Shown: piece after piece, positions 1 to 64,000 of the stretch
Position numbering within the stretch: position 1 is the stretch's first letter
Layout: every line of letters starts with the position of its first letter
NCBI GenBank assembly: GCA_025331435.1
Contig: JAIWNI010000015.1
Coordinates: 248,001 to 312,000 of the forward strand
Origin: Choanephora cucurbitarum
Taxonomy: Eukaryota; Mucoromycota; Mucoromycetes; Mucorales; Choanephoraceae
DNA length: 64,000 nucleotides
Direction: 5' to 3'
Program-made: the position numbers and the translations under genes
The notes under the pieces: generated by a model
The model's database searches: none
The model's input: only the letters and a program-made list of their open reading frames with translations
What the model was told of the DNA's origin: nothing

Positions 1-317
1 TAGGTAATTGATCTTGCCTAGATAGAAATACAAGCATCAATTGATTTCTCTTCTCTGTCTATTCTAGAAGGCTATTTACCATTCTTTAGGTGGGATGATT
101 TTGACAATGCCTGCCTTCCTGCCGTAGTCTTCAATGCTGGTCATAAATGCTTTGAAGTCTTTAAATTCTTCCAGTGAAGGCTCAAATATTGGAATCGCAC
201 CCTAAAATCGATTTGCTTTGATTTAATCTCAAAAAGGAACACAATGAAAAACAACAGTAATAGTGATAGGATTACATTATCATAATATGCTTTGGGTTCA
301 ATCTTCATTTTGCTCAT
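1..317 (-). CDS. JmjN/JmjC histone lysine demethylase (KDM4/Rph1 type), 5' part only
   Basis: Three exons can be read on the minus strand. Exon 1 starts at ATG 317 (MSKMKIEPKAYYDN) and ends at 276. Exon 2 (201-80) encodes a JmjN motif: IPIFEPSLEEFKDF, then YGRKAGIVKIIPPKEW. Exon 3 starts at 17 (QDQLP) and runs off the left edge. The PPKEW ending of JmjN, followed by a split Trp codon, is typical of KDM4/JMJD2 and yeast Rph1/Gis1, Fe(II)/2-oxoglutarate demethylases of histone H3 Lys9/Lys36. The catalytic JmjC domain is outside the window, so the activity is inferred from the family. Introns are 202-275 and 18-79, with good GT-AG borders. The exon 1 start is the first in-frame ATG upstream of the motif. 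Confidence 0.82.
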
Positions 318-3300
318 ACTGTAGAAAAAAAAATGAAAGGAAAAAGTGATGAAAAAAAAATATGGAGGCTTTTTTTTTATAAGCAGTAAGAAAACGATTA
401 AAAGCCCGCATTCCAAATTGAGAATAATCTAAATGGCAAACAAATTAAGACTGTCACTAGAGAAGTAGGAGAGGATCAATGCAAAAGAGCTTAAAGGAAG
501 TAAAAACAAAAAGGCTCAAGCAAAGAAAAAAGGTGATATCTCTTTTTGTTTCAGCAAAAAGAGGAGTTTTTAGAAATAAAAGGAATGCTTAACATTGTCT
601 TTGAGGATGAGGTGTCATCAATATCACTGATATCTTTCATGTTGTATACATTATGCAAATGCGTATCAAACTTGATCTTACTTTGCTTCTGCTGGCAAGT
701 ATCCCGAACAAGCTATGATTTCAAAAAACCCGAAGGTCTTCCCCGCGCTAGATACTTCAGGCACATTTAAAATTGTTATAACTCATTCAAATGTATTTAT
801 TAGCAAAAGTAGGCTTAACCAATGAGACGAACAGAGAAAGACGAATGCTTGTAATACAACTTTCCAAGAAGATATGGTTGAAAGAACTGGCAGCATTTAA
901 ACAAGAACAAGAACTTACATAATCACTGCTTGGTCTCACAGTATATTCATCATCATTAGTGAAGGAGTTGAACGAAAAGATCTAGGAACCTAAAGATAAT
1001 GGCCTAATATAAAAATACGATTCACTAAGCAGTTTGATACTCACTTCATCTTCTATCTTCCTAGTCATGAAGCAAGCGATATCAAATTTGATTCCATATG
1101 CTTCCAAACCTTCTTTTTCTTTAGCAGTGGTCAGCTTTGCTTCTTGAAAGCCATTAAGGTCTTCCAATTATCTTGACGGCTGTTTATATATTCTAACGAG
1201 TTATGATCCATGCGGTCTATCTTAGTTGAACAATTGGTCTTGAGTATAGAAGTAGTTCGATATCTATGTTTAGGCTGCATTTGAGCTTCAGTATAGCAAT
1301 TATGATAAACTGAAATGACACAGCCCATTATGAAAGACATGATTGAACTTGTCTCTTTATTTAGTGTGGGTGTATTCCACTACGCTATCAATTGAAAAAC
1401 TCCCCTAAAAGTTTTCTTTTATTCTTTTTCTTTTACTTGTCTACGTTTTGCTTCACAAATAGGTATTTATAGTAGTATGAGCGCCTATAAAAACTAAAGC
1501 TGATCTGATCTGTACAGCATGCGAGGCTGCAAAAAAGTAAGGGCAATCAAGTTCATTTGATAGCCAAAAAGGAACACCTATACTGATAAGCTCACACAGG
1601 CGAAGACTTGGTGATGAAAACCCTTTGTAACCGATTTTATGAAAAGGAAAGAGAAGAGTACAACAATGATTTTCTTGCCTGGCTTGCTTTGACACAGCAA
1701 CGCATAATCATATCTCTGCCATAATATTTAATAAAATAATACTTGATGCGGATCTCCATCTCGCCTAAAAAAGTTCAATTAATTGGAAACTGTAGAATTC
1801 AAAGTCAAAGCATCTTCCTTCCTGCAGGAAGAGGAGAACAGCCAACTACGATGCAATTGAGAGATAGCTTGATGAGCTATTTTTTTATGATTGTAAGCCT
1901 ACTCAAATTTCTAGACTCATTCCAAGTTTGATTTTCCTCCCAAAGATAAAAAGACAGTTGAAGCCAATGCTTATTTAAAGGCGAAAACAATTGATTGACA
2001 TAAAGAATACCGTTGAAAACTTTTTTTGATTATCTATCTCTTACTTGATGTCAATCTAACAAGTTTCCTTTAGGTTGAACAAGTCTGAGCATCTCTCAGT
2101 GAAATCAATGAAGAATACGAGTTTATAGAATAATTTATAGTCATTATACACAGAAGACTTTGCTAATGTTTGTATCCTCAATGAAGTCAAGAAAGGTAGA
2201 AAGGAAAAAAAGTTGTTGTGAGGATCAACGGCTCTAATTATTGAATTGACATGAGGAGGTTGGATTTCGTTTTGAAAGCTCTATAATGCAAAAAGTTTGA
2301 TTTGCTTGCGTACATTGTTATCAATAAGATGTACTACAGCTCTTGTTAAAGACAACGCTTAGTACAGTAGTTGCTCAATTTAAGAGTATTTAAATTAAGA
2401 GTATACTCAATACAAGAGTACGTTTCTTAAAAATGTGTAAACTCTTAAACAAAACGACTATTGTGTAATGCTAGAGATAGAACGAAATGAAGCAATTGTA
2501 TTTGGCCTACTTTTCTCTTCTTTTAACAGTAAAATTACCTTCAACAAATTTTCTGTAACAAACTAGAAGGACTAGAATGCTTTTATGCAACTAACACAAT
2601 CTCTAATGCTATGATGCGAACACTTTGCATATGAAAATACAGAAATAGTCATTTCGGTCAACAAACTGTGTTTGTCATGAAAAAGCAGGTTCAACTCGTT
2701 ATGTGTACAAACATGCCTTTGTTGAAAAAGAAGAGTGCTTAGAGTAGCAAAAATGATTACAACATCATTACGTTCAACTGCTTATTAAATGAGTTCTTTT
2801 TGTGGATAGTACAAACATTACGACGAAAGAAAAATGAGTTTATCTGGACAATCAATTATCAGTGTCTTCATTTCTTTGTGATTATGAAAACAATGAAACT
2901 GTTTATAGTTCAACTGATATTGAAACTATCTTGCTAGTAGGAGCACTATCTATAACTTCTATTCTTTGCATTGATAACATTTAAGGTTTCCACAACAAGA
3001 CTACAAATCATAGGGTAGTCAGCATAGCTCAGAAGCTATGCAGTCACTAGAGCTCACAATAGCAAAATTATTCTTACTCCTAACTAGTAGCAGTGTGTTT
3101 ACGATGCAAAAGGCCAAAGTTATTTTGGGAGCAACTGGGTTACTGAAGACAATGAAAAGATTTATCCTTGTGAAGATATATGAAAATACGCTAAGGCTTG
3201 TTAACAATAAAAGTGCCTTAAATAGGAAAACGTATATCCTTGGTATATACAAGGAAGGAGCTTTGGAAGTCTTCAATTGAGCTTAGTTGCACTAAACACA

Positions 3301-3584
3301 GTGAATGCAATTGCTCCATACAGAGACCATGCACTACGAATTGTTGTTTTAGAGCTTGTTCATAGTTAAAATGCAGCGGCTCTGAAGTCTGTATCTCTTT
3401 CTATTCGATGCTTTTCTCTCTTTCTTCTGATATATACAGATAATCATGAGTAAGCATTTATATACAAGTGTCTTCTTTGTCTACATTTCGTTTATAATAG
3501 AATAAGCTATACTTCTGAGAAAAAATGATAATCTTTCAAATACAAAGTAAAAATAACTCTATTCTGTCTTTGTCAAACATGTTC
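318..3584. other. Gene-poor AT-rich interval, possible decayed coding fragments
   Basis: No convincing gene is seen. Minus-strand open stretches at 982-1340 (two overlapping frames offset by one shift) and 1453-1695 have protein-like composition but no recognisable domain, and could be remains of a mobile element. At 3019-3280 both strands are open over almost the same bases, which is more likely compositional than coding. Around 2383-2422 there are near-repeats of the unit AAGAGTA. The promoter of the demethylase probably lies just above 317. Confidence 0.4.
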
Positions 3585-5271
3585 TTAGATGAAAACACAG
3601 TTGACGGCTGCATTTGATAATCCGGCCTCTTGAATAGATTGGTCAAGAATATCAATTAATTGTGTTCGATTGAACACAAGCTAAATTCAGGATTGAGTCA
3701 ACTGATTTGTGATCTAATGAATGAGCCACTTACCTCAAATTGTTGATTGTTACTAGCCCCAGGCACTTCTGCTTTAACGAATTCAAACAAGTAACGCACA
3801 GGATCTGATTTAAGGAAACGGCGAATGATTCGACTACCATCACCCATTCTTAACTGAATTCGTGTTGAATTGGCCATGTCCGTTGTTTCAGGTCGTTGAA
3901 CAGCCTTAATACCATCAAAGGCAGATCCGGCTTTTATATCTTCTTCCTCTTCCTCTTCCTTCTGTTCTTCTCTTTCTTTTGTCTCCTCTTGTTCTTGAGT
4001 TGACTCGGTCTTTGTCTCTTCTACTTCCATTCGGTCATTGTTTAATGAGGCTGCAATGGCTGCGTTTAATTGTTCTTCTTCTGTCATTTCAGATAGATTC
4101 TTTTGTTCTTTTCGAGGTCTTTTCTGTTGACCTGCATTTGAATGTTCCAAAAATTCGGTGATGTCCATCATGAAATCAGTAGGACTTAATTGCTTCTCCC
4201 ACATCTTGACACGTTCACCTGTACGGGCATCAATGATAGCCAAATGAGGAAATCCACGAGTAGCATAATACGTATGGTATCTTTTTCCGTCTGCACTGTC
4301 TTTAGAATACTATGTATCGCATATTTATATTTAGCCTCACTGTATTGCCGCATGTTTCTTTCTTTTACCTGTAAGAACACAAATGATTCTCGAATGATAT
4401 CCTTTACAAACGAATCACTCCATAGATCCCGATTCATCACTTGACATGCAAATTCAGTTTGATCTTGCACATTGATCAGCAGCCATTTATCTTTCTCCTT
4501 CGCATATTCTCTTGCCTATGACCAAGAGATATGAATATAAACTGATTTGTCATTTTCTCTTCTTCCCTTACTTCTTCGAAATTTCCTCGAAACATGATAT
4601 CGAAAGGAGGTCTGAATAAATCAGCTAATCGTTTGGCTTTGGATGTGACTGGACTCACACCTTCAGGTGAGCCTGTAGGAGATCGACTTGGAACTATATA
4701 CAAAGACTTAGCAGGCTTGCTTACTTCATGTGGACTTCATTTTGTTTTGCTCTACCTTCGGGTTCAAATCGGTCGAAAAATCCAGAGACTGAGCCTGTAG
4801 CAGAATCACCCTGATTAAATACAGAAGGGCGTGCTACTGTAGAGAGTATTAGTTGAATCGCTCTTTTTTCTTACATAAACATCACTAATCGGATTACCTG
4901 GTTCCGATCGAGGCATATGCCATGAAGATGTAGTCGGTAAAAACATATCATTGCTTGGACCAGCCAAGATATCTGTCTTGGGTGCAATAGGTGCTCTGAC
5001 ATCACTTTCTTGCAGTTGTCTGGCTAAAGCTTCATCTGTGTCGGACTGAGCAGATAAAGGTCTTGAGGGCTGCGTAGTAGTACCTCCGTTTTCTAGAAAC
5101 AAGGTCACTGCTGTCTCAAAATTGTTATCAGCAATCTAAAAAAGGGTACTGAGTAAGGTGTTCTGCTCTCTTTCTCTTCATGAATATATTTACTTCTAAA
5201 AACTGTTGTGCTGTCTCTACAGAAGCACCGGTAATGTCACAGAAACGAGAAATGTTCTCTTGGTCACTCAT
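3585..5271 (-). CDS. UBX-domain p97/Cdc48 adaptor, UBXN7/Ubx5 family
   Basis: A complete multi-exon gene. It starts at ATG 5271 (MSDQENISRFCDITGAS), giving a UBA-like helix bundle continued in exon 2 (IADNNFETAVTLFLENGG). Next come a linker, a UAS thioredoxin-like domain (KWLLINVQDQTEFACQVMN, then FVFLQ joined to YSKDSADGKRYHTYYATRGF), a ubiquitin-interacting motif (EEQLNAAIAASL at about 4060-4095), an acidic stretch, and a UBX domain (TRIQLRMGDGSRIIRRFL) ending SNAAVNCVFI at stop 3585-3587. Introns read are 4837-4897, 4694-4755, 4516-4571, 4310-4378 and 3681-3733, plus one near 5135-5198. The UBA-UAS-UIM-UBX order is that of UBXN7/Ubx5, which links Cdc48 to ubiquitylated cullin-RING substrates. 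The last intron hides the UBX C-terminus: reading through it gives a false stop. Confidence 0.9.
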
Positions 5272-6656
5272 AATTGTTTTTTAAGAAGAGAAAATGCAAA
5301 AAAATGAAAAGAAAAAAAAAAGGAATACGTCAAACTTATTACGCAAACAAAAGTAGAAAAATGCGACGCGCATTTCTCCGCATTTACTTTGACGTGATCC
5401 AATCTCAGCTCAAGTCTAACAATGCTTCACTGAATAGAGACCATTTTCTCGAAGCACGTTGACCACTTTTTTCTGTCTGTGTTTCTAAATATACTCTTCC
5501 TTCAGAAAGATGTCAGGAAGCAAAGCTGTAGAAGGATTTTGAATGCAAGCGGCGATCAATAATGTCAATATAAATGAAGATCATAGGAACTTTAGAATCT
5601 AGTTAGTTTTTCAAGTGCACTAACATAGAGATTGAAGTTTATACTAAAGCGTACTCGGTTTCATAATCTTTTGATACTATCGAAAAGTGGTAAGTGTGTA
5701 ATTGATAATTTGAGAAAGTGCTTTTTCTAGCATCTCATAAATTGTAAAATGTTGAATCTGTAAGCATGAATCAAAGCCATACTATAACTTGGTATCTCTA
5801 TGGTCAGTATTACTGTTTGGTACTTGTGGCTTGATTCTCAAACGAAATAACCGATAACAGACGACATTTGGCCTTAATTCTGTATCACAGAAGAATAAGT
5901 ATAATTATCGATTGAATTTCTTATTTTTTCCTTGTACAAGTGACAACAGCGATGTAGATTGTTCTCTTCTAAGCGGCCTCAGTCCTATAAAAAGTATTCA
6001 GCTAATTGGATAACAGTTTAGCTCTTTGTTAGCAGTTATCTGCCATGTTGCAAAGGCTCGAGTATTATTTGCTTCAATGATAACTTTCAATCAAAAGGAA
6101 AAAGAACATCTCTCTTTTGGCAATACATTTACAATAACCTACATCGTTTCAACCGACAAATAGACTGATTATTTTGATAACAGTACTCTTATTAATTGTT
6201 TATCTCGTCACATATATAACTATAGTAAGTCCTTTTTGAAGTTAAAAATATATGGGAGTCACAACAGCCATTGGGGAACGCAATTGCAAAACATATAGTT
6301 TTATGCGTATTTGCCGGCTTACGTATCGTAACCGTTGTTGTACCCGGCTTAGAACTGTCTTGTTAGTTTGTATTCAATCGGTTATGAGATCAAGGAAATA
6401 CGTGATTGCTTCGGTTCTGAGGACGGTTAGAACCAAACCAACTTTGATCGATTTCACCCTTTACCTTTTGAGATAAATCAACTATAGTTATCATATTATT
6501 GAATTTGGAACTTTTGTCTTAGAATTAGTAACTTTCTAAGATGCTAATGCAGATATTAATTTGTCCAAAGAAAAGCCCAATAGTATATAGTTATGTCTGT
6601 AAAATTATTTTATTGTTGCTTCAAAACTATCAGATATGAGTCACATTAGTGGCTGA
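5272..6656. other. Intergenic, no gene seen
   Basis: AT-rich DNA without a convincing gene on either strand. The open stretches at 5274-5462 and 6252-6476 have implausible composition and no motif. The first part presumably contains the divergent promoter region of the UBX gene. Confidence 0.5.
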
Positions 6657-7049
6657 CTAGCTGGCTTCTTGTGCAGGCTTGTCAGCTTGTATTGGTTCTT
6701 CAGGTTGCGCAGATTGTACAGGTTCTTCAGGCTTTGACAAGTAATAATCTACTGCTTCACAATAATTGTCAAACATATCTGAATTGACTAGTCTTCCATG
6801 TTCCTTGAATTCAAGGGTGACCCTGTTCGAAATATCTTCATGATCATCTTGATTATCTTCATCGATTTCGAAGTTATACAATTGGCCTAAACCCTCCAGT
6901 AACTGACGAGTGGTTTGCTCGCTGAGAAGCGTGCCATTCTGGAGCTTACAATAAACACCTTCATTGACACGTTCAATTGTAGGATCAGCGTTTGTTACTG
7001 ATAAGTATAAGACAGATAAGATGAAAGAACACGCAGCAAGCTTGAGCAT
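6657..7049 (-). CDS. Small predicted secreted protein, unknown function
   Basis: A single-exon ORF of 130 aa. The N-terminus (MLKLAACSFILSVLYLSVTNA) is a good signal peptide with cleavage predicted after residue 21. The mature part has only two cysteines (YCKLQNG and YCEAVDYY), an acidic middle (EIDEDNQDDHED) and a C-terminal tail with two copies of a PEEP(V/I)Q unit ending in DKPAQEAS. I do not recognise a family. An AT-rich leader with A-runs precedes the ATG, and wide gene-free DNA lies on both sides. Secretion is an inference from the signal peptide. It could be a lineage-specific cell-wall or effector-like protein, but nothing here proves a role. Confidence 0.65.
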   Translation of the reverse strand: MLKLAACSFILSVLYLSVTNADPTIERVNEGVYCKLQNGTLLSEQTTRQLLEGLGQLYNFEIDEDNQDDHEDISNRVTLEFKEHGRLVNSDMFDNYCEAVDYYLSKPEEPVQSAQPEEPIQADKPAQEAS

Positions 7050-9193
7050 TGTTGATGGTTATAATGAGTTGGTAGAAACAGAATAAAAAATAAAAAAGTG
7101 TTCAGGCTTGCATTATATACTATCTGTTTCAGTATTGACTCGTTTGTATGTATTGAAGCAAGGAGAACTTATTTTGTGCAGATCCCTTAACGCTATAGCA
7201 CTTGAGTTAATATTCACAGACAAAATACGGTATGCATTCAGTTGTACAACTGCGTGCTAGGTACTGAAAAATTACTCCTTGATCCCTTTTCTACAGAAAC
7301 TTATTGTGAGCAGTTTGTTTAGCAATAAGATATGCCAAGAAAGGAAGATACAAAACAAGAAACATCTTTCGCTTATATGACTAGAGACAATCATTCAGCA
7401 ATTGCAACATATGTTTCTGATAGTAGCTAGTGAACTGCTTATAAAAATAAAAGGAAATAAGTAAAATACTTTTGACATGCATAAATTACTTCCCTTGAAA
7501 GATGTATTTAGGCATGCCTAAGTGTCATAAACAGAAAAAATTCTGTAAAAACTTGCAGATGATTGTATGTGTATACTTGTATGTCTGTATGCATGTATAC
7601 GAGCTAAGCAAACAAATCAAAACAAAAAAAAAAGAGCAACATGGCTTAATCCTGCGAGTGCAGGAAATGAAAGGAACTGTTTGATTATCAGATTTGATCT
7701 ACTTAGGTACTTATTCTCAAAAATAAAACTTAAGTAAGAGGTCGATATAAAGTTACCTTCATTGATTTTTTAGAGGGATACTTGATATGCTCAAAATGCC
7801 TAACGTCCAACTTTGACGCTTTTCGAAAAGAAAAAGCAGGTAGAGAGCTTATAAAATTCACACCTGGAATGGCCTGTGTAAATTTTCTACTAAAATTAGG
7901 TTAAGTAGCAAAGAACAGGCAACATCACATAGACTTTTCTACCGTCAGCTTTATTAACGAAAGAAAAATATCGACAAATCCATTATTTCCTTGGTTTTAA
8001 ACCATCGTATCATTGAAGTTAATAATCTGTTGAGCCGATTGGAATAATTACTCTGCTTGGCATGTATGCATGCTTTTAGTTATACTTTTTGGCCAACTCG
8101 AAACACAACCATAACAGATCTTTCCAAACTATCTCAACATAGGTAATTTGAACAATAGTATTCAATAATATATCAAGTAAAGTGCTTTTTCTTTTCTAAG
8201 GGGCAACACTTTTATATTACGAACATGTTTTGTGAATGGATGTATAAACAATGTTCTTGTTGGTTTGTAAAATGGTGCGCTAACGTCCTATTATTTATCA
8301 GAAACACCGTTTCTTGTAAACTTGTTCTGTTATTCTTTGTCAACTATGTAACCAAGCAAAAACCTTGCTTTCTTATCATTTAATTCACAGATTGAAAGAT
8401 CATCTCTCAAATATTTGAATCTAATTGCACTGCTAGTGTATAGTACGACTAGACTATAAGCTTATAAGAGAATCAGAGACTAAGGCACATACTTATCTCT
8501 TAGCACATTGATAAAAGAAAGCTGTTCATAATTCGGCTTTGCCTACAAGCACTCAAAATTCATGGCGTACAGCACATCTTAACTGCTAAAAATATCTACA
8601 ATAGTCAGCTTATGTTTGAAACAATTGATCTGCATACATGTTTTGTATTGATCTTCTTTACGTTGATCAAAATCAAAAAGGCAAAAAAGATTACTGTCGC
8701 TAGCAGGATGGCTACTCTAGTGTTTGTAGTGGGAAAATGAAAAGTCGTCACTCATCATCGAGTTCTCTTTAATCAATTGTATCATTATGAGGATATATTT
8801 TGATATATTCAGCAGCTTGGGCTCATTATGTTACTCGTCTCTTAGTGCACGAAAACAATACAAAAAAAAAGAAAGCGCTTACTTATCTCACTTTTGCGTG
8901 TATCTTTCTTATCATCTTTGAAAAAGAAGAAAGCGTAATTGATTGCTTTTTTTTTAGGAGTCTGTATACAGGATCAAAGCAAGGATTCAACAGTCAAAAG
9001 TTGCCATTTTGATAAATAGATTTTCAAACCATGAAACTCTGAGTGTTGTCAGAGCTTTTGCCACAAACTTTTGCTAAACCAATGAAAAAACGCCTCTGGT
9101 CACTTACATGAATAGTGTCTTATACAAGCACACATTCTTTTCGTTTTCTTTACTTTTATTATTTCTTTCAAATCAACAGCAAGCTCGTATATT
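7050..9193. other. Intergenic, no gene seen
   Basis: About 2.1 kb of AT-rich DNA. The plus-strand open stretches at 7502-7684 and 8800-9012 look non-coding. The last 70 bases (about 9125-9193) are pyrimidine-rich, as expected for the promoter and leader of the gene starting near 9194. Confidence 0.5.
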
Positions 9194-9652
9194 TTGAAAA
9201 CAATGCCATACCAAATTACTTATGGATCCAATGCACAGATGTACACTGCAGATGCGTGGGTAAAAGCCTCTAGCCTTCGGAAAGCTTTATCCACTCTCGT
9301 TTTTCTGGATTTGAGCACCTCTGAGAATTGCTTGAAAGGCATAGAAATTATAAAAGATGTACTGGATCGCTATGAAGACACTCCCTTGTTCAGTCTTTAT
9401 ACTAGATTCCCAAATGATGGGCCCTATATTGACTTGAATAGGTGTGATTGGTATTCTCAGATCACTGCTCTAATACAATTGCTGAGAATTAGACAATTCA
9501 AATTGAAAGAATATGAAATTCCTCCATTTTTCGAGTTGGAAGGTTTTTATGAAATTATTTCTACCTGCCAGCAGAAAATCGGAGCTGGCGATGCCCTTTA
9601 CACACGTCCTCAATTTGAACAGGTATCTTACTCAACTTGGAAAGACATATAG
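9194..9652 (+). CDS. Hypothetical protein, about 150 aa
   Basis: An ORF of 152 aa from ATG 9194, or 149 aa if the second ATG (9203, MPYQITYGSNAQM) is used. It follows a pyrimidine-rich leader typical of neighbouring genes. The predicted product is a mostly helical soluble protein (WVKASSLRKALSTLVFLDL, CLKGIEIIKDVLDRYED, WYSQITALIQLLRIRQFKL) with no signal peptide or membrane segment. I recognise no domain. At the sequence CAGGTATCTT (about 9618) a splice donor is possible, so the C-terminus (VSYSTWKDI) could be read-through into an intron. The next gene, COG8, starts 290 bp downstream on the same strand. Composition and length suggest a real gene, but a decayed longer gene cannot be excluded. 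Confidence 0.5.
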   Translation: MKTMPYQITYGSNAQMYTADAWVKASSLRKALSTLVFLDLSTSENCLKGIEIIKDVLDRYEDTPLFSLYTRFPNDGPYIDLNRCDWYSQITALIQLLRIRQFKLKEYEIPPFFELEGFYEIISTCQQKIGAGDALYTRPQFEQVSYSTWKDI

Positions 9653-9826
9653 TTTTCAACAAACGGTCTATTGTTTCACGAATAAAGTGCATCAATACAA
9701 AACTGTCTCTAAACAATATCACTAAATTACTGAGGTATTGAGATTTGATCATAGAAATCCCTAGGTTTCTTTTTGCATTGATCTCTTAAATACAGTATAA
9801 AAACACTGTTTTTAAGTAAATAACGA

Positions 9827-10005
9827 ATGGCAAAGGTGAGTTACAGCTGTCGCCTTGTTGTCCTGTATCTCAATTGTTAAATACAATTTTGAATCTCCTC
9901 CTTTTTCTCTCTTTCTTATTTCTCTCAGCTTAAGTTGAGTCTCGATGTCAATGACCATGAGCTCGCAAACAACTTATGAAGAGAGTAATGACGATCTACT
10001 TTGCT
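9827..10005 (+). promoter_or_regulatory. COG8 leader intron and spliced upstream ORF
   Basis: ATG GCA AAG at 9827-9835 is followed by a donor GTGAGT. An acceptor TTTCTCTCAG at 9919-9928 lies just before the COG8 start. Joining them gives a 19-codon reading frame (MAKLKLSLDVNDHELANNL) that overlaps the COG8 start in a different frame and stops at about 10003-10005. If transcription starts upstream of 9827, this would be an overlapping upstream ORF able to reduce COG8 translation. Splice sites are seen; the regulatory role is inferred. Confidence 0.4.
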
Positions 10006-12338
10006 TGCTTACAGATGCTTGGGAAAATCCTTTAAAAGAGACTATCAAAGATGCTCGGTGGATACATGACTATCTTACGCGTTTAACTTCACTCTCTCTC
10101 GACCAGCTTCTACATGAACCTCTAGAACTAAGACAGGAGCAAGCGAACGCAATCAAAGATGCACAACAGCTTGCTTGTCATGAATACCCTCTACTTCTTC
10201 ACGCACAAACTTGCCGAGATACAGTAGAAGAAACGATGGACGAACTGGATGGCCAATTAGGACAATTTATTCAATCGATACCTGAGCTCGAAGAAGCCTG
10301 CCGCGTATTTGAAACACACGCCAATACCATTAAGCAAGAGCGTAACAAGATCGTTCGAGTGCTAGAGCATCAGCAGGTTCTAACAGACGTGCTGGAGATA
10401 CCTCAGCTGATGGAAACATGCGTACGCAACAGTTATTACTCGGAAGCTATGGATCTTGCTTCCCATGTACGCTTACTGTCAGTACGATACCCACTTCCGA
10501 TTATTCACTCGATTCAGCAGCAGGTTCAGGCTTCATCAGATCGCATGCTGATACAGTTAATCTCGCATCTTCGAAAGCCTGTGCGATTGGCAGCTGCAAT
10601 GAATATGGTAGGATTTCTACGTCGCATGGATGCATTTGATTCTGAGGCTGAATTGCGGATGGTGTTCCTGAGATGTAGACATGATTACTTGCAACAGCGC
10701 TTATTGCGGATTAAGCGTGATCTATCAGATGATACTCGCCAACGCGGCGTAGATGCGTTCGAATACACAAAGAAGTTCATTGACATCATGCGTGAACAGA
10801 TGTTTGAGACTGGAACACAGTATGTTTCTATCTTTCCTCATGAACAAGGAACCCTTTTGTCTGATTATATGGTACATGTCACTCAGTTGATCAAGTCTAC
10901 TTTAACAACCTATTTGCCAATGATTGAAGATACATCCTCATTAGCTTCTTTATTAAACCAACTACAATACTGCGGTATGTCTTTGGGCCGTATTGGACTG
11001 GATTTCCGAAATATCTTTGTGCACTTGTTTGAAGAAGCTCTGCAACCAATGTTGATACGATGGATTAATAATGCAGCTGAAGAACTGAAGGCTGTGATTT
11101 CTAAAGCAACCTTAGAGGGTAGCTTACCTAGCACTTGGATGGCTTCTAAGACTACCTCAACTACACAAACTAAGCGAAGTGCTTTTCAACCGCCTATGTT
11201 ACTTGTAGGTTATCCTTCGCTAGCTGTATTTACTAACAACATCTTATCAGTCCTAAACTCTCTCCGACTCTTACCTGCCATTAGCCTTTGCCAACCTATT
11301 ATAAGCACTTTAGATTCTTGCTTTTTGTTTATCAGTGAGGCTTTACAACAATATGGTGATTATGTTCAGAAACACATGCCTGATGAGATCGTGTTTCTCC
11401 AATCTTATGCAGCAGCTTATGCTCAGTGTTGTGTTCCTTATCTCGAATCATGTCTTGTTGACGGTATATATGGACATTTATCCATACCCAAGAAACACGA
11501 AGATGCCGTTAATCTTGTACTCCAAGCTTATCTGCCTGTCAGAGTGAAGGAGCCCATTCCATCTGAATCAGATAAGGAATTTTTGTTGAAGGATCAGCAG
11601 ATACTAGACAGCAAAAATTCTAGCTTAGAAGAAGTGAACGAAACCAAGACGAGCTTAGAGAATTTGAACGAAACAAATACAAATACAAACACAAGCACAA
11701 GCAGCGATGAGACTGATCAGGAACACGTGCAGGCTACTGACGATATTGTGATTGCAAATCACATGAAAGGCAAAGGAAGTCAGGAAGAAAGATTAGAAGT
11801 AAATGTAGTAAAAACAGATGGTTTGGTGACTGAAGAGACAACCGTTTCGCCGGAAGAGAAGGAGCAGTACCCAACACAAGAGTCAACAGAAGAAGGAAAC
11901 ACTGATGGTACAGAGATACTGGAAGAAAAGACAAGGGACGATGACAACGTGCCAGAAGAAAAAATAAGCGAGACAAAAGACCAAATGAATGAAAAAGAAG
12001 ACAAAATGAATGAAAAAGAAGACGAAATGAACGAAAAAGTAGATGAATTGAATGAAAAAGTAGACGAAGTAAATGAGAAAGAAGACGAAGTAAATGAGAA
12101 AGAAGACGAAAGAGAAATCAAGATAGACGAGCAAGATATCCAACAAATGACTGAGGCAACAGAAGAGAAAGCGAAAGAAGAGGAATCAAAAAAGATTGAT
12201 GAAACTGAAAATACAAAGGAGATTGAAGAAGATCCTTCAGCAAACAACAAACAGAATCAACAGAACGCTAAGCAAACAGAATCAAAGCCCAAAGCAAATC
12301 AGAAGAAGAAACACAAAAATAAAAAAGGAAAGCGCTAG
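9945..12338 (+). CDS. COG8: Conserved oligomeric Golgi complex subunit 8 (Dor1 family) with long acidic tail
   Basis: A 797-aa single-exon coding region; the start may be ATG 9945 or 9954. Residues about 25-540 match the Dor1/COG8 family: DYLTRLTSLSLDQLLHEP, the long helical region ending QERNKIVRVLEHQQVL, then SYYSEAMDLASHVRLL and HLRKPVRLAAAMNMVGFLRR. COG8 belongs to lobe B of the COG tether, which guides retrograde vesicles within the Golgi. The C-terminal 250 residues are unlike the family: disordered, Glu/Lys/Thr-rich, with six perfect-length heptads at residues 681-722 (MNEKEDK, MNEKEDE, MNEKVDE and so on; nt 11985-12110) and a basic end (KKKHKNKKGKR). The family is usually about 600 aa, so the tail is extra. 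The identification of the core is secure; the tail's role is unknown. Confidence 0.9.
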   Translation: MSMTMSSQTTYEESNDDLLCLLTDAWENPLKETIKDARWIHDYLTRLTSLSLDQLLHEPLELRQEQANAIKDAQQLACHEYPLLLHAQTCRDTVEETMDELDGQLGQFIQSIPELEEACRVFETHANTIKQERNKIVRVLEHQQVLTDVLEIPQLMETCVRNSYYSEAMDLASHVRLLSVRYPLPIIHSIQQQVQASSDRMLIQLISHLRKPVRLAAAMNMVGFLRRMDAFDSEAELRMVFLRCRHDYLQQRLLRIKRDLSDDTRQRGVDAFEYTKKFIDIMREQMFETGTQYVSIFPHEQGTLLSDYMVHVTQLIKSTLTTYLPMIEDTSSLASLLNQLQYCGMSLGRIGLDFRNIFVHLFEEALQPMLIRWINNAAEELKAVISKATLEGSLPSTWMASKTTSTTQTKRSAFQPPMLLVGYPSLAVFTNNILSVLNSLRLLPAISLCQPIISTLDSCFLFISEALQQYGDYVQKHMPDEIVFLQSYAAAYAQCCVPYLESCLVDGIYGHLSIPKKHEDAVNLVLQAYLPVRVKEPIPSESDKEFLLKDQQILDSKNSSLEEVNETKTSLENLNETNTNTNTSTSSDETDQEHVQATDDIVIANHMKGKGSQEERLEVNVVKTDGLVTEETTVSPEEKEQYPTQESTEEGNTDGTEILEEKTRDDDNVPEEKISETKDQMNEKEDKMNEKEDEMNEKVDELNEKVDEVNEKEDEVNEKEDEREIKIDEQDIQQMTEATEEKAKEEESKKIDETENTKEIEEDPSANNKQNQQNAKQTESKPKANQKKKHKNKKGKR
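11985..12110 (+). repeat. Six tandem 21-bp units inside COG8
   Basis: Six in-frame 21-bp units encode the heptad (M/L/V)NEK(E/V)D(E/K). Phase is kept throughout, so copy-number change would not break the gene. The hydrophobic first position every seven residues is compatible with a coiled coil or single alpha-helix. Confidence 0.85.
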
Positions 12339-12591
12339 TTATTGGAACCCTCGTTATTCCTTAACCATCTACTGTTTCTCTTTGTTTTTGATTTATTTAT
12401 TACAGCTAACAATAAGGGCTACTAGATACTGCTTTTCTTTCACAGCGTCCCTAAACTCCTCTCCGCCTTTCTCTTTTTATCTCACTTTTGCTTTGCAATA
12501 GTATATATTCTGATAAAGCATGTGCACACAAATGTAAAGATTTTGTCACACTCGTAAGTATAGATTTGTTCATCTCGTTTGTCCTATTTAT

Positions 12592-13411
12592 TCAAATACG
12601 CTCAATAATCATTTTTTCGATTTGGTTGACTTGTTCATCAATGCCAATATGACTTGTGTCTAACACAACTGCGTCTTCTGCCTGTAACAAAGGTGCTATT
12701 TTACGAGTACGGTCAGCCAGGTCACGGGCTTCTAGGTCTCTCTCAATAGCCTCCAATGTCTCGTTTTTATCCTTTGACTCTTTAAATCGTCTTTGAGCAC
12801 GAATATGAAGATCAGCCACGATAAAGACCTTCAATTCAGCATCAGGTAAAATAACAGTGCCAATATCACGTCCGTCCATTACTACACCTTGAATTTGACG
12901 GCCCTTGTACTCAAAACCTGAGGTATGAGCACCAGGTAACTCGCCTCTAGCCATACGTCGTTGCTGGTCGGCCAAAATGTCCCGCACAGCTTTATTGGAT
13001 GCTACTGGACTTATGTTGCGTGTGATGTTTGAAGATCGAATCTGATCGCTCACGTCATGGCCGTCCAAAGTAACTTGGCCAAGCTGAGGAAATGCAATTT
13101 TGCTGTTGCGTGCAATATCAGCTACTTGTTCTTCTTGAGTGACATCAATGTTTTGTTGTTGACATTTTAAAGTGACCTAAGGTTTTGTGTTATTCGAGTC
13201 ATCTCGACATCAACAAAGTACTTACTGCTCGGAACATGGCGCCAGAATCAATATAGCCAAAACCTAGTTTCTTGGCCAACAGCTTAGCTGTTGTACCTAG
13301 TTAAGGAAGTGCTTAGCAAAAAAAAGTAAGCAAAACTCTTTAAGTCTATAGCGTCTCACTCTTTCCCGAAGCACCTGGCCCGTCAATAGCAACTCGAAAT
13401 AAGCGAGACAT
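12592..13411 (-). CDS. Cytidylate kinase, bacterial Cmk type
   Basis: Three exons: 13411-13360, 13296-13226 and 13176-12592, together 235 aa. Exon 1 (MSRLFRVAIDGPGASGK) joins to STTAKLLAKKLGFGYIDSGA to complete a P-loop, then come the substrate-binding MDGRDIGTVILPDAELKVF and ARDLADRTRKIAPL segments with a late VLDTS motif. This is the bacterial Cmk fold family (CMP/dCMP to CDP/dCDP with ATP), not the adenylate-kinase-like UMP/CMP kinase that most eukaryotes use. Length is close to bacterial Cmk (about 225 aa). Two spliceosomal introns show that the gene is a resident nuclear gene and not contamination. No clear mitochondrial presequence is visible. The gene is convergent with COG8 (253 bp between stops). 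Family assignment is strong; bacterial ancestry is inferred. Confidence 0.88.
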
Positions 13412-14021
13412 TATTTAACAGAAAAATAAACTAAAAAAAAAACTTTTGGTTGCATAAAAAATTAAAAAGTAAACGAGACCCTAAAACTGACAAGTACGAA
13501 AGGAAAAGCTCTAATAATCCACCATTCTTGAAGCCATGCTTATTTGCATTGCATGATCATGCTAATTGTTGTAAAAGCTTGTAGACGTTATACAGCGATG
13601 TTAGCATAGTATTAGCAGCTAATTTAAACTTACCAAGTAATTATGCAAAGAGTAAGGACGGTGCGCAGACTATTGTCCGTTTCTTCTTTGCGCCTCTGCA
13701 AAAAAGAAAATGTGTTTTGTGAGTCAAATGTGATACGTTGCTTGGATTTTGCTTAAGCATTGTGAATTACTCTTGGGTGAAGTACATGAACTTTGATACA
13801 AACATAGAGAAATGAATTGGCAATAAACGCCAGAACGATTCAATATCAATGTCTTAATATTCTTTACGAAGCATTCACTGTAATTAAAAAGCATTATTTC
13901 TTGAAGATGCGCTTTATGATAGCCAAATGTTTATTTGAGTTTTGTTTGATGATTAAGCCAAGAGAAGCAGCTATAGAAGTTTAGTAGCTCTCACTATAGC
14001 TACATTACAAAAGAGAATGTT
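13412..14021. other. Intergenic, no gene seen
   Basis: AT-rich spacer holding the likely promoter of the cytidylate kinase (immediately above 13411) and the 3' flank of the SMP-motif gene at 14022-14333. No ORF of interest. Confidence 0.5.
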
Positions 14022-14333
14022 TTATTTCTTGTTAGCTTCATTAGCAATGCGATCAGCAACGCTTTGAGCAGAAGCAGCAAAAGAGCCAGACTTTACTGGT
14101 TCACCTAACTTGGTTTCAATAGACATGATAGGAGCAATATCAGATCGCTGAAGAGATGGTTGTGTAAGTGAATCTTTTTGAGTATCATGGACAGCTTTAT
14201 CCGCTACACTTTGAACTGAAGCAGCGAAGGAACCTCTTGATGTGTTCATGCCTGCCTTCGTTTGCTCAGACTTGATTTCTGAGGCTTGTTTGTGGAGTTC
14301 TTCAGCATCATGCTGTAATTGATTTTGTTCCAT
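14022..14333 (-). CDS. Small SMP-motif (seed-maturation-protein-like) protein
   Basis: A 103-aa hydrophilic, Ala/Ser/Gln-rich protein without cysteine. It contains two copies of the motif GSFAAS(V/A)QSVAD (residues about 54-66 and 83-95), which resembles the repeated core of the plant SMP/LEA family, plus N-terminal HDAEELHKQASEIKSEQ. Proteins of this type are found in dormant or dry structures, and in fungi are plausible desiccation or spore proteins; the function here is inferred from that resemblance only. A second, shorter gene with the same motif lies 249 bp upstream on the same strand, so the two are probably a tandem family. Single exon; start at the only suitable ATG (14333). Confidence 0.68.
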   Translation of the reverse strand: MEQNQLQHDAEELHKQASEIKSEQTKAGMNTSRGSFAASVQSVADKAVHDTQKDSLTQPSLQRSDIAPIMSIETKLGEPVKSGSFAASAQSVADRIANEANKK

Positions 14334-14582
14334 TTTGCAAAGTTGAAGAAAAAGAAAAGCAATAAAGATTTCTTACGCTGCAGTTCATAAAAAGTCATTT
14401 ATCATACAATGCTCTCAACATTCGGTCATTCTTTTTCATGTTAGATATAGACTCATAAATGAATAAGAGGAAAAGACATAAAGGTACCAAAGAAGTTATT
14501 TATTCAAAAGAAAAAAAAAGAGGGGGCACCAAAGAAAAAGAGAGCATCATGTTTGTACTTATGCAAAAGAGAAGACGTTTGT

Positions 14583-14750
14583 TTAATTCTTTTTCTGTTG
14601 ACCTTGGCCTTGGCCTTGGCCTTGGTTGGCATTTCTGTCAGCAGCAGATTGGGCACGAGCAGGGAAAGAATTTTTGCCAGTATCTTGATTATTTCTGGCA
14701 TTAGCAGATTGGATTCTTGCAGCAGCTTCTTTATCCATGGGAGTAGACAT
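14583..14750 (-). CDS. Very small SMP-motif protein, 55 aa
   Basis: An ORF of 55 codons from ATG 14750 to stop 14583-14585. It begins MSTPMDKEAAARIQSANARN, contains an SMP-like core (NSFPARAQSAADRNA) and ends in four Gln-Gly dipeptides followed by QQKKN. The core aligns with the motif of the neighbouring 103-aa gene (SFAASAQSVADRIA), which argues that this is a real gene despite its size. The QG run comes from a short tandem GGCCAA repeat, about 14601-14625. The role is unknown, presumably as for the neighbour. The plus-strand frames here are shadows of the repeat. Confidence 0.62.
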   Translation of the reverse strand: MSTPMDKEAAARIQSANARNNQDTGKNSFPARAQSAADRNANQGQGQGQGQQKKN

Positions 14751-15749
14751 ATTTTTGACGATTATTATTCAATAATTGAATGGGGAAATAAAGATGTTAA
14801 AAATTGCTTGGGTATTTATATCTAGAAAACTTCCATAAAAGTATGGATTAATTTCAGCAAGACTAAATGCAACGAATTGAAACAGATTATGAGAGCATTG
14901 TTTACGTTATAGCTGACATTAATAAGACTTGATTAGAATTGTAGTCTGGTTTAGTTTACAAGAACTAAACAAGCAAAAATCTTGAATTTTTTGTTACTTT
15001 TTTCTCAAGAATAGCTGTTCTCATTTGTAAGCTAAAAGCAACTGAAGCAAAAAACTTGTATATCATTAGTTTCACACAAGCAGCATGTGTGAAAAAGTTG
15101 GCGTTTTTCTTATACATATATCAGTTATATCATGCACAATAATGATTTATTTTGGGCGTTAGCCATGCTTTGTATCAATTGAAACACTGACAGCAGGATA
15201 AACAGTGTTGAATAGATTTGCTCATAAAAGTAGCATAAAAGCACACTAGCCATTAATGTCAAACAGATTTATTTGTATCAATTACATGCTTAAATCGAGT
15301 AAGATGACAACTACTGGTTTTCTCAAGTTGTCGTATTGCTATTTTGCAAGTGAATTAATGTTGTCGATAGATGATAACGATATGATAAAGAGAATGAATC
15401 GCTTGATGTTTGTTTGGATACTCTTATTAGAGAGGGGGTTGTCTAGATCATTTGCGAGGCCTGGCCCGATCGTTACAAAAGAAGATCTGATTAATTAAGG
15501 GTAAATAGCAACATTCGGTGTTTGCATTTTATTTGGATTGATTTATAGATTTATGCAAAAGACAGCACTAAAACGATTCAGCTGCTTTTAGAGTCTTAAT
15601 GATTAAGTGACCTATACACCAAAGAATACAATAAAAACATGATAAATGAACTTGCATTTATTTCAATTGCCCAACAATGCTTGAACCAAACGAATAGAAA
15701 CAGAGAAAGTTTGAAGAAGTGGAGGTAGTGGGGAGGGAATAGTATGCGA
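14751..15749. other. Intergenic, no gene seen
   Basis: AT-rich spacer with the promoter of the small SMP gene at its left end and the 3' flank of the RhoGAP gene at its right end. The open stretch at 15256-15498 on the plus strand has no coding-like composition. Confidence 0.45.
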
Positions 15750-18390
15750 TCATTGATTCTCGTCTTCTTCGTCATCATCAAAAAAAGAAGAGTCAATGCG
15801 AGCTTGAGAGGGTTTTTTAGGCTGGGTATCGTCTTTTTGATGTTGATCCTTTTCTTCCAAAAGTGTGTCTGCATCAAATATATCATCGCCATCAAACATG
15901 ATCTCTGCCTCTTTCTTTTTAGGTGATAAGGTAGGTGACGAAGGAGGAGATTCATGCTGTGTGATAGTAGAAGCAAATGATAAAGGAACTGTTCGAGCTA
16001 CAGTGTTTTCTACAGGGCTAGTAGGTGATGTGTTTCTCTGAAAAACGCCCATCATATTTGACCATCCTCCCTCAGCTGTCCCAGGGCGCATGAAAGACAT
16101 CATCAGACTACTGCGTTTGGTTTGTGCTTTTTCTTCTGTCTGTGCCACAATAGGCTTAGCATGACGTCTCTTTTCGCTTTCAGCATGCAACTTGAAAGTG
16201 GTTTCCGAAAATATGTCATCGTAATTGCAAATCAAAGCTTGACAGAACTTAAAGGGCACACGACTATTGAGGATAGAGAAAGTATCGTTTCGGTTCTTAA
16301 GGATCACTGGACCCATCGTTTGACAGATTTGATCCACAATATCTGAAGGTGCTGATGTGGTTTTAATAAATCTATTTGAAGAATTTGAAAGGACTATAAG
16401 TCTTGTTTCTTTTTTTATGTATGAGAGTAATCTTACCTTTTGATATGACTGAAAATTACTTGGAGTGTAGCAAAATGAGCTCCAGGTAAAGTAGCGATCA
16501 GATTACCAAAAGATGTCAAGCGCAAAGTCTCATCTTGATCTCCGTCTACAAATCAATCACTATCAACAACTACTCTTTTCTTTTAGCTTTGTCTTGTATA
16601 TCTACTTACAACTACCACCTAAAAGAGCATCCACAGGATCATAGAACTCATAAGTCATTAAGCATTCAGGCAGTTCCAACAGAAAATAACGGAGTACGGC
16701 CACAAGTAAGCCTGCATCATAGCCTTTGAATAACTCCATATCAACGCTGTTAGCTTGCACATTTAATTCTAAGCAAGCAGAGTGAACTCTGTCTAACGCA
16801 CAAGGTGTAGACCATAATTTCTGTTTAACCTCTTTGTCCTCTACTTGATCTACTTGGTTTTCTACAGTGGATAATAAACATGACACGAATTTAGGGACTT
16901 TGCTGTGTTCTTGTTTTCCTAAATCTTCAAGAGGCACACCAAACACTTGATCTAAAAAGCAGGAGAATTAGTTGCCATTGCGGCTTTGAAGAAAAAGTTG
17001 AGATACTACCTTGAGAAACACCATGATAATAATTCTCATACATGATAGCTTTAGGAGAAAATCCAGCAACAGCATATTGTTGTATGATAAACTGAATGTC
17101 TTGATCAGGCTTTAGAGATTCATGAAATACCATCATTTCTTCTACTGCGCGTTTGTCTTGAGGAATAGAGGAAGACAAGGCAGCAATGAAAGCTGAAATA
17201 AACTTCTTGAGTCTCTCAATACGATGAAGCTCCACCTGCTCCATCTCTTTCAAGTGGGCAAACATAGCTTCCTCAATCGCCATGCGCATTTGATCCAATT
17301 TGAGCACGCTCAATCGATAAGTTTGCTCATATCGTTCAGCTTCCCGTCTGGCTCTCTTATAAGGATCATCAGGCACAGTGGTATTGTTGATTAATCCACC
17401 CAGGGCACTATAGCCTGCATCTGAATGCGTACTAGCCAGTTCCTCTTCAGAAACTCGCCATTGATAATAAGAACTAGGTGAAGCAACAAATTTGTTTCCT
17501 CTTTGTCCGACAAGACGTAACATGTTGTAAGGATGAATCAGCTGTTGCCCAACCAAATCTGACATGGCAGGCGAATCTTTACATTGGGGCAAGTTTTGCT
17601 GTAACCAGATAGCAATATCTTCTCCTGTGGATGTGTTTTTGTAAGTGCCCAAGATAGGTACCTTATAATCACGCAAGGTAATTTCTTTTCTCATTTGACG
17701 TATAAGTGTATCCAATTCAGATCGAGGCATCACTTGATTTCCTAACTGCACAGATGTAGCCAGTTCAGGCAAGGGCGAAGTTGTTTCCGGAGATGCCTGT
17801 TTCTTCTTCTCTTCCTCCTCTTCTTTTTGTTCTCCCTTTTTTTGCCCCTCTTCTTCAGTTCCTTCTTCTCCTATTGCCTTGGAAGTAGATTCCTTAACTT
17901 TATCAGCGTCTCGGCATTTTCGATGATAATTTGTCTTTGCTTTCTCTGTCTCCTTGATCAATCCATCAAATTGTTTTAGCATACTATCCATTGCCTGTCT
18001 CGAATTGCCGATCACACGCTTATATTCTTCGTGGAAATCCTGCAAAGGCATCAAGACCTCTTCTGTGATAGTGAAGGCCGTTCGTTTATGCTGTTCACCA
18101 ATCACCTCGCTAGTTTCTTTCAGTTTGGAAAAACACTTGAGCAGACCAGCACCTTCATCGCGACCGAATCCAGCCGATCTCAAGCTTTGTCTACCTTGGT
18201 CTCCAAGTTTTTGAGCGTACAGTTCTTCGATGGCAATACGTTCCTTAAAGAACCCAATCATCTCTTCATTCTCTACTTTGCTCTGTCCTAACTTTTGATG
18301 AAGTACTGAGAATCCAGCTTGAAAGTCAGGTACAGACTTCTCTGGTTGCTTCTGAGACCAGAAGACTGACTTGAAGTGCTGTGTTGTCAT
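15750..18390 (-). CDS. F-BAR / DEP / RhoGAP protein, Rgd2-like
   Basis: Start at ATG 18390. Exon 1 encodes an F-BAR domain (SVFWSQKQPEKSVPDFQ, then FFKERIAIEELYAQKL) interrupted by an acidic EEEGQKKGEQKEEEEEKKK insert, and a DEP domain (STGEDIAIWLQQNLPQ ... HPYNMLRLVG). The join SQ-DQVFGVPLEDL begins the RhoGAP domain (FLLELPECLMTYEFYDPV, then IVDQICQTMGPVILKN). Short introns lie near 16953-17012, 16555-16610 and 16373-16436. The C-terminal tail is Ser/Pro-rich with an acidic end. This order is that of yeast Rgd2 (GAP for Cdc42/Rho5), acting on membrane curvature and actin polarity. Where the arginine finger is expected, the sequence reads KQKLWSTP with no Arg, so GAP activity may be weak or absent. 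Confidence 0.88.
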
Positions 18391-18722
18391 GGAAATGCAG
18401 TAAAGAGAAGAAGAAAAGAAAAAAAAGTAAACCTTATTTGGAAATTGAGTGCCTGTTACTTCATTTGAGGCTGAAATTCAAAACTGCATTTAGCTGCTAA
18501 TTGGGCTGATACTTTGATAAGAAAGAAAGTTATGTACGTAATGCTTCAAGATAGCTTAGATTCAACAAGATCGCATACTGAGACTGGATTGATCTAGAGA
18601 TTGGTCCGTTTCAAGCTTAAAAACAACGCAAACAAATATAGCAGGGACAATTGAAATTCATGCAAATAAGCAATAAGTTTAAATTAAATTTTGTCTAGTG
18701 ATGTATATTACAAAATGGCTTC

Positions 18723-20321
18723 TTATTCCATAATGGTCAGTGGTGGTAAATGGAGTAATGACACACCCTTCTTGTCATCACAATCAAAATTCCACTGCTT
18801 CCAATGATTTGCCTTGCCATGGCAAGGATAGCAGAAGCCACAAACAGATGTCTTGAAACCAGCACACATCTTGCGGCCATTCTGTAGGTTATCCAACATA
18901 TCATACATGGTACCTCCAATAGCATCAGGCTCATTGAAATCACCAAAATGCTTACCAATCATGTCATTTTCACAAACATCAATCTGTTGAATACGGCGAT
19001 CATGGATAGGCAGAATATTGAATGGGTATAGCCAGAGACCTAGATTTTGATCTTCATTCTTCACGAACACACGAGGCCCTTTTACACCAGCCACAAGATG
19101 AACTACATCTCTTGAGAGAATATAGAGAGCGCCTGCTGTATAAGGAGGAAAGATAGGCAAGGGATAGACAAGTTCACCGTTCTTATTCTCGGTGCTTCTA
19201 ATCGGTGGAATATTGTGATAGGCCAATCCTCTCCAATAACGCTTAGTGCGACCAGCCAATTCCATTTCCTTTGAGATGGTATCCCACCGAACAAAGACAT
19301 CATCATCTGTCTTGACAAAATAGTCGAAATCATATTGTTCTGCCCACTCAAATGCAGCATACACTTTCTTACTTAAATCTTCATACAGGTCTGAACAGGG
19401 CAACAAGAGGATATCATTATGTTCTCTCATCTCTCGATCTATCAACGGACCCACTGTGTCCTTAACCTGATCGTTAGGTGGTTGGCCTAGAATGAAAGTA
19501 TAAAAGTAGGAGATATGCTGGTTGTCTTGAGGCATCAACTTGAGTGTTGTCTCTCGAAACACTTTGCGTTTTTGGACGCTCTTGGCTGTCCAGGCAGATA
19601 GTACAAAGACCATCACACGTACTTCAGCTTCTGCTAGCTGAGGATGCTGTTGAAAAGTGGGTAAGGCCATGCGTTGTTCTGACAGCGCCACTGAGGCTCG
19701 ACGCATCTGAGCTACTTGGTACATGGAAGTAAACATAGTTATGAACACAACCACAGTCAATGGTAAGATCAAAACTCGTACAAAGGTGGATTTGTGATTG
19801 ATGCGTGGTTCTCGAGTCTCTGGGCGATGCTGAGGCCGGGAAGTCAATGTTATCTTGAGCATGTTGGACACAAAGAAAATAAGACAGACTGTCATCCACT
19901 TCCAGATAGGCTGATCAATACCATAATAAGAACTGAGATAAGCTGATACAGACCAATTGATGAATATCAGTGTCACTAATCTAAAAATGGCATTTCCAAG
20001 CTCGTAATGGTGAAGCCATCTCTTTAGCATACTGGTTGTCAATATCCAACTCCAATAGCCTGCTAATAAGCACTATACAATTGTAAGCATAAATAAATAA
20101 ACTGCTTAGAGATAGACGTTAATTACCCATAATAAAGCAGTAGAATGAATAAGAGGTGTACTCTTGTTCTTGAAGATATCTGAAGAAGAAGTAATGAAGG
20201 TATCGACCAAGTTGTTATAGATTCCAATAGCTGAAGGAATCAAGCAGAGAGATCTCAAAGCCATGATGGGCATTTGAAACCGCTTTGGCACATTCAGAGA
20301 AGTGATGCCTCTTTCCTTCAT
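18723..20321 (-). CDS. Multi-pass GT31 (beta-1,3-galactosyltransferase-like) glycosyltransferase
   Basis: Two coding exons, 20321-20127 and 20072-18723, give 514 aa. Exon 1 (MKERGITSLNVPKRF) and the start of exon 2 contain several hydrophobic spans (LLW|CLLAGYWSWIL, LVTLIFINWSVSAYL, WKWMTVCLIFFVSNML, VRVLILPLTVVVFITMF), so the enzyme is anchored by several passes instead of the usual single one. The luminal domain has GT31 signatures: FVKTDDDVFVRW (DxD metal and sugar-nucleotide binding), a YTAGALYILSRD-type segment and NEDQNLGLW (the EDxxLG motif). The C-terminus is Cys-rich (CGFCYPCHG). It probably transfers Gal or GlcNAc in the Golgi. Upstream, GTAAGT (about 20385) and an acceptor at about 20328 suggest a 5'-UTR intron just before the start. 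Confidence 0.85.
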
Positions 20322-22699
20322 TTCCAACTATTCAAGCAAGATTGTCTTTAGCTATTGCTGTGTGTTCGTGTGTTTATGATCCTTCTCTACTTACATCCCA
20401 ACTTGTAACAAAAGAAAGAAAATACGAATTCAATGTCCTCACCTTCAAAACTTTATTTCATAAACAGGCAGTAAATTGTCGTAGATTAGGCTTTGGCTAA
20501 CAAAGACATGATAACAACTTTAGCCAATTAGCTGATTGAATGCAACGATTACAATAGTATTCTTTCAAACTTTATAGAACTCTGGTTTCATATCCAAGTG
20601 CGAGAGCCAAAGAGAAAAACACCAGTTAATTGACGACTGAGTATTTGAGTGATATTTTATAGTAGTACAAAGAGAAGGAAGCTGTCTAAAAGAGATCCCC
20701 AAGAAAGCATGGCTTCTGTAAACAAGGGTTATGACCTGTCAAGTTGTTCTGCATATTATCGGGCGATGCTCGCAAGGAGAGAGGTTGGAATAGTTTCTCG
20801 AGACAGTAAAGTGGTTATGTCTGAAATTACTACTGCCAAAGCAGATCCTCGATCTTTCACTGATGCTTCATGGCCATAATGTTTATAGAACGACAAGCTA
20901 CATCATTAGGAGCTACGGCAGCCTTTCTCGTCTATATGTTCTATTTTGTTTTTGGCTTTGATAAACTGCTTCTGAAATCAATAAATACAAGTATGAGAAG
21001 TATTGTGCTTGTTAATGGATAATAAAATGATAAGCATGAATGTTTCATTGTCAAATACCAATGGTCATGTATTGGTTTTCAATTAACATCATCAGCCGCT
21101 TAGATGTTTAGAATATTACTTTCTTTCTCTTCTTTCTTGGCTTTGGTCTCAGTTATAGACATCTTCATCTACAGATATCATCTTTCAACTTTTAATAAAA
21201 AGCCATCATACCAAGCACCTATGTTATCACATATACTTGTAAAAGCTTTTTCATTTTGTAACTATCTTTCGACTTCAGAGCTCCATCATTTGGCTATATC
21301 GTAAGGAAATACAACGAAAAGTGCTCTACCAATGTCTAAAAGAAAAAAAAAAGGCATTGTTTAATCAGAACTCTCTTGATATTGATAGCGGAAGGGAGTT
21401 ATGTCAATCACCAATACCATTCCACTAGGCCTGATATATACATTTGATTCATTCATTCTATCAGTTGTATATTCCATGCCTTTATATCTAGCAATGGCGA
21501 TTGATATGATATATATGAAGTCTGAATAGTATCAAAACTACCCATTCGAAAAGCTAAAAAAAATTGGCAAGACACTTCTTTCGAAAGATCTCGATATTTT
21601 ACTTTCTCTTTCAGAGTGTATGAAGCTAATTGACAACGCATTGATGTTGAATGTCTGGAAATGCAAGTGATTTATATACCATGATAGATGCAACCCCCTC
21701 TAACAACAAAGATAACTCCATTTATTCAAGTAAGACAGCTTTGGATAGTAGCAACTTGTACAAATTGGAAGACAGGCTTAATTATCAACTTTGATGCATC
21801 AGCTACCATCAAGCACTAACATGTACACCTTTTTTTAAGGAAACTAATGCTAGTCTCAGGTACCATTCAGGAAACAAATGTGAGACTTTTGCAAGAGCTG
21901 TACTTGCGTCAAGCTTAGACTAAAATACAGTGGTAGCAAAGCCCTTGACAGTACGGGAAAAATTATGTAACCCTATCTATATTACTGCCATGAAAGAAGC
22001 TTGAACTTGATGTTTGTAATCTAACAAACTAAAGCTTATAGTGCATATCTCTCTTTCCCTTTACACTATGTATTATTATGATATACTTTGAAGGGGAGTC
22101 TCTTTAAGCAACAACACCTTTGAGTTCTATGTAGCGATTCCAAAGGCCATGCTCGAATAACAATGTATGTCTTTTGTTGAGGTGTATTGCAGGAACCTTA
22201 ATGAAAACAAGTCAATACTGCAGCCCTCTTCTTTTTCTTTTTATGCAGATATAGAACAGGCTAAACTATTGCGCAAATGAACATTATCAATCACACAATA
22301 GACCCATAAACAACAACTGACTAAACTGTACTTATCTCAAGCAAATCATAGGTAATACTCTTATGCGTATCTCATACAAGATCAAGAAAAAAAAAGGTAA
22401 TTCTTAAAGGGATTTTCCTCTCAAAGTCAAATCTCTCATCATGCCTTTCTTTACACCAACAGCCTCTGTTCAAAACATTGCCTTTCTTTCTCTCTAAAGT
22501 CAATCTGTCAAAGCTCTTTGATCTTTTCATGCAACTTAAAGAAAATGTTCTCGAATAAAATGTAAATCAGGTCTAGTGTTACATTCTGACTATCAAAAAA
22601 TCAATGTAGGGGCTCTTAAAAATAGTTGAAACCTTGTGACATCGTTAGGCGATCTTTTTTTTTTGTTAGCGTTAGTTTACTTCTTAAGGGCGGGACGTC
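20322..22699. other. Intergenic, no gene seen
   Basis: About 2.4 kb. It includes the leader intron of the GT31 gene (about 20328-20385) at its left end. Open stretches at 20649-20879, 21104-21304 and 21453-21641 do not look coding. The T-run near 22650-22665 is in the likely promoter of the phospholipase. Confidence 0.5.
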
Positions 22700-24999
22700 A
22701 TGTTTCGTCAGTACCGATGTTTTCATAAAAAAGCCCCTCTTTTAAAGAAGCTCACGATGAATAAAATACCTTCTAAAAACCCACTTTGGTCTATTCCATT
22801 TCTTAAGCATGAAGAGAGCGATCAACAAAAAGAGAATGCACTCATCTCATCCCTCATGACCAATAAAGAATGGCTCAAGCATAAACTGGAATCACTCGAG
22901 CTACCTTCAGTCAATGCCAAAATGGCTGAACTCTATCCTCAGTTTACAGAGCAGTTTAAGCAGCTGAGTGAAGGTTATGGGAAAATGTGGGATTATTTAA
23001 CAATGGAAGATTTTCGGAAAATAGTAGAACAGATCAAAAAGGAAGAAAACGATCCTACTATACATCCAGAATTAACTAAGGATGGTAGGGTAAGGTAAAA
23101 TATACAACATCTGCTTTCTTTCTGTAAGATCCTCATATCTCTTTTTTTGCTGATGTTATAGAGAAGGCAATACATTATCAGAGGAAGAACAGGAATTCAT
23201 AAAGAAACGAAAACAACGCCAGAAAGAAGCCTTTGCCAGATTGATTGATGAAGATCCAAATCAGATTGAAGAACAAGACATTCCAGTGGTTGGATTAGCC
23301 TCTAGTGGAGGCGGATACCGAGCCATGATTGGCCTTACTGGCTACATTGATGCCATGAAGCAGTCGGGTATCTGGGATTGTATCATGTACTTTAGTGGCA
23401 TATCTGGTTCTTGTTGGACAATGGCACTCTATTATAACCAATTGACCAATGCTGAACCTGAGAAACTAAAGCATCATCTAGAAGAGCATGTCAGTACCCA
23501 CTGGGCCAATGTCTCCAACTTCATGAACGTCCTGCTTGCCTCCCCTGATAATAGTAAATTACTCTTGCAAGGTGCCATTCAACGATACGCTCAGCAGAAA
23601 GGCGATATCAGCTTGGTCGATATCTTTGGTGTCCTGATGGGTGGCACTCTCTTGACAAAGAAGCCCTCTGTCTCACAACCACCTGAAAATCGAGAGGCCA
23701 TGGAACAAGCGATAGAGAATGATACAATGGAGCACATTGATAACAACAAAGTGATGCATCTTACAGGACAGGCAGATTACTTGAGCAAAGGACAAGAACC
23801 CATGCCAATCTATTGTGTTGTCCGTCATGATATCTCTTATGGCAAGACATTTGAAGAACGCATTCAGGAACTAAAGCATAGCTATCAAGGCAAGCATAAG
23901 AAGGAAGCAGAGAGTGAAAGCGAAACCAAAGATGAAGTGGATCATAACAAAAATGATACCTATCAATGGTTTGAATTCACTCCTTATGATATGGGTTGTG
24001 AAGAAATTGAGGGTAAGGATTTTCTTTTCTTTTTTTTGGAGTCTATGTTGCTTATAGCCTATCTTATTAGCTTGGATTCCTATGTGGGCCTTTGGAAGAC
24101 AGTTTGAAAAGGGTCAGAACAAAGAAAGATTACCAGAACAGACATTGGATATTCTTATGGGGTAAACATAAAGACATCATCTATTTGCTTGATTTCTAAC
24201 CTCTCTATTATCACACAGTATGTTTGGTTCAGCCTTTGCTGCCAGTCTAGTTCATTTCTATAAAGAAATCCGCAGTTTCCTACCCACAGGCTCTTTAACC
24301 AAGATAGACGACACCATCCAACGCTATGAAGATTCTATCTCTAAATACCATCCTATCTCACCTGCTTCATTCCCTAACCCATTCTACAGAATCTCAGAAA
24401 CCTTTCGTACCACAAAGGACAACAAAGAGATGAAGAGACCAGGCGCCTTGATCAACAGCCAAGACCTCTATCTGATGGATGCTGGCATGGACAACAATAT
24501 TCCCTTCTATCCCTTTTTCCGTGAAGGCAGAGATGTCGATGTGATTATAGCAGTCGATCTAAGTGCAGATATCCAGACAGCAGATCACTTTGATCGTGCA
24601 GAGAGCTATATCAAACGAAGAGGCATCAAGGGCTGGCCTACAGGTGCTGGGTGGCCAAAGGATCATAGTGACGATGACTATCCTCTAGGGTCATGTACCA
24701 TATTTGAATCTGAATCGACAGAAGAGATCATCACGACAGACAATGATAAAGAGATAGACAAGACATCGTCTGTCACCTTGGCCTATTTCCCCTTTATTGT
24801 CAACAAGGCATTTGATCCTCACTTTGATCCACAAAAGGCTGATTTCTGTAGTACTTGGAACTTTGTCTACAATCAAGACCAAGTCAGAAAAGTGACAGGA
24901 TTGGCTGAAGCAAACTGGAATGATAATATAGACAAAATCAAATATACGCTAAAAAGAGCCTGGCAAAAGAAAAGAGAAGCAAGACTCAGAGGTCATTAA
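22700..24999 (+). CDS. Cytosolic phospholipase A2 / lysophospholipase family (PLA2c)
   Basis: Four exons (22700-23094, 23162-24012, 24071-24161, 24219-24999) encode 705 aa with consistent phases. The first ATG may lie in a mitochondrial-like leader (MFRQYRCFHKKAPLLKK). The catalytic region shows the Gly-rich oxyanion motif with Arg (ASSGGGYRAM), the nucleophile elbow GISGSCW with Ser near residue 213, and the Asp of the dyad in LMDAGMDNN near residue 533. These are the hallmarks of PLA2c/PLB enzymes, which hydrolyse acyl ester bonds of glycerophospholipids. No secretory signal is seen, unlike fungal PLB, so a cytosolic or mitochondrial form similar to cPLA2 is more likely. The gene is convergent with the small gene at 25029-25304 (29 bp apart). 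Confidence 0.88.
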
Positions 25000-25028
25000 A
25001 AAAAAAGTATTTTATTTACATAAAGAAA

Positions 25029-25304
25029 TTATAATTGATGTTGCATCTGATGGAGTTTTTCAACTTGTTCAGCAGACCCTTCATTTTCAATATCTCGTAT
25101 AAGGCCAGGATAGAGATCCCAATCAGTACTGGTTGTTTCTTGTGTCTTGACATTATCTGATGTGAACTTTGGCCGATAGTTAAAGTGACAAGGTAAGCTA
25201 TTTCGCTTGAAACGATAGAGGGAAGGATGGGTGAGATCATCGTCTGTCATGGCATGTTCAACCACGGCTGTTGTTTGCTTTGTTTGCTTTGTAGTGTGTT
25301 TCAT
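25029..25304 (-). CDS. Small conserved-looking hypothetical protein, 91 aa
   Basis: A single-exon ORF from ATG 25304. It is a soluble basic/acidic mix with a distinctive middle (HPSLYRFKRNSLPCHFNY, KFTSDNVKTQETTSTDWDLYP) and a helical C-terminus (SAEQVEKLHQMQHQL). No signal peptide, membrane span or known motif is visible. It overlaps no other gene and ends 29 bp from the phospholipase stop codon, a tight convergent arrangement. The protein-like composition and clean start argue for a real gene; I cannot assign a function. Confidence 0.55.
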   Translation of the reverse strand: MKHTTKQTKQTTAVVEHAMTDDDLTHPSLYRFKRNSLPCHFNYRPKFTSDNVKTQETTSTDWDLYPGLIRDIENEGSAEQVEKLHQMQHQL

Positions 25305-25464
25305 CTTAGTTTAAGAAAAAAAATGAAAAAATGACGATCCAAACTGAGAGCTCCTTTTTAAAATCTTTTAGCTGCATGAATTTAACATCACACCACTCAT
25401 GATCCTTTATTTTTTTTTACTCCGAATAACATACGTTTGGTTATATAATAGTATGAAACAAAAC

Positions 25465-27649
25465 CTAATGTTCAATATCTTCCCAGTCACGACCTTTGAC
25501 TTTTGTAAGCTCTTCATTAGTCAAGGCAGTACCACTTGTGAAATAGCCCGCAGCAATTTTAGCATCGATTTCAACTCTATACAGGCTATAAATATCCAAT
25601 CTGATCATATGATTGCTTTCTTTTACCTTGAATCATCAGGAATCAATTCCTCTGGAATAGGAACTCGTTCAACAATCGGAATGCCTGAACCCACAATGGC
25701 TTCATATTTCTAGATTCATAATAAGGGTTAAGTATATACTGTTGTGTGTGTATTTTATCACACTATTTACCATATTCGACATGGACTATAAACAAAAAAG
25801 ACATGAGTTGAAAAGTAACAACAGACGGACATAAACATACCATCATACGATCAATTTTCTTAATACCCAACCAGTGCAACACATCAGGCATCAGGGCTTG
25901 GAAACGCATATCTTTCACACCAGCAATACACTCAGTTCGTAAAAAGTAATTGCTGGCTGTATCACCACCTGTTTGTCTTTTACCTGTAACAAATCATGCA
26001 TAAATAGGTGTAACCTCAGAAGCCTAGTTTACTTACGAGCATTATAGACCAAGTATTTAGTCACTTCACCAAGTGCTCTTCCTTCTTTTCTAACTATGGA
26101 ACCATTAGCAAGATGAAACAAGAGAGAGAGAGAGACAAATGACTTACAGTAGACAATGACACCAACACCACCTTGCTGTGCTTGTTTGGCACATTCTTCA
26201 ATACCATAAATTAAATAAGGTCTACAGGTACAGATATCACTACCGAATACATCAGAACCATTACATTCATCATGTACACGAAGCGTTAATTTCTTTGAGG
26301 TATCTGATTGGTTGAAATGATGAGTGGTCATTTCTAAATGCATCTGTCTATCTATCTTACCAGAGATATATTCAGGGTTACCAAAGATATAGATACTGAT
26401 ACCACCAATAGGAGGTAAAAAGACTTTAAGGTCAGGTCGAGTGATTAATTCAGGATACATTCCACCTATAAAAGAAAGTGTTCACTCTATAGAAATGATG
26501 ATTAAAGAAAAGGAATATTACCTGTATCTTCACTAGATAACAAATAAAATAGTAAGTTCCATTTGTTCTTGAATAAGCATTTCAACACTTACAAAAGAGC
26601 ACGACGTAATAAAGACTCTTCAATACCAAATCGCTTAGCTACACCAGGTAAATACCAAACAGGCTCAACAGCAGCCTTTGAGACAGATAGATCGCCACGG
26701 TTGTTGACAACAATCTTACCATCTACCTGAAGAGTACCATTCTTGACACTCATTTCCATTTCAGCCATTGTCATATGAGCTCGTGTGATGGCAATAGTAG
26801 GTCTGATACAGAGAGAATGAATTAAAAGAAAAACAATTGACAGACTACTTACCTCACATCCAAACCCTTTTCATATTCTTCTTTAAAGATGGATGGAGCA
26901 ATATGACCAAATGGATCCAACGAGACAATCTTCTCAGGGTCAAACCAGGAAGGATGAGGACCGACTTGGTAGACAGGTTCAGTCATATCAAAGTTAGGTC
27001 GATGGTTAGAGGGCAAATCACCAATGGCCACAGCCAGAGCACGATAGATACAATAGGAGCCACCATAAGCACCAATGGCATTTCTTTATTGAATGTATAA
27101 GCGCGTGTAAATCCTCCTTTACCTCACTCTTACCTTTTCTTAATACTTTCTACATGACGAGATGCAACAATGGGACCTCGTTCATGAGGAGAGTTGGCTC
27201 CCCAATTGAGTGTTAAGGGTTTGATGCCTTGTTGTCCAGGATAAGCTAAAATAAAAAAAAAGGAGGGTCAATAGGCTGATTAACTCAGTCTTGTCTAGAG
27301 CTTACTGGTCAAAATAACGCGGCTAGGGTAAGAAGGTGTAAAGGGAGATGAATTGTCTGGAATGGATTCTAAAGGGTTACCAACAACAGACTGAGGGTTA
27401 CCAACTACAGCCTTATCTGTGGTGATTGCAGTAATAGAGGTAGAAGGAGACAATTGAGTAGGTTTGTTGGAAGATAATGTAAACTTGTCAATCTAAGAAT
27501 AGATGGTATATTCAGCCCTATGATCCCCTTCTGATTTTTATTATTATTATTATTACCTGTTCCGCTAATCTGGATTGTTCTTCACGTAAAGTGTCCATAG
27601 TAGCCAACATTTTCTGTAAAACGGCTTCTTCATCACCAGAGACTGTCAT
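25465..27649 (-). CDS. URC1: URC1: GTP cyclohydrolase II-like uracil catabolism protein
   Basis: A multi-exon gene from ATG 27649 (MTVSGDEEAVLQKML) to stop 25465-25467 (ending RDWEDIEH). In order: a variable N-terminus, the segment PLTLNWGANSPHERGPIV, RPNFDMTEPVYQVGPHP, then the cyclohydrolase core LRVHDECNGSDVFGSDI followed by CTCRPYL (three zinc Cys), and YRKEGRALGEVTKYLVYN completed across the intron at about 26095-26145. The CRP sequence where RibA has CDCG, and the long N-terminal half, separate Urc1 from riboflavin-forming Rib1. In Lachancea (Saccharomyces) kluyveri, URC1 is required to use uracil as nitrogen source. It is divergently paired here with uracil phosphoribosyltransferase, which makes UMP, the entry point of that pathway. 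Confidence 0.87.
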
Positions 27650-27910
27650 AGTTAAAAGAGAAAAAAGTGAGAGAATGAAATAAAGAAAAAGGAAAAATGA
27701 AATAAAACGCAATGCACCTTTTTATAGCATTGAATGCATGTACGTATTTGATAACGATTATCATGGGACTCGCAATCATTGATTAAGTTTATGAATGTTC
27801 ATGTGATAGATAATGCTATGAAAGATACACTTCAGAAACACATAAATAACACCCCTTTCTTTGTTACTTTTTCTCTCCCTTTCTTTCTATCTTTTCTTTA
27901 CTCTCTCTTT
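27650..27910. promoter_or_regulatory. Shared divergent promoter of URC1 and UPRT
   Basis: 261 bp separate the two start codons on opposite strands. The region is AT-rich, has purine/pyrimidine-skewed tracts next to each ATG (AAAAAGTGAGAGAATG and TTTCTCTCCCTTTC) and the palindromic GATAACGATTATC near 27750, which contains a GATA element on each strand. GATA sites fit nitrogen-controlled expression of a nitrogen-salvage pathway; the link is inference. Confidence 0.45.
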
Positions 27911-28773
27911 ATGTCCATGACACATCACGAATTCCTTCATGTCAGTCAACATCCTATTGTTGCAGCCAAATTATCTCAATTGAGAGATGGAAAGCAAAAC
28001 TCAAAGACAGTGAGGGAATTGACACGCGATCTATCTATCTTATTGGGCTATGAAGCTTCTGCTGATACAAAATTAAAGAAGGGTGCTACAGTAAGTTTAA
28101 GAAAAGTGATAAGAATTCATACATCTAAATAAGCTTCTCTTTTAGGGTTCAACAACGCATGGTAGTTATCAAATGGATGAGATAAGTGAGAAAGTAGGTT
28201 TGATTCCTGTATTAAGATCTGGTCTTGGATTTGTTGACGGTAATTGAAACGTAATTTATGCGCGTGAGAGAATATTGAAGTACATGATTAGGATTCCTCA
28301 GTCTGTTTCCTGAAGCACCAGTCTATCATTTGGGTATCTACAGAGAGAAAGTGTCTCATCAGCCAGTTGAGTATTATAACAAGTTGCCTGATTCACCCAC
28401 TGTGGAAACATGTTATGTCCTGGATCCTGTCATTGCTACTGGTAACACGGCTATTGCCACTATCAACCTATTAAAGGAATGGGGACTGTCTGGTTCTCGA
28501 ATTAAATTTGTGTCTATCATCAGTGTAAGTAGCAAAGCGAGAGATAGTTGGATACTTATATCTCTATTGATAGTCTGAACAAGGTTTAGCTCAACTTCAA
28601 AAGGAACATCCTGATATCCATATCTATACGGCAGCTGTTGATAACACACTTGATAGTGATGGGTATAAGAAAAAAAAAGATAGAGGGTATACTCATTTAA
28701 CTGATATTGTTATAGATATATCTCACCTGGTATCGGTGATTCTGGTGATAGACTTTGGAATACGTTAATTTAG
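27911..28773 (+). CDS. FUR1: Uracil phosphoribosyltransferase
   Basis: Five exons (27911-28090, 28146-28239, 28292-28524, 28574-28662, 28716-28773) encode 217 aa in consistent phase. Family signatures: LIPVLRSGLGFVDGFL (PRPP-loop region), YREKVSHQPVEYYNKLP, the PRPP motif VLDPVIATGNTA and the uracil-binding C-terminus YISPGIGDSGDRLWNT. The enzyme converts uracil and PRPP to UMP. The length equals yeast Fur1. The divergent URC1 neighbour suggests use in catabolism (the Urc6-type role) as well as salvage. The second ATG (27917) is an alternative start. Only short introns are present, all with GT-AG ends. Confidence 0.92.
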
Positions 28774-29312
28774 AATTCTTATCCGTATTTTTCTTTTCTT
28801 TTTTTATGCGTTCCTCTTTTCTTGCTTATCTATAGTTGCTTGTATCTGAAATAAACCCGTTATTAGCCTATTCTTATATATCACAACAGTCAATACAATC
28901 TAATCTTTCACTTATATATACATTGTCTATGGAATGTTATAGTGAAGACTGTTTATCTTGACGTATCTGTTTAAACTCAGACTATCTTTCTTTGTAGTGG
29001 TCATTTGAATGTCTTTATCTAATATGTTTAATTGGAAATTACATAAACTAAAGTATTCAAGGTAAGGTCATCAGTATTACTTAGGGCCAAATGACCCTAT
29101 GACGGAGTTTATATATGTGTGTGTATTAAAAGCAGGGCGAGGTCTCTATCGCTTTAAGGTAGTTCTCTTTTTCTTTGATGAGACTTAACTATGTAGAAAT
29201 GCTAAGGAATGATGAAACTTGGAATATGTACGAATTTATTAACGGGCGAAATATTAAACAGATGAAAGGGGACAGGTGGAAATCAAAGGGTATATTTGAA
29301 GAGGAATAGAGC
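28774..29312. other. Intergenic, no gene seen
   Basis: Convergent 3' flanks of UPRT (plus) and the lipase (minus). No ORF of interest. Confidence 0.5.
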
Positions 29313-30624
29313 TCAATGACCTTGATCATAGAGATGAGTAGCCAATTCAGCATAAAACTCAAGTCGATCGAATTCTTTTCCATTGCTTGATTCAGAGTGT
29401 CTTAGGCGATAAGGAATTAAGCTATAAGAGATTATGAGTATCAGAACTTTGACTCATCCAATCAAACTCACCTTTTACCACTGAGATCCCAATGATCAGC
29501 TTGAATTGTCTTGACATAAGTACCCCATTTGGCACTCTTGACACTGACAATACCGTCATTTTCACCTTCTTTTTCATAGACTGTTTGATAAGGAAGACCT
29601 AACAGAGAAGACCAGGCAGAGATACTGGCAGAGGCACCATAGGAATAGTATTGAACAGAGGCATCATCAGGTGTATTTGGATTAAAGTGATCATTACAGA
29701 AACTGGTAGTCAGATTTGCATAGGCAGGTTCATCTAGCCAATTTAGAAAAATGCGATCCAATGATTTGCGTCGGGTTGAATCATGTTGTTTGTCAATAGT
29801 CACTACAGTCGTCTTTTGATTGGTCAAATCAACTGCAGCACCAGACAGTGATGAGGGAGGGGCCACATTCTGGCCTAAGCCCATATGATCACGAAACCAG
29901 TCCATGACAGGTGAACCTCGATGGGGTGTACAAATGGTTGTCAAAGATTGGACGTGGTAAGGACGATGGGGGATACTGGCCAATAGATGTCGACAATCTA
30001 ATCCGCCCTAAATATCATATGATATACCTTACTTGTCAGCATGAATTTCCCCTTTTTTTTTTAAAAGCTTACCATTGAATGAGCTACAAAATTGACTTTT
30101 TTACCCACTAGAATGGTCTTCAACATAGCATGGAGTGCTTGAGATCGTTCTCGAATACTGCCTGCTTGTGGCACTCGAGTCACAATGATTTTAGCACCCA
30201 ACTTGGCTAGGGCATCCTCTACACCTCCCCAATAATGAAACTGTAAGGCAGGAATCGTCTGAGGTCCGCGTACGTCGAATCCAAACAGGCCATGACAGAG
30301 AACAATAGGCTCTCGTGGTGCTCTGTAGTTAGCAGTGATAGGGCCTGCATGGGACTGCTGTTTAATGCTTTCATATGTCTGTTGTTGAACAATCTCAGCA
30401 GCTGAAAAGAAATGATCTGTCTCAAGCAAAGGACTTCTGGCAGGATAGAGAATATGAAGTTTTTGAGTCTGATTTGATTTCAGTTTCTTTCTTGACTGGA
30501 GTGTATCTTGCACTCGCTTATGCGCCTGTAGAATGAGTGTAGCAAAAGAAGATGAACTGGAGGAATTGTTTAAGAGTGCTTGTTGAAAATAGTTGTATAA
30601 TGTATTGAGTTGTAATGCGACCAT
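29313..30624 (-). CDS. Alpha/beta-hydrolase triacylglycerol lipase, Tgl2/LipA-like
   Basis: Three exons (30624-30073, 30007-29472, 29421-29313) encode 398 aa. The oxyanion region PIVLCHGLFGFD and the nucleophile elbow AHSMGG, completed across the first intron (SM|GGLDCRHLL), are those of bacterial family I lipases and yeast mitochondrial Tgl2. Likely Asp and His are in GENDGIVSV and QADHWDLSG, the normal order Ser-Asp-His. The C-terminus (EFYAELATHLYDQGH) also fits the family. The N-terminus (MVALQLNTLYNYFQQALL) is not a clear secretory signal, so the enzyme is probably intracellular or mitochondrial. Between the elbow and the acid there is a Thr/Asp-rich lid-like region. The gene is convergent with UPRT. 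Confidence 0.87.
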
Positions 30625-31605
30625 AGTGTTTAAAGAAAGAAAACAAAAAGAAAAAAGAAAAAGTGATATTCATGCTTAAATAGACACTGTCTGTGCGGTT
30701 CTTTAATTCTATGATGCAATTTTTTGGGGTAAGGTCTACTTAGCCATATATAGGATATACACCTCTGATAGAAGCCATGTCTTCTTTGATTCGCTCAGTA
30801 CCAGTGTAGTGATGAGAATTAGCCATTCAAGTCTATTTTGTTTCTCTTTTATTTCAATGTATGAGATCAATTTATAAAGTGTTGTTATGTCATTTATGCA
30901 TACATCACCAATTGTGAAGGAAACATGCGATATGTCAAAAAAATCGAATGTTTCTCTTTGCTAAATTATGTGTATAACGTAATTAAGCTAAATTGAGCTA
31001 TCATTCACTTCTTTCTGTAAGCCTGTTTCTTTTTTGATCCTATCTATAGCCTCAGGAACAACACTTGTACTGTAAAAGGAGTTCCAAATAAGAAATGAAA
31101 GCTCCTTTTTTGAGTTATGTTACAGATTTCGCCGTGAGAATCCCAAAAAAAAAAAATTCTTGTTCAATTATTATTGGCCTATGTGTGTCTAATGTAGCTA
31201 TATTAGACAACACTTTCTACAACAGTAAACTACTTGATTTCATGCTACTCAATCTCCTTCCCCTCCCTTTTTTTTATCTTATAGCACACATTTTTTTTTA
31301 GTATTTTCAAACTGGAAAAGAAGTCAATGAAAGTGATGTTTTGATGGAAATCAAGAAAGGAAATTATGGAAGAAGGTCAAAAAGAAGCTGTGATAAAAAA
31401 AAAGGGTTGGGGTGAACAAGCTATCATAGTAAAGGTAGCTATTTCTGGAAATTATAAGCTAAATGAAAAAACCAACCAGAATACAGAAAAAAAAAAAGAA
31501 GTGTCAGTGCCAAGCATAGATTATATTTTCAGGGCAAAAATAATGTGTGTGAGACGATGGTATGATGACAATTCAAGGATGGTCATCACTATAGATAGTC
31601 TATCA
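30625..31605. other. Intergenic, no gene seen
   Basis: AT-rich spacer. The plus-strand open stretches at 31095-31301 and 31366-31671 are biased by A and T runs and lack motifs. Lipase promoter at the left, 3' flank of the SET gene at the right. Confidence 0.5.
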
Positions 31606-33213
31606 TTAACGTACTGCTATCATCAAATGAGTCAGTGCTGTCTGAAGTTCTTCCATATCCTCAGGAACTGATTTATCAAGTCCCAATAGACGATAAGTGA
31701 CCATCGTTTGCTTGATATGTGTGAGAGCCTCCTGCTTGAGATAAGAATGGCCAGTCAGACAGGCATTGAGAAGGAGGGTTGAGAGCTTCATCATCTCCTC
31801 TGCTGCTTCGGTACTTATCTTGCCATGGACATGTTGAACAACATCAAGTGACTTTCTAGAATAGACTGAGGCTGTCTTCATATCACCTTGCATACAGTAC
31901 AATTGCGCTAATCTGTCCATCGTTTCGCCTATCATCATCGTGTGTGGATGATAGAGAGCAGATTGCAACTGAAGCACTTTGAGATAATTGTGCTGTTGCC
32001 TGTACGACTCAATTTCTGATTCCGTCTATTGGCCCATTTTCTTAGCATGTTTGTATGTATATCAATATAGGTAGGACGTACTCTCAAGAAATAAGGCCAA
32101 TGTGCCTCTTGTTGACATTCAGGGCATGTGGACTGTTGACGATACATTTTCCCTGTTTTGCAGTATTGACATTTATAGATGGCATCTGGATTATGTTCAC
32201 TATACAAACATGTTGAGAACAAGTCCATTCTTGATTTCTTTTTTTTTTCTACCTCTTGTTTGTACAGGAAGAACAGTTACATTTGAAAAAATAAGTTTGC
32301 TCTAGCTTCTTCTGACGATCTTCTTGACTGTGAATACTGGCTAAAGGTCCATAACTGATTGTGATTTCTTGCTTTGGTGCTATCTGTTTCTTGGAACATC
32401 TCACCTGCATTTGACAGGGACTTGTGTCGCCAAATGAGACAATGGCATTAGGATCACAGTCATGATTGAGTTTACTTGCCATCAGATAGATTGCTCTTCC
32501 AAGGACAACATGTTCTCTTGCCACCACCAGGTCAGCATCTACCTGCTTGTTTCTTGCCTGCTTGACTGCAAATGTATTACATCGAATCTGGCAAAGAATA
32601 GTAACAAGTGTATCGACATGTGAAGGAGAAAGATAGAACAGGTTGCTTATCACACTAAACTTATTGTAATATTCAGCAAGTGTGCTGTCAGAATGAAGCT
32701 CTTGGTTGGATATCAACTCAGGTAATACTATGGATGTTCTCAATAGATCCATTCATCTGCTTGTATATCTACTGTACCTTTCGATTGACTAGCAATGAAC
32801 CCTTGGAATGCAAATAAGGCATCAGGGTCTTGGTTTTGTAGTTCTGGTAAACGACAAAGCCATTGGTGAATACCAAACCATCCTCTCTCTTCACACACCT
32901 GTGAGCAATAACGGACAGACCACATACAGTCTGGCTTGCGACACTTGAAGTCAGTCAGTTCAAGACAACGGAAGCAATAAGAACAATGATTGGACCAATG
33001 CTTTCTATCTAGTTGTCGTATAAAGGGCTCTTCTAGTATCAACAAGTCGCCCTGTTGGACTGTTTCGGTGGCTATGCAATGACAACCTCGATCGACATTG
33101 TGTTGAACTTTGATCTTGCTTGAGCTGCTCTTTTGACTTGGTAGCTCTTTGGCCATCAAGCTTATATGAGCTGGTGTTAATCGTTGATGAAGTTGATCTT
33201 CTTTGACTGACAT
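31606..33213 (-). CDS. SET domain protein with MYND-type zinc finger (SMYD family)
   Basis: Four exons (33213-32778, 32727-32253, 32199-32082, 32025-31606) encode 482 aa in consistent phase. The SET domain is split by a MYND-like finger (CSYCFRCLEL, CMWSVRYCSQVCEERGW, HQWLC). Then come the NHDCDPNA motif (SAM/pseudoknot), EITISYG, and the post-SET cysteines (FFKCNCSSC, then KCQYC and CPEC). The C-terminal half is TPR-like (MIGETMDRLAQLYCMQGDMK). SMYD proteins are lysine methyltransferases of histones or other proteins; the substrate here is unknown. All three introns are 49-56 nt and hide in open frames, so uncorrected translation gives frame-shifted ends. The CPEC segment adds a second putative Zn site beyond the usual post-SET cysteines. 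Confidence 0.87.
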
Positions 33214-33725
33214 GAGTAGTGAAATAAAGAAAATTATGCGTGTGATAGCCCAATCAGGGAAAATCTTACAGTGTTAGGCTTTCTTTTTTTTTACGCCACA
33301 TAAAAAAAAATACTTTTAATCACCTAAATAGTGTTTAGTCTATAGACGCACAAAAGCTCAAGTAACTAACTAAACTTGCTGAACATTGTTAAAAAAAAAG
33401 GGGGGGGGGAGGTGTTGAGACTTAATAAACATTGATTTTAATTTTATGCTTACGATGAAGGCAAGCAACTTTGATTCTTCCAGCTAGAGTAAAATACAGT
33501 GAATGAGTCAGTAATTACTTTAAAGACGAAAAGAAATGCTATGGCTCTCTATTGGCTTAAAATAACTACATTTCTGAAGGGTTTGTCATTAACCTACTCT
33601 CTTTTACTTTGTGTTATTCAAAGTCAGTAAGATAATCAACTGTCTCAGTTAATTATGTTAGAATTTCGACACTTGAATTTCCATTATCTTCTTCTTTTTT
33701 TTTTTTCTTTTTGAGCATAAGTGAT
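33214..33725. other. Divergent intergenic region with a G-run
   Basis: Contains the promoters of the SET gene (minus) and the F-box gene (plus). A run of nine G after nine A lies near 33391-33410, and a T-rich tract (33696-33712) precedes the F-box start. No gene seen. Confidence 0.5.
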
Positions 33726-35386
33726 ATGCTACTTAATTTACCAGCTGAATTACTTTTGCGTATCATAGACCATGTTCCTAAGCTAGGTGATAAGATTCAA
33801 CTTTCGAAAACATGCCAGTCACTTCGTCACTTGCTTTGCACACAAACTGCCTGTTGGACTCGACTTGATTTTTCTGATTATGGCACAACACTCAACACAA
33901 ACCATCTCCTTCAATTTCTAAGAAGCTATCCTATCGAACTCTGGTCATGCAAGGCCTCTACACCACCCTCGACTGCTCTCAATATGCCCATCACCATGAT
34001 TGATTTGAGCGGCTGTTGGAACTTATCGGAAGATCTGATGGCTGCATTAATCAGATCATTAAGGCAACTCAGCGAACTTCATCTGAATGGATATCCTCTT
34101 CATAAAGATAAAATATCGTCTAGTCTCGGATTCGAATATCAAAGAGACCATGTCTATCAAGTGAGACCTTCACACGACCTTGCTTCTATGACAATGGACT
34201 TGTCCAAGGAACCCACTCAGCGTTTAAAAGTGCCCTTTGTGCTGCTATGCTCTATCCTAGATCAACTAAACTATCTTCATACACTTTGCATACAATACCA
34301 AGACTTGGCTGCTCAGCAACAACATGGATCCTTTGATTTTTCGGCATTTTGTCATATACAGCATTTAGACATTTCATCTTGCATGATTGATCAAGCTACG
34401 CTTCAAGCCATGTTTCGAAAGATAGGACCCAGACTAAAGACATTGAAGATGCTAAATATCGATCTGAGTAGCCTATCCTGGCTCTGTCTTAGCCAGTTCG
34501 GCAAGCAACTTACCTGCCTTCATGTCTCTTGCAATGACCCTGCTCTCTTATTCAACATACGTCATGTTGTTTTACACTTGAAGACCCTACAAGACTTTCG
34601 TCTGACTCGACTCCGAACAGGTGAAATCGACAGTGTTGTCCATCAACTGAATCCACATGTACTTGAGCGTCTTGACCTATCACCCAAAATGAACATCTAT
34701 CCAAAAGCAATGACACGGTATCCATCAACCAAGCAGCCAGGAGCAACACTGGATAAAACAACACAACGTCTGCAGAGTCGAAGAGGCTCAATACCGACGC
34801 ACAAGAGACACCCACCCGAAGCACAGAAGCTGATAGAGACGAAGCAGAACCAACTCAAATTCAAAGCGAGCGTGTTCGTCATTATGCAACCATAGAGCAT
34901 GATCTCTTACTCTCAGATGCTTCCTTGCACTATCTGTCACAATGCCATCATCTGATTGAACTACGCCTATGCTTTCCAAAGGTATCTGCACAGGCTTTGC
35001 ATCAGTTACTGAGCTCCTTGCCTCGACTTGAGGTTGTTGAACTTCGGCAGAGAAAAGAGCAGCAAGAAGACTGTCTCACGGGTCTGATGAACAGCAAGAC
35101 GCTGAAAGAGCTTTATCTGTTTGGCGTCTGGATCTCGGAGGAAACAATAGAACGTATCACACAGACTGAATCAAACATACTTGCATCATTACGTCATTTA
35201 ACTGTATCTGGAGGTGGCAGGATGATTGAATCCAATATAGAAAAGCTGTTGGTATCATTGCAATCTTTGCACACATTTTGTTTGGGACAGATTGAAGGGC
35301 CTATAGAATGGAAATCGTATGTATTTGATGATAGACGTAATTTGACATTTTCAAAGGATCGGCAAAATCAATGGTATCTTGCATAA
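33726..35386 (+). CDS. F-box protein with leucine-rich-repeat-like region
   Basis: Start chosen at ATG 33726 (MLLNLPAELLLRIIDHV), an F-box: LPAELLLRI, then LSKTCQSLRHLL and ACWTRLDF. LRR-like units follow (ITMIDLSGCWNLSEDL, LSELHLNG, IQHLDISSCMID, LKTLKMLNID, LERLDLSPK) and continue in 34925-35386 (LIELRLCFPKVS, LPRLEVVELRQRK, TLKELYLFGVWIS). Between about 34700 and 34910 the reading frame changes. Either an intron lies there (a donor GTATCC near 34719 and acceptor CTGATAG near 34835 keep phase), or there is a frameshift. The other frame is open and reads TEADRDEAEPTQIQSERVRH into the second half, so one gene is likely. Such proteins are substrate receptors of SCF ubiquitin ligases; the substrate is unknown. 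Confidence 0.78.
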
Positions 35387-35461
35387 TAATAAAAAATGAC
35401 CATTTTTTTTTCTGTAACGCGATTTTTTCTATTTTCTTCTTTTCTTACTCATTTTTATGCT

Positions 35462-36505
35462 ATGGCAGCAAGGCTGAGTAAAAAGAAACTCGGCATAACT
35501 ACAACACTTGCTTTAGGTGCTACCTATTGGTACTATAAACCTGTTCGAACAAACCCACCACCCGCCATACCTTATGTTCCACCTCCCTTTGTTTGGGAAA
35601 GTATACCCAAGTCGATCCTCAAGCGATTTACAGTACCCGAACCTAAACGCGATGGTATTGCTTGGAATCTGATGAGCAGTCTAGTCATCGGTACAGCAGG
35701 ACTCGCATCCAAGGGATTCATGCAGTGTAGTCAACTTAAAGTCCATGGTCTTGAAGAGTTTAGGAATATTCTAGAAGACCCCGATAGAAAGAAGGGTATT
35801 ATTACAGGTAAAAGAAAGAAAGAGAAAAAAAGAATTACAAATCCAGGTTAGCCTATCCCTTTATATAGTATCCAATCATGAGTCTGTCTTGGACGATCCA
35901 TTGCTATGGGGTGTTTTGCCTGCAAAAACGTTGTTCTCTATTCATAAAATGCGGTGGGTATTAGGTGCTGCTGATATTTGCTATACTTCCATGTAAGTCA
36001 TTTGTCTTCTTGGAAACAAAAAGAGTCCATGAACCTTTCTTTCTTTTTTTTTTCTTACAGCTTCCGATCTTATTTCTTTGCATTGGGACAGACAATTCCA
36101 ACCATACGTGGTGGAGGTATTTATCAACCAGGCGTTGATTTTGCTATCGATAAGATCAATCATCAAGGGTGGATTCATATCTATCCTGAGGCCAAAGTTG
36201 TTCAAGAGAACAAAATGATTCGATTTAAATGGGGAGTAGGGCGTATCCTGATGGACGCAGATCATGAGCCAATTGTGATTCCTATATGGCATAGAGGGAT
36301 GCATTTGGCAAAGCCGTTGTATGGTACCAAGCTTGTTCATTTAGGAAAGCCTATTACACTTGTCTTTGGTGAGCCTGTAGATTACTCGGATATCATGAGA
36401 GAGTGGAAGGAAGGCAAGCTGGATAGAGAAGCAGCCCGTATTAGGCTTACTGAGAGGCTATATGATGCGATAGAGAAGTTGCAAAGAGAATACGATCAAG
36501 ATTGA
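35462..36505 (+). CDS. TAZ1: Tafazzin-type cardiolipin transacylase
   Basis: Three exons (35462-35807, 35869-35992, 36061-36505) encode 304 aa. Start MAARLSKKKLGIT with a hydrophobic patch (TLALGATYWYY). The acyltransferase motif SNHESVLDDPLLWG has the NHxSxxDDP sequence characteristic of tafazzin. Then TIRGGGIYQPGVDFA and WIHIYPEAKV complete the family signatures. The enzyme remodels cardiolipin acyl chains in mitochondria. A further in-frame ATG at 35396 would add residues rich in Phe/Leu and is less likely. An out-of-frame ATG at 35457 opens a short upstream frame that overlaps the start. Only 75 bp separate it from the F-box stop codon on the same strand, leaving little room for a promoter. 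Confidence 0.9.
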
Positions 36506-38227
36506 ATAGATTTGCTAGTCATAGAACCATTTGAGGTAGAGAGAACTGGATTCTCTCATCATCAACCAAATAAACTAGACTCAGTCATAGACATATCACA
36601 TTCAGTTTCATCACGGCGCATGAAGTAATTTTCTTTTTGGTATCTGACTGTAGTATATTAACACAAAAAATTAGCAGTAGATTTCATAGTGGGTACGACA
36701 ATGGACTTCTCTAAAAGATACAGTTGAAGACTGTAATTATACTACAGTTTGGTGATGCTCTTCAATTGAATATGCTTTGAGAGAGAATAATTTAAGCAAA
36801 ACCAATTTTGCTCAATGCTAAGAAGTTCTTTGGGAGTTTCTTTTAAATAGAGGGATCGACTTTGATCATTTGGTTGAAGCGTGTCGCACCGTCAAATCCA
36901 GAAGCACCAAGAGTAGTACTTACATTTTCAAGGTTGAAGATGGCTTCGCTTGCAGAGGCAATGGCAGAGGACGTCCTTTGTTGACGAGTAAAGACAATCA
37001 CACCAAGTCAGTCAGTATACAATTTTTAATGTTTTAAAGGCCTCAAGCGATAACATTTCTTGTAAACTCAAAATAAGTGTTAGTGCTCTCAACATATGTA
37101 CATCAAAAGAAACATGTATTTTTGTTGGGTTACCATTGGTATCCATAACTACTTGAGAATGGCTCGTAAGATCAGCGCTGATTTTTCCCTGTGATGCTTG
37201 GCACATCTAAAGATCGAATCTTCTTAAAGAAGATATCCACATTTGGACCACAAAGATACTCATATCATTATCGTCATTATGGGTCTAGTAATCCAATCAT
37301 TGACTAAATGATGCAACTTTGCTTTTCCTTTGCGACAGGAAGTAAACTTCAAAAAAAAATTGCTTTTCGAATTCTCTTAATCGTACTTCTCTACTTTTAG
37401 GGCAGCCTTCTAGAACCATGTTATCACTCCAGACTATTTATTGTCGCAGATGTTCATCAGAATTGTCTGTCCTTTGAAGCTCTCTAGCCCAAAAGCCTCT
37501 ACTTCCAAAATGCCAAATTGCATGAAAGGAAATAGTCAATATGCACTGTTAACAATATCCTGCTTTTGTATCTCATGGATATTACAAGCCAGAGAATTAT
37601 ATTTGGGAGTAATCACAAGGTAAAACATAATTGTTGATCGACTGAAAAAAATACATTGGATGCCTTGAATTGATGTGACTATAGCAATCTCAAAATTTCA
37701 TTGTCATCGTCACTTGCATTGGCGAAGGCATGTCGCCTGTATTGATTCTATTATAACATTCGAAAAAAGAAATGCCCAAAGTTGTCAATTTAAATAGGTA
37801 GCCTCTTGAAAGTGCATAACTTCTTCTTTTGGAATAAAATCCATTCTTGTTATAGTTATCATTGCTTTTGTTTTCAGTCATTACTCAGTTATTTGCTCAA
37901 TCATTTAGAGTACCTGAATGTCATTAACCTAGTTTGTGTGGTTTCGTCATTTATTTATTTTCTTTAGAAGCGAGACAAAAAGCTACCCAGTGAATACCAT
38001 AGCCTGGCTGGAGCTGTATTGCTTATCCCTTTATTCTAGATTACACGCTTTATTTGGAGATGCTGAAAGACAACTGCCTAATATAAGGTGCAAATGATCT
38101 TTCCCGGCTGAACTTTATCCGCCAAAATTTAATGCATCTCCAGGGCAACAGTTTTTAAGAAACGAAAATTAAATTGCCTTTTAGCCTTTTTCTTTTTTTT
38201 TGTTTTTTCACCTTTTGACTGTACACT
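36506..38227. other. Intergenic with a possible gene remnant (minus, about 36847-37206)
   Basis: On the minus strand 37206-37012 reads MCQASQGKISADLTSHSQVV and continues in a second frame toward 36847 (SAIASASEAIFNLENV, then TLGASGFDGATRFNQMIK and a stop). The composition looks coding, but no domain is recognised and the frame is broken near 37012. It may be a small spliced gene or a remnant. The plus-strand open stretch at 37441-37623 is unconvincing. A pyrimidine-rich tract (38185-38215) is the likely promoter of the severin-like gene. Confidence 0.4.
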
Positions 38228-39743
38228 ATGCTTAAAAACTCGTCTTGGAGTAAGTCCTTTCAAAGCAAACAGAGGTCAACAAAGTACTCAAACATATCCA
38301 AACAGAACTCGAAGAAACCAACTTGGCCAACTTTGGCTCCGAACTCGAGAGACAACACCGTAAAGAAGAGGGTGAACTCGAAAAGGCTTGGAACTATGAA
38401 GGATCGCCTATTGGTCATGAAACGTAAGTTGATTTTTATTGTTTGGATTCCAGATAAAGATCTGATAAGCTTCATACAAGTGGCATGTGGGTTTGGAGAG
38501 TCAACTGTTTCAATTTGGAACCTGTTCCTACCAACCAATACGGCAAATTCTATCAAGGTAAAATGCTTTTTTCTTTTTCTTTGATTCATAAATAAGTAAA
38601 TACTTATTCTTTGTTTAGGTGACAGTTATGTTGTTTTGAAGGTAAAGTAAAACAAGTGGCGATACACACATGTATTTAACACCATTGAGGGATTATCAGA
38701 CCACCACGAAACAAAACTCGGAAGGCTTAATTCACAATATTCACTTTTGGCTGGGTTTGGAAACAACACAAGATGAGGCTGGTACTGCTGCATACAAGAC
38801 AGTTGAATTAGACGATTGTAAGTTGAATGAAACTACTACATCACACTTTTCGGCTAAAGAAGATAATTATTAGTTCTTGATGGCTATGCTTCACAACACC
38901 GTGAAGTTCAACACAAGGAGTCTGCTTTGTTTTCTAGCTATTTCAGACACATCACATACCTTCAAGGTGGCTATGCATCTGGATTCCATCACGTCGAGGA
39001 AGAACAAGTGGTTACCCGTCTATTGCGCGTCCACCGTCCTAAGCAATTAGAGGGATCTCGTACCAGAAATGCAGTTGTCATCTCTGAAGTACCACTCAGC
39101 CACGAGAGTTTGCGTTCCACCTCTGTCTTTGTGCTTGACACAGGAGACATCATCTATCAATGGCAAGGTGAAAAAGCAAATGGTATTGAGAGAGCTAAGG
39201 CTGCTGAATACATCTCTCAACTGATTTCTGAGCGCCAAGGCAAAGGCGATATGGTAATTGTTGGTAAGAGCAAGAAAAGATAAGAAATATACAAGATGCT
39301 AATAAACAAAAAAAACAGAGCAAAATTCTGGTAGTGGTGAACGTCAATTCTACGAAGCACTTGGCTCTGAAGGTGATGTTGCTGATGAAGAAGAGACCGA
39401 AGAAGAAGAAGAAGAACAGTTGAGTAACAAGCGTCTGTTACGCCTTAGCGCCTCTGGTCCATTTGGTTTGGGTCATTTGAAGTATGAGGTAGTTGCTGAG
39501 GGCACTATTTCAAAGGATATGTTTGATACACATGATGTCTATATTTTTGATGTCGGACACCAGATCTATACTTGGATTGGTCGCAAGGCTAGCCGCAAAG
39601 AGCGCAAGCATGGTTTGGAATATGCTCAGAAATACGTCAAGGAATGTGAAGGCCGCTCACCATACACACCTATTTGTCAAGTCGTTGAGGATGGTGAGGA
39701 TGAATTATTTGAATCCAATTTGGAAGGCTGGCAAGGATGGTAG
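38228..39743 (+). CDS. Gelsolin/severin/fragmin-like actin-binding protein
   Basis: Starts at ATG 38228 (MLKNSSW). The main exons read [71 protein letters not shown] and [17 protein letters not shown], then the second and third gelsolin repeats ([37 protein letters not shown]), with stop at 39743. Three gelsolin-like domains fit severin/fragmin: calcium-dependent actin severing and capping in the cytosol. Introns end at 38461, 38617, 38698, 38872 and 39317. Just after MLKNSSW a donor-like GTAAGT (38248) and an acceptor-like ACAG only 23 nt later would be needed to enter the main frame ([14 protein letters not shown]). That is too short for a normal intron, so the first exon join is uncertain. 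Confidence 0.85.
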
Positions 39744-40866
39744 AATACGATCAATAATATAACTCTAGCACTTCTTACTAAATTTGTATGTTCCGAGCAC
39801 ACAATGTGCCGCATCTTAATTTGATATGTTGTGTGATGCCTATTGTAATTTTTTTATATGAAGTTTTAAGCTTTTTTTTTCTCTTGTTTGTGCTACAATG
39901 CAAGCGAGGGAATTTGTTGACTTGAGCACTAAAAGAAAAAAAAATGAAACAGCAAGTTGCTTCAAGAGAGATGTGCTATAAGAAAAAAGAGAGGGCTTGC
40001 TTCGTTATATCTTTATCCTGTGTGATTAATGGTCAGTCCGTTTGTCATTTTGAGTGACCAGGAGAAACCCTCATCCACTCTCGTTCCTTGGCGGTGTCTT
40101 CATAGCCCGCTTTTACATGCTTGCTTGCTCACCTGATCAAATAACCTCGCTTCTTGGGAAAAAGCAAATGAAGACATCTTGATAGAATGGCGCATCAATA
40201 TGGCCTAGTTTCGACTATCCTGATTCAATCCTTTACAAGGCTTTCTATACACACATACACACGAGATGCTTGTTTGTAAGTGAATATGATTTCAACAAAG
40301 AGACATACAGAGAGAGAGAGAGAGAGAGTAGCACTATTAATTTAGTTGCTAAGGAGAGTTCTCTTTATTCTTAACCCAGGAGTCATTTCTGAATAATGAA
40401 ACATGTTGTAAATGATTATGTCTATAGATAATATCCTATCACTACTTGCATAGATCAACATAGAAATCAAAAGAAAGGCTCTCAACCAATACACCGAGCT
40501 TACTTCTTATCCTTAGATTGACAAATTCAGAACAAGTTGCTGCCTATTTCGCCCGAAAACTCTGATAGATAGATAGTACCACAAACATATTATTTAACCG
40601 AATGAAAAGACTGATTATTCGACAGCAAACTGTCAATCTAGTGTCGTTAGTATATTCAATAGTCATGCCACAATGTAACTTCAATAGGCTATTTTCTCTT
40701 TGACTTGAACTGGCAAGTAGAGTATTTTTTATTATTATTGTTATTTTGACAATTGACTTCTTTGCTAAACAACTTGTCATTTTTAACTTGGCAACATTTG
40801 AATTTAGGCAAGCAACATTTTTCTTTTTGTTTTTTTTAGATCAGCAAACTTGTTTCTAATACAACT
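39744..40866. other. Intergenic with GA microsatellite, no gene seen
   Basis: Convergent 3' flanks. A pure (AG)n run is at about 40310-40328. No coding-like ORF; the open stretch at 40544-40780 lacks motifs. Confidence 0.5.
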
Positions 40867-41724
40867 TTACCAACCATGAAAGGATTCTCGCCATCTTGTT
40901 TCGTTTGGCGTTGAATCACTTTCTCGTAGGATAGAGAGTGCTGCATGATTTTTCGAAAAAGAAGTATGTTGTTGCGTATGCTGATGATCTTCCATGGATG
41001 AATTATTTGTGTTTGTACTTGTGAAGGATGAGGTAGAGTTAGACAGCAGTGAAGGCGGAGACGATACTCGACTGAATAGGTCGGATAGAAGTGATCGACG
41101 TGGTGTTGTAGGTCTTGGCTGTGTTTTTTGAAAATCCCTGACAAAGTTTGTATTGATATCACTTAGCTGTTCTTCCTCCTCATCTTCTTCATCATAGAGG
41201 TCATCATCACTTAAATAATAGTCATCCTCATCCTCTTCTTCTTCTTCGTCTTCAGTGATAATGATATTATTTCGAGTGGTTGTCTGATTGTCTTGTTGTG
41301 GTGATAATGAAGCAGTTGCTGGCTGATACTTGTGATCGACTATAACGATGCTACTTGAACAAGAGAGCTCTTTGTTGCCTTCATCATCGTAGCATTTTTC
41401 TTGTGCAACCTCGTGTGAATCTGCGTCATGAACGGCAGCAGGTGACAAGAGGACGGATGTTATGAATCGTTTGATAGTGCTGTTGTCGATCTTATTGGTG
41501 GGCTGTCTTTGATATTGCCATAGTCTCCAGGACATATTTTCTAATCGCTGACCATTTTCAATATAATTTTTAGATTTATTAAATGCTATTGAACATTAAT
41601 ATCAATCTCTCATTCTCTTATTGCCTGCACTACCTATCCATAAAGTCGCTAATTTGTCTGCCTGTTCAATTGAGTCAAGATCTTTGCAGGAGACAGAAAG
41701 TAAAGAAGGTTGAGTTGACGACAT
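40867..41724 (-). CDS. DUF1752 (GATA_AF-like) protein with acidic region, no zinc finger
   Basis: Two exons (41724-41634, 41585-40867) give 269 aa. The join reads DKLATLWIAFNKSKNYIE then NGQRLENMSWRLWQYQ. This is the DUF1752 motif found at the N-terminus of fungal AreA-type GATA factors and of several regulators without DNA-binding domains. The rest is low complexity: a strongly acidic stretch (DEEEEEDEDDYYLSDDD), Ser/Thr/Asn runs and a basic TPRRSLL segment. No GATA finger (CxxC-17-CxxC) is visible. It could act in nutrient signalling, but that is inference. The start at 41724 (MSSTQPSLL) is preferred over the longer Phe/Ser-rich leader frame. Confidence 0.75.
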
Positions 41725-41968
41725 TTCTATAATATATATACAAGAAGAAGAAAAGAAGGAAAAAGAAAAAAAAATTGTTTTTAAATCAACATAAAAGTCT
41801 GCTGACACTTCTCTCTTTCATATCCATAACGTAACCCCCCCCCCTTCTCTCTCTCTTGCTTTCTTTCTCTCTTATACGCGTGATCATTCTTATTGCTTAA
41901 AATTTTTATTTCTCTGCTATTATTATTTTGCAGACAACATCATCTGACATAAGTAGTACATAAGCCCA
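41725..41968. other. Short spacer between DUF1752 and cyclin genes
   Basis: Contains the likely promoter and leader of the DUF1752 gene, with a run of ten C followed by a CT-rich tract near 41836-41872. No gene. Confidence 0.5.
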
Positions 41969-43922
41969 TCATTTAAGATGGCTCCTATAAGATTCAGCTG
42001 CAGTCAGCGGATCTTCTGGAACAGGACGATTGTACTTGTGAGAAGCTTTAGCAGGTGGGTTGCTAGGTCTATAGGGTTGCTGTGTCTATTGTGAGGAATA
42101 TGAGAATACAGTTGTGTTTCGGAAGTTCATGTTTTAGCTTACCTGTGGATGATACTGAGGATGATAACCAGCTGGCTGCACTCGTGAATAATAATCATTG
42201 GATGATGTATGCGTCCCTGACATATCATAGGAAGTGTTTGCTTCTCCATAAAAAGATGTGCGGGTCCGTAGTGGAGGATGTGATGCATTGGTGTTGTATG
42301 GGTTTTTGTTGTTACTATAGATAGGCTGAGATGTTGGTGTGCTGACCACTGTGCTGTTTGCAGTAGTGGTGGTAGGTGTCAGCTTATAGTATGGTATGGT
42401 TTCAGCATTATGAGTGGTATTGTGCATCATAGAGGTATTAGGTGTGTTTGGACCACTGAAATCTTGTAAGCTTATTCTAGCTGTCTGAGTGGCAGGTGGT
42501 TGGTAGGTAGTAACAGGCGGATGAAGTGGTTGAGGTACTTGTACAGATGATGGCGTTTGGGCTAATGATTGTTGTTGGGGTGGTGCTGAGAATGGTTGCT
42601 GTGATTGTGGTTGGCTGGGTGTCATGTACATGCTGGGAGTAGCTGATGTGGGTGTATAATACATATCAGTTGCTTTAGTTTGTGATGGATAGCTGGTTGC
42701 GGCAGGCGTCGATGTAGCTCCTGATCCTGTTTGCCCATAATCATACTGTTGGTTCCTCCAGACAGGCTGTAGAGGAATACGGAGAGGTACTCGAGTCAAA
42801 GGTCGGTTAAGTGGTTGTGTAGGGAATTGAGGTAATTGCGCTTTGGAAAGCATCAATAGGAACTGATATTGATCTTGTTGTTGCTGTTGCTGTTGTTGTT
42901 GTTGTTGTTGCTGTTGGATATGGTTATTAGGTAGTACAATACCCTTAAGGGTTTCTTCTAGTAACTTTTGTTGATTTTCTTGTTTCTGTAATTCGTCTGC
43001 ATTCATAAGTTGGTTTCTGAGTAGAAACAAGGCAGACTTCCATCGTTCATACTCATCATTTTTAATGAACATCTTGAACCGAAGAACATCTAAAAACTCC
43101 AGTTCCATGATATTCAAATCTGTCACTTTCATGCCTGAAACCTCTGACCAAGTTTTGTTTGTGAATGTATTGTCATCTAAGAATTTGTTGGCCAACATCA
43201 AGGCGACTGTAAACAATCTATATTCGGACCCATCTGCACCCTGTATCGATGGACTGTTCTGTAATAACATGGCAATGTACTTTAGAGAAAGTAAAATGAC
43301 TGATTCCGAAAGTTGAGTGGCTGTCAAAATCTACAAGATAGGTTTTGATCGGATTTTTGTGTATGTGAATATAGGTAGCTTGAATGACATATACAACAGA
43401 AGCAAAAATTACCTGCTTACAGAACTTCCTGAAAGCGTTGCTAGTACGGTTGGCTATACTGGCTGTTTCTTTTGAATGAGTCAGGCTTTGATCATCTGTT
43501 GTTACTGTTGATTGAATAAGCTTCGATAACTCATGCAACTGCATTACTGACGGCCTTCGTGCATGCCACATCAAGTAAACCATGCTTGAGGCAAAATCAG
43601 CCAATTGAGGTATAGATAGTGGCGGTGTGGGTTGTGCATCCGTGGCGCTTGGCACTGGCTCAGGTGGTACAATTCCATAACCGTGCTGAACTGGATGATG
43701 CTGAGGCGGTTGTTGATGATAAGGCTGTTGATGTGGTGGTGGTGCTGGTGGTGGCGGTCGTTGACCTTGGCTATAAGGATGATTACTTGCTGTCTTCATC
43801 GGATTGAAATAGGAGCTTGTTGGTGCTTTAGCATAATTTGCATTAGAAGGCTCGATTATTTGATAGTGACTAGGAGCCTGTTGCTGCTGTCGTTGTTGTT
43901 GTTGTTGGTGCTGAGAATACAT
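41969..43922 (-). CDS. Cyclin, Pho85-cyclin Clg1-like, with poly-Gln
   Basis: Start taken at ATG 43922 (MYSQHQQQQQ); a frame-compatible upstream ATG (43979) would add a Phe-rich, unlikely leader. The N-terminal third is Gln/Pro/His-rich (PPPPAPPPHQQPYHQQPPQH). The cyclin box is split by one intron: LADFASSMVYLMWHARR, SIANRTSNAFRKFCKQ, then ILTATQLSESVILLSLKYI, LFTVALMLANKFLDDNTFTN and LNIMELEFLDVLRFKMFI. This resembles yeast Clg1 and other Pcl-type cyclins that activate Pho85-class kinases. A long poly-Gln run (about 42865-42918) and a Thr/Pro/Gln-rich disordered tail follow. The last exon (about 42088-41969) ends AESYRSHLK. The partner kinase is not in the window. Confidence 0.85.
42860..42920 (-). 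repeat. CAG/CAA trinucleotide run coding for poly-Gln
   Basis: Forward-strand GTT/GCT/GTT triplets read as uninterrupted Gln codons in the cyclin gene. The mixture of CAA and CAG suggests an old, fairly stable run. A second shorter Gln run lies near 43885-43915. Confidence 0.85.
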
Positions 43923-44819
43923 ACTTTGATATGACGAGAGTGTTGTAACAGAAAAAAGAAAGAGAGAGAAAAAAACCAAAAAGCTAACAAAGAGTTAAAC
44001 TTTAAAAGTCAATAATAAAATGATGATGATGATACTTACTGTAAAAATAGATATGTATGTGTACGAAATCTTCCTTCTGTCTTCAGATGTCTCCTTTCTC
44101 GCTTCTTATGAAATAAAGAGGGGGGGGGATAAGAAAAGAAGAAGATAGCAAAATCGGAAGCCTTTTACTTTTGTTAAATGCAAACGTAAACTAGAAAGAA
44201 AGAAAGACCAAAATAAAAATAAATAAAAGAGAAAATAAAGAAATAGAGGAGTTTCAAAGATTACACACATTCGAGGATAAGCAGTTGATTAAGACATTCT
44301 TTTTTGGAACAACTGTTTCTATTTTTTCATTTTGTCTACTCGAGACCTGAAATTGAGCTGAGACAAGATGAGCCATTTTTAAGACAATCATAATGGGGCT
44401 ATGTCATACATCATAAGTATTGGTTTTGAAACACAGTTTTGTCAATCTATTCTTATTCTATTAATTAATTTGAAAGCATTTATAAATATCTAAAGAGCAG
44501 TTAGTTTGATGAAAGAGTAGTCTTACCATGAATGAGTCTACTAAATAATGACATTGAGTCTAAAAAAAAAAGAAGAGAACTCTAAAGGTATCATTGAAAT
44601 GACTGTATCTGGGATATAGTTTGGTAACATTGAAACAATTTTAACCTGGATAGACTTTACACAAAAGGGCTTTTATAGGAACAGTAACAGCAAACAATAA
44701 GCAATTCAGCAGAAGCAACTGATTGTAAGTCAACTAAGTCCGGCAGCGTGCGGCAAATGTTCGGCCCGGACATTTTTTTAAAAGTGTATATAATACTTAC
44801 AAGTTGCAAAAATATCGAA
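43923..44819. other. Intergenic upstream of the cyclin gene
   Basis: AT-rich, with a run of nine G (about 44121-44129) and A/GA tracts. No gene seen. It contains the cyclin promoter and the 5' flank of the tRNA. Confidence 0.5.
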
Positions 44820-44890
44820 GCGCGGTTGGTTAAGTGGTATAATCTTCGCCTGCCACGCGAAGGGCCGGGGTTCGATTCCCCGACCGCGCA
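44820..44890 (+). tRNA. tRNA-Gly (anticodon GCC)
   Basis: A full cloverleaf can be drawn. The acceptor stem GCGCGGT pairs with ACCGCGC, followed by discriminator A. The D arm includes GGTTAAGTGGTA, the anticodon stem TTCGC/GCGAA encloses CTGCCAC (anticodon GCC), and the T arm is CGGGGTTCGATTCCCCG. Length is 71 nt without CCA or intron. A TTTTT tract directly downstream (44893-44897) is the expected RNA polymerase III terminator. Confidence 0.96.
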
Positions 44891-44892
44891 TC

Positions 44893-44897
44893 CTTTT
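44893..44897 (+). terminator. Pol III oligo-T terminator of tRNA-Gly
   Basis: Five T starting two bases after the tRNA, followed by A and five more T. Confidence 0.7.
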
Positions 44898-45942
44898 TAT
44901 TTTTGGCGACATTTTTGTTACATGTCAGCATTATTTTTGCAGTAAATTTAAAAAGATAATCAAATAGACATAACGGAGCAATCAGACAACAAGGTTATTT
45001 CTAAGGAGCACCAGGTTTAAGTCGTCCGACTAAAGATATAGATAGAAAAAGTAAAATGGTATAAAGAAATATAAAGAAGAGATGTAATAAAAGAATACAA
45101 TGATCTTGAACCCAAAGTAGGAAAATGAAGTTTTTTTTGTTCACTGATGCTATCTGTATGGACCAAAAAAAGTGATGAATTAGAAACTAAACTTTCAATT
45201 GAATGGGAAATAATGAACTGCCTAACTTGTTTATTGGTCGAAAAAAAAACTTCAATACATCTTGCATAAGATTTGTATAAAATAGTTTAAGTTTTGGTTT
45301 CTTATCAAGAAGAGATCCATTCAAATATATAAATGCTTGACTAAATTTATTACAAATTAAAGTAATACCGTACATCAGAGGCAATCCTTCAGGGCCTGCT
45401 ACAAATTATTGCCTAGTATACATTTCCAGGTATTATTGCTTGTAAAACAAGTAAGATCTCTACTAGTTGGTTTGATTGATACCGAACGGAATATAAGACA
45501 TGAATGTACTGTTGACAAAGTAAATGATTGTTGTCGAATATGTAGTTAATCAAAGCCATATCAGTACAGCTTCCAATAATCAATTCTGGCAATCAAACTT
45601 CTTTGACATATCAGATATATATGTGCATTTTTCAGTGTTCCGAGCGACAAGTATTCAAGATTTCATAGATAATACGGGGAAGGGGAGGGCGTTTCTTTGC
45701 ATTACTTCTTGAAAGTCTTTACAATTGTAAAGCATAGCCTACTTTGTATACTCATCCAATATAATAAATGAAGACTATTCATGTTGCTTGGAGCCTTTTC
45801 AATTCTGTATACAAAAGCAAAATAGTTTGAAAGAAACCAAATCAATGCTACCTTTTATTGAAACATAGAAGCGCTATTTCATGTTGTATTGTTTACATCG
45901 GGTATAATAACAGGCGAATATCAGCAAATGCGATTTGTTGTA
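44898..45942. other. Intergenic, no gene seen
   Basis: AT-rich. The minus-strand open stretch at 45187-45384 (65 aa, hydrophobic/basic) and the plus-strand one at 45524-45712 show no motif and are probably non-coding or decayed. Confidence 0.45.
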
Positions 45943-47841
45943 TCAAAGCAGAACGAAAAAAAATGCAAAAAATGGGATTACAAACGAAATAACCGTCTGA
46001 AGATTAACATCTGATACTGCTTTGCTTAACGCTTGACCATATATCCAAAAAGGTTGACTGTCATTTGGATGACTAAAAGCAATATTGACAAACGTCTTTT
46101 CATCCTGACGACCTGGCACTTTGTATCCTGTTGTTATAGCATTGTCAACTACAGTTTTGTTCTCATTATAATAGACACCAGTATTGTTTATAGCAAAGTC
46201 TTCAGATATCAACGAGGACGACTTCTTCAAGTAGTTACTAAGCTCGGCAGGTGTGTAGTCTTTTTCAGATAGAAATATAGCCATAATTCCAGCAACATCT
46301 ACAAAGCAGAAATAAGGTAAGCTTCTCTGAATATAGCTATTATTTGAGTGTAAGTAATACTTACGTGGTGCAGCCATAGACGTTCCTGTGAGAACGCGTG
46401 TTGCGTCCTTTGAGGTTGGCCAAATTGACTTGATGTTCGTTCCTGGAGCAAATCTATAACAAAGCTAATGAATAACAATCCAGCATGTTGTTGAATTAAT
46501 TTTACATGTCAACACATTTCCCGAAATTTGAATAGTATGATACGGAGTCGTCTTCGTCAATAGCGCCTACAGTTACTGCACCGGGTGTAGAACTAGGCGA
46601 ATATTTGCATGCATCTTCTCCATAGTTTCCAGCTATAGGATTATTACAAAATCAACTTAGCAGCAATTTCGTTACTTGGATATCAACAAATTACCTGCTA
46701 CAACAAAGTGAATACCTAGAGACATGGCCTGTTCTATAGCATCATTTGTAGCTTGACTATAAAATGCACCAAGCGACAAGCTAAGCGATACATTGTGTTT
46801 TAGTGTGAGTCAAAATGTTTGGCATATGGATACTCTTACTTCACTATGCTCTTAGCATTGGGCGCCGAAAGATGTTTGTCCACTATCCATTGCAATCCAG
46901 TTAATAAGTCTGAAAGATGACCATTGCCCTTGTCGTCTAACGTTTTTACAGATACAATGTTTGCTTCTTTGGCTACACCATACTTTATTCCACAGCAAAC
47001 ACCAGCAACAAATGTTCCATGACCATTTTTATCGAAAGGATCATCTGGATCCCCAACAACAGTCTTTCCAACAGTTACTCTTCCAGCAATATCTTCGTGA
47101 TCTTCTAGAATTCCAGAGTCCATTAGATAGATGGTAACACCTTTGCCCTATAATTTTTTGATGAGTGTTTATATCCATTTTTGGAGAAAAAAAAAGCAAG
47201 ATAGTTTATCATACCTTGCTGTTGGCAAAAGAGTATCTATTATCGGTTCCTTGACGTTGATCTATTCTGTCAAGACCCTGTAATGAGAAGAGCTAGGTTA
47301 TTGCTTTTGGTTTATTTCAAAAATGTACGGGTTCACATACCCAGCTTGGTGGATTGACTTGTATAAATTCTTGCAGAGAAAATGCTGTATTTCGAATATA
47401 ATAATGAACAGCTTCATGATGGTTACTTGATTGGTTTACTGATTTAGCTGAGGAGTTATTGTTCAAGAGGCTTTCCATAGCATCTGGATGAAATCGACCA
47501 GAATACCACTTAAATTTTCCAATACTGTTATGTTTTGTGGGTAGTTTTGTTAACTGTGCAACCATAGTCTTGTTTGAAGACATGGATGTAACATTATGGC
47601 TCTGTAATGTATCATTGACTGATATGCTTTTGGGCTGGTACATCTGCATCAATTCTATTTGGTTCTTGATGACTGCAGAACTAGCATCTGGTTTGAAGAC
47701 AATGATGTAGTCGGTTGAATCAATCAACTCGGGCTGTGCAGGATTGCTGCCAGCATGTACCAAAGTACAACTCAAGAAATTAAAAAATACAAATAGATAA
47801 CCTAATTTATGTATTGCAGGAGTAAAATTCTTTGGCTTCAT
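45943..47841 (-). CDS. Subtilisin-like serine protease (S8, proteinase K-like) with hydrophobic C-terminal tail
   Basis: Start at ATG 47841: a signal peptide (MKPKNFTPAIHKLGYLF, then VFFNFLSCTLVHA) and an I9-type propeptide (DYIIVFKPDASSAVIKN). The catalytic triad is visible: Asp in TIYLMDSG, His in KNGHGTFVAG and Ser in GTSMAAP, followed across an intron by HVAGIMAIFLSE. The oxyanion Asn is in VVAAGN. The join SIV-NLSLGAFYSQA restores the usual VVNLSLG motif. The C-terminus (residues after FWIYGQALSKAVSDVN) is a hydrophobic stretch, VISFVIPFFAFFFVLL, ending the protein. This suggests a GPI anchor signal or membrane tail, unlike secreted proteinase K. About seven exons with short introns. It presumably acts at the cell surface on extracellular or wall proteins. 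Confidence 0.88.
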
Positions 47842-48454
47842 TTGTACTTTACAAGAGAAGAAAAAAAACAATTGAAGCAAACGAAACAAGAAAGAACAAA
47901 AGGTTATTAAATTAAGCCAAAAAAATTAATCATAAAATTAAACTAAACCGTTACACAACTCTTCTACAATAATTATTGTAGACAGATGCATATACATGTA
48001 GCTTGAGCTGATGCTCTTTACAGCCATGCATTTCAGGACAAGATATAGTTAGTTTATCTGTAACGCTGCCATCCTTTCTCTGGTATCTCTGTTAATCTCG
48101 AATACGTCTTTCTAAGATGTAAATGAGAATAACAAGAGGTTTTTGTATGACACCGAATGCAAGAGTCAACTTATTGTGGAACCATATCCAAAAACCTTTA
48201 ACCATTAACATACTGTTGTTCAATCTCAGCGAGTCAACACAAAGAAACATGTTTAAGAGATAGCAACAAACAGAAATAAACTGAGGTGACAGAACAAACA
48301 AAGAAAAAACTCTGTTTAATTTATAATAAGATAATTAGTTGATAAACGTAAGGGTAAGCCTAAAGCCGTATTTATACAATTCTAATTTGAACATATACAT
48401 ATATATATAAAACAAGATTAACAGTAATTAGAGTATAGATAAAATATTCACAAA
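47842..48454. other. Intergenic, no gene seen
   Basis: Protease promoter and the 3' flank of myosin V. The open stretch at 48092-48301 has no coding features. Confidence 0.5.
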
Positions 48455-51400
48455 TTAAGCTGTCAAAGGCAGCTTTGTTGAAGCACTCATCAAGTCATCT
48501 CGTTCGGCTTCTGGTTCACGTTCATTTACTGCATTTTCCAACAAAATCAAACGATGAATACGCTTCAAATGTAACCATGATGGCAAATAGAGGTGCGACT
48601 TTGTTTGGCGAGGATCAGGTACTTCATAAGCATCAGTAGTATCGTCTATAGGAACCGAATCTAAGAGCAACACATCATCTTTGTCTCCACTGACGACACG
48701 GGAAGCGACAGCACGAATAATTTCAGGTCGAATAGGGTTTTCGTAATCAGCAACATGGTATTGGGATATCAGCTTTTGAATTTGTGTAGGAGATAAGATC
48801 CAGCATACATCATAAATGTTCTCGATATCTTCCAAGGTAGCTTTCTTGAACTGAAGTAACTTAGTAGCTTGCATAAGATGTTCGAGCTGAAGAGCTACTT
48901 CTGGGATACTGTGGCCCTTACACCACTCTTCAATACGAGTAATGTTGTATTGAATTTGCATGGCTATTGACAATAAATTAGTCCCGAGTCATTTTTTACA
49001 TGAAGACATAAAGCCATTAAGATATTACCTCTCTTCCATGATGAGAAGTTCTTTCGCATCAATAGGTCATTGAAGGCAGTAACGCCAGTCATTTTCAAGA
49101 TTTCAACTAGTACTTGGTTGACGACAGATGCTTCTAAAAAGTAGCAGTTCATTGTGCGGTATAGTTTGTTGAGGAAGCTCAAAAGGTTGTCCATAGTGAA
49201 GGCAGGGCCGGAGGAACCCAGGAGCTTGTTGAGGAATCTTCCCGAGTCATTAGTAATGAAACCGGGAAGAGATTGGTTTTCAATAACTGCAGGAATGATC
49301 ATCTTGCTATAGACTCGCTTAATCTCCTTCATCCATGCATGGAAGATATTGTCTTCTAAGCATTGCATTTCAAACTTGATTGTTTGCATTAACTTTTCGA
49401 ACTCGCGCCAACGAGCACCACTTCCTCGTTCTTTCATCTCAAATTGAATGCGGCTTTCTGACTGAACAATAAGTGATAGCAGTTCATGTACATTAGTAAG
49501 CCAGAAAGCACAAGGAACTATGGCATTTTCTCCAGTAAAGCTCTACACACAATACGATTATAAGTTTTCTATTGTCTTTTGCTTTATAAGAACCTCACTT
49601 ACCAAGCATTGTTTTTGGATGGTATCCATAACAGCAAACAACAAGTTCTCGGATTCACGGTTATAGCCAATCTTCCACATATCATTAACACACATACTGA
49701 TGATGTGTGCTGGAAACATGACTTCCTTTTGAGAGGGAGGGTTTTTGTCACTAGGTGTAGGGATTTTAAGTGATCGAATTAAACCTTCTAGCACTTCGTC
49801 TTGAAGAGGGTCGATTTGTCTCAAAATTGCATCAATCTAAATGTTGGGAGAAAAGAAGAAAAATGAGTGATTGAGTTTAATTGGGTTAAAGAACAAAGTA
49901 CGTACCTCTTCTTCAGGGTTATCAGAAATGATATCAAGTCGACTGCTCTTGCCGCCTGCAAGTGTGTTCAAAATGCCAACAGAAGTAGGACGAGGGCTTT
50001 TCCCCTTCCCATATGTTTCAGCTCTACGAAGTTGATCAATGGCTGATTTAGGAATGATGCTGGATATATCAGTAGCACTATTACGACGGGCCTTGCGGTT
50101 TGTAAGTTTAGAGGCTGCCTGAGGAAGAGATTTGATATGAGCAGGTTCTATATAATCATCTGTTGAGCGAGAGACAGGCTTTCTGACGTTAGCAGGTGAG
50201 ACGGAACGACTCTTGCTTGGGTTGCCAGGTGACAGGGCACCTTGACGACTATGCATAGCCTTGGCTAACTGAGCCTTCAATGCTGCAATTTGAGCTTTCA
50301 GATCGGTCATTTCTTCATTATTTACAGGCTGTACTTCAACCTTTCTTGATTCTAGTGATTGAATGGTCTCCTTCTGAGAATTGATCTCTTGCTTCAGTTG
50401 ATCGACTTGTGCAGTCAGACTTGTCACTTTTTCGAGAGCTTCTGAGCGCTCATTCTTAAGGGCTTCGTTTTCTTGCTTGACCAAATCAAACTCTTCGCGG
50501 GGCACTCGGCTTTCAAGGAGGCCTGCTTCTGCAGACTTGGTTTCCTGTTCTAACTTGTTGTGCTTGCTGGTCCAAGATGCAATCTGGCTTTCAAGATCAG
50601 TGACCTTATGAATCAATTCGTTCTTTTCAGACTTCAAAGTAGTAACTGTCTGTGTAAGTTCGACTACTCTGCTTTCTAACTTGTAAGAAACTTCCTTGAA
50701 ATGGTTGGCCGATTTAGCTTCAGCCTTTAATACATAAAGTTGCTTGCGAGCAGTACGAAGTCGAATGCATGATTGCACATTGATGATATGTTGGAGTTGA
50801 GCTTTGTACCATTTGCGAGCCAGCCTGCGAAGTACATACAAAAGGTCAGCTTCTTTTATTCTTTTGAATGTTTACAAGCACTTACATTCCCCTGGCGCAT
50901 CGTTGGATTTGTATAGCAGCATGGCATCTCACAAGTTCATGGTGTCTTTGGCGAGCATCACGAGCACGGATAGCTAACAACATAAACGGAATTGAGTAAC
51001 AAATAACCGAACTAATTGATATCTATACGAACCTGTTTGAAGTCTAAGAGCAAAATCTTTCTTGGCCATGAACTCCTTTCGAGCAGCAAATCTACGGAAG
51101 TTCTTTTGGATGACAACGGCTGCCTTTTCTTCTTGAAGTTGGCGAAGTTGTTTCTGAGCAACTCGCTTACGAGCAACAGCTTGGATTTGAATAGATAATT
51201 CGCGCATGCGTACATATCGATGGCGATACACAAATCGCCGAATATTTTTCTGAAGTGTAGTGGCGCATTCGTTGTATCTGTCTGATCGAAGTTTTTCAAA
51301 GTAGGCTAATTGGCCAGCACGGAAGAAGATCTTTGTTTGACCTATTTGGAATTTGTCTGGATCATCAATACAGGCTTGCAGAATGGCGTTACAAAGATCT

Positions 51401-53992
51401 TTCACATTTGGGTTATTTTTTGGATCCCAATACTTTGAAGAAACCAATGCGTAGTATCTTTCAGCGAATTCTTCAAATGTCCAACGAGAAGGATAACCTA
51501 AACAACTGATACGAATGGTTTCCAAGACACCACAAGCACGAAGTTGTGAAAGAACCATGGGCGGCTCAAACTCCCAAGCTACCTTCGCTTCATTTGGTTT
51601 AATACAACGGATATAGTGGACATTGGTATCTCCAATTGTATCCATCAAACTGATGAGAGAGTTCTTGAAGATAGAACCAAGTGTAGGCTTTCTAGCAATC
51701 ATGCTCTTTCGCTTGTTTTCCTAATACATACTGTTAGCTTCTGTTATATGGTGACAAAGAAAACAAGATAGCCTTACTGCTGCTGTCACTGCATTGGCGG
51801 CCTCTATAGATTTGGCTAGAATTTCTGGCAAGAAGGAAAACTCGGAATTTTGTAACAATTGAAGGTGTTCATCTGGAACCGAATCTTTGTTCTTTTCTAA
51901 GAAACTTTCAGCCTCATACTGAACATCATGGGCATAGTGCGATACAGTAAATGCAGCGTTCGAAAAGCGAGGCTTCTTGAAATAATCTTTGTATTCAGGT
52001 GAACTAAAGTTGTCATACAATTTTTGGCAAAACCCTTGGTCTGTACCAGCTGGAAGACGTGATTCCTAGACACATTTTTCATGTTATTACTACTTTCTTT
52101 GCTATAAGTATGAAAAAAGAAGTATACCTCATCTAGAAGTGACAAAATACCAAGTCGTCCCTCAATCATCTCAATACATTTCTGGTTGTCACTGAATTCA
52201 ATAAATGTCCAGCTGATTTGTTCACGAACATATTCTTCTTGTTCCAACTTAAAAACGTGTTGATTAAATTGTTGCTGAAGCTTTTCATTGGCATAGTTGA
52301 TACAAAATTGCTCGAAAGAGTTCTTTTTAAAGTGCTCAAAACCATAGATATCCAATACACCAATAAAATTCTGAATCAGGCTTTCGTCTGGACAAGATAG
52401 ACTTTCGTTGACAACACCCACAAGCCAATCAAACAAATTCGAGTAAATATATTTAGCCACTGAATCCTTGACTACGTTTGCCTGAGCAGGGTTTAGGTTG
52501 GTAACAATCTTTTCTGAACGTGTGATGATTTGCTTTCGAACAATCCATTTTCTAAAGTCATTAGCGTTGATGCCCAATAATTTAGTTGCGACCGCCAGCG
52601 CTTCATCTGTCTCAGAAATCAAAGCGTCATTACGACCTGTCACTTTGATGTTACCAATATGAAGCAAGGCAGCCAAGATGCGGAAAATCTTCCATTGCAA
52701 GTCAACAGATAAGCCTACAGTAGACAAAGCCTTTTGTGTCACCTCGAATTCTTCCACATCGTCTACACCTGGGATTTCCCCTGTGCCGCTTTGGTTTAGA
52801 TAATGGAAGTCAGAATAAGTGCTGAGCTGAAAGTCTTTTTTTTCTTGTGAGGGAGCACCAGCACAAAGCTAACATTGCAGGTTTAATATTATTTCATCAT
52901 CCGCTTGTGCGTGTGTGTTTTTTTGTACCTGATAAAAGATGTGATAGTTTCTTTCTGTTTCTGGTTGAAATATGAGTCTCGATCTTTCCAACAAATAGGT
53001 TCTGATTTTGGCACCAATGATGTTCGAATCTTTATCAAACTCAATCTGAATGTATTTACCAAATCTTGAAGAATTGTCGTTTCGAGTTGTCTTTGCGTTA
53101 CCAAAAGCTTCCATGATAGGATTGGTAGCTAAAGTATTATGCTGTGTTACCATCGAAACCTCTTTCAAAACTAATATTTTTTTTTTTACCTAAAATCTGT
53201 TCTTCAACTTCCGTCATAGATCCGTCTGTCTTTTTCTTTTTGGTTGCACCCTCTTCGTCATCTGCTGTAGCGAAATATCTCATAATAAATTTGGCACTAA
53301 CCGTTTTACCAGCACCACTTTCACCTGACACTACAATTGTCTGATTTTTATGTTCTCGTTTCATACATCGATAGGCATCTTCAGCAATAGCAAACAAGTG
53401 TGGTTCGAGTTCTCCGCGTCTCTTTCCCGAGTATTGTTGTACAATATCCGGATCATAAAGTGATACGCGAGCAAATGGGTTTACAGCAATCAAGACAATA
53501 CCGGAATATGTATAAATCAGGCGCTGCATATATCTTGTTCTAATAGTATTTAAGACTTTTTTATAACAGCAAGAAGAACATATGTAAGTTAAGAAGGTGC
53601 ATACTGATTTCTTCTCTCTCTGTAATCGTCTCACCTGCAGGTTCATTCAAATAACTCAGATTTGTTAGATCATCTGTATATTCCATTTTAGGTGGATTTC
53701 TTAATGGCGGTAAGGTAGAACCTTTGTTTTTTGCGATATCAGATAAAGTAGATTCAAATACATGTTCCTACACCAAAGTTAGTTTTACTGCATCGAAAGC
53801 TTATTGAAATATTACCTTGCCGTCTGTATCATCCTCAAAAGTCAGTTTTACTTTATCGCCTTCTATGGTGTTTAGAATACAGGAAGCTGAAACCCAGCCT
53901 TCTTCTTTGTCAGGAAACCAAGCTTTGGTTCCTTGTGTATAGACTTCGACAGCCTGTTGAGCCTTGAAATCTTTTGTTTGAGATCCTGACAT
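48455..53992 (-). CDS. MYO2: Class V myosin heavy chain
   Basis: Start at ATG 53992 ([20 protein letters not shown]), with an SH3-like N-domain ([16 protein letters not shown]). Motor: [15 protein letters not shown]-loop [20 protein letters not shown], switch [14 protein letters not shown], relay and switch II region [18 protein letters not shown], converter [17 protein letters not shown]. About six IQ motifs follow (51702-50780; e.g. [35 protein letters not shown]), then a coiled coil and a DIL cargo-binding domain (49437-48455; [39 protein letters not shown]). Many short introns. Such motors carry vesicles and organelles along actin toward growing tips. A calmodulin/ELC-like gene lies at 61605, and a transposon is inserted about 350 bp above the start codon. 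The gene symbol is by family analogy. Confidence 0.93.
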
Positions 53993-54339
53993 GTCACTCT
54001 CTAAGAGTTAGAATAAAGAAAAAAAAAAGAAAGAAAGAAAGAGAGAAAACTCAAGGAGATGAGCCCCATTGAAATTTATACGTGATTTCAATCTCGGCCA
54101 AATGATAGTTTTGATTGGCTCTGGTAGAAAAAAAAAGAAATAAGCCAAAGTTGTCTTTACGTCACAAGACCTTAAAAAAAATAAGGATCTTAACTATAAA
54201 TTTATCATTTGCGCGCTTACTTGAATTCATTAAAGAAGGCTAAAGGGACTTTCTTGCAATGAAGCAATGCTCACATGGCTTTCAGAATACGTTACACAAC
54301 AAGTCATTCATAGCCCTTGATTGTGTGACAAATGCCTAT
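53993..54339. promoter_or_regulatory. Remaining upstream region of myosin V
   Basis: About 350 bp between the myosin start codon and the transposon. It has poly-purine tracts (54018-54046 and 54131-54139). If essential promoter elements lay further out, the insertion has moved them 4.7 kb away. Confidence 0.4.
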
Positions 54340-54347
54340 CATTACTA
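54340..54347. repeat. 8-bp target-site duplication, left copy
   Basis: CATTACTA immediately outside the left inverted repeat, identical to 59036-59043. Confidence 0.75.
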
Positions 54348-54375
54348 GGCGGACCTGACATGCCTGGGGGGAAAC
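54348..54375 (+). repeat. Left terminal inverted repeat
   Basis: 28 bp starting GGC and containing CATGCCTGGGG. It pairs imperfectly with the reverse complement of 59008-59035 (19/28 identical, counted by eye). Confidence 0.65.
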
Positions 54376-54560
54376 TCCGGTGTTAATAACAGAATCGATT
54401 GGCCAAAGTCAACCAATCATACTTCTCATTAACACCTGTTTTTGAAATTTCGACTTCAGATATTCTGATTTCTTGTATTGCTGGAAAAGAATGCATTTTA
54501 TTTATACTTTACTTTTCATTTTTTTTTTGTTCTGCTTGCTTAGATTTCCTGTTACCAATC

Positions 54561-57500
54561 ATGAAAAGCAATCAAAAGCACAAGATAACTAAGAGTTTTG
54601 CTAGACAGTTTAATACTGGTAGATTCTCTGCCACCAGAGGTTTTGACAGTAGTCAGCAATCGATCCAGAATGCTTTCAATCGCATTCAAAACAATGTAAA
54701 CTTGCCATCAGCATCACAAGCCGTGAATTTTTCTGTAGAAGAAGTAGTATGTAGAATGAACCTGCAATAGTTTTGATATTTGAGCTAAATTCATATGTAA
54801 ATATTTGAACAGGTCACCGACTATTCAGAGGGTGGCGTTATTAGTACTGGTTTGACAACTGAAGAACAAGAGCATGAGCAGAACGAACAAGTTGAAGCAG
54901 AAGATTTCGAAGAAGATCTTGAAGAAGATACCGAGGAATTTATTTCTGACAGTTTGCCCGAAGAAAGTGTTATTTCACTTTACTTGGAGAGTATCCAAAA
55001 CAGACTCTCTCAGGAAGATTATCCCTCAGAATATGCAAGAGGTACTTTCTGGATAGAGCCCATGATGCCCTTTTTTATGCTTAAGAAAAACAAGAAAGTC
55101 GAATCCCTTTATCACCCCCGAGTATTTCTGTGGATTCCTCACTTGTTGCTTAGCGAAGGGCTTGCTGCAATTCACTGTCCTTGTTGCAAATCAAAAATGG
55201 AGACTAAAGGATTCAATAAACAGCCTCATGCAAGAAGAATTGTTGATATTGATAGGTAAGATGCAGATTATCTTTTTTTTTTCATTTTCTTTTAACACAT
55301 TCTTTTCTAGCTGCTTCTACCTTATGTCAATGAGATATAGATGTTTATCGTCTGGTTGTGGAAAAACGATCAACGCTCATGATAGTCAAGTTATCAAACA
55401 GCTACCCTATGAGCTTCAGTTTGAATTCCCTGCTATCTTGACACACAGAGGAGGCGTCTCTAAGATGGTTGCTGACTTGTTAAGACCATGCATTCAAAAT
55501 TCTGTTGGACCTGAGCGTTTTCAGAAAATTCTTGTTGAATTGCACCATCTTCGTCATGATCGCATAGAGCTTCAGTATTTGCTTTCTGTTTACAGAAAAA
55601 GAAGCGGTGCTGCAAGATACTTTCTTAACTCTGAGCCTGATGTTTTTTCTTCTTTTGAGAATCAGATGCAATATGCAGGATTTGTGCCTTCGGGCACATA
55701 TGTTCGTACTTTGTACACTGCTATTATTCAGACTCTTAGACCAAAGATGGATAAGCACATGATGCTTTTAGATGGAAAGATCTTGAAAGGAGATCATTCT
55801 TTTAAGTTTCCCAAGCACATGGCAAAAATCAACGAAGCTAGTGTCTTTACTGCACTCTATACAGTAACGAATGAATATGAAGAGATAGTGCAACAAATGC
55901 TGGTGCCTTCAAAAGCATTGAGTTATCTTCGCTTTTCCTTTGAGAAAATGCGTGAGGGCTATTCTTTGTATGGCCATGAAATGCCAATTGCTTTCTTTAC
56001 AGATAATGTAAAAGGTGATAAAAATTTCTTGGAGGGCGTTTTTGAATCTTTAAAACATCAAGTGCAACCCTTACCATACATTGTTGCTTCTTCTGTTGAC
56101 GAAGACTCTGATTTTTTGAAGTTGCCTGAAACTGTCGAAGCTGTCTATGTTGCTCGTGATTATGATGCTATCAATAAGCATTTCAGACAGCTTCTTGAGG
56201 ATTTGAAGAACGATGAAGATTGGACTGTTGGGTTTGATGCTGAATGGGTACCCTTCTCTGCTGGAAATAAGGTGGATGTTGTTCAAGTAGCCTACAAGAA
56301 CAAGGTATTGGTAATCCACTTGGATCAGTCGTGGCAGGAATTGCCTCCTTATTTCCAAGCATTTCTGAGAGATGCAACTATCAGGAAGGTGGGAAGGCAA
56401 GTGGGCGGCGATCTCGGTAGAATCAATCGAGGTTACCACCTTATGTGTCGTGGCGCTCTTGAGCTTGGCTCCTTTTGGTCTGCAAGGAAATGCATTCCAA
56501 ATGGCCAAATGTCTTCGACCGAAATTGCGTTCAAAGTTCTTGGAATGAAGATCAAGAAAGATGAGCGACTTTCTGACTGGAGTGTTTCACCTTTGTCTAC
56601 CCAACAAATTGAGTATGCTGCCATCGATGCTTGGGCAAGCATGGCTATATACAGTGCTGTAAGAGACAAACCTGAGATTGGTACTAGAATTAGTTCTAGA
56701 AACTGTCTTCCAGGTGTTTGTGTAGCTTACAAGCCTAGGCAAGCAAAGAGTGTAGTTGCGCTTGGTAAAGTTTGCAGTGGCATCACTAATCAAGGTGTAG
56801 TCATGGTAAGCATACTACATGTTAAGCTCCCAGGATTTCTTTTTTCTTTGAACTCAGGTACAATCGCTGAAAACCCAAGGCCTCTCAACTCTTTTGGTGC
56901 AGTTCCCTTTGAATTGAGTATACCGATGAAAGACCTTGTAACAGTAGCCGAGCAAGATGTAGAATGCATAGATGGATCTGGTAATAACGAGCAAAATCTC
57001 ACAGCCTCCTTTCAGCAAAGCGTTGATGTTCAATCCGCAAGCGATCGGAGTGCTACAGATAGTGAGGTTGAGGAAGCTTTTGCGGTTATGTTTGGAGAAG
57101 ACACGGCGATGGTAGACAAAGAAAGCTTTTCTACTGGCTATAAAGCCTTTCCGAATGCTAATTTAAGCCCAAGCTATAATGATGAAGTCGATACCACCAT
57201 AGTTCGGACAAGAGTAGTAAAAGACATATTCCACTTAATGGACATGATCAAGCCTTACAAAAAGCACACTCTCTACAAAGAATTTACTCGTAGATTCAGT
57301 GACAGCCTTTTTGTTTTGAATGAGGAAGATAAGAGAGTTGTTGCAGAAGCACTCGAAAACAATGGATCTTCATGGGAAGTAAAGATGAAGTATGACAGAT
57401 CCTGGATCATGAAGCGTGTTAGAAGAAAAGTTCCTGCTCCTGAGCAGTTGTTGCCGCTGTTGAAATCTTTGTTTTTGTCTTTTGGACCACTGAAGTGCTC

Positions 57501-58878
57501 GAAGTCTGCAAGACCTTTGTTTGACAAGCTTTCTTGGAAACAGGCTTTAAGTGTTCTCAGAACTGTAGAGTTAGGGCACGCCTCTGATCCCCCAGGAGTT
57601 CAGCTCTATTTCGAGACTGGCAAAAAAGACAGACTTGGCCTTACTTTGTATAGATGTGTAAGAGGCACTAACTCCCTTGAGGGTGGTGTCCATCAAAATT
57701 TAATTCGAAAGTTTGGCTCGTTTGGAGCAGGACCTGCATTGGCAGATGCCATGTTGATGGAATATCGACTGCGCCATAATATTGACGTTGGAACTGCCAA
57801 TCGATGCAGCCGTCTTCATAAAGGTCACTATGATCCATGGCTAGTTCAACACATTCAATTTTTAAGAAGCAAGCTCGGTATCAATGGTTGTAAGCAACAT
57901 ATATCTGTCGATATTAATGCTTTGCATTACCAAGGTTCAAAAGAAGTTTTTAGAATTTGTCCATTTCCTGAAGATGAAATAAGAAAGCTTGGCATTGAAA
58001 GTAGCAATGGTAATACGGTTGCTTCTAGACTTTCTAATTTGACCATTCCAAAGATAGAAGATACTGTGCATCTATCTGTCAGTTCAACAAGTCGTCCGAT
58101 AAATGCCAGATACACTTACGTTGCTCATGCTCAAAGGACCAGATTTGCTGTTATTGCGGTGCATACACTAGAAGAGTTGTTCCTGTTTTCTCGGCTGTAC
58201 AACGAGCAGTTTTTAAATGTTCATAGCCCTGATTTTCAGAAATTTGCTTCCATCTGGAATGCTCATGCAAATGGTGAGAACATTTTCTACAAAACGCCAG
58301 AGCATTTGGAGAAGCACTTTGGCCACTGGAAAGAGCAGGAAGCGGCCAAGAAAACCAATAGCATTCATTATGGTATCATTGAGTCGTTTATGACTGAACA
58401 AAGATCTGTAAATGCACCTAGGCAGACTGAACAAGCTCGTGTACCTAGCCTTCCTATGACAGTAGGTAATGTCATGCTACCTGAGTCACCGTTGATCATG
58501 CCTGCCCCAACTTCTGTTCCTCCTGCTGTTGTGTTTCCATTCGAAACACAAAACATACCTTTTGCTTTTAGCATACCACGCATGCAAATTCTTCAACAAC
58601 ATCCTGTAATATCAAGCTCAGTTCCACGAGTACTGCAGCCCAATATCCACAGAACTGCTGATGTGAGAACATCCAATTTGGCAGCAGTAGCAACAGTAGT
58701 AAGACCATCTAACATTACAATAGATGTGGCTAAGCGAAGATCATGCAAAGGCTGTGGATCTCACACTTGTCCCGGCAAAATCAACAGAAAGCGGTGCCTT
58801 TTTCCAATATGCTTGAAATGCAAAAAAGAGAAAGACTGCGACGGATTGTTCGATCCAAGCAAGTGCAGTACTACATAA
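54561..58878 (+). CDS. DDE-type transposase-like protein with embedded DEDDy 3'-5' exonuclease domain
   Basis: Three exons (54561-54743, 54813-55255, 55311-58878) give about 1,397 aa. After an acidic region (residues about 90-120) there is a zinc-binding domain, CPCC at about 182 to YRCLSSGCG, with RIVDIDSCFYLMSMRYRC; from memory it resembles DUF6729. Next, MLLDGKILKGDHSFKFPKHM (Asp363) and FFTDNVKGDKNF (Asp440) resemble the first two acidic blocks of a DDE nuclease. Residues about 510-655 form a DEDDy exonuclease: FDAEW (517), a Gly-Arg-Gln-rich motif II ending GGDLGRI, and YAAIDAW (644-648). Then RGTNSLEGGVHQNL (Glu999, candidate third acidic residue), HYDPWLVQHIQFLRSK, and a C-terminal Cys cluster (CKGCGSHTCPG, CLFPICLKCKKEKDC). 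Expected to cut and join element ends in the nucleus; the exonuclease role is unknown. Confidence 0.8.
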
Positions 58879-58899
58879 TGCATTATGAATAAATTTCTT

Positions 58900-58970
58900 T
58901 TCATTTCTCTTTCTCTTTCTTTCTCTCTTTCTCTCTTTCTTTCTTTCTCTCTTTCTTTTTTCCTTCTTTT
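58900..58970 (+). repeat. CT/CTTT-rich simple repeat in transposon 3' region
   Basis: Nearly pure pyrimidine tract of CTTT and CTCTTT units between the stop codon and the right inverted repeat. It could serve as a 3'-UTR or spacer. Confidence 0.8.
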
Positions 58971-59007
58971 TATTTTTCAAAATTACTAAATTTGGAAATT
59001 GAGTTTT

Positions 59008-59035
59008 GTATCTCCCCAGACATGGCATACGAGCC
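59008..59035 (-). repeat. Right terminal inverted repeat
   Basis: Read on the minus strand it starts GGC and contains CATGTCTGGGG, matching the left end at 19 of 28 positions. Confidence 0.65.
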
Positions 59036-59043
59036 CATTACTA
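59036..59043. repeat. 8-bp target-site duplication, right copy
   Basis: CATTACTA directly outside the right inverted repeat, identical to 54340-54347. Confidence 0.75.
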
Positions 59044-60194
59044 AAGGTATTTTTTTGAGAGGTGGAAGAGTGTCACAGTCTGTAGACTTTGAGCAACAAA
59101 AGAGATTGTATATGGTCCGCATTTCCTGATTAAGTCACATTCTTTGATTTATCTTGCTTGACGTTGTAGATAAATCAAGTCTGGTGCTTGTTTATGTACA
59201 GCTCAGCCGTTACATCCAAATGGAGTGATATTCTGTATCAGCTAAAGTCATCAAAAGAATACTTTTTATATCAACCAAAAGAATGGCAATAATAACAAGA
59301 AAAAATAAGTCTATCAGCGAAGGCATCATAATCAACAAATCTGTTTCGTAACGCTCTGGTTATATGCACACATAACATTATTGTTTTTATTGATAAAGGT
59401 GATTAATTTCTTGAAGCTGATGCAGCTTCAATAATGCAGACAACAGGCCCGTTTTTCTAGTTTGATTCTTTTCTCTTGTAAATAAAATTACAGAAGAATA
59501 ACTAAGCTAGATAGCTTTATTTCTGATTCAACTACTTTGCAGAAAAGAAGACAGGGTCGTAGCTTTGCTTGTTCGTATACGAAACAAATGAACTGATCAT
59601 CCACAGTAGTCCGCATCTTCATCCAGATGTCCTTACTGATATCTATGGAACAAAAGAGTCAAAGAGAGTCTGTTCCATTCGTCTTATAGCAGAGAAGATA
59701 GATCGAAATCAGCTTCTAAACAATTGTGGGCTATCAGTTATCTAAATTGCTTCCTGTATCGATTTATCCAATTCTACTTGTTCTTTACTTTTGCTAATAT
59801 ATGTTTGTAAATAACTTATAACTTGTCAGCATATAATCCTTCAAACGGATATCTTAAATATGGCAATTGAAATACTTTTCTTATTGTAGGCATAATGGCG
59901 CTAAAAAAAATCCAAAAAATAAACAACAAGTGATTCATTCAGGCAATAAAATTTCAATCTTCGTTGTCAGATAATACAGTACCTGAATCCGCATTTCCCC
60001 CTTTATCAAAGCCAAAAATAAATGATAAAGACTTGCCAGAAACCAAACAAGTTACAGTAAACCTATATCTCTTCAACCCAACTTGGATTCGTAGTCTTAA
60101 AAAAGGATTAACCGGAGTATAATTCTTTTTATCTTTCCATTAATATTTTTTTTTTCACTTTTAGTCTTCTTTTCGTTTTTTATCTTACTACATC
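59044..60194. other. Intergenic, no gene seen
   Basis: This DNA was presumably contiguous with 53993-54339 before the insertion. An 11-bp inverted repeat (TTGATTTATCT at 59144-59154 and its complement at 59168-59178, 13-nt loop) is present. Poly-T tracts (60148-60156, 60176-60180) precede the phosphatase start. Confidence 0.5.
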
Positions 60195-61422
60195 ATGCTC
60201 GAATTTTTAGGAACGAAGGAACAAAGAGAAGCTTTCATTGATCAATACGATAACTTCCTGTTCGACTGTGATGGTAAGGGCTATCTCTTCAACTATCAAA
60301 GTCTATCCTTTTAATATGAATATCTATCTTTTTTTCAGGTGTTTTATGGGAAGGCACACGTATGTTTGATGGTGTCAAGGAAGCCATGACCTTATTGCGT
60401 GAAAAAGGTTAGCTAAGCAATTGACTGAAAAATGAAATCTAATTCGAAATAAAAGGCAAGCGCGTTTTCTTCGTGACAAACAACAGTACAAAATCTCGCT
60501 CTTCCTTCCTGAAGAAATTCGAAGGTTTCGGTATCAAAGCAACTCAAGTAAGTTTGACATTAATTGGTTCGAGTTTTGTTTAACAAAATTGTAGGAAGAA
60601 GTATTTAGTTCTGCTTTCGCTACAGCTTCTTATCTTAAGCATGTACTCAAGTTTCCTCAAGATAAGAAAGTATACATTATTGGCATGAACGGTATTCGGG
60701 ATGAGTTAGCTGCCGAGGGTATTCGTAGCTGTGGCGGTGAAGAAGATTCTGGATTGTTTGATAATGAGCCTGTACCTGATGATGAAGAGGTAAGAAGGAT
60801 GACCACTTAATTTTTCTTTTCTTAACTTTTTTTTTTAATTTAAGGTCGGTGCTGTTGTCATTGGTCTAGACACACAAGTAAACTACAAGAAATATGCAAA
60901 GGCCTTTGCTTATTTACAGAGAAACAAAGGATGTCATTTTATTGTCACTAACGAAGACAGTACATTCCCTCAACATGGTGCCTTTTATCCCGGTGCTGGC
61001 TCTATTGCTGCACCTATCATTACTGCTCTTGGAAGACGCCCTGATGCTGTCTTGGGCAAGCCTGCCCAAAATATGTTGGAGGCTATTTTTGCTGAGTAAG
61101 TGATCATTTAGTTACGGGTAGACATAACTTAGAGTGAGAGAGAGAAAACTTACGATCTCTCTATCAGATACAAGCTTGATCCCAAAAAGACCTGTATGAT
61201 TGGTGATAGATTAGACACAGATATTGAGTTTGGTTTAAATGGCGGTATTGATACTCTCTGTGTGTTGACAGGTAATTAGCATTCAATCCCCGAAGCATCA
61301 CACACTCTCACATATTTCTTTCTTTTCTTCCAGGTATTACTACAAAGGAAAAGTTACTCTCACCCGACAACAAGGTTAAATCAACTTATTATATGAATGC
61401 TTTCGGTGATTTTGCTGCCTAA
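60195..61422 (+). CDS. PHO13: HAD phosphatase, 4-nitrophenylphosphatase / phosphoglycolate phosphatase (Pho13 type)
   Basis: A multi-exon gene from ATG 60195 (MLEFLGTKEQREAF) to TAA 61420-61422 (ending NAFGDFAA). Motif I YDNFLFDCDG (nucleophile Asp, acid/base DxD) is split by an intron before VLWEGTRMFDG. Motif II is FFVTNNSTKSRSSF. The C2-type cap follows, with VGAVVIGLDTQVNYKKYAKA and FIVTNEDSTFPQHGAFYPG. Motif III/IV are LGKPAQNMLEAIF and CMIGDRLDTDIEFG, then GIDTLCVLTG. These are diagnostic of the Pho13/PGP family, which clears metabolic side products such as 2-phosphoglycolate or 2-phospho-lactate. Cytosolic, with no targeting signal seen. About seven exons with short introns. Confidence 0.92.
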
Positions 61423-61604
61423 CAATAGTAATAAAGAACATCGCATTTAGACTGTCTGTACATGCCTGTAAGAGGTCACGCAGGTAACTGACCATTTCAA
61501 GTTCCGTGTCTCACCTTTAAATTTTTTGGGCTTTATTTGGTTTACTCTCCTCTCTTTTTTTTAATTCTTTTTTTTTTTAAGTTTGTAAACAACATAATAA
61601 CAAA

Positions 61605-62519
61605 ATGAGCAAAGCCGTATGTATAACATCTCTATCTATGGACACAAAAGAAAAGAGAAAGCCGTTAGCTAACACTTGATGTTTTTTCTTGATAAATAGC
61701 CTACTCAAGAACAACTCGATGGTAAGTAGTGTGAGATTGCTTTTACTTGTTCCAAAAAGCTCATCATCTCCACTTAGAATGGAAGGAAGCCTTCTCTTTA
61801 TATGACAAGAAGGGTAACAGCACTGTTTCCTCTGCTAATCTTGGTGACCTTTTGAGAGGTCTTGGTCAAAACCCTACTCAAGCTGAAGTCGCTGAGCTTG
61901 TTAAGGATACTGCCAAATCCAAGGGCGTACCTGAAACACAAGGTAAAGAAACACAAAACGCGCTTTTATCTTTCTCTTTGTTTTCCTACAACATACGATG
62001 TAATGAAAGGCAAAGGCAAAGAGAAAACTCATATATATGTATATATGAGGAAAGGGGGAAGGGGAGAGGAGAAAGGAGCAAGCAAAGGAAAAGATAAGAA
62101 AGAAGGTTGGGCTTAACCACTCTTCATGTATAGAATTCGATATTGATTTCGGTACATTTTTGTCTATTCTTACCCGCCCTGATGGCTTCAAGCCTGCTGG
62201 TACCTCTCAAGAATTCATCCAAGGTTTCCAAGTCTTTGATAAGGAAGGTGATGGCTACATTTCTGCTGGTGAATTGCGCTATGGTAAAAAAAAAAAACTG
62301 TTTGATTTTTCATATTTCATTTACTAAGCCCAATTTTAGTCTTGACCAACCTTGGTGAGAAATTGACTGAAGATGAAGTGAACGAACTTTTGAAGGAAGT
62401 TGAAGTTGGCAAAGATGGTCGCATTAACTATGTTGGTAAGTTTGCTTTGCTTGTTTGCTTGTGTGTTTACTCACGTTTCTTTTTGTAAAGATTTTGTCAC
62501 TGTCATCTTGTCCAACTAA
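61605..62519 (+). CDS. Calmodulin-like myosin essential light chain
   Basis: Small exons are joined as MSKA | PTQEQLD | [20 protein letters not shown] ... VPETQ | [16 protein letters not shown] ... ELRY | [20 protein letters not shown] | DFVTVILSN, with stop at 62517-62519. The protein is about 150 aa with four EF-hand positions. The first loop ([11 protein letters not shown]) and the third ([12 protein letters not shown]) resemble EF hands, but several ligands are missing in the others ([12 protein letters not shown]), as in essential light chains of the Mlc1/Cdc4 group. These bind IQ motifs of class V and type II myosins. Its presence 7.6 kb from the myosin V start codon suggests the partner. 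The first two coding exons are only about 12 and 22 nt long. Confidence 0.83.
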
Positions 62520-63576
62520 ACCTCTTCTACTAACGAATTATAACCCCTTCTTTCTTTATCAACGTGTTTTATAAATAATAATAAAAAATCAAGAGAGAGG
62601 AAAACCAATCTTTTGTTCAACTAAAAAAAAAGTGACATCAGAGCTCTAAGCATATCTTGATATGCTTGATAGTTTAGATTGAAAGCTAGAAGAGAGAGAG
62701 CAGCCAGTTTATTCTTATTTGGAAAGTGCCATCTCTTGCTACTCAGTATACCATCACTTGTAGATATTTCTGTAAAATACGTCTAGTTCTTTTCGTGATC
62801 TAATTTCAATGGCATGGTGAGACAGCCTGTGGCTAACGGAAGGAGGTAGCTCCAATCCGACTCTTATATCAAGTCTTCCTTGTTTCATTGGAAATGGTTA
62901 TACATGTTTTTTTGTTATTCATTTTTGTCAAAAAATATACATTCACTTCAGAAGTATGAGCAGTTACGAAAAATTGAAATAGAAAGCCAGTTTCAATTGG
63001 CCATAAATGTGCCATTGCCGTTTATGTAGCAAGTTCTATTTGTTTGTCTAACAATATCTGAATAGAAGTTAATTCATTTCATGCCAAGATGTGATGGATA
63101 AACCAACTTAAACTCTTTGCTCATAGTTTATTGGAAGGGAACAATACTTTCTTCTTAATGGAATGCAATCAATATAATTGATATTAATGGCATAGATTTT
63201 TTGAGCCTTGGAAGAACGATCAGTTGTTAATGTGGCTCTCTCTTTTGCGATGAGTTACAAAATAAGTGAATTTCTTAATTCCCTTTCTTATTCTCGAGAC
63301 TAAACAAACTCACAAAGACATTATTGTTCCCTTTTTCAGGTTTCAGGCTGTAGTGAATATAAGACTTTCAGATCAAATGGGTCAAGTGAGCTGCTTTTCA
63401 GTCATTTCTAGCTATCAAATCTTGTTCTTCAATTAGAAAATTGGATTTAAAAAAAAAGCTGGCTGAATTTGAACATTAAAACCTGTAAAAAGCTGCCAAC
63501 TTGTAATTTAATAAAAAGGGGAAAATTAAAGTCATCATTTTCACTCACTGTTCTTTTTATTTTACGTGTATTTTCC
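62520..63576. other. Intergenic, no gene seen
   Basis: About 1 kb AT-rich spacer, 3' flank of the light-chain gene and promoter of the p24 gene. The in-frame ATG at 63469 upstream of the p24 signal peptide is probably not used. Confidence 0.5.
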
Positions 63577-64000
63577 ATGTTTTATTTCTACTTATTAGTG
63601 GCATTGATTGCTGCTTTACTGACTGGACCTAAAGGCACTGAGGCCACTGCTTTGACTTACAGCTTACTCGCCAATGAAAAAGTCTGTTTTCATCAATGGG
63701 TAGATCTTCCAGGCAAAAAACTTGGTTTTTATTTCGCGGTAAGATAGACCAAAGACACGCTTTCGATGTAATTAATCAGTCTCCAGGTTCAACAAGGTGG
63801 TTCATTTGATGTAGATTACCAAGTACTCAACCCTGATGACAGTGTTATTTTGGAAGGTGAACAGGAGCGTCAAGGCGATTTCGTGTTCACCGGCAACCAA
63901 GTAGGTGAATACTCATTTTGTTTCTCCAACGACAAGTCATCATGGGCAGAAAAGCTTGTTGATTTCGAAATCACCATGGAAAACGAAGTTCGTCCTGAAT
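63577..64000 (+). CDS. p24 family (emp24/GOLD) cargo receptor, 5' part only
   Basis: Start at ATG 63577 with a signal peptide (MFYFYLLVALIAALLTGP). Exon 1 ends at 63738 and exon 2 begins at 63787 (GCG|GTT, giving FYFAVQQGGSFDVDYQV). The GOLD domain is clear: EKVCFHQWVDLPGKKLGFYF, then GDFVFTGNQVGEYSFCFSND with its two conserved Cys. The C-terminal coiled coil, membrane span and cytosolic tail are beyond the window. p24 proteins sort GPI-anchored and other cargo into COPII/COPI vesicles at the ER-Golgi boundary. Subfamily (Emp24, Erv25, Erp) is not decided from this part. Confidence 0.87.

Follow-up and report, generated by a model that had tools for sequence, protein, structure and literature searches.

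DNA transposons whose transposase carries a 3'-5' exonuclease have been on record since 2013, when Kojima and Jurka described exonuclease-bearing Dada elements in one short paragraph (Dada-1_LB and Dada-2_LB from Laccaria bicolor and Dada-1_ES from Ectocarpus; PMC3706591). That paper already gives the exonuclease its place in the protein and proposes a role for it in processing 3' ends; it states insertion into multicopy small-RNA genes for families with definable termini. In the literature searched, we found no experimental test of an exonuclease-in-transposase architecture. Here we analyze an element in a window of 64,000 nucleotides of Choanephora cucurbitarum DNA, for which a first-pass annotation had noted an exonuclease-containing transposase that it was unable to place; the published Dada account supplies that placement. 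The kind of element is already known, and what this locus adds is well-defined ends, an apparent 8-bp target-site duplication, and copies in whose flanks no small-RNA gene was found.

Results

The complete transposon occupies positions 54348 to 59035 (+ strand; 4,688 bp), limits set by ends common to near-identical genome copies and identical to those of the first-pass annotation. The left end begins at 54348 with GGCGGACCTGACATGCCTGGGG and the right end closes at 59035 with ...CCCCAGACATGGCATACGAGCC, and CATTACTA stands outside each end as an 8-bp target-site duplication (54340..54347 and 59036..59043, without strand). Inverted repeats at 54348..54375 (+; also recovered by a genome pattern scan) and 59008..59035 (-) agree at 19 of 28 positions when aligned in register, with the best match from base 9 inward, and can be read as terminal or sub-terminal. 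When 200,000 spans of equal length were drawn at random from the window, 4 had ends that matched this well, and identical 8-bp flanks occurred in 37 of 500,000 random spans.

A genome-wide search recovered five near-identical copies that share these ends and sit at unrelated sites, as well as decayed relics, some of this family and some of related ones, bearing out the mobile element that had been proposed and differing from what a single-copy host gene at syntenic positions would give. Of these five both-ended copies, the one in the window has an exact 8-bp duplication, C164 has one of 8 bp in which a single position differs, and C73 has one of 7 bp; C303 has an exact 8-bp duplication beside a left end that lacks 10 bp, and no duplication was present at C201. 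The older copies C115 and C121 had no readable duplication, and a search for inverted ends in the relic families C70, C290, C157, and C325 gave none that were convincing. The sequence lost from the left end of C303 lies between CTG repeats, so ordinary microhomology deletion explains the loss, and we do not attribute it to end trimming by the exonuclease. Flanks of up to 1.5 kb yielded no Rfam match at an E value of ≤0.1 at six loci (the five copies and one partial copy) and no tRNA gene at eight loci (ARAGORN with the bacterial code).

Splicing of two GT-AG introns from the gene (+ strand) gives an open product of 1,398 amino acids, in agreement with the continuous frame first proposed. Exon 1 (54561..54746) is followed by intron 1 (54747..54812; 66 nt), placed by its splice sites in a poorly conserved region without homology support, then by exon 2 (54813..55255), intron 2 (55256..55310; 55 nt), across whose joint homologues are continuous, and exon 3 including the stop codon (55311..58878). 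Positions 56806-56857 resemble a third intron, but homologues align across them and we read them as coding. Toward the N terminus, a DUF6729 region (residues 141-306; 55047..55599, +; Pfam E value, 5e-19) holds intron 2 and the Cys pairs C184/C187 and C221/C226; DUF6729 received no mention in the literature searched. The C-terminal Cys cluster (residues 1355-1395; 58744..58866, +), delimited by its Cys positions, comprises CX2CX4CX8C and four more cysteines. Set against the zinc motifs given for Dada in the published description (N-terminal CCCC and C-terminal CCHC; PMC3706591), C184, C187, C221, and C226 are present, and in the C-terminal motif a Cys stands where CCHC has His.

Alignment and structural modeling predict that the transposase has a DDE RNase H core of the IS256/MULE kind, split by the exonuclease between the strand of D441 and the strand of the DxxH motif. 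Its first half (55780..56055, +) contains D371, in GDHSFK (55792-55794), and D441 (56002-56004), while its second half (57208..57723, +) contains D848-x-x-H851 (57223-57234), a helical insertion, and E1000 (57679-57681). In an unselected set of 88 aligned rows, counting at each position the rows that have a residue there, D371 is present in 85 of 86, D441 in 82 of 83, D848 in 62 of 62, H851 in 58 of 60, and E1000 in 47 of 47; the D371-D441 spacing is 70 in the window protein and 68 to 72 among 38 chosen rows. The first-pass annotation had assigned the first catalytic Asp to MLLDGK, but this residue is replaced in P0008, P0012, P0014, and P0015, and D371 takes its role; the remaining residue numbers given there lie 1 or 2 below ours, and the DxxH motif was absent from it. 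Its suggestion of an exonuclease set inside the catalytic core is sustained by the modeling, which predicts an RNase H core fold built from two stretches that lie apart on either side of the exonuclease. The best 50 fold matches listed for a model of the whole protein were all exonuclease folds, so a second model was made for the core, and its closest solved fold was that of the ISCth4 transposase.

The DEDDy (WRN-type) 3'-5' exonuclease spans residues 475-664 (56104..56673, +), as identified by Pfam (DNA_pol_A_exo1, residues 500-661; E value, 2.6e-13), PDB profile search, and fold comparison, and is followed by a moderately conserved segment modeled as beta-rich (residues about 670-754; 56689..56943, +). 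All five catalytic residues (D519, E521, D577, Y645, and D649) are kept in 54 of 60 spanning rows, drawn from Mucorales, Agaricomycetes, and an aphelid. In the other spanning rows, the domain is missing from P0008 and P0024 and mostly missing from P0080, three of the five residues are changed in P0078 with the core motifs kept through the Glu, one is changed in P0007, and one is missing from P0026; among nonspanning rows, several are changed in P0040, P0047, and P0088 and one in P0081. The exonuclease residues are thus kept less strictly than those of the core, and the rows without the domain or with a changed site may reflect decay of the copies, mistakes in the gene models, or functional relatives whose exonuclease is dead. 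In comparisons with relics C157 and C325, pN was 0.396 and 0.375 for the exonuclease, 0.195 to 0.236 for the core, and 0.485 to 0.500 for the linker, the exonuclease being far less conserved than the core, and exonuclease pN was low against C70 and C290, with dS saturated against all four of these relics. No difference was seen against the same-family relic C279 (pN of 0.074 for the exonuclease and 0.071 for the linker). A scan of viral contigs for relatives gave 51 pattern matches, of which one was confirmed, in its exonuclease part only.

Discussion

On the evidence of its sequence, the element is probably a recently mobile, autonomous fungal DNA transposon, one of the Dada type with an exonuclease, a reading to which we assign a probability of about 0.72, with Dada membership assigned by architecture and spacing from published descriptions. 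As described for the Laccaria and Ectocarpus elements, it has a DDE plus DxxH transposase, a DEDDy exonuclease placed after the second D and before DxxH (its catalytic residues are all kept here), N- and C-terminal Cys motifs (the C-terminal one with Cys at the His position), and introns, and its length lies within the published 4,666- to 10,979-bp range (PMC3706591). Unlike those elements as described, it has defined ends with imperfect inverted repeats, a best-defined duplication of 8 bp, and no small-RNA gene found at its sites. Published accounts of the target-specific Dada elements of U6, U1, and tRNA genes (in fish, Daphnia, and Perkinsus) give a similar transposase signature, with a D-D spacing of 68 in Dada-U6_DR, and short sub-terminal inverted repeats, which is one way to read the ends here; however, the passages on these elements mention no exonuclease, and they report 6- to 7-bp duplications inside specific RNA genes and no terminal inverted repeats (PMC3706591; PMC8869645). 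The locus departs from published Dada in duplication size (although C73 has 7 bp) and in that no small-RNA gene was found at its sites.

We propose that the Cys clusters would coordinate zinc and contribute to holding the element ends, and that the DDE site would expose the element 3'-OH ends and join them, with a stagger of about 8 bp, to both strands of an AT-rich target. The exonuclease of the same protein would shorten DNA 3' ends during the reaction. Its most likely substrate would be flank nucleotides left on the element 3' ends, an assignment that falls somewhat short of even odds; a weaker candidate is the 3' ends of the donor site, whose shortening would favor gap repair and copy gain.

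That second candidate belongs to a reading in which the exonuclease serves the donor site and not the element ends, resecting the chromosome break left by excision so that repair of the gap draws on a sister copy. P elements are known to gain copies by gap repair, any free 3' end can be a substrate for a 3'-5' exonuclease, and both the missing duplication of C201 and the shortened left end of C303 would fit; yet we identified no excision footprint, and the microhomology deletion accounts for C303, leaving this reading unlikely. Still less probable is that the domain is a structural or DNA-binding part whose catalysis is dispensable. Such a role would suit P0078, P0040, P0047, and P0088, which keep the domain and not the site, and the gene models without the domain, but the intact residues in most spanning rows and the low pN against C70 and C290 argue against it. 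The unselected recount of rows raised our estimate for dispensable catalysis slightly and lowered that for the preferred Dada-type transposon from 0.75 to 0.72. That one long open frame is conserved and lies next to host genes might suggest a domesticated host gene, a reading that the same-ended copies at unrelated sites and the decayed relics leave with practically no probability.

The imperfect inverted ends and exact 8-bp duplication of the window copy, the lack of a recognized small-RNA gene at the sites of the five copies, and the 8-bp duplications made by ISCth4, which has the closest solved core (PMC7780238), could also point to a distinct superfamily next to Dada, formed by the exonuclease-bearing lineage and set apart by its ends and its choice of target, in which case the Dada name would span two kinds of element. 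We find this doubtful, since the exonuclease position, D-D spacing, and DxxH motif fit published Dada, as do the Cys clusters apart from the C-terminal His, and the names of the Laccaria and Ectocarpus elements, as published, carry no RNA-gene target (PMC3706591). Those names indicate that RNA-gene targeting may not hold for all Dada, and its generality is put in question here.

The well-defined ends, five near-identical copies, duplication size, and ten named residues of this element make it directly testable why a transposase keeps an exonuclease within its catalytic core, and relatives in which the domain persists without an intact site would, if real, be natural controls. As a tentative extension that we rate as improbable, the element may represent a fungal exonuclease-bearing Dada-like lineage of its own, with no tie to small-RNA genes and with 8-bp AT-rich duplications, in which a nested RNase H-fold "trimmer-integrase" acts, the inner exonuclease sizing the 3' ends for joining by the outer transposase.

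In its predicted model, the protein has the RNase H core, C/DxxH motif, and helical insertion of IS256 and MULE (MuDR) transposases; the MULE family model matches 2 of 35 members (best E value, 7.6e-4, below Pfam's cut-off), and the window protein has no Pfam match to it. MULE duplications measure 9 to 10 bp, unlike the 8 bp of the window copy, which is the size of hAT duplications. The published description of the IS256 element ISCth4 gives a C/DxxH motif with a helical insertion domain and A/T-rich 8-bp duplications, as here, but this bacterial transposase of about 400 amino acids has no exonuclease (21 residues separate D2 from CxxH, versus 407 here) and uses a copy-out/paste-in pathway (PMC7780238). 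KolobokD (DEDDh) and KolobokE likewise are DDE plus C/DxxH lineages with a recruited exonuclease, but their nucleases are DEDDh or lambda-exonuclease-like and not DEDDy, are described as accessory proteins in passages that mention no insertion into the core, and go with a TTAA duplication that is absent here (PMC9587614). The WRN exonuclease domain (PDB 2e6l and 2fbt) shares the fold and DEDDy residues, although it is part of a helicase protein, whereas the domain here is nested in another RNase H fold. In the CRISPR trimmer-integrase Cas1-Cas2/DEDDh, a DNA integrase is physically coupled to a DnaQ-like 3'-5' exonuclease, which trims the 3' ends ahead of integration; the account given of this bacterial system describes a different integrase with the exonuclease linker-fused to Cas2, making the parallel a functional analogy only (PMC10284694). 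If the trimmer model is true, transposons and CRISPR trimmer-integrases would represent two independent solutions to end processing.

Structure, copies, and ends of the element

A probable Dada-type DNA transposon occupies positions 54348 to 59035 on the plus strand; its gene model, with two introns, gives a protein of 1,398 amino acids in which a DEDDy exonuclease is inserted into a DDE core with a predicted RNase H fold. The first-pass annotation had described a transposon with an exonuclease-bearing transposase, which was right and well read from the sequence; its interpretation holds for the anatomy and fails for one catalytic residue, the first core aspartate being D371, and it missed that this architecture had been published in 2013. 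Pfam recognizes only DUF6729 and DNA_pol_A_exo1 in the protein. Past the exonuclease lies a beta-rich segment with no Pfam name (residues 670 to 754; 56689 to 56943), and mean column conservation is 0.50 over residues 670 to 740 versus 0.36 for the linker. Upstream of an opposite-strand myosin gene (50977 to 54007, minus strand; Pfam myosin head and IQ motif at 50977 to 52868, N-terminal exons read by eye), the element lies ∼0.35 kb from that gene's apparent start codon. A TTTC-rich microsatellite (58894 to 58978) closely follows the stop codon of the element gene.

A DNA search of the genome (33.4 Mb, 357 contigs) listed 48 matches, among them five copies at 98.76 to 99.85% identity: the window copy (C57), C73, C164, C303, and C201. 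The long frame is full length (1,270 amino acids) in C57, C73, and C164, reaches 1,207 in C303, and is broken in C201, which has asparagine at position D441 and, at the place of the microsatellite, ∼150 bp between two matched parts. Older relics include related families with 41 to 66% protein identity (e.g., C70 and C290).

The outer ends read GGCGGACCTGACATGCCTGGGG... (left) and ...CCCCAGACATGGCATACGAGCC (right). Compared in register, 19 of 28 positions agree, best from base 9 inward, a figure equalled by 4 of 200,000 random spans; what is unusual is the register common to both ends, as unconstrained local alignment of 150 bp from each end scored 12 (500 shuffles: mean, 9.2; best, 14). A 17-base end motif has 25 genomic matches with up to 2 mismatches, versus 7 for a reversed control, and all nine exact matches are ends of the five copies; a further right end, C153, lies at a contig start.

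An exact 8-bp duplication, CATTACTA, flanks the window copy on either side. C303 (L004, L057, and L058) likewise has an exact 8-bp duplication (AAAGTCTG), intact despite a loss of 10 bp from the left end that falls between two CTG repeats. At C164 the 8-bp flanks GTTTTTTT and GTTTTTCT differ at one base, and C73 has 7 bp (TTTTTTG); both duplications are located in T runs and are weak evidence by themselves. The full-length copy C201 (L005), with its broken frame, has no target duplication, the pattern that a one-ended or recombined insertion would leave, and Dada copies with two nonmatching flanks appear in the 2013 Dada paper (PMC3706591). Insertion sites of C73, C164, and two older copies, C121 and C115, adjoin T or A runs. 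AT-rich DNA is a possible target preference; an Rfam scan of six loci (E ≤ 0.1) found no family, and a tRNA scan of eight loci found none.

Conservation of the two active sites

Three protein searches gathered homologues P0001 to P0090, whose named sources are Mucorales (the closest being Mucor and Parasitella, which makes a mucoralean host likely), Agaricomycetes, and the aphelid Amoeboaphelidium, with the remainder from metagenomes; the matches of P0016, P0052, and P0090 cover just 6 to 15% of the query. These searches say little about exonuclease-less relatives, because every query contains the exonuclease and the third search scored only 8,000 candidates. The Amoeboaphelidium proteins P0029 and P0032 have all catalytic residues but only 247 and 222 residues from the second core aspartate to the DxxH motif, and they retain little of the segment that follows the exonuclease.

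All ten catalytic residues are invariant in an alignment of 38 rows selected for carrying both parts. We recounted them in 87 homologue matches plus the window protein, scoring at each site the rows not gapped there: D371 is conserved in 85/86, D441 in 82/83, D848 in 62/62, H851 in 58/60, and E1000 in 47/47 for the core, and D519 and E521 in 75/79 each, D577 in 73/76, and Y645 and D649 in 70/74 each for the exonuclease. Aspartate is present at both D441 and D848 in 60 rows, 54 of which have all five exonuclease residues. Among these 60, P0007, which has lysine at E521, and P0026, which is gapped at D577, each lose a single residue; the domain is missing in P0008 and P0024 (Apophysomyces), the D441 helix of P0024 continuing directly into the DxxH segment, and mostly missing in P0080 (Gymnopus); and P0078 (Mycena venus) has three of five changed with core motifs kept. 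Outside the 60, P0040, P0047, and P0088 retain the exonuclease region with several of its five residues changed, and P0081 has one changed. The absences may be gene-model artefacts or real losses, and P0078, P0040, P0047, and P0088 may be decayed copies or a dead-exonuclease lineage.

This recount bears on whether exonuclease catalysis is dispensable: the exceptions moved that reading from very improbable to improbable, set against the 54 complete rows, and lowered our probability for a recently mobile, autonomous, exonuclease-bearing Dada-type transposon from 0.75 to 0.72. With pS close to saturation in all relic comparisons except C279, pN against relic families C70 and C290 is 0.157 and 0.190 for the exonuclease, 0.117 to 0.158 for the two core halves, and 0.441 to 0.454 for the linker. 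Against C157 and C325 the exonuclease (0.396 and 0.375) is less conserved than the core (0.195 to 0.236), with the linker higher still (0.485 and 0.500); when the comparison is with C279, a relic of the same family, the exonuclease and the linker are alike (0.074 and 0.071). Pairwise core and exonuclease distances among the 38 rows correlate at 0.85 over 702 of 703 pairs, a value that none of 999 permutations reached. The simplest reading of these sequence comparisons is that both parts have long been inherited jointly and that the exonuclease has usually, not always, been kept active. DDE enzymes of this RNase H fold free a 3′-OH and then join it to target strands; in the favored autonomous transposon, the exonuclease would trim 3′ ends inside the same complex as the transposase.

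Comparison with known systems

The exonuclease-inside-core architecture is not new: the 2013 Dada paper (PMC3706591) describes exonuclease-bearing Dada elements of the same architecture. According to that paper, the superfamily makes 6- to 7-bp duplications and lacks terminal inverted repeats, and every family with definable termini has an RNA-gene target; the names it lists for exonuclease-bearing families carry no target. Our family differs from this description in duplication and sites and, arguably, in its ends. New here are these three features, which the family provides for the exonuclease-bearing type, the observation that both joined active sites are conserved across fungi, a few exceptions aside, and the predicted fold assignments. 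Other transposons have also acquired exonucleases, namely KolobokD (DEDDh) and KolobokE (lambda-exonuclease-like) (PMC9587614) and ISL2EU (YqaJ), and ISCth4 frees a 3′-OH and joins it to target strands with A/T-rich 8-bp duplications (PMC7780238). The closest demonstrated parallel to the proposed trimming is Cas1-Cas2/DEDDh, in which the DEDDh site trims and only the whole complex trims to integration size (PMC10284694).
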